DNA of 64,000 nucleotides from Siniperca chuatsi (Eukaryota > Chordata > Actinopteri > Centrarchiformes > Sinipercidae), in the NCBI RefSeq assembly GCF_020085105.1, contig NC_058042.1, forward strand, positions 28,105,501-28,169,500, written 5' to 3'. This document shows, in pieces, positions 1 through 64,000 of the stretch. Made by a program: the position numbers and the translations under genes. Within the stretch, counting starts at the first letter, position 1. Each line of letters opens with the position of its first letter. The notes below the pieces were generated by a model, which saw only the letters and a program-made list of their open reading frames with translations, had not been told where the DNA came from and did not search any database.

Positions 1-653
1 ACTAACCATCACAGTATTGATATTTAACACCTCAAGTGTTGTGAAGGGCAGGGTCAAACAATGTTTGTTGTTTGTGATAAACTTATTTTATAATAAAAGT
101 TATGTCCCTGTTGGTACAATGGGCGAACAGGGGAGCAGGATAACTTCAAGGTCCTGTGCTTCTTTAATAATCACCTCTTTCACACCTCCACCTCCTTGTC
201 CCTTATCCTGCTTCTTCTCCTTCTTGTTCCTGTCACCTGGTTTGGTATCCGGTGTTGCCACCTGTCCACAAACAGAGAGAGTGGTGTGTGTGAGTCTTTA
301 GTCTTACAATAGGCTCTTAACACTATTTACTTCTGAGTCACATTATCAGCTTATTATTAATGTCAGTGAACATGTTCAGCATTCAAAGTGTGCACACACT
401 GTGACACTGAGTGGGGCAGCTATTTCTGGAAATGAGGTGGTAGAGTCTGTCGTTTGGCTTCACGGGACAGAGGCCCACTACTCATAATAGTCAGCACGAC
501 TACTACTCACCCCCTCATCATATTACAAATGAAGTTATGTTTAAACTGGGTAACACTTATTGTCCCCGTCTTTATTACTACCTTATTATCAGTTCGGTTG
601 TTTGTCTGCGGCTCTTTGCTGGTGTTTTTCTCCGGCGCTTTGCCACACTTCAC
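1..653. other. rars1 intron 1 (presumed), no other gene seen
   Basis: This stretch lies downstream, on the minus strand, of the first rars1 coding exon and is most simply intron 1. Short open frames on both strands look like chance. I see no second exon before the window edge. Confidence 0.5.
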
Positions 654-902
654 TCCTTGTTGTCTCTTGCCCTGCGCCTCCTCCAGCTCCAGCTCCGCCC
701 GCAGACCCCGCCGGAGGTGCAGAAGCCGGTACCTGAGCTTCTCATTCTCGGTCCGCAGGGACTCCAGCTCCGGGGAGACCCCCGCAACGCCGGGGCCATC
801 CAGACCTCGGCTTAGTCCATCCCGGAGAGTGGAGATTTCCTTGGTGAGGAGCCGAATTTGCTCCTCCTGGAAGGCCAAACGTGCAGCCAGGCGCTCCGCC
901 AT
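654..902 (-). CDS. rars1: Arginyl-tRNA synthetase, cytoplasmic: first coding exon (partial gene)
   Basis: Cytosolic arginyl-tRNA synthetase charges tRNA-Arg and joins the multi-synthetase complex through a leucine-zipper N-terminus. Only that N-terminus is present. The frame starts MAERLAARLAFQEEQIRLL and, after a glycine/proline-rich linker, continues with ESLRTENEKLRYRLLHLRRG. This closely parallels the human N-terminal pattern EEEIKSLTAEI...[25 protein letters not shown], with heptad-spaced leucines. The start is the only upstream Met, ATGGCGG, preceded by a GC-rich stretch. The exon probably ends at a GTGAAGT donor after codon 83, but that donor is weak and was chosen by eye. The open frame beyond it, to about 507, lacks similarity and is probably intron. 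The catalytic domain lies off the left edge. The identification is by recalled similarity of the zipper only. Confidence 0.7.
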
Positions 903-936
903 CTTTAAATGACCACCATGGCTACGATGACAGTTA

Positions 937-946
937 ACTTCCGGTG
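937..946 (-). promoter_or_regulatory. Candidate ETS/GABP site upstream of rars1
   Basis: Read on the minus strand, the sequence is ACCGGAAGTT, a consensus ETS-type core (CCGGAAGT). It lies about 35-45 bp upstream of the rars1 ATG. Such sites are common in TATA-less promoters of housekeeping genes, including tRNA synthetases. No TATA box is evident. Function is inferred from position and motif only. Confidence 0.35.
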
Positions 947-1329
947 AAGGCTTTTGAAAATAAAACTAACCACAATCAACATGAAACAATGTGAAACAAT
1001 ATGAATACGCTATTCAATTTTTTTTTTAAACTGACATGTATGATACAGTGGATACTCATGAATAAGTATTGCTTGTGTTATGAGTTTCAAAATCAGACTA
1101 AAGCAAAGTCCAATTTATGTGGACGAGTGGAGAAAGTAGTGATAGTGTAGCCATCAGACAAAATACTATTTAGTCAAAGTTATGAATTATTACCCCCTTA
1201 TGTATCCTAGCTATGAGGTAATAACATAACATAAAACATAAATACATAAAAAAATAATAAGATACTAAACAATTGGATTCATAACAAATAAAATAGCTAT
1301 ACAACCACATATTCTTAGGGGTTGGAGGG

Positions 1330-2625
1330 ATAGGTGAGTTGGGGTTATCACTACACTAACAAGCCCGTCTGGATAGTTGGGGTTAGCATTGCATCGATCA
1401 GCTCATATGGTGAGTTGAGGTTATTCCTTATCTGCTCCATCTCATAGATATCCCAGATCCTTTGTGTCCATCCTTTGGTACGTGGGTGGCTCAGGCTTTA
1501 ACCACATTTGTAACAGCCTGCATTTCATTGCTGTTAGTAAGATCTGCAATAAATCATTTTCAGCTCTTCCCTCTATGCCTTAGGTTTTACCCCTAAGGCG
1601 ATCCGAGGGCCTTAATACCCCTCCATGCCTCTTCCCAGAATGGTCTTAGTTTGGAGAAGGACCGGAATATGTGAGAATGATTGCCTATTTGCGCTGCACA
1701 ATTTCTCCACCATTTGTTAGTGTGTCTTCGCCATTATCTGTGGTGTTCGAAATGATCTGGCAATAACTTTCCATTTGAATCCCCTCCATTTGTTTGAGCT
1801 AGTTACCAAGTGAGCTTCAGAGCACATTACCTTCCAGTCCTCTCTTCATATCTCTTTTTGCATCTCAGCCTCCCATCTTTCTTTAATTTATACTGAATTA
1901 TTCGGGTTCAAAAGTAAAAAATCCTGATATAAGCTAGAGATTACCTTTCCTTCATCATTCCCCAACTCTACATTTATCAAGAATTTCTCTGCTCCTCTGG
2001 GATTTACAATTGTGTCCCAGTCTTTGTGTTTAGAGCGCCCCTATCGCGCAGTTGTTATACATAATTAAGTCCATATTCTGACCAACTTTTAAAATTCCTA
2101 TATCTTATTGGGAAGGTGTGACATTTCTAATTGAGCCCATGCTTGTCAGAGGGGAAATTGATCTGGAAAGCCTAAATGAGGAGTGTATTTCTCTCCAAAT
2201 TCTTAAGGTGAACGTAGGCAACTCTCCCATTTCAGTCATTTTCAGAGAACCATCTCGAAAGGGAATAGCACAGATAGATGATGCTGGCATTGGCTTTGTT
2301 CAGTGTGAAGCCATCGTGTATCTGTGAGGTCTCTGATCCACACTGTCAGAGGTTTTAGTTTGCTGCCCAGAAGTAGTAGGCCTATCTAAGATTTGGGAGT
2401 CCTAGTCCTCCTGTTGTTTTGGAAAGTTGCAAAGTTTTAAGTATGGCTCTTGGACGTTTTCCTTGCCAAATGACTCTGGAGAACAATCGGTCCAATTTAT
2501 CAAATGTGGATTTTGGTATCTCATGTGGTAGCATTTGAAATGGGTAGAGCAACCTGGGCTGTAGCCTACATTCATCCGTATGCTCTCTATGCGTCCTAGT
2601 AGGGACAATAGATGGATCTTTCAAA
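1330..2625 (-). mobile_element. L1-like non-LTR retrotransposon remnant, ORF2 3' part
   Basis: Minus-strand translation shows pieces of an L1/Tx1-type ORF2 C-terminal region. Near 2382-2560 is LPHEIPKSTFDKLDRLFSR, followed by IWQGKRPR and GGLGLPNLR. Near 1600-1730 is TNKWWRNC, HIFRSFSKLRPFWEEAWRG and IKAL. The pieces lie in the order expected for the region after the reverse-transcriptase palm but are broken by frameshifts and stops. The copy is 5'-truncated, with nothing similar beyond about 2630. It sits between the divergently transcribed rars1 and ulk3. Boundaries are approximate. Confidence 0.75.
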
Positions 2626-2679
2626 TAATATACGCATGCTGAATAGTGATTTACATGTTGCAGGCGTCGCGCCTTGTTT

Positions 2680-2846
2680 GATTCACGTCAGTTCCTCCCG
2701 TAATTTGCAGTAACGGAGTACCAACGCTAGGAGGCAGTAACATATTTTCTGCTTCATTTTAATGTCAGCTGGTGCGACCAAGTCTGTGTGTCGGCAATGT
2801 AAACATTAACTTTCCATTCATGTGCTGTGGATTTGTTAGCCTACAG
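2680..2846 (+). promoter_or_regulatory. Possible ulk3 5' untranslated exon and promoter region
   Basis: A good splice donor (CTACAG|GTACGTG) follows position 2846, and a good acceptor (ACATTCCAG) ends at 3590, just upstream of the ulk3 ATG at 3631. This suggests a noncoding first exon ending at 2846. Its start is unknown. Inferred from splice consensus only. Confidence 0.3.
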
Positions 2847-3630
2847 GTACGTGTCAACTATTTACACATCTATTTTTAAAACTATTGAATGAACGCGGAA
2901 AGCTCTAACTACTTCAGCATAGTTTTTGGCTAACGGTTTACTAACACTACATTTAGAGTAGCATAACGCTAGTTGTATAGTTACATACTAGCTAACTGTA
3001 CGTTGCCAACAAAGCAAGTGCAACGTTAGCTAGCTAGCTCCCAAACTGAGGTACACCAAATTCAGTTCAATCAACGGAGAGTTTACAGTTTCCTTGCTTA
3101 TCAGGAAGACAAATACAGAATACGTTTCAAGACTTTTAACGAGCCTGTCTGAATATGGATTCTTCATGTGGGATAAAGCGACAGCAAACAGTAACGTTAA
3201 ACTAATTCAGTAAACTTTGAATTTGTTCGCGTGGACAAACATCAGAATAAGAGGCGCCCCTTACATCGAAAAGCATGCTACAGTAAACTCTGTAAATGAC
3301 TGACCAACACAGTGGTGAAATAATTAACTTGTCTTCTTTATTGTTTTAAAGTGGAATGATGTACATAGACTGTCTCTTAACTAGAAGGTCCATGCACCCC
3401 TCTTATAAAGTTACAAGTTAAAGCTACCCCTCCTTGTGCAACACAAGGAAGTGTTAGTGTCCCCACCAGGTCAAAAGATAGCATCACTATTCTGTAGCCG
3501 ACCTTGACGTCTGACCTCCGACCTCCCTTTAGAAGGGTTAGGATCAGGCCATTTATTTGGTATGAATAGCATATTGATCTTACATTCCAGCCAAGACCTA
3601 CTTGGGAAATTTGATGTTGCTGTCATCAGC

Positions 3631-6600
3631 ATGGCTTCAACCTCCAGCTTTGCTCCTCCAAAACTGGCTGACTTCATCCTCACAGAGCGGCTGGGCAGTG
3701 GTACCTATGCTACAGTCTACAAAGCCTACAGAAAGGTGAGATTGTGGAGGAGTCAGGGGAAACATCACATAAGTCCAGCAATTACTACAACATTCATATT
3801 TATATTTGAACTCAAGGTTTGACTCAGGTGGCCAGCAATTAGGTTCCCTGTACTTTTCTTGACTTTGCTTACCATGCCTAATAAACTATGATATTTCAAT
3901 GACTGTGATTATAGATATTAGCCATTATTAAATGTGCTTTCTACACTCCCAGTTTTGTGTTTTACAAGCTTTTACAGTCCACATTGAGCATTTTTCAGTC
4001 TAGTTTTGTCATTAAAAGTGAAAGCAAAAGTTGAAGTTTAGTTCTTGCCTGTGATGTTGCAGGGGGGCAGTCGAGAGGTGGTGGCAGTGAAGGTGGTTGC
4101 AAAGAAGACTCTGAACAAGGCATCTACAGAAAACCTGCTCACAGAGATTGAAATCCTCAAGACTATGCGTCACCCTCATATAGTCCAGCTGAAAGACTTT
4201 CAGGTAAGCTCATTTATTGCTTTTAGATTTGTTGTAGCTTATACAAAGGATCTGTTGTGAATACATTTTTTCCAGTCCATAAGATCTACTGAAATGAATG
4301 CCCTGTGTATTTAAACAATGGTGTGTGCATCTATCCATGTGAGCTATATGTTGATTTAGGGGGCCATGGCATCATTAGAAGGCACAGCAGGAAAACATCA
4401 CAAGATGGTTACGAATTTTGTGTCCAAAAAGTTTTCTGGAACAATAGCATCAGTCCTGGTCTTGCTTCCAATCTTTCCCTGAGTGTCTGAATTCTTCTCT
4501 TTCATCAGTGGGATGCTGAGAATATTTATCTGATCCTGGAGTGGTGCTCTGGTGGCGATCTCTCCCGCTTCATTCGCAGTCGCAGGATTTTACCTGAGAG
4601 GGTGGCCCGGCGCTTCCTGCAACAGATAGGTGAGTCAGTGCCAGACTGGGTTACAATCTGTTTGCAAGTAAATGTTCTTGTTTATTTTGACTTTAGTAGA
4701 TAGGATATGCATTTTTACATTGATTCCTTGTCAACAGCTTCTTTTCGTGCCTTCTTTTTTTTATCTAGAGAGTTTACACTTATTTTCAGCCATGCATATG
4801 TAAATTGTTTGGAAAAATTGGTAGACTTCACTCTTGTGGTAGAAATAAGGTATATATTCTTATTTAGTGCAAGTTTGTGCTTGGTGCAAACTTTAGGACT
4901 GCATGATGTGAGTTCAGTATCACTGTGTTTCTCTCATTGTATTTGTATGTGTGTCTGCACAAACAGCCTGCGCCCTCCTGTTTCTTCATGAGCGAAACAT
5001 CTCACACCTGGACTTGAAACCCCAGAATATTCTGCTCAGCGGCTCTGTCCTCAAACTAGCAGGTGAACGCACATTGATTTGCATGCGATTGCTATAATTT
5101 TAGCAATGTAACAGACACCAGAAGAACTGAATCATTGTCATGCTATTGTGCTGTTATGTTTGCAGAACATGAAAGTTAACTTTTTTTTGCTGCACAGGCC
5201 ACATTTGCTTGTTCATGTTGTATTAACATCATATCAAAGGGTTCTTAAACTGGGCTGGCTTCAAACAACACCCCTTTGTGTATTTTGCATTATGAACATG
5301 TCAGTTGGTAGAGCTATACAAGAGTGTAGGACAGTTTTAGGGGGATTGTATCCACTGGAATCGCTCACAGTGAACTTGTTTACATTCTGATTTCCTCTCA
5401 GATTTTGGTTTTGCCCAGTACATGTCACCATGGGATGAGCAGAGTGTCCTGAGAGGTTCTCCTCTTTACATGGCTCCTGAGATGGTGTGCCGCCGCCAAT
5501 ATGACTCCAGGGTAGATCTCTGGTCAGTAGGAGTCATTCTTTATGGTGAGTACTTAGTGTTTACCTTTTCATCTCTCTTTTGAATGTGGAAACCCCTCAA
5601 CATGAATTACACCCTGCTTCAGACGATCTGTTAATTGTAATGCTGCTTCATTATATATTCAGGGGACTAAAACGTATTTCCATGCACAGAATCTGGTGTA
5701 ACTGAGTCTTGTGCTGTGTCGTGTGAGTCCCCCTTAATAATAAGTTCTAACATCTCAACATCCCTTCTTTTTCAACAATAAAAGGCTAATCAGTTGACTG
5801 GCCCTGCAGGCTTCAAAGAGCGCACTGAGTAGGTCGCAAACACAATTGTGCCATTAATCATAAAATGGCAGCCTGATTTGCCCCCACTTTTTAGTGGGGT
5901 ACAGTAATTGTACAATAATAGTGCAATAGCACACTACAGTAATTGCACTGTGTGGAGTGACAATGTATATAATACATAGTGGGAGGAGCGCTTGTCACTG
6001 TCAATCATGTAAGCCAAATAGAGTAGCATGTAATTTACTGACTCTTGGCTGAGATTTTTTCACTAAAGACCAAAATAATTCATGTCAATGACAAGTGTAA
6101 TGGAAGAGATAGTTAAAGTAGCTAAACTAGAATAATTTTTAAATACGGTATAAGCATCAGAAAGCATGCATGCATACCCTTTACCAGAAACATAATGCAC
6201 AGAAGGTGCATTTGTTTTCATTGATTAAAAACACACTGCAGATTCTCCTTTTGGAATAGTCTACTCAACATTGTTTGTGTGCATGTAGAGGCACTGTTTG
6301 GGCGAGCACCATTTGCATCAAGGTCATACGCTGAATTGGAGGAGAAGATCCGGAGTAACCAACCTATTGAGGTAAGCGTTGAGCAACAAACAAGTTCCTC
6401 ATTAGTGAGTTGCTGGACTGAGACAGTCAGCAATCCTGCTGAAAAAAGATGAATGACTCACTTCTCGCACTGCTGTTCTAAAATAGTGCTACATTGTGTG
6501 CTACATATTTGTCATTTGACGGATGCACATGTTGAGCGTACTCCAAATGTCGAATACTGTATTATCTCTAGAATAATGGAAATCTGTAAAGCGTTATATT

Positions 6601-9600
6601 TCATTTAGTAATTGTTTCAGTAACTGACACTATGCTACGACAGCACATTAGGGTGTAACAGTTTAAAAATAAAATCAAAATAGATGAAATCATCCAAATG
6701 TACATACATCACCACATCACCTGGGAATTAGAGAACTTAAAAAACATTAAGTAGTACTTTTAATGGCCTACGTCATCTCTATTATCCTTGTAATTAAATT
6801 TGAAATGCTCAAACTGAATAAAAATCAAAATGCAAGAATTAACATTTCCTGTTAAATGTATGTCCAACCCTGCTATAGAAAGCAAAGCAGTATGGCACCA
6901 AATGTTTCATTGATATGCCCCTGTAACAGTTTATTAAAACACATTGCCGCTGAGTATTGGGGGGTTTTCTCACTGTATTTGTGAATTTTCACCATTAAAC
7001 CACTAGATGGCATATTTTCACAGCATACTCTTATCCCACTCAAGGATGACTGGCAGTGGAGGCGCTCAGCTGAAACAAGGACTTATTGCGTATCTCCAGT
7101 TACCTATCTAAAACTGATAGGAGCAATCTGGGATACAAATGCAAAAAATAGTTTTATGTGTTTGTAAACATGCCTATATAATCAGTTATGACCTGTTAAG
7201 AAACACAAATTGGTAATGTCTCATCTAGAAGTCAGTTGATTTAATGATATATGTGTAAAAACACAATTATTAATATTGATTAAAATGCTAATTAGGTGTT
7301 TAAAGACTTCAAACAAGACTTTTTTTCTTGAGTTTAATATGTTGAAATGAAACCATAACTGATTGCTGGCAATTAAAAGTCATAGTTGGGTCTCGATTTA
7401 CCCGCTGCATACACAAACCAAATGTTAATTACATTGCGACAGTTGGGGCTTTTAATGATGGAGGGCTTTTAAAAACACTTGAATTCTTGTGTCAAACATT
7501 AGGCTTGAGCTAAATGGATTGCATTAGCATATGGTCTATTACCCAGGGATTCACATAAAGAGTTTTAAGGTCATCGTTTGATAAAAAGTAGCAATGTGAG
7601 ACTAGAAGGTCTCTGGTAACAATCTGCTGTCCTTTTCCCTTGGATTGTCCTGTGGATTGAGTGCAACATAATAAGGTCGTGTTTTGTGCATCAGCTCCCT
7701 CCTGGGGCCAGGGTATCCAAGGACTGCAGAGACCTTCTGTTGCGACTGCTAGAGAGAAATCCAGATGCCCGGATCACCTTTGCAGAGTTCTTCACCCACC
7801 CTTTTGTGGATTTGGAGCACATGCCGAGTGTAGAGAGCCTAGTGAAAGCGGTAAGAGAATAAGAAGAAAGGGATGTATGGGCTGGCATGTGTGTGTCTAC
7901 TCTAGATGACCATGAATAATGTGTGTGTGATTGACTGAGCACATGTACACATTTGTTAGTCTAGCTCATGCCTGCCCCACATGTGCCTTCACACGTGACT
8001 CTATGCATGCATAAGCAATGGAGAGTTGTGCATTTTGCATTCAGTGATGCTAGTTCCTATTTCCTCTTTTCAGAAAGAGCTGGTCCTGCAGGCCATTCAG
8101 AAGGACCAGGAGGGCGAGAGGTCCGCTGCTCTCTGTCTTTACTGCAGTGCCCTTGAGCACTTTGTCCCCGCTATTCACTGTAAGAGCGACATCCACTCTA
8201 ATATCCTGTCGGTGGCTTAGGCCCTTCAACAATGCACCACCTTTGTTCCACCACCATAAACTGGCAAAGTAAACGCACTAAATGTAAAACCAAAACATCT
8301 CTTCCCTTCCGCCCTCCCCAGACGAGACAGACCGACAACGTAAAGATGCCCTCAGGCAGAAGGTAGGCCTGAAAACACTCCCCACATTCACATTTGGATT
8401 ACTTTCTATTTTCAATTGGTCTTTTTTTTTTTTACACTCCAGTGGCTTTCACTTGGAATGAATTCTCCTTTATGAATACCATATGGTGTGGATGGAGAGC
8501 ATATGGCGTGGTTGACATGATTAAGTTGAGTCAATGTAAGAGGACTTCCCGCAGGTCAGCCAGTATGTGTCCAGAGCCGAGGAGCTGAAAGCCCTGGTGG
8601 CCTCAGACAACAGACTGAGCTTTGAGGAGGCCCGGACCTCCAGGGATGTCCTCCGAGGTAATGAGCACAGCTCAGTGCAGAGGCAGGGCCACTGTATGTC
8701 TGCATTAGCCTTGTATGATCAGGAGTTGTATGACAGGGCAACTTGAGTAATGCAATGTTTGTTTTTGTACATGTTTTTAATATAATAATCTGGGTTTAGT
8801 AATCCCCCCCCCCTCTATAATTATTATTCCTGGAAGTACATACATCTTCAATAATGTGCTATTTTAGTCATGGAAAAATGCATTAAACCGCTGTATACAA
8901 GAGAGCAAAGATGTTTGATCCTTTCTGCTACTTCTTTAATGAATTCTGTGAGGAAAATTTAATTTTCTTTTCCCGTGCCCCAGAGGTCAGAGGTTAGGGT
9001 CAGCAACAAAATGGCAGTTCTGGGTCTCTTAGGGATTTGATGTTTTGCTCAAGGAGACTTATTCTCTATTACCCTGTTGCCCTAAAATAAATATTATGAA
9101 ATCTTAGGTATCCCAAGTCCATAATACTGGCGTCTTAAGATACTGTAGGGGACATGCTGATTACAAAATAATGCACATTTTCTAGTAGAATGAATTGATG
9201 GTGCGTTTAGACTGATATACAGTAGGACTCAAAGTAGTGTTTACTGTTTTCTTTCAACTCCAGAAATGTCTCGAGACCAGCCACGACTTCTGGCTGCTGT
9301 GGAGATGGCCTCTACTGCCATTGCTAAGGTTAGAAGGGGGTACTGCTATATGATGCTACTGCTATAGAGATGCACACAAAGGCAGTAATACAACAGAAAA
9401 AAAAAAACAGCAGGGTACAAACCAATCCCCTCTCACAGATTGCTTTCCAAACCACATCCTTTAAGGTCATTGGTAAACCAAAAACATCTATTTTGCGGTT
9501 TTGCTCGTCTGACACTTTGTTAGTTGTGCAAACTTTGTTATATTTGTGTGTCTCTGCTTTTTACAGCCTAACATTTTTAGAAGTGAACAACAACGAATAA

Positions 9601-12600
9601 ACCCATTTTGCAGTGCTAACCGACTGAAATAGCTGAACAATGCAAGTACTCGAGTAGCCCATGTGTCTCTGTAGTCAGATATAAAGCAATGTTTTGCCTC
9701 ATTTTCAACCTGTCATTATAGGAGGAGAGTGGATTGGATGATCATGAGACCCTGGATGTGTACCAACAGTGCTTAGGAGAACTACTGTTGGCGCTAGCAG
9801 GTAGATAAAGTCCTTTCTTTCCATACAAGATGTCTTTATGCAATTATCCTGTCCTTTGCTGCTGTTTGAGACTGAGCCCCTCCACTGGAGCCCAAAGTTA
9901 AAGTGCCTTGCTCAGGGACACTTTGGCAGTAGCTGGTGACCGAGGAAGAAATTTAAACCATATTGTAGTCCCACATCTAGTACTTCTTCTGCATTCAGAG
10001 ACATCACCTCAGACCTCAGGCAGCTGTGTGTGTGTTTGCACACATTTGTTATTAGAGGAACAGAATAATAGAGACTTTCAGACACAATGAGCAGACTGCG
10101 AGAGAAATTCATTTAGAGTTGAGGGTACAGCCAGAAACTGAGACAGGTCAAGAAATGGCAGAACAAAGAAAATGATACCCAAGGGAAAAGCTGGAAAAGA
10201 GAGACAAAAAACCACTTGGAGAGAGAGTAAAGATATAGGGACTTAACTGTAAACAGAGAGAGACAAAGTCTGAACAGGACAGAGAGACTGAGAGAGATAA
10301 AAACGACTTGGAGAAAATCTCAAAGAGAAGGAAAATGAAAGTGATTTAGAAAGAGAGTAAAAGATGAACTGACAGACAGAGACAGAATGAAGCAATTGAC
10401 TTGGAGAGAGAACGGGGACACTTAATAAGCGACAGACAGACAAACAGACAGGAACTACAGAAGAGACTCCAGTGACTCTGTCTGTGGCCTGGCGTCCATT
10501 AGGCCCGGCTCATGAGCTCATCTGGAAGATCGGCCTAATGGAAGAGGTGGGATAGAGTGATCCAGATGTGGCTTTGAGCCGGGATGAGACCCGGTGCCAG
10601 CACCCTGTGTGTGGTATGAGTGCCCTCCCATCTGCTTCCCATTCAGACAACACACTTTATTTCTTTGTGTTATTACACACTGGAAACAAATAAAAACTAT
10701 TATCTCTCTAATAAACAAGAGCTCTAATCATCCAGTGCTGTTGAAGGTTCATCCACTAGGGCTTAAAGGACCGAAAGACTAGAGTTGATAGATTGTAGAT
10801 GTTACACTTATTGCCTAATGTAGCTGAAGAAATAGTTTACAAAAACACAAGAATTGATGTGAGCGTTTTTATTAGATGTGTTAAGCAGAACCTCATCTTG
10901 TCAGTGGATCAATAATATATGATATACTGGTCCAACTAGTCCCATGCCATCCTAACGAGCCTCTCTCTCGCCTCGATGTGTGGCACAGCAGATACCACCA
11001 AGGGCATTGTGGGGAGAAAACATTGGTTCTTTGTTTGGCTAAGAGCTCTTTGTTACACACCAACATGCCTTGCCACCAGAGAGCTCTCCTCCTCCCCCTC
11101 CTCTCTCTCTCTCTCTCTTCCCTCTCTGTCACTCTCCCCTCCAGGATGACTGACTGTGAAAACACTGGCCTACATTAGAACCAATTCCACCCTTGAGCCC
11201 CCAGTCTACACGCTAGCGAAATCCAATCTAGTAGTTGATCTCTTCTTGAACAAACAAGGTGATTAGGTAGTGGACTCTCTACACCCTTCCTCTCCTCATT
11301 ATTCTCTGTATCTGTTTTATTTTTTCTCATGATGAGCCAGCTGAGCCCCAGGGCCGCAGGAGAGAGCTGCTCCACAGCGAGGTGAGTAGGCAAGGAAGGG
11401 CTTCTGGTTGAGTGCTCACGGTAGGAATGACTATCTGTCACCTCCAACGAGCCCTCGGCTGATCACCTAGCACAGTGGCCACTCCATCACATGACCCGTG
11501 AGCCTTTTTCCAGCAGTCACATGTGCATGTTTTTTGTGGTAAAGGCCAAATGACGTAATCCATCATCTATATTACTGTTACATACACACTGTCCACTTTA
11601 TAATTGGATACTTAAAGCAGCTGTAATCAATGTTTTTTTTTTGTTTGTTTTTTACATCATCAATGGATCACATGACCACTTATATGTGTAAAGACTCACA
11701 CAAACAGAGAATTATCATCCAACTCTGCAGTTCCCCTCCGCTCTGCAAAGTTTTATAACACTGTTCAGCTCATTGGTTTGGTTTTATGTCCCACAACTTT
11801 ACTGTTTTGGTTCACTCTCACTGCTCTCATTAGCGTTGTTTTGGGCCCCAGCGGGCAGCTTTATTATTATTATTCTTTTAGAAATAGCCCTACAAACCGA
11901 CTGTACGCTGTCCGCGACTAGCTGGTGAACATAGTGGAGCAGTAAGCAGCTAAATAGCCAGATATTTCCCTCAGGAGTTGGTGGAAACCAAAAAAAGTGA
12001 CCACCTGAACATTAGATTCATCAGGTGGCCAGAAACGCAACTCTAAATGGATGCTAATGTTGCTTGTATCTGCTGGATGTGTAAATAGACAACTGTTTGC
12101 TAACAAGTTCACCATATTAACTTAAAAGGTGATATTATGTCATTATTGTGTTCGTTTTGGAGCTTGTTTCTGCTGCACCCAAGTGGCAAAAAAAAGAATC
12201 TGTTTAAACTCCCTCAACTAAAGATTAAACTCTGATTGTCACTGTCATTAACAATCATCTTAACTGAATTAAAGTTGAAATTGAAATGAACACATCTAGG
12301 TATCGTGAAAGAACAAAAAAAAAAGATGTTTGCTTTAGACAGCAAAATGGCTTTTGTGTTCCAATCGATGGATTAGATAAATAATAGCAATAATAATCAA
12401 CCTTAATAAAAAACAACAAAGTGCCTCTATTTACCTTCTCTTGTCTTACTGCAGTAATAAGACCCTTCCTTTAGACTACATACATGTTTTTGGACACCAA
12501 CCCAAACATACTTGAACAAACCTTAAATTTTGATGGTCCAGTAAATTTGCTGGCTCTAACTTTCGGGTAACAAAATACTGAGTAGTAGCATTGATATTGT

Positions 12601-14389
12601 ACTTATTGTAACATATGCAAAGGACTTGTGAATGTCGGCCGTTAATGCTCCAAACCCTTTTGTTTTCGTGTATTGTTTAGCCAGCAACTGAGCCAACAAC
12701 AGACAACAGTATTTCACCAACAAAGCCCAGAAGGGGGATGGGGGTTTGAGTGGGCCTCATAGACCTCCCTATTTGAAGTTTTATGGGTGCTTGTCTTAAG
12801 TAAATTCAGATGCGGCTGTAATAATCTAACACAGCATTAGGGAGGCGGGGGTGGGGGATTAGATGGAAAGCATGTGTATATGTGAGAACCCAAAAGAGCC
12901 AACACATGCTGCCATGGCTGGCCTCCATGTGCGATCATATCTACTGTAGAGCACACTTTAGCCTTTCAAATCTGTAATTCAATATCCCATCTTCTCATAT
13001 GTGAGCCACAGCTTTGATCTATCCAGTGTATGTTGACATATTGTCATTATGGCTGAACATACGTGAGGTCCCATGGCCTTTGTTTCAGTATATGTACCTT
13101 AAAACTCTGCAAGTCATCAATACGTCCCATGAACCATCCTCACCCATGTAGGTTTCTTCCACATTTATTGTACTTGTTGATTAAAGGGATAGTGATTTAA
13201 AGTTGCTGTGGTTACTTAGGGTTGGGGTCAGGGCTGGATACTAAAAACCTGTGGTCAGAATGATTATTCACTGCAGCAGATCGTTGTTTTAAAGGGACAT
13301 TATGGAAACCATCAGCTTAGGTCTCCCGTGATTATGACCCTCAGATTTTACTGCAGTAATACCCAAGATACTGTGACATAGTGATTATACAACTAGGTAT
13401 GAGGTGCAGCCAAGAACCTTCATGATCACCAGAGGACTGATTACCACAGTAAAGAGCACCCTCAAGTATATGATGACAGCAGGCATGAAATGTTTTCAAA
13501 AAATAACAGCAAGAGCAAGAAGCACATCGGCAGAGCTGATCAGTTTAATCTGATTTTGACATGGCGTTTATGTCCCCACGCATCTTAAAGTTATTGTGTT
13601 TCCTGCTGCATGAAGACATCGTAGTTTACAGTAAACAAGCACAACTCAGAAAATACATCCGGTAATTGAAAGTAAACTAAAAACCTAAAAATGTCAACTT
13701 GTTGGTGGTACTGGAGGAAAACGTTAACACACAAAAAGTTATGTTATGACAATGCATCCAATAGTTGTTGAGATATTTCAGTCTGGACCAAAGTGGTGGA
13801 CCGACCAACCGACATTGCCATTCCTAGAGCCAAGCCGCAAATGTGGCTAAAACCAGTAGAACACATATTGCCAATACATATGAAAGCATGAGCTAACACT
13901 TGCATTGAAAGTGTAAATTATAATTACATTTATTGGAATTTTAATCTATCACCAGATTAAAAGCCTCATGACCAGAGCTGAATACCTCAAAAAGCATGTC
14001 AAGGTAAGCATGCATTCCTTCCAAATATTCAGCTGAAGGATTAGACACACATCTTCAGACTGAGTAAATCTGAGTACATCTGCCACTGAGAACACAGAAT
14101 ATGTTTGATTTAAAAAAAAAAAAAAAAAAGACTTCTTTTTGAATACTACTCAACATTGATGATGATGTCCAATGAAGATAGTCAAAACATCATCTAAAAA
14201 CCTTTTAGTCTCTACATATGTATTTAATGTCAATGTTTCGATTACAGGTATGTGTTTATTTTTCAGATGCAGGAGACTCAGAGGGACGTGTCTCTGGATC
14301 GAGAACCTCTTGCAGACTCTGTCAGAAGCTGTGAGTTTCCCTGCCGTGTTTCATACACTGCTCCCCTCGTCGTGAGAGTATGTTTTTGA
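3631..14389 (+). CDS. ulk3: Serine/threonine-protein kinase ULK3 (unc-51-like kinase 3)
   Basis: ULK3 is a cytoplasmic Ser/Thr kinase that acts on GLI factors in Hedgehog signalling, in autophagy and in the abscission checkpoint through ESCRT-III. Coding exons by splice consensus and reading frame: 3631-3735, 4063-4203, 4509-4629, 4967-5062, 5402-5545, 6289-6371, 7695-7850, 8074-8179, 8322-8362, 8555-8657, 9264-9328, 9722-9800, 11341-11381, 13956-14003 and 14267-14330 or later. Phases join without a break into about 464 codons (human ULK3 has 472). Visible motifs are the glycine loop [10 protein letters not shown] (residues 21-30), lysine 45 in VAVK, catalytic loop HLDLKPQN with D138, DFG at 155-157 and MAPE. 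The C-terminal half contains the two MIT-type helical regions (about 283-345 and 375-445; GQ-free [14 protein letters not shown] and [12 protein letters not shown] are typical). The end is uncertain: a strong donor (AGCT|GTGAGT) at 14330 competes with read-through to a TGA at 14387-14389. Confidence 0.93.
9870..10000. repeat. Dispersed repeat fragment in ulk3 intron 12
   Basis: The stretch around AAGTGCCTTGCTCAGGGACA and the following 'cactttggcagtagctggtgaccgagg' pattern resembles the tail of a repeat seen widely in teleost genomes. It is a fragment with no visible termini. Assignment is from memory of the pattern. Confidence 0.4.
11612..12200. repeat. Interspersed repeat in ulk3 intron 13 (class unknown)
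   Basis: A block of about 590 bp runs from TTAAAGCAGCTGTAATCAAT to near ACCCAAGTGGCAAAAAAA. It contains stretches (for example CAGATATTTCCCTCAGGAG) that I recognise as recurring in perciform genomes. No coding capacity and no clear terminal inverted repeats. It occupies part of the long intron between exons 11341-11381 and 13956-14003. Confidence 0.45.
13735..13855 (-). repeat. Dispersed teleost repeat, same family as at 53.72-54.25 kb
   Basis: The reverse complement of this stretch (CAATGTCGGTTGGTCGGTCC followed by the CCACCACTTTGGTCCA segment and 'ctcaacaactattgga') matches the plus strand at 53745-53910 with scattered differences. The two are therefore copies of one family in opposite orientation. 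It lies in ulk3 intron 13. Confidence 0.6.
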
Positions 14390-14405
14390 GAACCTTGCAG
14401 CCATG

Positions 14406-14406
<1 letters not shown>

Positions 14407-14453
<47 letters not shown>
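14407..14453. repeat. (TA)n microsatellite
   Basis: An uninterrupted TA dinucleotide run of about 47 bp, just downstream of the last recognised ulk3 exon. Confidence 0.95.
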
Positions 14454-14456
<3 letters not shown>

Positions 14457-17400
14457 CTCTATGGAGTTTTGGTATGGGAAGGTGGTGGGGGTTAAGTGAG
14501 GAATTGCCGCCTAAAGTTGTAATGAAATGTCCGTTCATAAAAGGTTTTTCCACTTGTAAAATATGAGCCATTCTCTTGCTGTGCTGGCCACCCCGCAGGA
14601 CTGTCTGGCTCTTTGATTTCATTTCAGTGCAGCCCTGGGCCGCTCTGTCCTCTGCCCTCTTGTAAAGCCTACCTTGTGAAAGTGAGACTTGGTACTAGCA
14701 AAGAGTTACCCTCCAAACACACAAACACCAGAAACGTCGACAGCACACACACGTACACTTCATTCCTTTCACATACTCACATGTAAATTTGCTTTATATA
14801 TATTTTAAGAATCAGTGTACATTCAGTACATATAACATTTAATATACTGGAACTTCCCTGTCTGTACACTATCTAAACAAACTACTGAACTATATAAAAA
14901 GCAACGTATTATTAATATAAGTTACATTTTAATATACTTGAACTTCCCTCGCTGTAACCTATATACAGCCTAATTCCCGGTATTTTCTGGGCTCAGCTCT
15001 GGATGGATAGTGGATACCTAAAGCCTAGACAATATCCTGTTTCTGCAAGAAATTCCTGGGGAATTAAGAATTTCAAAAATGGCGATGGGGGAAGGGCACC
15101 AATGGCTCTAGAGGCTGCTCAAGTTTCATGAAGAACGTGGCTTCTTATTCTGCTGCTGTTATTTTAATAAAACCACTCCACAGTCAGCCATACTAGCTCT
15201 GGCACCGATCCAACAGCAGCTGTACTAGAGAGGGTCACAGCAACGCCCAGGTCTGTCTGCTGACCTTAGACTACACCAAAACATGGAACAGAGTTTTGCT
15301 GAGAACCATCACACTGTAACCCTCAGACAATTTACATTTTATGTGTTAAGATGCCCGCAGTATTTCAGTGGCCCTGTTACAATGTCCCCCTGATGCCAAT
15401 CATCAATTTTTTTGTCACAGTCCTTCAAATCAGTGAGGGAAGGCTAATTTTTGGACTCACCATATTACACCCGTTGTTGAATTTGGGGTCCAGCTGCTGT
15501 CATCCTAATGTTCACAGACTTATGGAAAACATAGGAAATCAGCGATTGAAGTAGAAGTCGACAGGATAGGTTGAGGAAATAGTAGGTATAGAGAAAATGT
15601 AAATTTAAACCATTTTCTCACATAAGCTAGAAATTATCATCTAACAATGTTGAGAATGTTTAGTCCAAGGATTGGTTTTCCTTTAGACATAAAAGTGTCC
15701 AAAACAAATTTAGAAAATATTATTCGGTGTAATCCTGAAGGCAGCAACAGACAGGCCACCTTTGTGAAAGACTAATGTGGTTACTGATCGCATGGAGTCG
15801 CCTTAGCTTTGTTATTTGAAATATAGTAAGACATTGAAAAGTGGAAATGTGTTGGTATTTTGAAAACGTGAAACCTGACACACATCAATCATTTCTGTTT
15901 TCTCAGCTTGTTGTTTGCAGTGAACTTGACAGCCACCATGGGAACTGGCCTGGGACGCCCAACAGAGCATCAGACTGATCTAACCTGCATCACACCCTAA
16001 CCAACTCAGAACGCTGTCCGAGTGGGATATTCCAGTTGCCAGCCAAATGTGGTCAATGTTTTGATTGTTGCTGGAAATTTGGCAGCTTGAGAACTTGTGT
16101 TTATTCTTTTTGAGGGGAAAAAAAAAACGTTTGGCTGGTAAAACATTGAAAGTAGCTTTTGAATTTTGCGTTTGCACACTGGTGAATGTGAAAGTGAGAT
16201 CCCTGCTCTTTACACTGTGTTGTTGCACTGCTTAGCCTTCAAATCCCTCCTCCTGACACACCATTGATATGTAAATGCTGGACAGCTTGTATGACAATAC
16301 CACACTGTCATGGTAAACGAGTTAAACTGAGACTGCTGCATTTATTGTAGGGCAAAACTTTCATTTGCAGCACACCAAAAAAACTGTGAAAACCTGAAAA
16401 TACAATCAAATGGGAACTGTGACGTTAAGAAGTATCAAATCAATTTGAACTGTAGTAATAAGTATATTATATCGAGGCCTCTGCAAACATGCACATACCA
16501 CCCCCCCCCCCCCACCCCTGCCTTTACTGTGGCTCAACCACAGGCTCACCATGCCCTCTCCACTGATGGAGCCCTCTTCACCACTATGAGGGGAAAACTG
16601 GAGAGGTGCGGCCTCTGCCTTATTTACACTAGACTTGCATTTTCTTAGGTTTGGCACTGGCTGGGAATTTGAGGGATACAGTGAGTTTGGCACTCATGCA
16701 AAGCCTTCATAACTAGGCCTCTGTGAAATGGTAAAAAGCTTAACAGTCGGTGGCAGGCCGATAATCCTCGCTGTTGTAGGTCTTCACAGACTGTTTTGAT
16801 TTCAAACAGGTAAAGCGCTTGAATATTCCAAAAGGGAGCTTTACTTTATGAATTAGATTTTTAAGGCAACTGGAGAAAATACCTGAAACAGGAGTCAAAG
16901 GAGAAAAGTATAAATATGTCTGATTTCCACACTGCTGTGTTGTTTTATTTTTTATCTGAATGTTTTTACAGCTGTGATTTTATATTTTATGTATTTATTA
17001 AATGAGAAATTTGGTGGGAAATAAAATGGCAATCTCTGAAGTCTCTGTAGTCTGGACGTTTTGTCAACAGCACAAGGTAAACACTCGTCTTTCAGAACCT
17101 ATGGAAAGATTTATGTGCCGTCGTGGGAGCAACGCTGCTGGTCCCTCGCCATCGTCATCATCTGGAAGGCTGCTCTGTAGAAACAGCTGGCACATGTCCA
17201 CAAGAGGAAAGCAGGCAAGGGAAAGTAAGGACACTTGATAATTATATGATTCACATGAAGTCTAGAAAACTATGAAAACTGAATTTGGAAATTTCCAGAT
17301 CTCAAAAACTATGGCAATTACACAAAGAATTCATTACAAGTACATTATCTTTTTTCCTTTTATTGCCTTATATGTCTCTTCTGCCATGTATGATAGATGT

Positions 17401-17734
17401 AGGTTTTTTTGATTGTACTACATACTAAGTGTATTTTGCTACTTGTTCTACTCTGGACAAGAGAAAGGTAACTTTTCAAAACACTGAATTGCAAAACAGT
17501 GAACCATTTTAGAAAGATGGATGTCTTCGGGGTTATCTGGGCTTGGAGAGTACAAATGTTTAACAGAAAGCCTGTGTTGTGAACTGGAGGTGTGGAGTTT
17601 GACAGATGTGGGTGTTTACAAGGCAGTGGGTCTACTGAAAGATGCTATTGAGTTGCATTATGGGAAATGTAGGAGCCAGTGGTTTTGGAGCTTACTCTCA
17701 CGTGGAGAGGCCCGGGTGCATGATGAGAATAATG
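14454..17734. other. Intergenic, downstream of ulk3; no gene seen
   Basis: AT-rich sequence that may include the ulk3 3' UTR or a terminal exon: an acceptor at 14626-14627 would give a short C-terminal exon ending at 14665. AATAAA at about 15166 is a possible polyadenylation signal. Open frames here are short and look random. A poly-C run lies at about 16499-16515. Confidence 0.5.
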
Positions 17735-18230
17735 TTTTTTGACTTTTCAAGTGCATTCATCACCATTCAGCCACTCCTGCATGCAGAGAAGCGTACAGCC
17801 ATGAAGGTGGACTGGGCCATGGTATGCTGGATTCTAGACTATTTCACCTGCAGACCGCTGTTTGTCCGGCTCCAGAGCTGTCAGTCAAACGTACTGGATA
17901 GTAACATGGGCGCACCTCAGGGAACTGTTTTGTCTCTCTTCCTGTTCACCCTATACACATCTGACTTCAGATTCTACTGTACCGTACCGTACCGACTATG
18001 CATGTGGACACTACTGGCACTGTTTTTATACATTTTATACTATATTGATGCATATCATTGCACATAGACCTTACATATTTCTATTAGTATTCTTAGGATT
18101 TTGTATTCTTTCTTTTGTATTCCTTATCTATACATTATTTATTATTAATTTTCTATTCCCTACACATCTCTGCTGTTGTGAGCCTGAAATTTCCCCTTGG
18201 GGATAAATAAAGCGCTACCTACCTACTAGG
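17735..18230 (+). mobile_element. Non-LTR retrotransposon fragment (reverse transcriptase piece plus 3' end)
   Basis: The plus-strand frame reads FDFSSAFITIQPLLHAEK, then WILDYFTCRPLFVRLQSC, GAPQGTVLSLFLFTLYTSDF. These are the reverse-transcriptase blocks of a teleost LINE (DFSSAFNT..., GAPQGTVLSP). After about 17990 the frame is lost and sequence typical of a LINE 3' UTR follows, ending GAAATTTCCCCTTGGGGATA then AATAAAG and a short CTAC tandem at about 18220. The catalytic YxDD block is missing, so this copy has an internal deletion. Clade is not settled from this fragment. Confidence 0.8.
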
Positions 18231-21200
18231 AAGTAAAAATCAGGATATCTCAGCCTCTGTTGCTTCGACTGACTGATTCTTTAAAAAAAAAATCTGTTTC
18301 GTGTGAGTCCCTCAACTTGTAAGTAAGTTGCAATACTAAATCTCTCTGGAGAACCCCATTAAAATAGTGACTCAAAACATGATACAATCTTGGGAAAATC
18401 ATCAAGGCATTTGGGGAAAAATATATCTAGTTCTAAAAGCAGTGAAATACAGAGTGTGGCTGTAGTTGCCTTAGGTTTAACAAGTGGTTTTCTAATATGC
18501 CCAGGACTCACAGTAATGTTTGTTTTCTGCCCTACCAGCTGGTTAATGACATTCACCTGGCATGCCAGGTGTAAATCACTCCCAGACTGTATGGTTAGAA
18601 CAGCGAGCAGCATGGCCCCAAGTCCTGGAGCAACAGGATGGAGAACCACCACCGGGTGCTGCATTTGTGGCTGTGCTGTGGAGGGGGCTCTAATTGGCTA
18701 ACGGTGCCCATGGTGTTGGCTCAGCTTCATTGCTTTAATCATGACATGAGCATGTTGCTGCCAGGAAAACTTTGGATGCAATGTTGACCCTTGTGCTTGC
18801 TTTGTTGCTTGTTTCTAGGAGATCTGCCAATTTATATTGCCCCCAAAAAGTGCATAGAATATCCTTACAGTAACGTAACCCAGAAAGGGAGATTCTGAAA
18901 TGGAAATCTTAACAACCCCCCAGTCTCCTCTCCCTAACCACAACCTACGGCATTGTGGCTTTAATTGGCTTCCATTTCACTGCAGCTCCAACAAACACTA
19001 CTTATTGCCCTTTCCCCTTCCAGGCTCCATCGCTCTCTCTCTGGCTCTGTTGATACTGTTAACGGGACAGCGGTCGAGTCGTATTGGCATCAACGTCACC
19101 CATAAAGAGGGATCTCTATGTTCTAGACTTGAAGGAACTGGGTGCCCTTGACTCCAGCACCCCCTGCACTGAAAACAGAGAGCAGGTCAGCCATTCACTG
19201 TGGCGTGATGGCGATCATGAATGGAACATTGTACCTATGAGAGACAAGAGCCTCCTAAATCCCCGGGTCACTCCCACTTTGGAGCGGTGAAGAGAGAGTG
19301 GGGGTCGGGTTGTTTCAGAGAAATGTTGAATAAAGATAATTTAGAAAATGGGCTCCAGCACAATGCTGCCTCTGTATCCCCCTGTTCCCTCTACACACTC
19401 AACTCCCCACGGCTGCTCTGCTCATGTTTGTTTTGATTTTGCTCCCAGAGTTTGGGGGGGGGAGAGGTGGGGAGGTGGTTATGTTGGAGGACTTTAAGAT
19501 GCATGGCAATGGTTAAGACAGATTGGACCATAGGCAATCTAACTAAACTAGAGGGAGTCATGCTATACTGTAGCTGTAGGCCACATTGTTTCTCTATCTC
19601 CTTGTTTTTATGACACAATAGACAGTTGGAAGTGCTTGAGGATTCCTGTGGTTAACGAAAAATCAGGAGAAGCTGTGCAGAAGTTCTCTCCAGGCTTGGA
19701 GATGTTGAAATTTTCCACCTGTAACTCAAGTAACAAACTTTTAATTACTCTAATCAAATGTAAGTCTACTTTGTCACGCAAGGCTGGGGACATCCAGGGG
19801 GGTTTGCTCCAAGTAACAGAAAGGAGCTTGATGAAAAGGTTGAAGGCAGGTTCAACTAAATCTGTTCCTTCTTGTCCTGGAAAACACTCCACATTTTCTC
19901 TCAGTTTGTTAATTTTCTACTCTTGCCACTGCACTTTTGTTCCTTTCGGACATGACTGGAGTTACCTTTGCAGAACAGGTGTACACCTTCCACCTGGCTA
20001 TAAAGCTAAATGACTCTTTTACAATTTGTTAATGACTTGTAAATACCAAAGTAAGTGTGGAACAAGCCCCAAATGGTTGCTGGCTCTGAAACCGTTGGTT
20101 CATTAGAGTTTTGATCATTAGCAAGGATTGTGAATATACTGAAAAGTGCTTCTAATACTAGCTCAGTTGGATCAATTGACATGTTTCATTGACTGTCTCT
20201 CTGCCTTCCTCCTCTAAAAAATCATGGTGGTTTAATTACAATTTGAGCCTAAATCCTGATTTGTCTTTTTACTATGAGGATGTATTGCGCAACAACTAGA
20301 CACTTAGACACTAGACACCAATTTTAAGTTGCACTGACCCAATCCTCTAAATATTAGACAGTGAAACATAGCCACACGTAGTGCTTACTTTGGAGTCACT
20401 TGACTGACTTGAGGACAACATATAACCTGCCATCTGATATGGGGAAGTATTCAAATGCACTCTAGTCTTCAAAAAGTAAACTTTCAGGAGTTTGGAAAAA
20501 TAACTCTTAAAATTAATAACCATGCATTGTAAAATGCATTGTGGTTAAACAATACAGATTATAGCCACTGCTTTTTCAAAGAGAATTTAGTCCATCTACT
20601 TCCCAAGCACCACTGAAGCATATACTTCTTTCAACATATCATTTAACATATTCATAGGGTCATGAAAGTTCCCCTGAATCAAAGACACAGTGACTAAAAG
20701 TCGCAGTGGATTAAAAAGCCATCTTAATAGGGCTTTAGAGAATTGTTAGAGACACTTTCTTGATCACATTAATTTCTTTCTTGATTTCTCTGTGGACAAA
20801 TCACATCATTACACAACTTGAGGTCATAAACATTTTATTATAATACTCACCGTCCCACATGGAAGACACTGCTCTGAAGTGTTTACTGCTATGTTCCCGC
20901 AAAATGAGATGAAAAATTGAAAACTAAATCATGTCAGGTTTTGTGGCCAAAATCTGAACTACATTTGTGTTTATAATGTATTAAATGCATGTAAGTGACA
21001 GTGGGCAGACACTGGCTTATTTTACTGCATATAATTGTAAAATATATACACATTCTTCATATTCTAGCTTCATAATTTAACATTTATCAACATTTTTCAA
21101 GACTTCATAACAAAACAAAAAGATTAGTTTGGACATAATTTCAAGTGGCAAAGACACAAATTGGCAGCTTCATTACAAGTGATCAATATTAACAAAAACA

Positions 21201-22802
21201 TTGTTTTTACTTTCCCTCTTTGCTAAACAGCTTAATGTGGACTATCGGTGTGGGCCTTCAAACAGGGAACATTAGCTGCTCAGTAGCCGCACAGAGCATC
21301 TCGTCATGTATGTGTGTGCAACTACAAATATGACTCTGATGCATTATTCTCAATCTCTTGTTTGAATTAGTTTGAATTGTATCTGTATTTGTGCATTTCT
21401 TTAGAAAGCACTTGGTGCCGATCCTGTGAGTTAAAAGCGTAATACACCTCTTGTTTAGTTAGCAACACTCGTGCTTCTTTGACAAACACTGTGTGTCGCA
21501 AAACGGTTAACATTCATTCAACCCATGTTTGACCATTCAGACTACTGCTCATGAGTGAATACCTTGTTGCTCCTGTTGACACACTGTTGGGACACTGCTA
21601 TGTTCACTGATTATTGTGTGGTTGCTGCGGTGTGTTGCTACACTGGAGATTCAGTAAGGCAGAGCATGACCTGGTGTTTGGTCCGGTGATCCTTAATATC
21701 CATAAAATGTACTTTCTTTGTTAGATGAGCTCATCAAAACTTATTCCAACAACTTCCGTTCGAATCACACGGTTTGTTTAAAATTGTAAATCGCATTCAT
21801 CCACACAAAGTCAAGCCGTGTCAGGCCAGGTAAACCTCTAATCATGAGCAGTGTTGTGGACAAAGTCCATGTGTGATATGTTGACCTATTCGCACCAGCA
21901 ACAGACAGCTTTTTCTGGCTTGTTGCTTCAGTGTGAAAGCAGTAATAAGGACAGGGGTCCTTTAAAAGCGTGAAAGGGGGCAGGCAGTAGAGAGGAGGAA
22001 GAAGGGGTTGGGGGTGTCTCAGGAAAAGTGCAATAAAACAATCATGTGGGGGAGGGGCCCCAGACAGAGTGCTGGAGAGGCGCTTCAGTTAATTTCAGTA
22101 CTTGATCCCACACCATTGCCTGTCCTTTGACTGTTCCCACAAATATTTGAAGTGTGGTTGCTGCAACAATGCAGAGGCCCCTGAAATGGAGAGCAGAGCA
22201 AACAGAGACTGGATGGGTCCAATGTTTGTCTAAGGTCTTAATAAAGCCACACTCCAAGTGCCATTGAAACCAAACCAAACAAACAGGAGCTGGTTTAAGG
22301 CACACAAAATGGCAATGCCTTGCAACAAAGTCTGGTGTGGTTCACTGAAAGTATTTCTGCCATTTGTAACAACAGGCCTTCAACTTAGCAACAAGTGAGC
22401 AGTTCACTCCGAGCACTGTAAAGGCCATCTGTGTGAAGATTTGAATCACAAATCCAAAAAAAGCAGTTTTCCTGAGTGAGATGTGCACGGAGAAGAATTA
22501 CTATGCAAACTGTAAGGTTGTGGAAAGCCTACACAAATCACTACTGTGCTCACTGTCACCCTGCAGCTAAAATGGAATGGCAGGGAGACCTGGGGGTGAA
22601 AAAATAGCTTCCCTTATCTAGCAGACCTGGGTTTGAGTCCTGTGCCAGCAAGCCAGTGCCCTGCTGAAGAGTCTTTGATCAAGTCACTGATTCCATATCA
22701 ACTCCAGCTGGACTCATAGCTACCTGGAGAGGTTAAATGAACAGATATTTTTTTTCACACTGTCATTTTTAAATCCAATAAATGTTTCAGGTACCCATCA
22801 TC
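18231..22802. other. Intergenic between ulk3 and the gas1-like gene; no gene seen
   Basis: About 4.6 kb without a recognisable exon. Open frames up to about 125 codons (for example 19636-20013 plus) show no domain, signal or splice context. The part nearest 22802 may be 3' UTR of the gas1-like gene on the minus strand. A fragment at 22620-22740 with GGGTTTGAGTCCTG resembles a tRNA-derived B box and may be a SINE remnant. Confidence 0.5.
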
Positions 22803-23552
22803 TCAGTACAATATCCGTGCTAGAGGAAGAAAGAGGAGCGTCATGCAGCTGGACAATCTCTGGGAAGAAGAGGAAGGATCAGTATACACATCCTCTCTGT
22901 CACTTTTAGGGTCATAGTCTTCATCCTCATACATGTCATCCACATCAGGCTGGTCTGAAATAATGTGGTCTCCTATGGAGCAAAGTTTGCTCATGTTCTC
23001 CTTGACCACTTCACAGAAAGGCCTCTCCACCCCATCGCAAACACAGCGGTTCAGCAGCATGCCATTTGGGATGAACAGCATCTGTTGAATGGTGGCTTTA
23101 CACTTGGAGGAGCACTTCCTGCCGTTGAACAGCTGCCCGCAGTATGACAAGTAGGCCGTGAGGGAGGTGTGGCAGTTGCTGTCTTCCTCGCAGCGCTGCC
23201 GGGCCTCCATGCACCCTATACCCCCGGCATCGGTCGGGTGTCTGCGGGGGAGACACGGCTCTATGGCTCGCTTGGCGCTGAGGCACTCCAGGTCCTGGGC
23301 GCAGTCGCAGGTCTCCAGGTCTGGCCCGCTGCGGGTGTGATTCAGCCTTATCAGCGCGTTGATGCAGTGGCTCGGACACTGCCTCCTCGTTCCTCTGATG
23401 TTACCTTCACAAGCTGCTAAGTATTGACTGTATGCAAGATCGCACTCGGGCTCGTCGTGGCACCGAAGGAGCGCCTGCCAGCAGATTAGCTGGGCATCTA
23501 AGGCCACCAGCACCCATGGGAGAAGTGCCAGGGCGCTGCACCAACATTTCAT
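22803..23552 (-). CDS. Growth arrest-specific protein 1-like, GPI-anchored Hedgehog co-receptor family
   Basis: Single-exon gene, 249 residues from the chosen ATG. GAS1 proteins are GPI-anchored surface proteins with two GFR-alpha-like cysteine domains that bind Hedgehog ligand and assist Patched. Visible here: signal peptide at residues 1-20 (MKCWCSALALLPWVLVALDA), then domain 1 from LICWQALLRC to AIEPCLPR (about 22-103, ten cysteines) and domain 2 from GCMEARQRC to KLCSIG (about 113-194, ten cysteines). Sequons are NHT at 71 and NMS at 186. An acidic segment (DQPDVDDMYEDEDYDP) precedes a serine cluster and a short hydrophobic tail, as expected of a GPI signal. Phrases such as CPSHCINALIRLNHTR and CDCAQ match human GAS1 closely. 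An upstream in-frame ATG at 23600 would put 16 polar residues before the signal peptide, so I prefer 23552. It is shorter than human GAS1 (345) and lacks its low-complexity insertions. Which paralogue (gas1a, gas1b or a third) cannot be told here. Confidence 0.92.
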   Translation of the reverse strand: MKCWCSALALLPWVLVALDAQLICWQALLRCHDEPECDLAYSQYLAACEGNIRGTRRQCPSHCINALIRLNHTRSGPDLETCDCAQDLECLSAKRAIEPCLPRRHPTDAGGIGCMEARQRCEEDSNCHTSLTAYLSYCGQLFNGRKCSSKCKATIQQMLFIPNGMLLNRCVCDGVERPFCEVVKENMSKLCSIGDHIISDQPDVDDMYEDEDYDPKSDREDVYTDPSSSSQRLSSCMTLLFLPLARILY

Positions 23553-25100
23553 GCTTGGATGGAGTTCTAGTTCGGTGTCGTGCACTTTCTCCACCAGCAC
23601 ATTAGGATCAGGTCAATTTACACATTGGATCTCACAGACTGAAGTTCATAGATAATTCCATACATGCGTTTTGCAAACAACGCAGTCAGAAAAAAAAAGT
23701 ATAAATAAAGTATCCACACACTTGCACGAAAGTTAAATTTGCCTTCTCCCGGTGAGCTTTGCCACAGTGGAATACAGGATCCAATCTGAGTCAGGGAAAT
23801 CACCACGCGTGGCTGCAAAAAAAGAGGAACAGCGCAGTAACAGTCATTCCGGGAAGCGTGGCCGTTCAAAAGTGGGACAACATACTCCAAAGTGCAGCCT
23901 GTGTCTGCTCCACGCCGCCGGTGCAGATCTGAGGCGGACACTGAAACGCGCCGCAGGGCTATCCGAAGTTAACGCGCACTCTAACCACAGTTATTGTCCA
24001 CAACTCAGTTTGTACACTTGAACTCATCTTTCTTGCCATTGTTGGTTTCGACTCCTCTGTCCAGCTCTTCCAATTTTAACACACATCCATTCCGATGTTG
24101 TTGTTGTTGTTTGTTTTGTTTGTTTTTTTTTTTTAGGTGGAAGAGGTTTCTATCTGTCGCATTCTGTCCCGCTATGTGCGTCTTTGTCCCTCTTCTTGCT
24201 GTTACGCTTCACGGTCCGCCGAACATTTCCCCACAACACCCCTCCTTCTGTCGAAAAAAAGAAAGAAAAGTTTTTCTCCCCCCCCCCCTCTCCCTCTCCC
24301 TCTCTCCCTCTCTCCCTCTCTCATTTACAATCCTGGCCACCGATTGGTCGTCATAGAAGAGTGAGCCGTGGGACCCATTTCCAGGCCTACAGCAGCACAG
24401 CTCTGCGCACAAATCCTCTCAGTACACGACGAGATAGGCTGGATGAAAATGTTTATGATTTGCCTTGCATCAAACCCAGGATCTGTGTGGTCCCCTCTTC
24501 GCTTGTAGCAAAACACAAATGAAATGGGGGGGGGGCAAAACGCATTCCTTTGCAAGAACTCACATCTGCAACTTAATAGACATAAACGAAGCAAGAGGAA
24601 ACCTCTGCGATAACTGCCCCGTCGTTTAGGATTTCCCCCCTCTCCCCGTCCTGCCTCTCATTCTGCAGAGTTTTTAAGCCCGGATTGATTGAGAGAATGG
24701 GAAAGAATAGTATTTTCTGGCCCGTTTCACCCCAATTGTGTCAGATTGGCCATGCAGTGGCCCAGTGTCTTTCCAGGCTGCATATTGTCCACGCACTGCG
24801 GCCTATCAATAGAGAGGGGTTTCAGCATCAATATATTTTACAGCTATCCCCTTTCACACCACACTTGAAAACTACCAATAGCCCAGACTTTTCTGCCATT
24901 GAAATGGTAACTAACTTGATTTCCCCCCCGCGCAAAGCAGCTTCAGGTCTGGCCCCCAGAGGCTGTGCCAGTTTTGCACAAGCTCCACAAAACCAGATGC
25001 ATGCCCGACCTGAGACCTGTTCAAGACTACAATATGACAGATAGCTGCTGGTAAAAAAAAAACAGTTCAGTATCTAAAACATGCATAGAGTTAGCATTAG
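23553..25100. other. Upstream region of the gas1-like gene; no other gene seen
   Basis: Contains the presumed 5' UTR and promoter of the minus-strand gas1-like gene. An AT-rich TATTTATA-like box read on the minus strand lies at about 23700, some 150 bp from the ATG. A pyrimidine tract with CCCTCT repeats lies at 24278-24321. No convincing exon. Confidence 0.4.
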
Positions 25101-25139
25101 ACCTACAGTGCACATGTGTATATACTAAGGCTCCATGTA

Positions 25140-25240
25140 CTGTATGTACACCAGGTGGACAACAGAAACACCAGAATGTGTAATGCAGTCCAATACAACA
25201 CCACAAATGACAGCTTCTAAAATAACCACAAAGTGGTTGT
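25140..25240. repeat. Partial copy of the neighbouring TIR element
   Basis: The stretch GAAACACCAGAATGTGTAAT followed by GCAGTCCAATACAACACC matches the interior of the 25340-25646 element (GAAACACC...GTGTAATGCAGTCCAGCACA) in the same orientation, but lacks the termini. Confidence 0.55.
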
Positions 25241-25339
25241 CTGAGTCTATACATTATAAGTGTCACAAAGTAGTGTTTTTATAGGGCCGTGCTGTGTTAT
25301 CTTCTATATATCCACCTACATACAGTACATACATATATT

Positions 25340-25646
25340 CACTCAGTGGCCACTGTATTAGGTACACCTGCACAATCTACTGTAATTCAATACAACAGCT
25401 CTGCCATAAATTCTACCCTTACAAAGTTTATAACGTTCAGTTTATGTTGACATTGTCTGAAATATGTCAATTCAATGACATGTTTATTATTGAGGTCATA
25501 GTTAAAGGTGGTGTTGTACTGGACTACAGCTACTAGAAACACCTCTCAGTGTAATGCAGTCCAGCACAACACCATCACTGACTATGTTACAGCTAAAACA
25601 TATAATTGAATGAACACATTGCACCTAATAAAGTGGCCTCTGAGTG
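25340..25646. mobile_element. Short non-autonomous DNA transposon with terminal inverted repeats
   Basis: The left end reads CACTCAGTGGCCACTGTATT followed by AGGTACACC. The right end, reverse-complemented, reads CACTCAGAGGCCACTTTATT followed by AGGTGCA. The pair forms an imperfect terminal inverted repeat of about 28 bp around a 307-bp element without coding capacity. I recognise the 'cagtggccactttattaggtacacc' motif as a very abundant fish repeat. Superfamily not assigned. Confidence 0.8.
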
Positions 25647-26187
25647 TACATACAAACCTGCATGAATATTTATTTTTATCTAGGCTTTTAGTACACACTG
25701 GTATATATGGATTACTGGACTTGTTCTATCACTGCACCGTTGCCACAGGATGAGGATGGTTTCCTCCATATGAAATGCTTAATTGTATCATTTATCTTTT
25801 AATAGTAACTGGCCACAACACCCCATTACTGACATGTCAGTTATAATTATAATCAGCCTCTGTCTGCAGCCTCCCTCTTGGATGCTTCTGTAGTTGTGAG
25901 TGTATTTTTGTCTCCACCTGGTGTTCCGGTTGCTGCAAAAATGAGTACTGACAAATCACCGCATACTGTACAGTAAATCACACAAAACAGAAATGAAGTC
26001 CATTATCCTAAAAATCAGTTTATTGCAGCTAGAACTCAAAAAATCACTGAAATACTTTCAGAGACAGAATGATAGAGACACTGTGAAACAAAGAAACAGC
26101 CAAAGAACGAGAAGAAACTGCGTGTCATGGCAGCCATTTCCTGAAAAATCAGTTCCACAGGATGACAACACAAAAAATACGTTTGTA

Positions 26188-26224
<37 letters not shown>
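26188..26224. repeat. (ATT)n microsatellite
   Basis: A clean TAT/ATT trinucleotide run of about 37 bp. Confidence 0.95.
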
Positions 26225-28589
26225 TAGTTATTGAATTAAGTCACACACACTCATACAAAGCAAACAGTTTGCTTTATGGCTTCTGTTCCACCCATTAATA
26301 TTGTCTCATGATCGGATATGACAGATTCTAGTAGCTCTATTATAAAAGGACTTATTGCAACGTTTCCTCTGCTTTATATTATTGAAATGTTACAAATATA
26401 CTGTTCATCTATCACATGACAATAACCACTGTACTGATGATGTGTTGCCTCAGTTTTCATTCAGCGGCAGTGTGGCGCCTACAGCAAGGAAATTACCACT
26501 CATCTTAGAGAAAACAGTCAGTATATTTTTGCCCACATTTCCTCGAAAATAAAATGTGCACATGTAAAATGAAAACTTTTCTAATCATAAAGTACCAAAA
26601 GAAAAACATGTTTTGGCAGCAGAACCATCACAGGAGTCAAAGTGGGGACAGATATGAGATCAAAGCTGACATCACCCTCGGCTACATAAAATTAAACACG
26701 GCAAAAATGTAGCGCATATGGATGTAACACAACATCAACAACATCCCCTTTTGATTCGCCCACACCTTCACTTACGCTTGGCTAGAAAACAACATCGACA
26801 GAATACCGAGTTATGCAGTAAGCCCACACTGACTGTGTGCTGTGTAACACTATAACCAGCACTCTCTGCCACAGGACGAGGTTTTTACAAAGACACCACT
26901 TGACATATCACGTCGACTAAACGACACAAATTCACCAGCACAAAACAGCACCACTGAGACGCAGGGGTCAATGAGATGGAGGACGGGTCAAAGGTCATGT
27001 GACGGTCGACAACACGCAGCAACGACGCAGCAAGTTGATGAAAACAGAGTGAAGAACGACCCGCTGTCGACAGTATAGGTCAACAGCAGACACATTTACA
27101 TCTTATACAACACAAATATTTGTGGATTTATGCCCACATCGCAGTTACACAGTTCAACATAATTGTGCCATTTCCTTTATGTTGGTCAAAGTATTTTCAA
27201 CAAAGGCTTTGGCATACAACTTCTAAAGCATTTGCATTTCTCTCATCTGAGCAGCTTTTCTTTTTTAACCTCAGCACGATGCAGCACAAACACAAATTTG
27301 CTCCCTATGTAGTTGATATTGACGCTAGGTTAAATTTGGGAGCGCAGTAACTGCACACACTTAACTGCAAATTCTTAAAACAGACAAAAGGCAGCAAATC
27401 CATCCTGCCTTTAAGTAAGACATAATTCCCGCCTGCTCACAAATCATTTGTTGCTTTTAATCAAACTAAAAGTAAGAAATCTCCTGCAGAAACAAACAAA
27501 CAAGGAGGCCTGTCTTCGTAAAAAGTAGCTAACAGATGTTGGAGCTCTAGAGAAGACAACCTTGTACGGACGTCCAAGGCACACTGAAGTATGGAAAAAG
27601 CTATTAAAAAAAGCCTTTATAATGATATATCGAGGAAAAGATTAGAACTAAGATTAATGCAGCTCACAGGGAGCTTTCATCAGGGCACCAGGGGGCCAAC
27701 ACCAGTAAGCTACTTATGACAAAAATCAGCCTCATTTGTTGCTCTAAATGAATATTTCCCTTTTCTAAGATTTTGTGCTTTTGAACGTGGAATATGAACA
27801 ACCCCACAAATAGATCCTTCATTTTATTTTTCCTAAACTAGATTACCAAATTTCCCAAATTCAACATAACACACATATGGCCTCCTCACATGAGCCAGTG
27901 TCAGCCTTGTGCATGTGTGTTTTCATTCCAACCAAGCAGCTGATCTCAGCGATCCTATCTCGTTCAAGGTGCACGTGTTCATCAGTGAAATCATCTGCTG
28001 CGTGTTTGGAAGCAATGAAAACCTGCACACACACACCTGAGACCTCTGCTGAAGAATCATATTGTGCTATCACTGGTCACATGAGGTACAGAGAGTGCAG
28101 GAGGTTGGGGAATGAAAGGAGTAAAGGATTTAATAGACAAATATTTCTCAGGGGAGGAATTGCTCTAAAGGCAGAAATAATCTCATTGGTTAAATCTCAA
28201 TGGGAGGAGCCAGAGAACCACAGTCTTTCAGAGTGCAAGTTAGCTCATTTCAATAAAAATATGAATGACATGACTTTTAGGATATCTGAAGGTCAAAAGG
28301 AACGCTAACAAAACTAGACCACCTAGATGACACTGTGGCTAGAATTCCTTTTTTCCAGTTAGTAAGACAAGCCCCATATTTCATAATATCAGCTTCCTCA
28401 TCTTTTACTTTCTTTTCTGCAGGGCTTCTGTCTAACTTTGCACAGCTAGGAAAACTGTTATTATGTGACTCTGCCAACTGACATTCCACTCAAGCAATAA
28501 AAATATTTCTACCTCCAGAGCAGCTTTGCCTCTGAAAAATATTTGTACAAGTAAAACTCTAATCTTCTGGGACTTAGAGTTGAGCCAAA
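26225..28589. other. Downstream of cplx3; possible 3' UTR, no gene seen
   Basis: No recognisable exon. Part of this AT-rich block is likely the 3' UTR of cplx3 (minus strand). Candidate polyadenylation signals read on the minus strand occur near 27826 and, further out, near 26013, where CAGTTTATTGCAG is seen on the plus strand. The frame at 27877-28308 plus has no domain. Confidence 0.4.
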
Positions 28590-31500
28590 TCACATGAGAC
28601 TGCAATTCTCCGTCTGCTTTTTGAGGTCTTCCAGTGTGGCCTGAGCTTTGTCTTTCAGCTGGTCGATGTCCACGTTCTGGATGTTGGACAGCTGGCCCAG
28701 CACCGACTGCTTGTGCGTTTCCTCCTGGTTGTCCTCAGCGATCATCTTGGCCAGCTCTGTGGGCAACACCACGTCGTCCCCCGCCTGCTGGATCTGGGTC
28801 TCATCCATCTCGTTCTGAGGCAGATACACACATGCATGCATGTCCATGTTGACACACCCAACAGGACAGGAGAAAGAAGGACGAGAAGTTTAGAACAAAA
28901 GGTTCAAATCCCACTGTAGTTTATAGAAATACAGTATTGGGCAGCAAGACTGTGTGGGTTTTACAAAGGCAGTGGTCCTGTTGGAGACATTTTTATGTGT
29001 GTCATGAAATAGCCGTTACTTTTCTTTGCAAAAGCAGAGCTCGATTAGTTTACCTTTGGTAGTCTGTACTTTTCCCGGAAATGACTTCTAACGGTGGCTC
29101 TCTCAGCTTTCTTCTGAGCAAAATTGGCTTCTCGTTCTTGTCTGCAAGAAAGGAGGAAAAATAGTTTTTTGGCAGAATTTTCTCAATCCCACTCAACACA
29201 CAAACTAGAGATAAACTCCAAAGGAAATGTCTTTTTTAATCAACTGTGCATGCTTTCACCTGTGGGAAGCTTTGGAATAGAAATGCTAACTCCAAGCACC
29301 ACGCTTTTAAGAGGGAATATCCCCCAAATATGACAAAGAAAACACACGTGTTATCTGAAAATGAAGAAAGTCAGTGTTCATTATTGCCATGTGCAGATGC
29401 ATCTCTGCTTTAAGAGCATCATAAGGCTCCTGCTGGATCTGGACCTTGGAGGCCTTGGGTCTTAGCATTACCATGTCTCCTCTTAACTCTAACTGCAGAG
29501 TAGAGCCAGCAGAAGGTGGAGCAGCAGCAGTGATGCCATGGGGAAGCAGGAAGAGATGTTCTGCTTATGTTTAGGAGCACCAGATGCAGCATCCTGTCAG
29601 TCCAGCGCTCCCCTGAGGGATTTTAGTCCTCTTGGGATGTTGACTACTAGAGGTAACCTACTAACTGCAGACTTACTGCCACTCCCCAACTGTCAACCCA
29701 TCGGATTTACCTCACTTTAGCTGGGTAGCTTTGCAGTCTGCCTCCCTAGCTGCACATTAATTGCCTGACTTTTAAAGCTGGAAACCCTCAAAAGAGCTCC
29801 GTAACTGTCTTTGAAAAATGGGCAGTTTACGTTTAAGGCAAACCATCAAAGAAATTAAAGATCACCCTCCAACCATCTTCAAAATTGCCTTAAGTCTGCC
29901 TCTGGATACAAGGGAGGTATTGAGGCATTTCTGAAATTCTGCACGTCTCTTAGAGAAACCTAATGGTGTGAGATGTCCAATATTTATCTGTTAGCTTGTT
30001 GTGATTTGTCTCTTAATACTCACTCCAATCCAGCCTACAGTATGTGATGCCTCCAGCAGAGGGCAGTCAATAGGCTGCTGGCACTGCTCTCTCCACTCAA
30101 CACCACTGGAATATTTATGGCTTCAGTGAAGTTCATAATTGTCCCTTGTAAATTGCTAAATTTTCCGAAATGCCTCGAACATCATGAGTCAACAACATGA
30201 CATAATGCTTAACAAACTTGCTTGTATGACCTAAGGCCAAATAAAGCATGCATACAGTGACAAAAGACCACATTATACAGTCAGTGAAATACAGTAGGTG
30301 CTTATAACAAAATAAACACCATAGATGATATTCTTCAAAGCTACAGTGGCAGAGGTTGCATTGTACGCCTAGAAGGATCAAATCAGCTGCATAATCTAAA
30401 GGCGGGGTGGGGGGGACACTGGAGGACCACGGGCGTGATTTGCAGTTGAAGTGTTGGCACCCATTGTGTCAGCGGAAGGTCGTTTTATCTGGAGATGCAG
30501 CATTCATGGTGCTGTCCGTGTGAGCCTGAGTTCACTTTGTGTTAACATGAGCGGGCCAAACACCAAATGGCACATGGGCCCGTGCAGCGCTCACTTGCAG
30601 CCAATGGGCAGAGCTTTGTGTCTTCCCCTCTCAAGGGCATCAGATGACCAGGGTTGTCACTGTGGCCCGGGTGCTGAGGGTGATAAAATGTCTACATGTG
30701 ACATGTCAGTGTGAGCAACCCCCCAACCTGATTCTGCTTTAATCTGAGCAGTATGGGCTTCTCTGTGATCTATGCTCATGTTTAGCACCTCTCACTAATA
30801 ACTCACTTCCACTGAAGGTCACATTATGACGGCAGAGCGTTAAGCATCTCGCCATGCCTCCTGTAGAGCTCAGTGGGCTGAGCTGAGTGTTAATGCCGCA
30901 AGAGTTAGGACTTCACTTCCCACTCATGCTTAAAATGTCTGCACACGGTTCTGTGAGGCACTTTGGATAAAAGTGTTCATCAAATGTGTTTGTGCTGATG
31001 GAAACGAGCCAGGGATTGGAAACAATCGGATAACTCTTTCTTTATGATATATGCTCCTCCCACTAAAGAGCAGGCAGTGCTGCTATAGATGCCTACAATT
31101 TGTGTAACAGCTGAAATATATAACCAGAATTTACCATTTTTTCTGTAGAACTCTGGTCTGAATTCTTTATTCCACATTATTAATCTATGGTAACTTATTC
31201 TATGACCTGGGCAGTAAACATCTGATATGGGATGTGGAGTCCTGCTCTAAGGGAAACATCACACAAATCAATTGTGAGTTGTTGTCTGCTGGGTGAACTC
31301 TGTTTACCAAATGACCTTGCTGTTAACTTATATTGTCCTCCAGTGGCTCAGGAGATAAACACCATAACAAATATGTAGGCTACACTGGGGGGGGAGAACA
31401 TCTAAATAATTCAGTTTTGCAGGTGAGACACAGAGCAAAGATTTAAATGATAGAAGCATGACAAAATAGCCTAATTAAAAGGCGCACAGCTGGAACCACA

Positions 31501-32247
31501 GCTGTAAATATATTTATATATATATAAAAACCAAATTTGAGATAGTATAGAGGCCATACCATTCTAAACCCAACTGATCCAGCTTTTAGTCTGCAATATA
31601 TTTTTATAATATAAATGAATCGGAAACATCTAGAGAGTAGGCTAAGAAAGACAAATCCAAAATGAATTCATATTAGTTTATACTGTTGGCTGTTTGCCCT
31701 CTGATAATATCCAAATAGAGGTTTGACTTTATTTACCACACAGTCTGATTCATTATTGAGCCGCACGCGCAGCAGTAGGAACATGTTTCGCTCCAGGCAC
31801 GAATCCCTCTAGACTTTTCCGTGGAAGAATAATTCCAGGAATCCCAAATTAAAAACGGCGCTACACAATTTGCCGAAGCTAAGAGACCGAGAGCTCCCTG
31901 GGCGAGAGGAGCAGCTGTGTGTGGAGCGCTCGTGTTATTGCATTGATGCGTAAAAAAGCGCGCGGCGCACTGGGAGCGCTCTGCTGTTTACACACAACAA
32001 CGCACTGTTTAAATATGCAATGCTTTCCCGATACATACTGTAGGTTTTCATTACAACGGCACAATCACAAGCTTCAATCATTGCCTTACTTTTCCTCCTC
32101 TAACTGTTGCTGATATTGTTCAAATTCCTCTTGAGTCATCCCCTGCGCGGCGGCGTCTGTTTTCTCCCCTTCGGATTTCTCCTCCGTCAGGCCGCCTGTC
32201 AGGTTCTTCAGCTGTCCTCCCACCACGTGTTTTACCATGAAAGCCAT
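28590..32247 (-). CDS. cplx3: Complexin-3 (SNARE regulator, prenylated)
   Basis: Complexin-3 binds assembled SNARE complexes and controls vesicle release, chiefly at retinal ribbon synapses. Three coding exons with consensus splice sites and intact phase: 32090-32247, 29054-29141 and 28590-28814, giving 156 residues (human 158). Exon 1 starts [20 protein letters not shown], close to human [20 protein letters not shown], and holds the acidic linker and accessory helix ([16 protein letters not shown]). Exon 2 encodes the SNARE-binding central helix, [18 protein letters not shown] (65-82). Exon 3 starts [14 protein letters not shown] and ends ENCSLM; CSLM (153-156) is a CAAX box, and Met favours farnesylation, as in human CHVM. 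This separates it from complexin-1/2. Teleosts can have two cplx3 copies and I cannot say which this is. It lies next to ulk3, as in mammals, apart from the gas1-like gene in between. The 2.9-kb intron 1 shows no other gene. Confidence 0.95.
30895..30985. repeat. Dispersed repeat tail in cplx3 intron 1
   Basis: The segment GGCACTTTGGATAAAAGTGT then TCATCAAATG resembles the 'ttggataaaagcgtctgctaaatg' tail found in many teleost interspersed repeats. Only the tail is recognisable. Confidence 0.5.
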
Positions 32248-35200
32248 GGCTGCGACTCGGAGAGTCCTCTATTTGATCGGCTAAGAAGTTGAAGGCTTGG
32301 TGCGCTCTTGGATAGAGCGGTGCCGGTGGATAAATATCCGTCAAGTGACGCTTAAACCAAACGTCTGGAAGTGTTGCACAAGAGCATCTAACTTTCAAAG
32401 GCTCGGTGGGAGCAATCAAACCGGGGGGGGGAAAAAAGACGGAATTATTCCAACGGCGCGTCGGAAGCTGGCAGTTTCAGCACCACTGGCCCTGGACAGC
32501 TCCGCGCCGTGAAGGATGGAGAGGCGCTGCTCAGATATGAGTCAACAAGTTTGGCGCTGAACTCTACCAATCCTGTGACTCCGTCCGCAGCCACCACTCC
32601 CTCCACCCAATCCCAGGCACCGCCGGACTGGGTGTGCGCTTGCATGGCGCGCGTCTGCATCGTGGGCTGCTCCCGTGATTCGCCGTCTGATTATAACTCG
32701 CGATGGAGTCAGGCAGGACTCCGGGAGGGACAAACGACACGTGACGAGCCTCAGTGTCTCCTGGCTGTTTTGGTGCATCTCGTCTCTCTCAGGGTCATCT
32801 GCGCGCTGGAGCCTAACACACAGTTTGTCAACACACAAAACGCTTCCTAATTGCAAATTAGTTAAATGGCTGTCTATTAACCCACGGCATGAGTTCCGTT
32901 TATTGGCACGATCACTTAGAAATGATGAGTGGCTGTTCTATGTAGTAGGGTTTGTTTGATGTATAACAAGCTCGTTTCCACAAGATGAGAGGAGACTGGA
33001 ATGATGGAGCATGTGTACAGTGCGCAAGTAAATGCATCTTTCAGTCTGAGCAGATATTAGTCCTCCATGCGCATTTAATACCCTTGTAAATATTCCTTGC
33101 CCCTAACTGGAGCTGACATCCTAAAATTAGAAATTTTGTCTCCAGTTGCATCACCATAATATTCCTCAGTGACTCATGAGTCTGTAGTACCCACAAGTGA
33201 GTTTATAATATCAGTGTCTTATGCTTATTAGGCCTCCTATAGGATTTTCTGTGCTGCTCCCTCTCATGTTTCTTTGAATGTGTGTGTTTGATGGGGGCGG
33301 GTGAATAGTTCAACTTCCATCACCAGAAAAGATGATTTATTAAAAAGCTGGGTGCTTCTGGATGACACTGTGTGACGCAGTGTTCAGCTGGAAAGCCTCA
33401 CTTCTAAAAATATGACCTACGTGTGTGTCTGTGTGTGCGTGTGTGTGTGTGAGGAATATTTTAAATCTCTCTCTCTCTCTCACTCACTGTGAGATTCTTG
33501 ACATCCGAAGTGTGAAAAGGAACTTTGATTACAAGTCAACAACTTCAGCATCCTGATCCTCGCAGCAGTCTGACACCGAGCCTGGCCTACTTTCCCAGTC
33601 CCTGTGGATCAGGAGAGACAGAGCGCGTCTCAGTGTCTTTTTGTCACAGGCTTAGCGGGGCCCTGTTAGCCTATACCTGGCTCTCTCTTAAATCTCTCTC
33701 CAACTTCAAAGCTGCCACCGGTGAATAGATTGAAACGTAACGCAGTGAATAAGATCAAAACTGTAATCTCTGTGAAATTTAATAAAAAGAAAGAATTTGC
33801 CTAACCAGCATGTTTCAACATCAAATTATATCGTTTCGCTTGTGATATTCACACCCATGGGATCTGTTCCCAGCCCAGGGCTCAGTGATAATCAGTGAGA
33901 CCTGCTACAGGTGCTCTGGCAGGTACACAGCAGGAGGTTTTAATACAAGATGATGTAAATTACACACACACACATACACAGGCTTAATGGTGAAATCCAT
34001 ATATTTCAGTATCCATACATTTGGCCTAAAAAGTGAGAGCAGAGTCCTTTTCTGTAAGAGCATCCAACAGAGGTGTTGTCTTGCCTGCACTCTTACGGTC
34101 ACACTCAACTTCATATCGAAACCGCTTTTTCCCCTTTTGTAAGACAGGTCCAGGGACATGATTCATGTGTGGAAAAGTGTCTGATACCAGAGGAGTTGCT
34201 ACTTAGTAGCCACTTGTGAAACTAGTAGAACTAGACAATCATTGATGGTGGCTGGACAACTGAGCGGGCCATGGCATTCAAATTAAACTGCATATCAAGC
34301 CAGTAGGGCCAGCCACTGTAGGTTAGCCTAAGCGGATACAGTGAAGATATAAGTACTTTGCTTTGGTGAGAGTAAGATTCAAAGGCATTTTCAATGTGCG
34401 TTAGATCAGCGTTCGAGAATGGTATCGCCTGTCAGAGGGCTCAGGAGAGTTATGATGGCACAGCCTGATACCCACTGCAGGGCCTAGTGATAGGTCAAAA
34501 CATCGTTTAACATGCATTCTGGGCTTCCATAGGAATGCTCACCCAACTTTTGGCACAGTTCAGTGTGTGAATTGTTACCTAGAAAACCTGCGAAATGCCA
34601 GTGCATTTCAAAACTGCATTTTCCATTCCTACTGAGTACATACAAGTCAAGTGAAAAGAAGCGAATTTTTCACATGAAATCAGTGCCTGATGAAAGCTAT
34701 AGCCGACCATTACATAATTTGGTTCCATTAAATTGCACCTTCACCAAATAATAACCAAAAAAGGGGAACATAGGTACCAATTCGTAAAAAAAAAAAATTG
34801 CTTTGTAAAAAATACTAGATACTGAAATAAGACTGACTTTACACTCTCTTGTGGTCTCTAAAGAATGTGTCACGATCAGTGAAATTGTTCCACATTACAG
34901 GATATGTTTGAGTCCTTCACTTGCAAAAGAGGACGCAACTCGCTGTTTGTTAAATAAGAGCATGTGGCATTGAAATGAAACCTTCACGGTTAATACAGAA
35001 AAAAAAAACAACATTACTCACATTACCTGATTTAAAAATAGGCTCATGTTAATGCTCTCTTGCTCCTGCCTGTGCTCAGTTAATGTTACTGCCTACTCAG
35101 CTTTGATTGATTTCTCACAGCACTGTAATAAACAGTTTGGTCTATGTTTAGCATATATGGAGCACTATTGCATGCAAAGCCTTCACACAGATGTTTACTG

Positions 35201-36233
35201 TAATAGCCATGCATGGTTGCACACAAACCTGACATGTTATTTTCCCTTTCTGCATAAACATCTGTTTAGACTTCAGAAGTGGGTTTTTTTTTTAAATCTG
35301 CTATTAGTCAAAATCTCATTGGTGAAAAATAAGTCAAAAAACAATACAGAAGTTGATGATGACGAAAAATGCAGATTGTGCCGAAAGCAACAAAAGGTTA
35401 CAGAAGCATGACATATTGTGGTTGTTGTGAGGCAGGAGTGATCACGGTGTGAGTCAACATAACCGAAAGCATCACGCCGGCTCCCGCTCAGTCACACTGC
35501 CAGCCCGGTTACACTTGATCTTCTAGGATTAGGATCCTGTGTGGGATTGGGAGAGATGGGCTTATGTACACCATCACACACGCTCGCTGATCCTCAGCAG
35601 CCGAGCGTTACACCTTTGTTTCTTTAGACATGGGATGACAAGGAATTAGACTCATCAAACAAATGTACCCTGCAGCAAACAATATGCTCATTCAGGGAGT
35701 TTTTAAATTCACATAGGCGGAGATGACGCCATTAGCAAGTCACTGGGATGCCTGTCTTAAGTAGAGCAGTGTGTGAGTGGCACCCCCCTCGTGAGATGAC
35801 AAAATATCCCGCTAATCCCATTAGAAGTGAAAAGTGCTCTGTGTACTCAGTGATAAAACTAGTTTTTGTATCAAAAAAGCATCTGAGACCATTTGGATTG
35901 GCTAATGATTTGCTGAGATTTATTTCTACCTGCGTCAGGTCCTGACCGGAGATCGAACAGACAGGTGGGGTCACAGCAGCATGGCACCGTATGGTGGCAA
36001 GCGAGGTCACCCCAGCAGAGGTGGTTTGATGCCCCGCAGGCTGTCTAGGAGGTGCTGAACTACGCCGCATGTCAGCATGGCAACTGTCCCCCTTAGCTAA
36101 CATCAACTGCTTCCTCATGAGCTGAATATTATTGCCCTGCAACAGAGCAAAAGAAGAGCATTTCAACTTTTGAACTTGATATTTAAAGCTGCATTAAATT
36201 GGGTTTGAAACTTGGTTTGTGTAAATGTTGCCC
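32248..36233. other. Upstream of cplx3 and intergenic; no gene seen
   Basis: The first several hundred bases are relatively GC-rich and probably hold the cplx3 5' UTR and promoter. Open frames on both strands at 32297-32960 are overlapping and unlike known proteins. A (GT)n tract lies at 33421-33451 and a (CT)n tract at 33467-33481. The rest is AT-rich without a recognisable exon. Confidence 0.45.
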
Positions 36234-36890
36234 TTAAAGGATTGGTTCACTCAAATAAAAATAAAAAAACATACTGAAATAATTACATCTAAAGAATTCA
36301 CTGCAACGTGTCTTCCCAGAATCCCTGTTAGTCTGGATAATCCACACAACACACTGCCAACTGCTTTCTCTGGGACTATTTCTTCGGTAGAAAGTAGTTG
36401 TTAAAGTGTTCACAGTGAGCTCTGTGGATTATCCAGAGTAATGGGTACACTGTTTCTGGAAAGAGATGTTGCTGTTCAGTCATTTAAAAAAAAACAAGAA
36501 ATCTCAGAGACGGATATTTTAAAACCCGGGCAAACAAAGCCGGCATATCTATATTTATCTTAGTTATATCCGTCCATATCTGAATGTATAGATACCACAT
36601 ATCACAAGGGGTAAGTGACAAGATTTATTTTTTATTTCTTTGTATTTTCATGCCTTTTGTTTTTTCTCACAAACAGCTTCTTATATTAATACTGTATTTT
36701 TACTGGAGCATGTCCTCAGCAGATAAAATCTAACTAACTCCCTTTCCCCGCTCATTCCAGTAAACTTTGATGAGAAACAGTCTATTCATCCATTTCAGTG
36801 TTTAGACATTTTTTTTATTATTCCTCAACAATCTGGTGTCAATGAACAAGTTACCAATACGAAAAGTATTGTGGGTGAGTTAACCTTTAA
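36234..36890. mobile_element. Non-autonomous TIR element flanked by TTAA
   Basis: Left end TTAAAGGATTGGTTCACTCA and right end, reverse-complemented, TTAAAGGTTAACTCACCCAC form an imperfect inverted repeat, with TTAA at both outer edges. TTAA target duplications are the hallmark of piggyBac-type insertion, but the ends do not start with the usual CCC, so class is tentative. The 657-bp interior has no transposase. Its centre contains two facing copies of a motif (GGATAATCCAC; ACTGTTTCTGGAAAGA). Related sequence recurs at 43020-43130 and 43600-43752. Confidence 0.65.
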
Positions 36891-38079
36891 GAATGTTTGT
36901 CTGGTGGGTGTGCCTGTGAGAGAGTTTTTAGAAGGGTTTTTCTTTTTCCTTTCTTGTTAATAACTTTAAAAAACTGTAAAGTTATCAGTAATTAGATAAT
37001 TACTATTCTTAACGGAGGAGCTGTGCTTTTTGGACACTATAAAGATTTTTGCTGTTATCACTGATATCTCCTTGCTGTTATATTGGTATGATATCACAGT
37101 GGGTTGATATGTGGATGGAAACCTAAAAGGCAAAGGATGTGTCACATTGAGTGGATGTGAATGAAATCAGACCCAACCAGTTGAGGTCTATTCTCTTGCT
37201 GTATTGTGAATTCAACAAAGTGGCTTTTCTTATTTCAGTAGAAGTATGTATTTTGTGATTTCCTTCAGATTTAATATGTACACTTTCACAGAGGGGCAGT
37301 GGAAGACAGAAAAAATACATTTACTGGGAAAAGTGGCAACTGAAAACAGGAACCCAGACTGGGATTCAAATGACACATTGGCATTGCTGAAAGTGTGAAA
37401 AGAAGCTGCTAAGAGACACACTCAGCGACAGAATTCACAGCAGAAAAATGTGCAGATGAAAAGTGAGAACGATGAAACGATGAAATATTCAGAGAATTGG
37501 CTGAAATGGGTTGTGAAACAGAAACAAAGGCCCAAAATGGTCAGAAACATTGCAGAATAGCTGCCTCCAAAATTGCAATCAGATAGGTCTGGGACTGCAA
37601 AGTAGAAATCAGGAAGACAAATCATCACTGAAATAAATGGAATCTGGTCTAAACTGTTGAGAGACACTGTTGCCGTGAACTCTGCCACAACACTTCGGAC
37701 AGCAGTATGTCCTTTGCACACTCACTAAACTGTTTTATTAAAAGCTGAAACACGCAAAACCAAATGATCACCTTTTCCATGATGCTTATTACAAGGACGA
37801 TACAGTGTTGTTTCTGATAGCTGCCGCACTGAGACAGCAAAACCCTTCAGAGAGACAACTCCAGCTTCTGAAGAAGCCTCATCGAGAGAAGTTAGAGAAT
37901 CAACAACAGGATATCAAACATGATTGTAACCCTGACAGTGGAAAGTTAAAGGAACTCAAGACAAACAGAACCTCCTCGTAGTTTAGGTGTGGAGCTGTTT
38001 AATGGTTTGGACTATAGTAGTTCAATTTCTTAATGTCACAGCATGCCATGATATTTTCGACAATAGTGCGCCTCCAACT
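36891..38079. other. Intergenic; nothing recognised
   Basis: AT-rich sequence with only short, random-looking open frames on both strands and no visible repeat ends. Confidence 0.4.
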
Positions 38080-38448
38080 TCGTGGCAACATTTTGGGGAG
38101 GCCCCTTTCCTGTTTCAACAACAATGCCCTGATGGATAAAGTGAGGTTAATAAAGAAATGTTTCTCCCAGTTTGGTGTGGAGGAACATGACTGTCCTGCA
38201 CAGAGCCCTGACCTCAACCCCATCTAACATCTTTGAGATGAACCGGAACGCCGACTGCGAGCCAGGCTTTATCTTCAGGCTTCACTAATGCTCCCTCGGC
38301 TGAATGGGAGCAAATCCCTGCATCCTGGTTCCAAAGAGTGCAGGCTGTTATAGCAGCAGATTAACAAATAGTTTTGGAACAAAAGGTTCATCAATTCAAT
38401 ACATGTACCATGTTTGATTGTCCACATACTTTTGGCCATGTAGTGTAT
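38080..38448 (+). pseudogene. Tc1-type transposase remnant, 3' part
   Basis: The plus strand encodes pieces of a Tc1/mariner transposase C-terminal half: GRPLSCFNNNALMDKVRLIK and VEEHDCPAQSPDLNPI. The last is the conserved segment before the third acidic residue of the DDE/D catalytic triad. Directly after PDLNPI the frame hits TAA where the usual codon is GAA (Glu), so the copy is dead at a catalytic-region codon. The sequence ends CCACATACTTTTGGCCATGT then AGTGTA, a terminal inverted repeat common to fish Tc1 elements. The 5' half and left terminus are missing. Confidence 0.8.
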
Positions 38449-39172
38449 TTTACTACAAAATCTTGTCAATGCACCTTTAAGTCCAGAGTGTCTTCAAACT
38501 TCTTATCATGTGTGCCACCCTGTCAGCCATTCATTCATTTGTTTTTTTACTTACCCGCAATCCTGTAATTGCACTTCCTGCAAACTGCAGTGCTGTTATA
38601 ATGCACACACATCTGTCTTTGACTCTTTGTTTTCAACCCACGCTTTAACAAGTGTTGTTTAATCCATATACTGTGTTCTTTATTTTCTGTAAAACTGCTG
38701 CCAACCTGTTCAAACCACTTTATAGAAACCAGCCTACATCAAATGCAGCTCCTATCTCCATGTATGCACGGACTAGTATTAATATTTGCATGCTCCACTT
38801 CTGTGCATTCAAATACATGAACTTCCTATTATTAGTGTAAGTAGCTCTGGTGGGTTTAAACCTTCTAAGCATTGCAGCATTATTGCAATGCTGTACCCGC
38901 TGGGCTACAAAGTGGGCTAAGTCACTGCACAGTGAGACAGTCTGCGATATCATCTGTGTGCTGGACGTCAAATGATAAAAAGGAGGGGATTTTTATCCAC
39001 ATTTAGTTAAGTGGTTAAAATGACCCTTAGCTGCAGCTCTTATCCAGCAGAAGAATTGCAAGCAACTAGTAGTAGGGAGTGAAAACAAAAATGAAAGAGA
39101 TATCAGTATGTTATATAAGGAAATTGTCATTTTACAAAAGACATTTTTATTTTCAGGAGTGGAAAGAGAGGC

Positions 39173-39210
<38 letters not shown>

Positions 39211-40237
39211 CAGGAAAGGTCATGGGTCAGATTTGAGTCCACATTATGAGCATATGGCTGGCTGCTGAGCCCGCTCAGGCGCTGTGATGTCTCTGCTTAT
39301 TTAGCTTTTCTTTCCCCGCGTACTTCTTTTACACCTCTCCCTCACTGCTCTCACACATTTGCTTTACTCTCTGCCTTTCCCCTCTTCTAACCCTTCCTTC
39401 TTATCCTCCTTCCCCACCCCCACCCTCCTTCCTTCCTCCCTCAAATCCCTACCATCCTCCCTCCCTCCATCCTTCCATCCCTCCCCCGTCTTCCCTGCCT
39501 GATTTAGACCTCTTGCCTGAGAGGAACATCAGAGCACAATGGGTTAGTGCTGGCTGAGCTTAAATGGAATGAGAAAACCGGAAAATTCTCTTTCATGAGT
39601 AGATGCTAACAATCGGCAGTGTGAGGGTGAACGAAGGAGAGGAGGATGAGATAAAGCAGGCTGGGAAGTAAGAGGAGTGAGACGAGGATGGAGAAAAATG
39701 GCTGGAGATGGGGTGAAGGTCAGTGGAGAGGGGCCAGCAGGGAGTGACAGAGAATGATGAAGGTTTTTAATTCCAAAAGCCATTTTAGAACAAATTGTTT
39801 TGTGACATTTGTGGCTTAATAAAATGCTGTAGATAATCCCACGCTTGTGTATGTGGAGTTTTTTTGCAATTTGCAAATACTTTAAATAACACTCTGCTTT
39901 GAGTTTCATATTAGCTTTACACAGATTTTCTAAGTTCAGAAGACAGTCTCCTCCTAATTTCTCTACACCCTGTTTCAATTTTAATAGTGTATACATGAGT
40001 ACATTTTTTACACAATAATGCATCCACTCACATTAGGTTGGATGCTAGTTAGCAGTGTTGGTGAATGTCCATCAGGTCCTTCAATATGTGACACAGGTTC
40101 TTTTTTTGGCAGTGCAGTTTAGCAGTGTTTGACATAAGCTGTTATTAATTTCAAGACTGATAAAAAGTAAAAGTGAGACTATGTCATTTTTTAAAGAAAT
40201 AACACAATTGTCCTCTTCTTTGACCTCAAAACACACA
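38449..40237. other. Intergenic; (GA)n tract, no gene seen
   Basis: Contains a (GA)n microsatellite at about 39175-39209 and a strong pyrimidine-rich stretch at 39300-39510 (runs of CCTTCC and CCCTCC). The 159-codon frame at 39544-40023 minus has no domain and is low complexity in part. Confidence 0.45.
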
Positions 40238-40545
40238 ATCAAAACAGTAGCTAACTAGCTAATGTTAGCTACTGTTAGCAGACTTTAGATAGATATTGCT
40301 GAGTAACTGACATTATTAAGTCAGTTTGTTGACTTCTGTTACACTACATCTTAGCATGTCACAGATATATGATAATTTAATATGAATAATATCAAGCTAA
40401 CAACAAGCTAAGCCTTACATGGTCTGGTGAGACCATTAGCTCATGGTGGCTAAAGTTAGCTAATGTTAGCAAACTTTACTTAGGTTTTGCTGTGTAACTG
40501 ACATTACTGAGTCAGTTTTCTGACTTCATGACTCTTCTCTACTTG
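40238..40545. repeat. Local tandem duplication, unit about 200 bp
   Basis: Two similar segments, about 40246-40343 and 40449-40545, share GTTAGCTAATGTTAGC-like sequence followed by TGAGTAACTGACATTATTAA / TGTGTAACTGACATTACTGA and GTCAGTTT.TGACTTC. They are direct repeats about 200 bp apart with perhaps 80 percent identity by eye, so the duplication is not recent. Confidence 0.6.
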
Positions 40546-41081
40546 TGCAACTTTTACACTACATGTAAGCATTGACCTGTAGTTGTCACTGTTGTCTGTT
40601 CAGCAAAAGTGACACATGATTGCTTAACCAATGCTTCTGCAGTTTGGGCACAGATGAAATGACCTCATTAGACCTCTGTCTTGAGCTGATTTGAAAACTC
40701 AAGTGTCAAAGTGTTCAGAGCTCTTTTATGCAGGCAAATGCTGCAAATTATCATCCATTGTGATATGACTCAACTTTGTAGCAGCGTTTGTATCATTAAC
40801 TTTCATCAGAATTCATTTTTGTATTTCCCTGTTATTTTATCAAGACCTATTAGGCTAAACTGATCAAATGGTGTCCTGAACCTTCACTACAATGCAATTC
40901 TCAGTGGACTCATTACACACTATACACTATATACTTTATATCTCCCATCATGCAGCATGGCATATCTTCTCTATACATCTTGTCATCATGTTGTGACCCT
41001 GAGGTCTTGCCTGAAGCCTCGTACTCCATCTGTTTCTTGTGTGTTAGAGAGTTACAGCTTCATTCCTCTCTCTCTCACGCA

Positions 41082-41088
<7 letters not shown>

Positions 41089-41117
<29 letters not shown>
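41089..41117. repeat. (CA)n microsatellite
   Basis: CA dinucleotide run of about 29 bp. Confidence 0.9.
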
Positions 41118-41119
<2 letters not shown>

Positions 41120-41251
41120 CAGACTGAGAAACAGTCACAGATGCACACGAAGAAGTCTCAAAATCATCTTCTGGCAACTAGCTACGTTAGCAACGGCAGC
41201 TACGATGGGGGTGTTGGTGTTCAGAGGATAGTGACATCTTCATCTGCTGCC

Positions 41252-41254
<3 letters not shown>

Positions 41255-41344
<90 letters not shown>
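41255..41344. repeat. (CA)n microsatellite, long and uninterrupted
   Basis: About 90 bp of pure AC/CA repeat, the longest simple repeat in the window. It creates spurious His-Thr and Val-Cys open frames on the two strands. Confidence 0.97.
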
Positions 41345-41345
<1 letters not shown>

Positions 41346-42568
41346 AATTTCCCCATCTCCCCACATTCGCAGCCATGCCAGCAACATGCATCCTTTTGTC
41401 CTTGTTACATAACTCCCCTCCCCACCAGCATAATGAGAACGTTATGATAAAAGTTATGACCCCTAAGTCTGTAACACGCTCCTCACTCCTGTTTCTCCTG
41501 CAAACACCCACACAGATATATACTCACACACATACATGCAGGCTTTGCTGTCACTGAAACGATGATGTTTCCCAGCACAGAGTCACATGCAGTTGAGTCA
41601 CAGCAGAGCTCGGTAGTGTTTTTACATTCAAATAAACACAGTCTAGGTGTGTTTACACTACGAGCACCAACTCCCACAGTCTGACCTCAGAAAACCTGCT
41701 CTCAGGCCTGTCTTTACCCTGGAGAAAAGGGCAGAAAAGAGAGGGTCTGCCTCAGGAATGAGAGCGATTTTCTGCATTTTTGAGACCCTTATGGCAAAGT
41801 GTGCCGGCTGCAGCCTCTGCAGCCCAGTCTGCCACACTGACCCAGCGCCCGCCAAAATATCCTCACTGACATATGTTTGTTTGCCTTTGCGTGCAGCCTC
41901 TCTGTCTGTCCATTCACTGGAAATTCATGAGTGCTGATGTTTACACAGTCCCAGCGGACACAACCGATCTGAGAACAGCTGAACCGCTGCAAACATGAGG
42001 TATTGTGGAGTCGGGACAGATCGGACTGGGGGTATTCTTATATGCTCTTATGTGCTATAAATAGGTGTCTGACATTTGTTTACACTCATGTAAATGGCGC
42101 TCTATGAGCTTATTAATAGCAAAATGTGTGTTTTAACTCTAACTAGTTATAGTCTGAAGCATGTACACTTTCATACTCATGTCACTGACAGGCAAGACTT
42201 TATGGGAAAAAAGCAGATTAAACACCCGTCTCCACCCTCTCAAACTGATGATTTCTATATTTGATCTAAAACATGTGTATTTCGTATGCAAAATGTTTGA
42301 CAAGTCTTGTCTCTACTGTCAACAGACACTAAAATGTCAACATCCTGACATATGCTGTAACTAAGAGTATCCTCTCCCCTCCTCCCCCCCCTCTCTTGGT
42401 GTACCTCTCTCAGAAAACCACACACAGCTGACTTCCTCACAGAGCTGCGGCTCGGGACAAACTCCTCTAAGCTCGCCATCCCTGATGACCTCATCTGATC
42501 TCAGCCCTCACACATCACTGCCTCTGAATCCCAGTTATCCTTAGAGGTCTCATATCTGTAAACACCAA

Positions 42569-42611
<43 letters not shown>

Positions 42612-42635
42612 GATTTAGTGAGAGGCTGTGTTGTT
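41345..42635. other. Intergenic; (CA)n near the end, no gene seen
   Basis: No recognisable exon. A (CA)n tract at 42577-42609 lies about 25 bp outside the left arm of the large inverted repeat. Confidence 0.45.
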
Positions 42636-43168
42636 CCCCATGTGAGGAGAGAATATGAGTCGGTGTGTGTCTGTGTGCACGTGCAGTGGGGTGGGTGGAG
42701 GTGGGGCTAATCGCCCTCATCCTGTCACTTCCTCTGTTCCTCTGTCTGCTCAGATAAACAGATAAACAACAGACTACAGACACAGAACAGGTTATAGACT
42801 GACTGATCAATGGGCTTCTTCTTCAACCCGCACTGATGGCCTCAGAAAGTCTTTGCTTTTCCAAAAAGGACATTTGCTAGATGCGTCAAAACACAAGACG
42901 TACAAGGAACAGAAGAGCTTTTATTTGCACTGAGATCTGACTCTGAGATTTCTGCCACTACATCATAACAATGAACATGAATAGGATTTCAATTGTTGTG
43001 CTCAAAGCATCAACAAAATAGCAATTAGAAAAATCCACAGTAACAAATCTTTCCAGAAACAGTGTCAGGGTTATTCTGAATAATCCACAGACCTCAAGGA
43101 CTATTTTTCAGTAGAAAGTAGTTTTGTGCAAGGCTGGATTACCAATTGGGCAAAGCGAGCAACTGTCC
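42636..43168 (+). repeat. Left arm of a 533-bp inverted duplication
   Basis: This segment is the reverse complement of 46413-46945. Paired positions sum to 89581 at both ends, so there is no net length difference, and every stretch I compared by eye matched base for base. The arm is noncoding. It includes a piece related to the 36.2-kb TTAA element (about 43020-43130) and the first part of a second repeat starting near 43131 (GCAAGGCTGGATTACCAATT), which continues beyond the arm on this side only. Confidence 0.95.
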
Positions 43169-44758
43169 TGGGAACTCTCAGGGGCCCTGAAGGCCCCAGG
43201 TTGTCAGCGTAACAATTACTTTGTGCAAATTTGTTTGGAAATATGCACCACTAAAGCATAACAAAGCAAAACTGAAATGATACGGGCCTTCTGCAGTTTT
43301 ACATAATCTTGAGGCCCTGTCTTGTAGTGGAAGATGTGTCAAGATCTAGTTTAAAAGCTTTAATAAAATGAATTAAATCAAACTTTTTAGTTGATATCAC
43401 GCTATATGGTTCATTTAGTTACACAAATGAGTATTTAAAAAGCAAACCTGGGGCAGGTAGTATGTAAGCGTAGAAATACTGTTTGGTTTCTGGGCAAAAT
43501 GGGAAATGCGTGTATTTGGGGCTTAATATGGCTTAAATGAGATGTTGCATTTGAATTTCTAAATATAGTTTCAATGCTGTGAACCCCACAAAGTAAAATA
43601 AATTCACCTCCATTGTATTGGTGTGGAGGCAGAAATGTCAGCGACGATATCTTAAAACCTGGACAAATAAAACCAAAATTATCTGCACAAAGATAGGTAC
43701 TACTAATTAAGAAAGTGTGTTTTTCTGTAATTTGGGTGAACTGACCCTTTAAAATGTTGGCTACAGAAAAACAAAACATGATAACACTGAACTCCCCTCT
43801 CCTCTAACATTCGAGCCAGGTTTCTCCAGTCCAGCACAAGGAGTAGTTACATAAGATCCTGTGTATTGGTAAATGTCTCTGCCCAACCTCACGTGGCCCC
43901 TACCAAACCCAAACAACATGAGGCCAGCTCTGATGAAACCCACTGAAAACGGCTCATATGCTCTACTGAATCAAACCCTCACCCCAAAGGCAAACTCATC
44001 ATCTTCATCCCTGCTGGAGCACTTACGTCCCTTCCTCTTCTCCCTCTTCCCCAATGTCAAACCTTTGCTCACCGAATTCAATTAACTCTGGCTCAATCAG
44101 AGCGTCTCTTCGCGCGTCACGGCTGAAGGTGAAGGTAAGGTGAGCTCCCAAAGGAGGCCATTGACGTCTGAGAAGTCCGGGCCGAATGCTGGAGCCATCA
44201 AATTTCCGGAGGCTGGACAGGATGTGGGATTTATGTGACAGGCTGCCTGAAAACGTTAGCATTCCTGGGCGTCATGGACCTCGCCAAGGCGATGGCCTCC
44301 TTGCCACGTGACATAGACGGCTGCACATAGGCTGTGGAGACGTTTCCCTCCCAGCCAGGAGAGAGTGTCCATCACGGCTTGTCCCCCCTAACCATGCAAC
44401 CTGTGACAGTCCAACACTACACACCTGGCTGACATATCACAGGAAACACAGCAGTTATATAAACATCAGAACAAGACAAAACACTTTACTTACGTTTAGC
44501 TGCACAAATAATCAAGAAGAGCATGATATAAACTATACCAGTGAATCAAAAACCTTCACTCAAAAAGAGAGAAAAACAAGAAAACACATATCAAGATGGA
44601 GTATGGTACAAGAGAACATGGAGAAACAGGAAATATTGTTCTTTTTACTCCACTACATTTATTTGACAGATATAGTTAGTAGTTACTTTACAGATAAAGA
44701 TTTTTTACATTAAAAACTATGTAAGCTTAAAAAAAACAGCACATTCTTAAGATTAAAC
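43169..44758. other. Spacer of the inverted duplication, left part; no gene seen
   Basis: Begins with the continuation of a repeat that starts inside the left arm. At 43600-43752 lies sequence related to the 36.2-kb element, ending TTTGGGTGAACTGACCCTTT then AA, i.e. the same TIR type with TTAA at 43749-43752. The frames at 43761-44262 on both strands are short and unrecognised. Confidence 0.5.
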
Positions 44759-45097
44759 CGCTGACTCCCAACCATTTGGCTTGTGACCCCTTACAATAAA
44801 ACAGTGTCTGGTTGGGGGGCCCCTTGCCGTGTTTACGATGTGTTGTTAGCACGTCCACCAGAGAGATATTTCCCCTCTAAACTTCTCACATGGTTTAATT
44901 TCAATAACTGTTAAATGATGAATTTTACCAAAGAGATACAATTATCCAATATTTTACACAAAAAAAGCAAAGATTAGAGAAAAGTCCCACCAAAATGAAG
45001 AAAGATTTGTGTCACAGAACTTAGATATTTCCCTAGACCCCTAAGCTTTATCTTGTGACCCTTTGGAGGTTTCCAACCCCTAGGTTGGAAACCACTG
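44759..45097. mobile_element. hAT-like non-autonomous element (MITE)
   Basis: Left end CGCTGACTCCCAACCATTTGG-like; right end reverse-complemented is CAGTGGTTTCCAACCTAGG. These are diverged copies of the CAGTGGTTCCCAACC terminus of a fish hAT-type element. The 8-bp flanks GATTAAAC (44751-44758) and GACAAAAC (45098-45105) match at 6 of 8 bases, consistent with an aged hAT target duplication. No transposase. Confidence 0.75.
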
Positions 45098-45105
45098 GAC
45101 AAAAC

Positions 45106-46412
45106 TACCAGCATTTGTACTGCACCTAAAGTAGCACCACCTCAACCAGCTACAAGAGTAAAATGCTTCTTACACATTGATGCATCAGTATTAAAAAAGG
45201 AATAATGTATAATAATATGGCAGTGACAGGGGCCATTTTCCTGCAGAACATGTACTTTTGATACTTTAAGTATATTTAGCTGATAATGCTTCTCTACTTT
45301 TACGTAAGTAGAATTTAGAATGCAGGACTTTTAATTGTAATGGAGTATCTCTGTATTGATACTTTTATTTATGTAATGAGCATTTCTTTCACCACTGAAT
45401 AATATGAACAATTTCAGACACACATTGTTTACTCATTTACTCATAATTCATTCACATTTCTTCACAATCATTACACCCATTCATTGCATGGCCGTGGATT
45501 CTACAGTTTGTTCGTTCAGAGAATTTGATATGGCCTCTTCCTATATCAGTGGAGTGTTCAAGTGGACCAGACTGCGGGTTAACATTTTTAAGCTTCAGTT
45601 AATTCAAAATAATCAAATGTTTTGTTGTACCTGCACCTTTTTTACTGTCATATTTTTATGTTTAATATACAAATGTATGTTTTTTTGTGTGCTTCAGGGG
45701 AAAAAATAGACATAGAAGCCTGTGTGCAACAGAGCTGCTATATGTAATGTGATTGACAGCAGCACTTTCACACTCTCTTGTCACACGTTATCTGAAATGA
45801 TAGATGTTCTGTCTCTTTCTCTTTCGTGACGTTTTTCTCTCAAGTCTTCCTCAGGTCTAAAGCTGAACATTCGACCCATCTCCTGTCATCCTCCTACAGG
45901 ATACAAATTGTTCTTATTTCAAAAGGCACGAAGTACAGCACAGTAAACTAATAACCTGCAATAGTTTTATATGAATAAATAAATATAAATATCTATTTTG
46001 TCTAGTGATGTACCATGAAAGTGATTCAACTTGTAGCCAGTGGATATAAACTTTTCCATTTGTAACAAATGTACAAGGTAAATGTTCAGTTCGACACCGA
46101 AGAGGACATGATGTGTTTTAAGATAAGTATATTGCAATAAAAGCAACCATTTATTTGAAATGAATAGAAAAAAAAGATGAACTCGTAGCTTATAGCACCC
46201 ATGAAGTCCTATAAAGTCTCTGAAAACATACATTTGACTGGTAGGCTGCTGGTTTAAAACCCTAGGCTTGCTGGAAAAACCTGGACAGGGAACATAAATG
46301 ACAAACATTTTAAATCCTTCATTCTGAGGTGCTCCTGAGCAAGAATACAACTCCAGAGTGCTCCAGTGGTGCTGTTAATTGGCCAAGGAGATTTGAACTG
46401 GTTGAACTGGGT
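45106..46412. other. Spacer of the inverted duplication, right part; SINE-like fragment
   Basis: No gene seen. At about 46215-46375 a stretch with GGTGCTCCTGAGCAAGAATA followed by CAGTGGTGCTGTTAATTGGC resembles the 'cctgagcaaggcaccgaacccccaactgctccc...gcgctgtt' repeat of teleosts. Confidence 0.4.
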
Positions 46413-46945
46413 GGACAGTTGCTCGCTTTGCCCAATTGGTAATCCAGCCTTGCACAAAACTACTTTCTACTGAAAAATAGTCCTTGAGGTCTGTGGATTA
46501 TTCAGAATAACCCTGACACTGTTTCTGGAAAGATTTGTTACTGTGGATTTTTCTAATTGCTATTTTGTTGATGCTTTGAGCACAACAATTGAAATCCTAT
46601 TCATGTTCATTGTTATGATGTAGTGGCAGAAATCTCAGAGTCAGATCTCAGTGCAAATAAAAGCTCTTCTGTTCCTTGTACGTCTTGTGTTTTGACGCAT
46701 CTAGCAAATGTCCTTTTTGGAAAAGCAAAGACTTTCTGAGGCCATCAGTGCGGGTTGAAGAAGAAGCCCATTGATCAGTCAGTCTATAACCTGTTCTGTG
46801 TCTGTAGTCTGTTGTTTATCTGTTTATCTGAGCAGACAGAGGAACAGAGGAAGTGACAGGATGAGGGCGATTAGCCCCACCTCCACCCACCCCACTGCAC
46901 GTGCACACAGACACACACCGACTCATATTCTCTCCTCACATGGGG
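46413..46945 (-). repeat. Right arm of a 533-bp inverted duplication
   Basis: Reverse complement of 42636-43168 with no difference noticed. At its inner edge (46413) only the first 38 or so bases of the GCAAGGCTGGATTACCAATT repeat are present, whereas the left arm runs on into the rest of that repeat. The left copy is therefore the likely source and this the inverted duplicate. Confidence 0.95.
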
Positions 46946-47499
46946 TGGTGAACTCAGTGGATGTGGATGAATCTGGATCAATATGTGGTTCCCAGCAAGA
47001 ACATTCACCAATAAAATGGATCAAGGTCAGAGGTAAATGGTGCTGTACATTTGTGGGGATTTAGATTATACTCTCACTCAGACTGACTCACTATGAATGC
47101 AGGTAAAGTGCGTCACCTTGAAATTTCTCCAAGGGCCAATCAGGAGCCCTTTGTGTGCCACAAACGTCTTACATCTTCCCCCAAGTTTTCACTGTGGCCA
47201 CAGCTAATGCTTCCATCTCTTCTAGCCAGTGCAGAGTTAAAATTAACATTCTTTGGAGCCACGTGAGTCACGCATGACGTCGCTGCCCACGTCTGTGTGT
47301 GGGGGCTGATGAGTAATCCAGCTTGGACTGAGGCAGGAGGCGAGCCTTTGAAGCCAAGTCTCTGCGGAGTGGGGAAATATTAAAGCACAGACGGGCTAAA
47401 CACACCGCTAATGCAAATCTAATGCTAGTGAAGGCACAGACAAGTGAGTTAGTCACCTTGATCAAAATTTCTGTATGACTGTATGATGTAGATTTGATG
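46946..47499. other. Intergenic; nothing recognised
   Basis: No coding or repeat feature identified other than possible 3' sequence of the LINE that follows on the minus strand. Confidence 0.35.
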
Positions 47500-49394
47500 C
47501 CATTCAGGGTTTCACACCTCAATGAAATAATATAATAATAGGATAGCAGTTGATTAATACAGCCAGCTGAGCAGCAATAAACTCTTGACTCACTTGACCA
47601 AAATGTCACCATTATGGCAGGAATAATCCGCAGCAGAGCGGCAAACAAAAACATTTTAAGCCCTGATATAAAACTGAGAGTTGGAGCAGATCTCAAGTTT
47701 TCTGGGAGTTTGTTCCAGACATGTGGAACATAAAAACTGAATGCTACTTCTCCATGTTTAGTTTTGACTCTGGGGACAGTAAGCAGATCTGTCCCAGATG
47801 ATCTGAGAGGTCTGGACAGTTCATAACAGAGCAGCAGATCAGAAATGTATTTTGGCCATAAACCATTCAGTGCTTTATAAACCAACACTAGAATTTTAAA
47901 TTCTTTGACAAATAGGAAGCCAGTGTAAAGATCTGAGCTGACTTTGTAATTGTCTTAATGTGGATGTTAAAATGTAGGTCTGAGTCGATAACTACACCAA
48001 GATTTGTGGCTTGGTTTGTGGTTTTTAACATTAACGATTGGAGGTGAGCACTGACTTTTAACTGTTCTCCTTTTGGTCTACAGACAATTATTTCTGTTTT
48101 ATCTTTGTTTAACTAGAGAAAATATTGGCACATCCAATCATTGATTTCTTGAATGCACTTACTCAGTGCTTGTATGGGAACATAGTCACCTGGTGATATC
48201 GTTATATAAATCTCTGTGTTGTCTGCATAATTATGTTAAGGTATTGTGTTGTTTTCCATCATTTGAGCCAGTGGTAGCATGATGGTAGATGTTGAACACA
48301 AGAGGCTCGAGAATGGAGCCTTGGGGAAGTCCACATCATTTTTGTATGCTTGGATGTGTAATTACAGATCGACACAAAGTAGTCCCTGTCCTTCAAATAG
48401 GATTCAAACCAGTTTAGCACTATGCCAGAAAGTCCAACTCAATTTTCCATTCTGTCTAGTAATATGTTTTGGTAGACAGTGTTGAATACAGCACTGAGAT
48501 CTAACAATACCAAGAGTGAAACTGTCCCATTGACTGTGTTAACTGTGGTGCGGTCGAAATCCTGACTGGAAAACATCAAAGTATTTTTTAGGGCCAGAAG
48601 TGTGTTAAGCTGTTGAAAAACTGCTTTTTAAATGAGTTTACTTGAAACTAGGAGGTTTGATATGGGCCTGTAACCGTTCAACTGTGAGTTGTCTAGATTG
48701 TTCTATTTAAGAGTGGCTTAATAACTGCAGTTTTCAGGGCCTGGGGGAAACAGCCTGAGAGTACAGATGTGTTGACTATTTGCAGACGATCTGATGCCAT
48801 GTAGTTAAAATTACAGACCCTATACCTGATAAGGAGGAACTGACAGCTTGTCTAATTTTCTGAATTTTATCAGTAAAGAATGAGGCAAATTAACTTCATG
48901 ATTTACTGGATAAAAGTTCAGGGGCTACTGACACAGGAGGGTTTGTCAGCCTGTCAACAGTAGCAAATAAGGCACATGCATTATTATTGTTTTTGGCAAT
49001 GTCAGAGAAGGACAGCCTTGCATTTCTGAGTTCAAAATTATGAATGCAGTCTCTCTCCAGATCTGTTTGGGTGGAGGCCATCTGCCCTGAAAAGATGCTT
49101 GCGTCCCGAGAACACATTGAAGTTATGAATATAGCTGATCCCTTCCAAACCACAGGTTTTGCTGAGCCACGTGTTGAGTCCTAAGAGTCTGCTGAACCTG
49201 TTGATCTCTTTGTTGACTGTTGACAGTGGTCCACTAATAAAAAACTGGGCTTCCAGTTTGTCCAGACAATTAAACAGTTTAATGAAATCCTGCTTTACTT
49301 CTGATTGCTCTCTGCAAACATCATTGGCCCCCACATATTTATTATTTATCAGCTGAGGAACTTTCATGTTATGGGTAGCAGAGGGGCAGTTCAA
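47500..49394 (-). mobile_element. L2/CR1-group LINE remnant with esterase and reverse-transcriptase pieces
   Basis: Read on the minus strand from 49394 down: an SGNH-esterase-like segment (ISGPLSTVNKE, FSRLLGLNTWL, HNFNVFSGRKHLFRADGLHP) at about 49250-49030. Then reverse-transcriptase blocks follow: NGYRPISNL near 48680, LLVLLDLSAVFNTVYQNILL near 48500-48440, LNWFESYLKDRDYF near 48400, LNKDKTEIIVCRPKGEQLK near 48110-48050 and NLGVVIDSDLHFN near 47990. The C-terminal end, LVYKALNGLWPKYISDLLL then HVWNKLPENLRSAPTL, lies at 47888-47670. Order and strand fit one element. An esterase domain upstream of the reverse transcriptase is characteristic of CR1/L2-type LINEs. Multiple stops and frameshifts and a missing YADD block show it is dead. 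Frames are my own translations and boundaries are approximate. Confidence 0.8.
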
Positions 49395-52300
49395 AGGAGA
49401 TACTCACAACCCAGAGTTGTCATAAGCTATCCTCCAAATGATGTAGTTGATATAGGAAACCTCTGTAAATGTGTTGTAGTTTGAAAAAAGTAGGAAGAAG
49501 TAGCAAAAATAACAACTTAGCAGAAAGCAAGTGAGAAGAGTAGCACTGTAACAAAGCAGGAAGGGCACATTGGTAACACTGGTAAAGATACTTCATGTCT
49601 GTTTTGGTTGAAAATAGTCAGGAAGTGAATAGAAGATTCTCAAAATGCTGTACGATCATTACAGTTGATAATAATAATCATTATATTTCACAAAGTAATG
49701 AGGATAACCATAATCATGCAATTATGCAACATCTACCACACACACACACACACACACACACACGAAAGGCAGTGGTGGTAGCATGCTGTGATGATCAACA
49801 ACATGATTTTAAATAGCTGCTTTTTAATGATCACATTATCACAGTTCCCACACAAAGCACCCTCTAATAAAGCAGCAAAGATGTATAAGGCCCATAAATC
49901 AGCACAGGAATACATTTGCCATTATCACTGAAGCAGTGATCCATTCAATTGAGAACACAAAGTGAAAGGGTCAAGCAATGCCCTGAGTGTACTTCACGTT
50001 AGACCTACTGTACAGAGCACGAGAGCAGCGGAGTCATCCATATTAACACAAGCTTTCATACAATCAAAAAAAAAGTTACTGTATATTGCCTTCTGTTTGG
50101 CGATAATAGAGAACATGTGTGCTCGCTAACAGCTTGCTTTACTGCGGCTATGTGATTATACATGTCGGTTCACATGTGAGTTGCCACGATGCATCAACTT
50201 AATTAATGTGAATGTGCTCGGAGTCATTCCTGCCCACGGTAGAGAGGCTGTTACATCACTCACATACAGAGCAGAAAACTCAGGAACACACACATTGCTA
50301 TTTGGAGACATTTTCCTGCCTGTATATGTGGAATAATGTTCTCAGAAAAATCTCTATTCATTTGCTGTACTTGGTGAGCCATTCCTGCCTAATTTTCCTT
50401 TTATTTTCTTCTTCAGAGCAGCATCAGTGAGGAAGTCTGTGCTGTGTAGCAGCAGCTGCTGAGCCACACACTGACTTCTGGCTGCATTCATTAGCTCCTG
50501 TGTTTCTAGGAGGGTCTGGCTAACAACACTGCACAGGCTTTCAGTCCTCATCTGTGTCTCTCCTCCCCCTGCCCTCCGTGCCAGGCTGCAGGAGTAAAGC
50601 TCAGACGGTGTGTGTGGTCCCCCCCCCCCACATGGGTGCACAGGGGTACTGGGTGGGCAAAGGGAGGGGGTTATGGGTGTTAACAGAGCACAAATTTGTC
50701 CTCACAAACAAAGAAAAATCAATCGGTCATATTTTTTTTTTTTTTTGGAAAGCTTATGTTTTTTTGTTATCATATGAGACTTTGTTTCAGCCTTTGAAAT
50801 AATCCAGCCCGGAACATTTTGATAAATGTTGCTGCAGGAGTGAGTTGGGCTGCTCTCTGACCCCAAGGCAGTCCTTAAATTACTATATCACCCCCAAAAA
50901 AAAAAAAAAAAAAATGATCCAAGAATGTAGCTGTGAACGTACAGTTGTGACAAGCCTTTGACTGCACGGTTTTATTTGCAGTCTCCAAGGCATTTCGTGA
51001 ACCTTAGCATTACTCACGGTTGGCTGCAGTTCCTCGTGTGTCACAACAGTTTATAGTCTGTCTTCTGTGGATGCTCGTTAAGTCTCCGAAACAAAGCCTG
51101 GGTCATTTGTAAGGGTGGAAACCCTGAAAGACAGAACATTCATTTTCATTTATGAGACAGGAAATGTTCAGACGTCTTCTCCTCTTCAGTTTATCATTAC
51201 ATCTCTACAACTGTCACACCATGCACGTCAGTGTGGACAGTGTAACTCTTTGTGGCGAAACTGTATTCTTGTATGTTTCCTTTTACAGATAACTGTGATT
51301 GAACTGTGATATTCAGTATTAATTCCTACATCTACGTGTGAATGCTAACAAACCTGCATGTAATCACTAGTTTCTAGTAGGTCCTGTATGTTCTTACTAG
51401 GTTCTGGTATGGTGAGGTGTAGTGTAAAGTTAAGAACTCAGGACGTTGTCGGCTCAGGCAGCCTGCCACCCAGCCCGCTGCTTGTCTATAAAAAGCGATA
51501 ACAAACTCCTACTTCTGAATGACAGCAAGCATGACAAGTCTTCAGTGTCAGACTGTTGCTCTGACTCACACAGCGAGGATTCATCAAACCTCACATCATC
51601 TGCCAGGCCTGTCAGGAGAGAAGATTCTCTCAAGCTGAACCAACAAAGTTTGCACACTAGCGTCTCCAAATGGCAGCGAGACGTCCCTGAAAACTGTTTG
51701 AACTTCAAAACCCAGAAATCCTGTAAGTTGACGTCAGTAAGCTGCAGTCAGCCTGTTCATGTTCACCAACCCAACCAGTATGTGTTGCTTTATACCACAG
51801 GATACATAAAAAAAGACAGAGGGAAAAGGTCTAATGTTAGTAAGTCTTTGGAAGGGGCTCTTGGAGATGGCTTTTGCTTTATTGTTGAGTTTCATTTCAA
51901 CATTTCATGTTTTTTTCAATGTTGACATAATGATGGATGGGAGGCCTGCGTCTATTTCTGTAAAAGATCATGTTATTTTAGCACAAGGGCTAACTAGCTT
52001 GTTTGTCCAGTGCACGATATAACGTCATATGATGAGTTTAGCACTGTAAATGCACTTGTTGCACTTCTTAGTAGCATTTCAATAATTCACAACACCAGCA
52101 TGTTCATAAAGAGGACAAACTGATATGAATTCGTGCAGAGCACTAAACAACCTACCTCAGGAATACCTCTCATGCTCTGACAGTTACACAGCTACCAGTG
52201 AGCCACAAACCTATACTACTAGATTAATGGCGAGTGGGACCACACACTATACAAACCCTGATACATTGGTCCAATGTTCACTCTCCTTTTAGCTCTGTTT

Positions 52301-53719
52301 TGGTCTACACCACCTTCTGAGAAAAAATGCTCCACTATTTTCACCAGCTAGTTACTATGTCTGTCTGTTGTTTGGTGCTGGGCAGGTAGCGTACCTGGGT
52401 TTATCAGAGAAACTGAAACAGCTGCCTGCTTCGGTTGGAAAACCAGGTCAATGAGAGCGCTCAGACTGAACCAAAACATTAAAGTTGCAGTTGACTAAGT
52501 TATTTAAGTCATTAAATAATGACTTTAAAACACTAAAAAGCTCCATAGGGCTGAGGGGAACTGCAGACTTGAGTTATAAGTATCAGTGGATTTGTCACTA
52601 TTAGCGACCCCTTCCGCATTATGTGTAATCGTCTGATCCATTGTTAATATGGAAACATTGATTAGAATAGCTAGAACAGAAAGCATCTTTAATATTTAAA
52701 TTGGGTGAAATTCTTCTCTGATGCAGCTTCTTTTTTTTTTGTAATTTTATGTTCAAGTCTTTCCTGTGCAGATTAAATGTTTGTTCCTCTCTCTAATGTT
52801 GCCATTGTCTGTATTTTTAAGACAGTCAGGAGGATAATGTAGGTAGGAAAGTTACTACGTGGGGTGGAGTGGTATCACAATGGTGGCTCTCAGGGGCCGC
52901 GGGGCCCTTCACCCTTTCCTTATTTGGATGTGTGCTGGCACAGTTCCCCTCCGCTGGCAACCAGCAGGCTGGGGGCCGGGGGCAGAGGGAGGTGAAATGT
53001 CAAGAGCAAAATGCAAATTCATGCTGACAAGCGGTGCAGAAAACATGTTCTCTGCGACTAGGGGAACCTTGATTTTTCAGAAAGTCAAATGAACATGTCA
53101 GCCAACACTACAGGGCAACTATTGGGTTATTTAAAGAGGAGGTTCAGAAAGCAGGCCGGTGTTACATCACAGGCAGCAGGGACTGTTTACGTGCAGCTCA
53201 GAGGACAAGGCTCGTCTTTGTTGTGGTTGTTATCCTCCTTCTCCAGTCTCCCTCTGTCTGTGAGCCATCACTCACTTTCAGAGTGAGACACAATGAGGGT
53301 GGGCCGATAGAGGAGAAACATACTGGTTCACATTAGTCCGTCATTACATCACTGCTGCGCTCTCATCCGCCAGATGTCGGGCCCAGTCCCAGTGTGTTGT
53401 CTGTCTCCAGCACTGGACTCCCAAAAACACTATGCGGCTCACAGCTGGAGCTTTGATTAGCAGCAGGACACCATCAAGACTTAAGAAGCAGATTCAACCT
53501 CAAACATTATTAATTCAGGCTGCTGTTGCTGCTGAATGCAGTTAAAATGGGGATCAGAGTGTGAAGATGCTCGTAATGTACAGCTAACCTTGCTTTGCTG
53601 GACAACCATGAACCTTAGCAAACTTCTTTTTTTTTTGCACCAGTGACTGGTTATCACTTTATAAATATCATAACGCCCTCTACTATGATAATGTGATTCT
53701 GAGGGCAGTCAGCTCATGT
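49395..53719. other. Intergenic; no recognised gene, two unassigned open frames
   Basis: Contains a (CA)n tract (49738-49763), a poly-T near 50730 and a poly-A near 50896. Two frames look less random than the rest: 51446-51925 plus and 50354-50641 minus; both are discussed as findings. No domain or known family was recognised. Confidence 0.4.
51446..51925 (+). CDS. Unrecognised open frame, possible exon (speculative)
   Basis: A 159-codon frame whose first half is serine- and aspartate-rich (SSVSDCCSDSHSEDSSNLTS, residues about 33-52) with basic patches (RPVRRED). I do not recognise a family. A possible donor (AAATCCT|GTAAGTTG) lies at about 51722 and a possible acceptor AG precedes 51500, so a real exon would probably be shorter than the frame. 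The opposite strand is also open over 51454-51708, which weakens the case. It may be chance, an lncRNA, or an exon of a gene I cannot identify. Confidence 0.15.
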   Translation: MSAQAACHPARCLSIKSDNKLLLLNDSKHDKSSVSDCCSDSHSEDSSNLTSSARPVRREDSLKLNQQSLHTSVSKWQRDVPENCLNFKTQKSCKLTSVSCSQPVHVHQPNQYVLLYTTGYIKKDRGKRSNVSKSLEGALGDGFCFIVEFHFNISCFFQC

Positions 53720-54250
53720 CTCTTGCATCACCATGATGCAAGAAGCGTGGCTCTGTGGAGGGCAATGTCGGTCTGTCGGTCAGTCCACCACTTTGGTCCA
53801 CAGTGACAGTACAGACATTCATAGTCCTCAGACGATGAATACTAATCAGTGATCCTCTGACTTTTCCTCTAGCATTGACACTTTGAGTGTACAGTCTCAA
53901 CAACTATTGAATGAACTGCCATGAAATTTGCTGACAGTATATTCAAGGTCCCTGGAGGATACATTCTAATGACTTTCTGATTTTTTATCCAGTGCCATCA
54001 GCACATGAAAATGTCAGTATGCCCAATAGGCCTACTGTGGTTTATGACCAAATACCTGTAAAAACTGATGACATTCCCATCAGCCTCAGCTGTACTTTGT
54101 GTTTCGTGCTAATTAGTTAGCATGCTGACAGGCTAAACTAAGATGGTCAACATAGTAAACATGACCTGCTAAACATCAGCTTGTTAGCATTGTCATTGTG
54201 AGCATGCTATCATGCTGATGTTAGCATTTAGCTTAAAGCACTGCCATATA
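53720..54250 (+). repeat. Dispersed teleost repeat (class unknown)
   Basis: A long stretch (CAGTCCACCACTTTGGTCCA, then 'tgaactgccatgaaatttgctgac', then TTAGCATGCTGACAGGCTAA and TTAGCATTTAGCTTAAAGCA) that I recognise as a common fish interspersed repeat. An inverted relative lies at 13735-13855. No coding capacity. Confidence 0.65.
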
Positions 54251-54479
54251 GAGCTGCTAGCATGGCTGGAGAGTGCTAGTCTTGTTACAATATACAGTAG
54301 GCTATATGGTATCATCACGAGTACGGGAGCCTGTGTTGCTACACAAGGAAAGCCGGGATCCTCGTTCGGTGTAAAAAAAAACAAAAAAAAAACATTCTAA
54401 CAGTCAGCCAAAGCTAATATGAGGCTTCAGCAGTCTGAGTTAGACAAATCAAGTGGGTATGTTCCCAAGTTACAGTCTT

Positions 54480-54700
54480 ATTAGTACAAAATTCCCTCTG
54501 TTATGCCTCAACTGTAGCTCAGCAAGGAATGAAAACATTTTTGGATTGGACTTTGGATTTTGTTATCCATCTATGACAATAAATTGCATTAGGAAAGTTT
54601 CTCTTCACAGCTAATATGGAGAAGACAAATGATTACAACCAAAAACTGTTTCACTGTACATGCGGGCATGTGGATGTTGTTTTACAATAGACTGGAAAAA
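54480..54700. repeat. Degenerate copy related to the 58.9-kb TIR element
   Basis: Shared phrases include GTACAAAATTCC, AGCTCAGCAAGGAA and ATGATTACAACCAAAAACTG then GGGCATGTGGATGTTGTTTT, all in the same order as in 59150-59480. No intact termini. Confidence 0.55.
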
Positions 54701-55615
54701 ATGAAAATCTATGGTGTGAGGGGTTTAATTCAACATGTATGCACTATACAGTATGTACCAAATCTAAAATACAATTTCTAAGTAAAACATCTGAATAAGC
54801 CATGGGGTCATTATGCCTGCATTAAATTCATAGCTGAAGATCTGTTCCTTCAGTACAGGATGTCCTGATGACGCACTCTGACTCTGTGACGTCTGAGGTC
54901 GTGCTCCCTTCTGTCTTGGAGTCTGTGGATCGTCGCTGTGCTCTGTTTACAAGATTATGCCTCCTGCAGTAAGACATGAAAAATATACTGAGCTGTCGGT
55001 GCAACTGAGAATCAGAACTTCCAAATGTGACGTTAAGACGTCAACGTTTACGTGGCAGACACAACTGATGCTGTATCGGAGTAAATAGAGCATGCGGTAG
55101 AATAAACTCCATATGTTGCATATGGCCAACAGTGGAGTGATTCAGGCTGCTAGAACCACTACACTGCTGTGATACAGCACAAGGGCAAAAAAGTGGCACC
55201 CGTGTCTGAAAGGCTAACATCCCTGTCTGTGTTAGTGTCCCCAAATAGAAGCTAATTGCAACAGGAAACAGCATATTTTTAGGCTGTTCAGCAAAGTGGC
55301 GATGGGCGCGGGCCCAGACAGAAGAAGGCATGTGATGCGACCAAGAGATGTGTCCATGTGAGAAGATCTCTGTCACTGAGGCCATGTGCACATTTGACAC
55401 AGCCAGCCGCACGTAGGCCTGATAATGTCAATATCTTTTCCTTCATCTCCTGTCAGCTCGACGCCCACTCCTTGTCACTGAAACGGGCTGGAAATGGAGA
55501 ACTCCCACACTCACTCAATGACAGTGCTAGAGCTGTATAAACAAAGCCCTCAGTGTCAGTAATTCAGGGGTATCCAGACTTTGTCCCCTGCAGTCTCCTG
55601 CATCACTGACCTGCC
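54701..55615. other. Intergenic; nothing recognised
   Basis: Short, random-looking open frames only; the 123-codon frame at 55041-55412 minus shows no domain. Confidence 0.4.
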
Positions 55616-56105
55616 TTTAAAGGAATAGTTCGACATTTTGGGCAAAACACTTATTTGTTACTTCTTCTGATAGTTTGATGAGAAGATGGATACCACTCTC
55701 ACGTCTGTAGGGTAAATATGATGCTACCGCCAGCAGCCAGTTAGCTTAGATTAACATAAAGGCTGGAAACAGGAGGAAACAGCTAAAGATAACAAAATCT
55801 GCTTACCAGCACCTAAATGAACATGTCATATCTCTATATCTATGGATTAAACAAACTAGATGCAGTATAATGTGTTAGTGAGCTTTAGAGGTGCTGCTAG
55901 GTGGATTTTGTTACCTTGAACAGAGCCAGGCTAGCTGTTTCCCCGTTTCCAGTCTTTAAGCTAAGCTAAGCTAAGCTAAGACAACAGCCTGCTAGCATAT
56001 TCATATTTATCATTTCATATTTACCGCACAAATATCCATCGTCTCATCTAACTATGCAAAGAAAGCGAATAAGCGTATTTCCCAAAATGTCAAACTATTC
56101 ATTTA
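55616..56105. mobile_element. Non-autonomous TIR element, abundant fish type
   Basis: Left end TTTAAAGGAATAGTTCGACA then TTTTGGG; the right end reverse-complemented reads CTAAATGAATAGTTTGACAT then TTTGGG. The inverted repeat is about 27 bp around a 490-bp noncoding interior. The interior holds a short (AGCTA)n tandem at about 55957-55980 and GGAAACAGCTAGCCTGGCTC on the complementary strand, a signature I recognise from percomorph genomes. Confidence 0.8.
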
Positions 56106-56119
56106 GTTCCTACTTTTCT

Positions 56120-57160
56120 TTCTTTTTTGTGTTTATTGGTTTTCAGTTTTACAGATAAGTTCAACGCAATAACAAAAGCGTGAAAAGGACAAAAAATTAA
56201 TAACTTATTGACAGAGGATTAAAAACAAACAAAAGATACACACACACACACACACACACACAAAGGGGGGATTCAAGTTGCTTAAGAATTCATTATGAAA
56301 AGTTTCATTGATGTGGTGTGTCCAAAAATAATGACAATGACTATAGGTCTGCAAACTACATATGAGGAGATGTGAAGCTTAGATTCAGCGTAGTCCAGGA
56401 AGGGACACCACATTTTCTCAAATTTGTTGGCAGAACCACAAGTATAAACCTGAGTTTCTCTAGTTTTAAGTGCTATATGACATTTCTTAGCCATAAAATA
56501 TAACTGGGAGGCTGTGGGGTTTTCCAGTTTAGGAAAATTAGCCTGCATGCTAATAACATTATAAAGGTTGTAATCGTGTAATTAGCTCCTCTGAGAGGAC
56601 TATCCTCTATCCTATCACTTTCCTCTCCTGGTGAATATGGCAATCAAAGGATCAGGGTCTATCACCTGCCCAAAAACATCTGCTAGAGTTTGGAAAATAG
56701 ATTTCTATTGTTTTAATCATTCAGGACAGAGCCAGAACATGTGTGCCAGAGTAGCAGGGAGCTGCCTACATCGGTCACAAATAGAGTCTACATTAGAATA
56801 TAGGCTTTTCTTTTTTTAACGGTGGCTGAACTGGTATAAAACCTCCAAAGGGTGCTTGGAATGACTGTGTCAAGAGATGGGATTTGACCGGTTCAGGTTC
56901 AAAGAATAGCGAACAACACTCGCCCCACAATTAATAACTACTGTTGTGGTGCCCTGGAGAAAAAACATTAAAATGTTATTATTCAGTGACATATCCACAA
57001 TGGGTGTGAAAACATGCAGTGGTTTAATGGATTCACATATTGGTGTTAAAAGCCTGAGAAACCTGGGCAAGACTCAATGACCCTTCTGTCATTGTGTACT
57101 GAGGTGCCCTTGATCGATTTGTGCAACCTCCAGCTGCTCCAGTCTAACTGACTGGTTTTA
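56120..57160 (-). mobile_element. Second L1-like retrotransposon remnant, ORF2 3' end
   Basis: Minus-strand reading gives TLWRFYTSSATVKK (near 56850), CDRCRQLPATLAHMFWLCPE (near 56770-56710), IFQTLADVFGQ and IDPDPLIAIF (near 56700-56640), then in a shifted frame FIMLLACRLIFLNWKTPQPP near 56560-56500. These are the C-terminal ORF2 features of L1-type elements (zinc-knuckle-like CxxC...H...C, then LLAxRLILLxWK). Frameshifts separate the pieces. It differs from the 1.3-2.6 kb copy, so it is a different subfamily or much older. A (CA)n tract (56238-56262) is near its 3' end. Confidence 0.75.
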
Positions 57161-58944
57161 CTGGTTAGTTTCCAGATGGAAGTGGTCCATCTGTGCAAAT
57201 ATAAAGCAGGGTTGTGGTCCAAAAACTATGATTCTTGGGGAAACAAAGTCCCACTGAAACCACTGATGAAAAACAGTTAGTGCTGAGTGATCCGGGCCAG
57301 AGACAACACACAGATCCGTGTGTCTTCCTGGTTGAGTCATGTTGCTTCAAGAAATCTGCCATCATGTAACCCACAACAACAACTCAGCCAATGCTGACTG
57401 GAAGTAAAAATAAATAAATAAATAAATAAAGACCTGACCCCCACCTCACCCTCATTCTGTCACACATGTAAATCTGTCAGGTCCGGCTTGACGCGCAGGA
57501 GGACAATGCACATGTCAACTCCACGAAAACATGTGCAGCCCTCAGCAACTTCCTCGGACTTGCCCAAAAAATTGTGTTGGCAAAGAATCACAAGATTGTG
57601 TCTCAACAGTGACTTCTGTGTCCAGCTTTGACAAAGCGTCCTTGAACAAGGCATTGAATGTCATTAACGGATGCAGCTGCCTCTGACCTTTGACCCCTCC
57701 AGTGGAATGTCCAATATCTTGAGTAACTCCCTCCCAAATACAATTTAATCTAAAATTAAAGCTCTGTGTTGCTCTTTTCCAGCTCCCTTGAGAACTCAGA
57801 CTGTATGATGCCTCCCGGTGGTGACTTTTGGCAGCCAGGCGACATCCAAAACTGTTCCCTCAATCTGCTAATGAGCTGTACTTTTTGCCAGTGAGCCGAG
57901 GAGACAAACTGAGTGGGGGTGGGTGCAGCAGGCACGTCTCGTGCGGTTGTAGCAGGATGGTAAGTTGGAGCTGGCGTGATAGGTCCTGACAGCAGCACAG
58001 TCTTGGCCATGAGCACAAACTGCCTTGCTTACGTAACCAGCCCATTGTTCCCACCATGTCACTGCCATTAAAACTCATAGGAATCACATGAAATTACGAC
58101 CCAAACAAGTGTTTTGCTGTAGCAACAGAAGATGCAGGGTTTGGTCAAAGTCAAAACGATGAGATTTGAATGAGTTAAAGTGAAAAGCTCAAGACAAATT
58201 CAGTGAGACTCTAGGTCTCATCCCACCCTGTAAGTCACTGCACTGGGGGGTGAGTGGGCGCTCTCCAAAGAGCAGAGGCGGCACAATTAACTGGACTGAA
58301 CTGCTCAGCTGACGTAACACAAACACTCCTTCACACCTATAAGGCTCTGCTGACACTTCACCACCTGTTCATAGCACTTCTGCTATCAAAAGATGATCAC
58401 AGGAGGATTATTTATAGCTGTACATCTGTGAAGAGATTGGGCTTTGAGACAGACGCAAGACACACCTCTTTAGAGCATCATTTTGTCTCGTGATCGTCGT
58501 CACAGGTTGCTCATGCAGTGCTGAATAGTTAAATTAAAAGAACTATTTTCTCTTATGTTGTTTGATGCGATTGATGAGGACAGGGAGGCTAAAAATTTGT
58601 CAGCAAAACATAAGACAGCAAAACCTCTTGGGAAAATAGGTGTGATGACAAATTAAGAAAAAATATTTTCCATCCTGTAAGACGTCTCAAACGCCTCACA
58701 TTTATCTTGCAACACACTGAAGGGTCCAGGCACTCTGTTTGAGAGGTACTAACATAAAGGTAGCTAAAACCCAGATAAATATATTTAAAATAAGTGATAT
58801 TTCTTTGTATATTTCTGTTCTATTACAGACTACAAAGCATGTTGCAGTTTGAGCTGCTGGCTAATGGTCTCCATTTCGAAACCTGGTTGGGCCTCACCAC
58901 TCTTTTTTAACCTATTATTGTCCAAGTTCCCTTGAGAAAGGCAC
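57161..58944. other. Intergenic; no gene seen
   Basis: May contain more diverged LINE sequence on the minus strand up to about 57340. A short (AAAT)n run lies at 57408-57430. No exon recognised. Just before 58945 is a repeat-like fragment with CCCTTGAGAAAGGCACTTAA. Confidence 0.4.
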
Positions 58945-59628
58945 TTAAAGGATAGATTCAGGTTCTTTTTGTCTTAATACAATACTCGCATGCTCATATG
59001 TACACGGAATGAGTCCTTGGTCACTGTAATCATTCCTCCTGTTCATACTGTTCATAATCCCTTAGCAGCATGACTCCACTCTCAGAGATGGGGGACAAAT
59101 CTACAGTCCATGTTTTGTGCAAAACTGTATTCAAAATTTCAAAAGTTGTTTGTACAAAATTCCTTCTTTGTGTTACTATCCCCTTGTCCCAGCTCAGCAA
59201 GGAAACACTGTCTGTGGAAACAAAAATATGCAAATTTGTACTAAAAAGACTAAGTTTGGAAGACAACCACTTGATTTGTCTAAATCCTGAAATCTCACAT
59301 CGGCTGTGGTTGAGCTTTAAAATGCATTTTTAAAAAGAACGAGGATTCTCTCTCCATCTCTTCCAATGGTGTCATGTTATTAGGGAATCTCTTCATGGCC
59401 AGTATGAACAGGAGTAATGATTACAGTGGCCAAAAATGTTTCAATGTACATTTGGGCATGTGAATATTGTTTTATGGTAAATGTACTGCACTTGTATAGC
59501 GCCTTTCTAGTCTTCTGACTACTCAAAGCGCTACACACACACTACATATCACATTCACCCCATTCACACACTGATGGCTAACTGCTCATCAATCATCAGA
59601 CTTGAAAAAATGTGAACCTATCCTTTAG
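58945..59628. mobile_element. TIR element with long inverted arms, interrupted by a nested repeat
   Basis: Left end TTAAAGGATAGATTCAGGTT; right end reverse-complemented TCTAAAGGATAGGTTCACAT. Inverted similarity continues inward: CAGTATGAACAGGAGTAATG at 59400 mirrors the GTAATCATTCCTCCTGTTCATACTG region at 59025-59050. The right arm is split by a foreign segment at about 59475-59600. No transposase. Confidence 0.7.
59475..59600 (+). repeat. Nested dispersed repeat
   Basis: The segment GTAAATGTACTGCACTTGTA then TAGCGCCTTTCTAGTCTTCT and CAAAGCGCTACAC...ATTCACCC...TTCACACACTGATGG is a well-known teleost repeat. It sits inside the right arm of the 58945-59628 element, so it inserted later. Confidence 0.7.
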
Positions 59629-60000
59629 AATTTTCCATTCCATCCGTCCTAATCTTAAATATCTCGATATATGTTGAAGTTTGAGAAGTGTTCTTATGGT
59701 CACCATTTTGAAACCTGGATGAGTCAGGAAAATCTAAGTGGAGAGAATGAATGACAAACCCTCACGCTCTTTATCAACTATTACTGTCAGCGATTGTGTG
59801 GAAGAATATGAATACAACTAGCTTAGTGCTCTTTCAACTTTCCTGAGTTCAATTAACTAAACAGAAAATTTGTAATTTCATTATGGCCAAATATTCAACG
59901 TCCATCTCTGCTGAATATTTCCTCTATGGACTCCGGGGGATGCAATATGTCATGGGATAATCCTATATGTTACACCTTAATACAGAGTGCATTTGGATCT

Positions 60001-60001
<1 letters not shown>

Positions 60002-60051
<50 letters not shown>
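60002..60051. repeat. (CA)n microsatellite
   Basis: CA dinucleotide run of about 50 bp. Confidence 0.95.
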
Positions 60052-60054
<3 letters not shown>

Positions 60055-60180
60055 CGGAGAGGTGCTTGTATGCCCACACTCTTTACCTTAACACATGCTC
60101 ACTCTCTCTCACACATATATAATCACACATACACGCTGATATAATGATGCAGGTGTTTCCACACTGTTCAGATGGAATGA

Positions 60181-61421
60181 TTTATTCATAATCATGATAG
60201 CATAATAAAACAATGAACATTGAAAGCACTGACAGTTGAACCCAAGGCCTCTCAGACACAGCATGCACCACCCCGACCCCAGCGTTCACAGAGACACTGA
60301 ACATTCCTCACACCAAGAGACTCCTGGCTTCTAAAAGTCCTCCTTTTTTATTCTCCGCCACAGTCAGTTTTTTCCTTGTTCCTTTTTTTTTTTGAATCCT
60401 TTAAATATATTTTGATATAAAAACAAGCCCACGTATGATGAATCAACCATGTTTGTGAACTGCCTCTCCCCCTTGTCCTCCTGTTATTGTCCTGCCCCGC
60501 CACCCCACCCCCCCACACACACCTCCAGGCTGTATTGGTTGGAGGACGAACATGATACTGGCCCCCAAATCCTCTCTCTTCCTGTTCATGTTCTCTTCAT
60601 GGACACTTGGAAAAAAACCCAGTCAGATGATGGTGGAGGTGGGGGAGACAGCACTAAAAAAAAAAAAAAAAACAGTTTGATAAACCTCCCTGAAAAAAAG
60701 AGAAAGCAATAAAAAAAGATTTCTTTAAAAAAGTAATTTAAAAAAATCAAACCACAACAGTCCAATTGAAAGAAGTGCTGGAGGGAAGTCTGGAGCTCTG
60801 TAGACTGGAGGCACTTTGGCACAAAGCGAAGGCCCCACACCTGACACCATGCCGAGGGGAGAGAGGGAGGGAGGGATAGAAGGAAGGATGGAATGACAGA
60901 GAGCTGGGCTGTATTCATGCAGAGCCACACGGTGATACAGAGATCCAGGAATGATGGAGGGTCGAGGGGAAGAAGAAAGAGCACCTGACAAACGTGGAGG
61001 AAAAGGCCAGCCTCCCCTCCAGTTAATGTCATGTTCAGGAGAGGAGGAGGGGAGGAAAAAATATGAAAGAAAAGGGATCTTCCAGGTAGAGGAAGAAGAG
61101 AAACTTGGACCAAGAGAGAAGCGACAGAAAGAGCGAGTGAGCAGCGGCAGGTATAGAAGGGGGAAAGAGCAGTGGCCCATCGAGAGAAGAGGAAACTGTC
61201 TGGCAAAAGCTATACAACACAAACAGGAAAACCGGGCGCCTGGAGGACGTCTGAGGTCGGGGGAGGGGGCACAGTATGGCAGTCCCACAGGTCAACAGGC
61301 TGGGCAGGCAGGAGGAAGGTGCTGTGGTCCCTCTTCTTCTCCTCCTCCTCCCACTTTACAGCTGTGCTGGGCTGTGTCCCGCCCACCTCCTCTCCCCCCT
61401 TCGCCCCCCTGGGCCTCCTCT
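60181..61421 (-). other. Presumed csk 3' untranslated region
   Basis: Directly follows the csk stop codon. On the minus strand AATAAA is present at 60186-60181 and is a plausible polyadenylation signal, which would give a 3' UTR of about 1.2 kb. The block is purine/pyrimidine skewed, which opens long but meaningless frames on both strands. Extent is inferred. Confidence 0.4.

Positions 61422-64000
<2,579 letters not shown>

Follow-up and report, generated by a model that had tools for sequence, protein, structure and literature searches.

Introduction

For MMBIR, junctions with 2–5 bp of microhomology are described in PMC2621351, which also reports inverted duplications and proposes that a second inverted switch in a series would restore a viable chromosome. 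In the yeast rad27, RPA-related, and dna2 mutants of PMC11724301, complex inserts are joined to the break ends with a median microhomology of 2 bp (range 0–4). Short-range template switches have been described in great apes (PMC7954356), and class 2 templated insertion polymorphisms in people are reported with microdeletion, microhomology, and added nucleotides (PMC5110952).

The locus analysed here, an inverted pair of 533-bp arms in DNA of Siniperca chuatsi, resembles the MMBIR/FoSTeS templated insertions presented in PMC2621351 and PMC8421209 in that a nearby template would have been copied in inverted orientation, with a few base pairs of junction microhomology. However, the survey in PMC8421209 looked for templates lying at most 100 bp from the insertion, whereas here 533 bp would have come from 3.2 kb away, and both junctions are simple in comparison with MMBIR/FoSTeS. 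With the class 2 polymorphisms, as they are characterised in PMC5110952, the locus has in common that a double-strand break is presumed to have been patched from a template, that poly(A) is absent, and that microhomology is possible. The templates of that class are distant and its authors favour a reverse-transcribed RNA patch, while here the template would be local and a 6-bp direct repeat is present. Duplication-dependent strand annealing, a model of local segmental duplication for which PMC3276153 cites Fiston-Lavier et al. 2007 as the primary paper, is similar in using another site as the repair template and in leaving an exact young copy. According to the account in PMC3276153, however, it requires a repeat common to source and target, and at the four ends of this locus no such repeat is clear.

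An exact inverted pair of arms

The window, i.e., the whole stretch of DNA analysed (64,000 nucleotides), contains the following three adjoining features.

42636..43168, + strand: left arm, putative source copy (533 bp, 43% GC)
43169..46412, no strand: spacer (3244 bp, noncoding as far as tested)
46413..46945, − strand: right arm, putative inserted inverted copy (100% identical to the left arm)

It was found that the two arms are identical as reverse complements at 533 of 533 positions and that their coordinates sum to 89581. Thus, the mismatch-free inverted duplication claimed in a first-pass annotation of this DNA is exact over its full length. The same inverted pair, with its 3244-bp spacer, was recovered independently by a repeat finder; the longest exact inverted match to be expected by chance in 64 kb is about 16 bp, if independent bases are assumed. 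The further claim that all other repeats of the window are diverged also held: when repeat pairs were listed by BLAST within the window (E ≤ 1e-5), the other pairs were 66–85% identical, simple tandem repeats excepted. At the same threshold, the window has no further copy of an arm except a 60-bp, 82% match that belongs to an older repeat, and laxer searches for arm copies add stretches of 19–27 bp. Protein-coding arms were considered and found no support, as the longest open stretch in an arm is 62 codons from stop to stop and the Pfam scans gave none either. The searches for RNA families at the gathering score and for tRNAs both returned 0.

The window has 42% GC, contains AC microsatellites, and has no N letters. 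An ORF at 22803–23600 (− strand) matches Pfam GDNF (E 1.4e-9) and chain G of PDB 7rhq (E 1.5e-62). Counted from the first ATG, this frame of gas1 (growth arrest-specific 1) runs over 22803–23552 (− strand) and carries the GDNF/GAS1 domain. The gas1 start is about 19 kb from the left arm, and the arms lie upstream of gas1. About 40 kb from gas1, the ORF at 63204–63617 (− strand) encodes a tyrosine-kinase stretch that is closest to CSK (3d7u, E 1.3e-34). It is a probable exon of a CSK-like tyrosine kinase, whose further exons would fall at lower coordinates. The arms lie, as far as tested, in noncoding DNA, which may be intergenic or belong to an intron (e.g., of the kinase gene).

Elsewhere in the window, 55618–56105 is a 488-bp imperfect self-palindrome (66% across 528 aligned columns) and probably represents a further old foldback repeat. 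Diverged inverted repeat pairs of about 73–74% identity were also seen at 58975–59091/59354–59474 and at 54386–54493/59232–59331. An ORF at 49038–49394 (− strand) has weak, below-cut-off Pfam matches to a GDSL lipase and to a reverse-transcriptase thumb, perhaps by chance or as a retroelement remnant.

An older repeat across the inner edge of the left arm

Two diverged copies of a repeat family bear on the question of which arm is the source.

42919..43778, no strand: M1, a diverged MITE-like foldback repeat that reaches from the left arm across its inner edge into the spacer (limits approximate, from alignments)
36212..36551, no strand: M2, a second diverged copy of the M1 family that matches both M1 halves (limits approximate)

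The M1 halves at 42919–43053, in the arm, and at 43536–43672, in the spacer, align in inverted orientation with a score of 73, as compared with a maximum of 44 in 100 shuffles. Since M1 is longer in the middle than M2, foreign sequence has perhaps been inserted into it after about 43130. M2 aligns with M1 in four stretches with scores of 76, 72, 56, and 48, the maxima in 60 shuffles each being 39, 34, 42, and 39; the last stretch is weak. M2 was also compared with the left context (the arm and the adjoining spacer) and with the right context, at equal length and in equal orientation. Four matches fall within the arm and are identical in both contexts, as must be the case. In the spacer adjoining the left arm, M2 has two more matches, of 82% over 45 bp (E 1.3e-7) and 76% over 38 bp (E 0.035), while no match at E ≤ 0.1 was found adjoining the right arm. 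Scans for patterns of the old repeats gave 0 stretches in viral contigs and 0 in genome contigs (collections of viruses, bacteria, and archaea, which are little informative here), and 42500–43300 had no match in phage records.

Because the foldback repeat runs on through 43168 but stops at 46413, the left arm appears to be the older arrangement, which supports it as the source. The first-pass annotation had also chosen the left copy as the source, from a neighbouring repeat (from about 43131) said to be intact beside the left copy and cut off after about 38 bp at the right one. Within the window, the pattern at the start of that stretch occurs in the two arms and nowhere else, and the stretch is unconfirmed as a repeat. 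Such a picture, with a repeat intact at the left arm and truncated at the right one, does exist, but it is provided by the different and older M1. The choice of the left arm depends on the spacer having kept its orientation since the copying. A right-hand source followed by inversion of the spacer would give the same picture at the 43168 junction, and the one observation opposing it is the 6-bp direct repeat GGGTGG at the right arm.

Junctions and a probable templated insertion

The two members of this direct repeat straddle the ends of the right arm.

46409..46414, + strand: GGGTGG, left member of the direct repeat (last 2 bp in the right arm)
46943..46948, + strand: GGGTGG, right member of the direct repeat (first 3 bp in the right arm)

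With the right arm taken as the insert, the direct repeat around it is 6 bp (GGGTGG); with the left arm taken as the insert, it is 3 bp. Under the same rule, 290 of 20,000 random 533-bp intervals of the window (1.45%) have a direct repeat of at least 6 bp, a control drawn irrespective of G content for a motif that is short and G-rich. If the target was a single GGGTGG, the junction microhomology is 2 and 3 bp, and it is 0 if the junctions are read as blunt at the arm ends. With its 6 bp, GGGTGG would be long enough for the target-site duplication of LINE-mediated class 1 insertions, which has at least 5 bp, but 5 of the 12 letters of the two members fall inside the arm. The insert ends are GGACAG and CATGGGG and the flanks are CTGGGT and TGGTGA; the poly(A) tract and the TTTT/A target that distinguish LINE-mediated class 1 insertions are both absent.

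The pair probably arose in a single recent event, a local templated insertion in inverted orientation (an inverted dispersed duplication), in which the left arm served as the source and the right arm is the insert. A break or a stalled or broken fork (or a double-strand break) may have occurred at about 46410. Repair would then have used the opposite strand, at a distance of about 3.2 kb, as the template for 533 bp, with entry at 43168 and exit at 42636, and the copied strand would have rejoined the original site with 2–3 bp of junction microhomology and the 6-bp target overlap GGGTGG. In the simplest history, the ancestral site would have had a single GGGTGG, the template being entered after GG and the return taking place at GGG. 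A blunt insertion without homology would fit as well. MMBIR/template switching, SDSA with end joining, and displaced-strand capture are candidate repair routes; I infer both the route and the direction of copying. An insert of the MMBIR type is copied from sequence present elsewhere, and this applies to 533 of the 533 nucleotides here.

Identity of 100% is also the expected outcome of an assembly artefact, by which misjoined or chimeric sequence would have brought in the left arm a second time, at 46413. Such an origin is unlikely, as the window is free of N and the insert is flanked on both sides by other sequence, with a small direct repeat. Moreover, fold-back read chimeras usually yield palindromes without a long unique spacer, which I count against an artefact.

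Flanks and age

Beyond all four ends, the similarity of the arms drops abruptly to about the chance level. By ungapped matching, the outer flanks agree at 18/50, 54/200, and 104/400 positions and the inner flanks at 13/50, 49/200, and 101/400. For flanks of 50, 200, and 400 bp, the local alignment scores were reached in 24, 7, and 28 of 200 shuffles for the outer flanks and in 115, 5, and 23 of 200 shuffles for the inner flanks. Both of the 200-bp values are slightly above chance. I read them as no extension of the arms, since the 50- and 400-bp flanks fail to bear out the excess. A longer diverged duplication around the arms, which was also considered, found no support in this flank comparison.

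With 0 differences in 533 bp, the 95% upper bound of the divergence between the arms is 0.56%. At general vertebrate mutation rates, this corresponds to no more than several hundred thousand generations, provided that no conversion acted. Of the origins that the first-pass annotation had offered for the identity, a very young age is thus supported by the 533/533 match. Another was an older inverted duplication held identical by gene conversion between the arms. Conversion is plausible for inverted repeats 3 kb apart and would preserve the identity of the arms, but it is a very unlikely explanation here: no clear diverged margins exist beyond the identical stretch (the 200-bp flanks being only slightly above the shuffles), and the old repeat is cut by the inner edge of the right arm. 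Although conversion is possible, the loss of clear similarity at all four ends favours a single short event over a longer and older duplication with a patch of conversion.

The spacer and models that include it

The window has 33 ORFs of at least 100 aa, and the Pfam scan covered 20 of them, including all 3 in the spacer. These three, which run from a start codon (43435–43779, 45404–45709, and 45967–46350), gave nothing in Pfam at E ≤ 0.1. A fourth frame of the spacer (44312–44713), which lacks a start codon, has one Pfam match far below the cut-off (E 0.06). No recombinase was found in the scanned spacer frames.

Identical inverted arms of such length on either side of a 3-kb core recall foldback/TIR transposons, and arms and spacer together might form a single mobile element with the arms as its long terminal inverted repeats. 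This is also very unlikely. With 42636–46945 treated as a single element, a possible target-site duplication outside the arms is limited to the 1 bp that the two outer flanks have in common. An older repeat occupies part of the left arm and reaches into the spacer, and the old-repeat match of 60 bp is the nearest to a further arm copy that the window has at E ≤ 1e-5. The 4 scanned spacer frames lack a Pfam match above the cut-off, although non-autonomous elements need none. A composite transposon was considered as well and found no support in the comparison of flanks and target sites.

The geometry would also permit an invertible segment, in which recombination between the arms reverses the spacer, either in a regulatory role or as a polymorphic inversion, but with no recombinase in the scanned spacer frames and with the element crossing 43168 collinear as assembled, this is scarcely credible. 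It is equally hard to credit that, about 19 kb upstream of gas1, the arms are kept up actively as an inversion pair, with conversion homogenising them and the 3.2-kb spacer flipping between them; if true, any regulatory DNA that the spacer contains would occur in two orientations. The first-pass annotation had suggested that the arms could drive inversion of the spacer or form a cruciform. Neither found support. The element across 43168 is collinear, which with a left-arm source indicates that the spacer would not be inverted, and a loop of 3.2 kb makes a cruciform unlikely.

Discussion

The pair at 42636–46945 is real in the sequence as given and appears well explained by an event of a known kind, a local templated insertion from the left arm. 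The inserted copy is probably neutral, and I propose no function for it. Such an inverted insertion is an ordinary kind of mutation, and the picture of how genomes work is unchanged by it. If real, the locus would be a clean and young vertebrate case of templated insertion, local and inverted, in which source and target can be distinguished from the sequence alone. The insertion may serve as a marker of template-switching repair, and its arms could seed later inversions.
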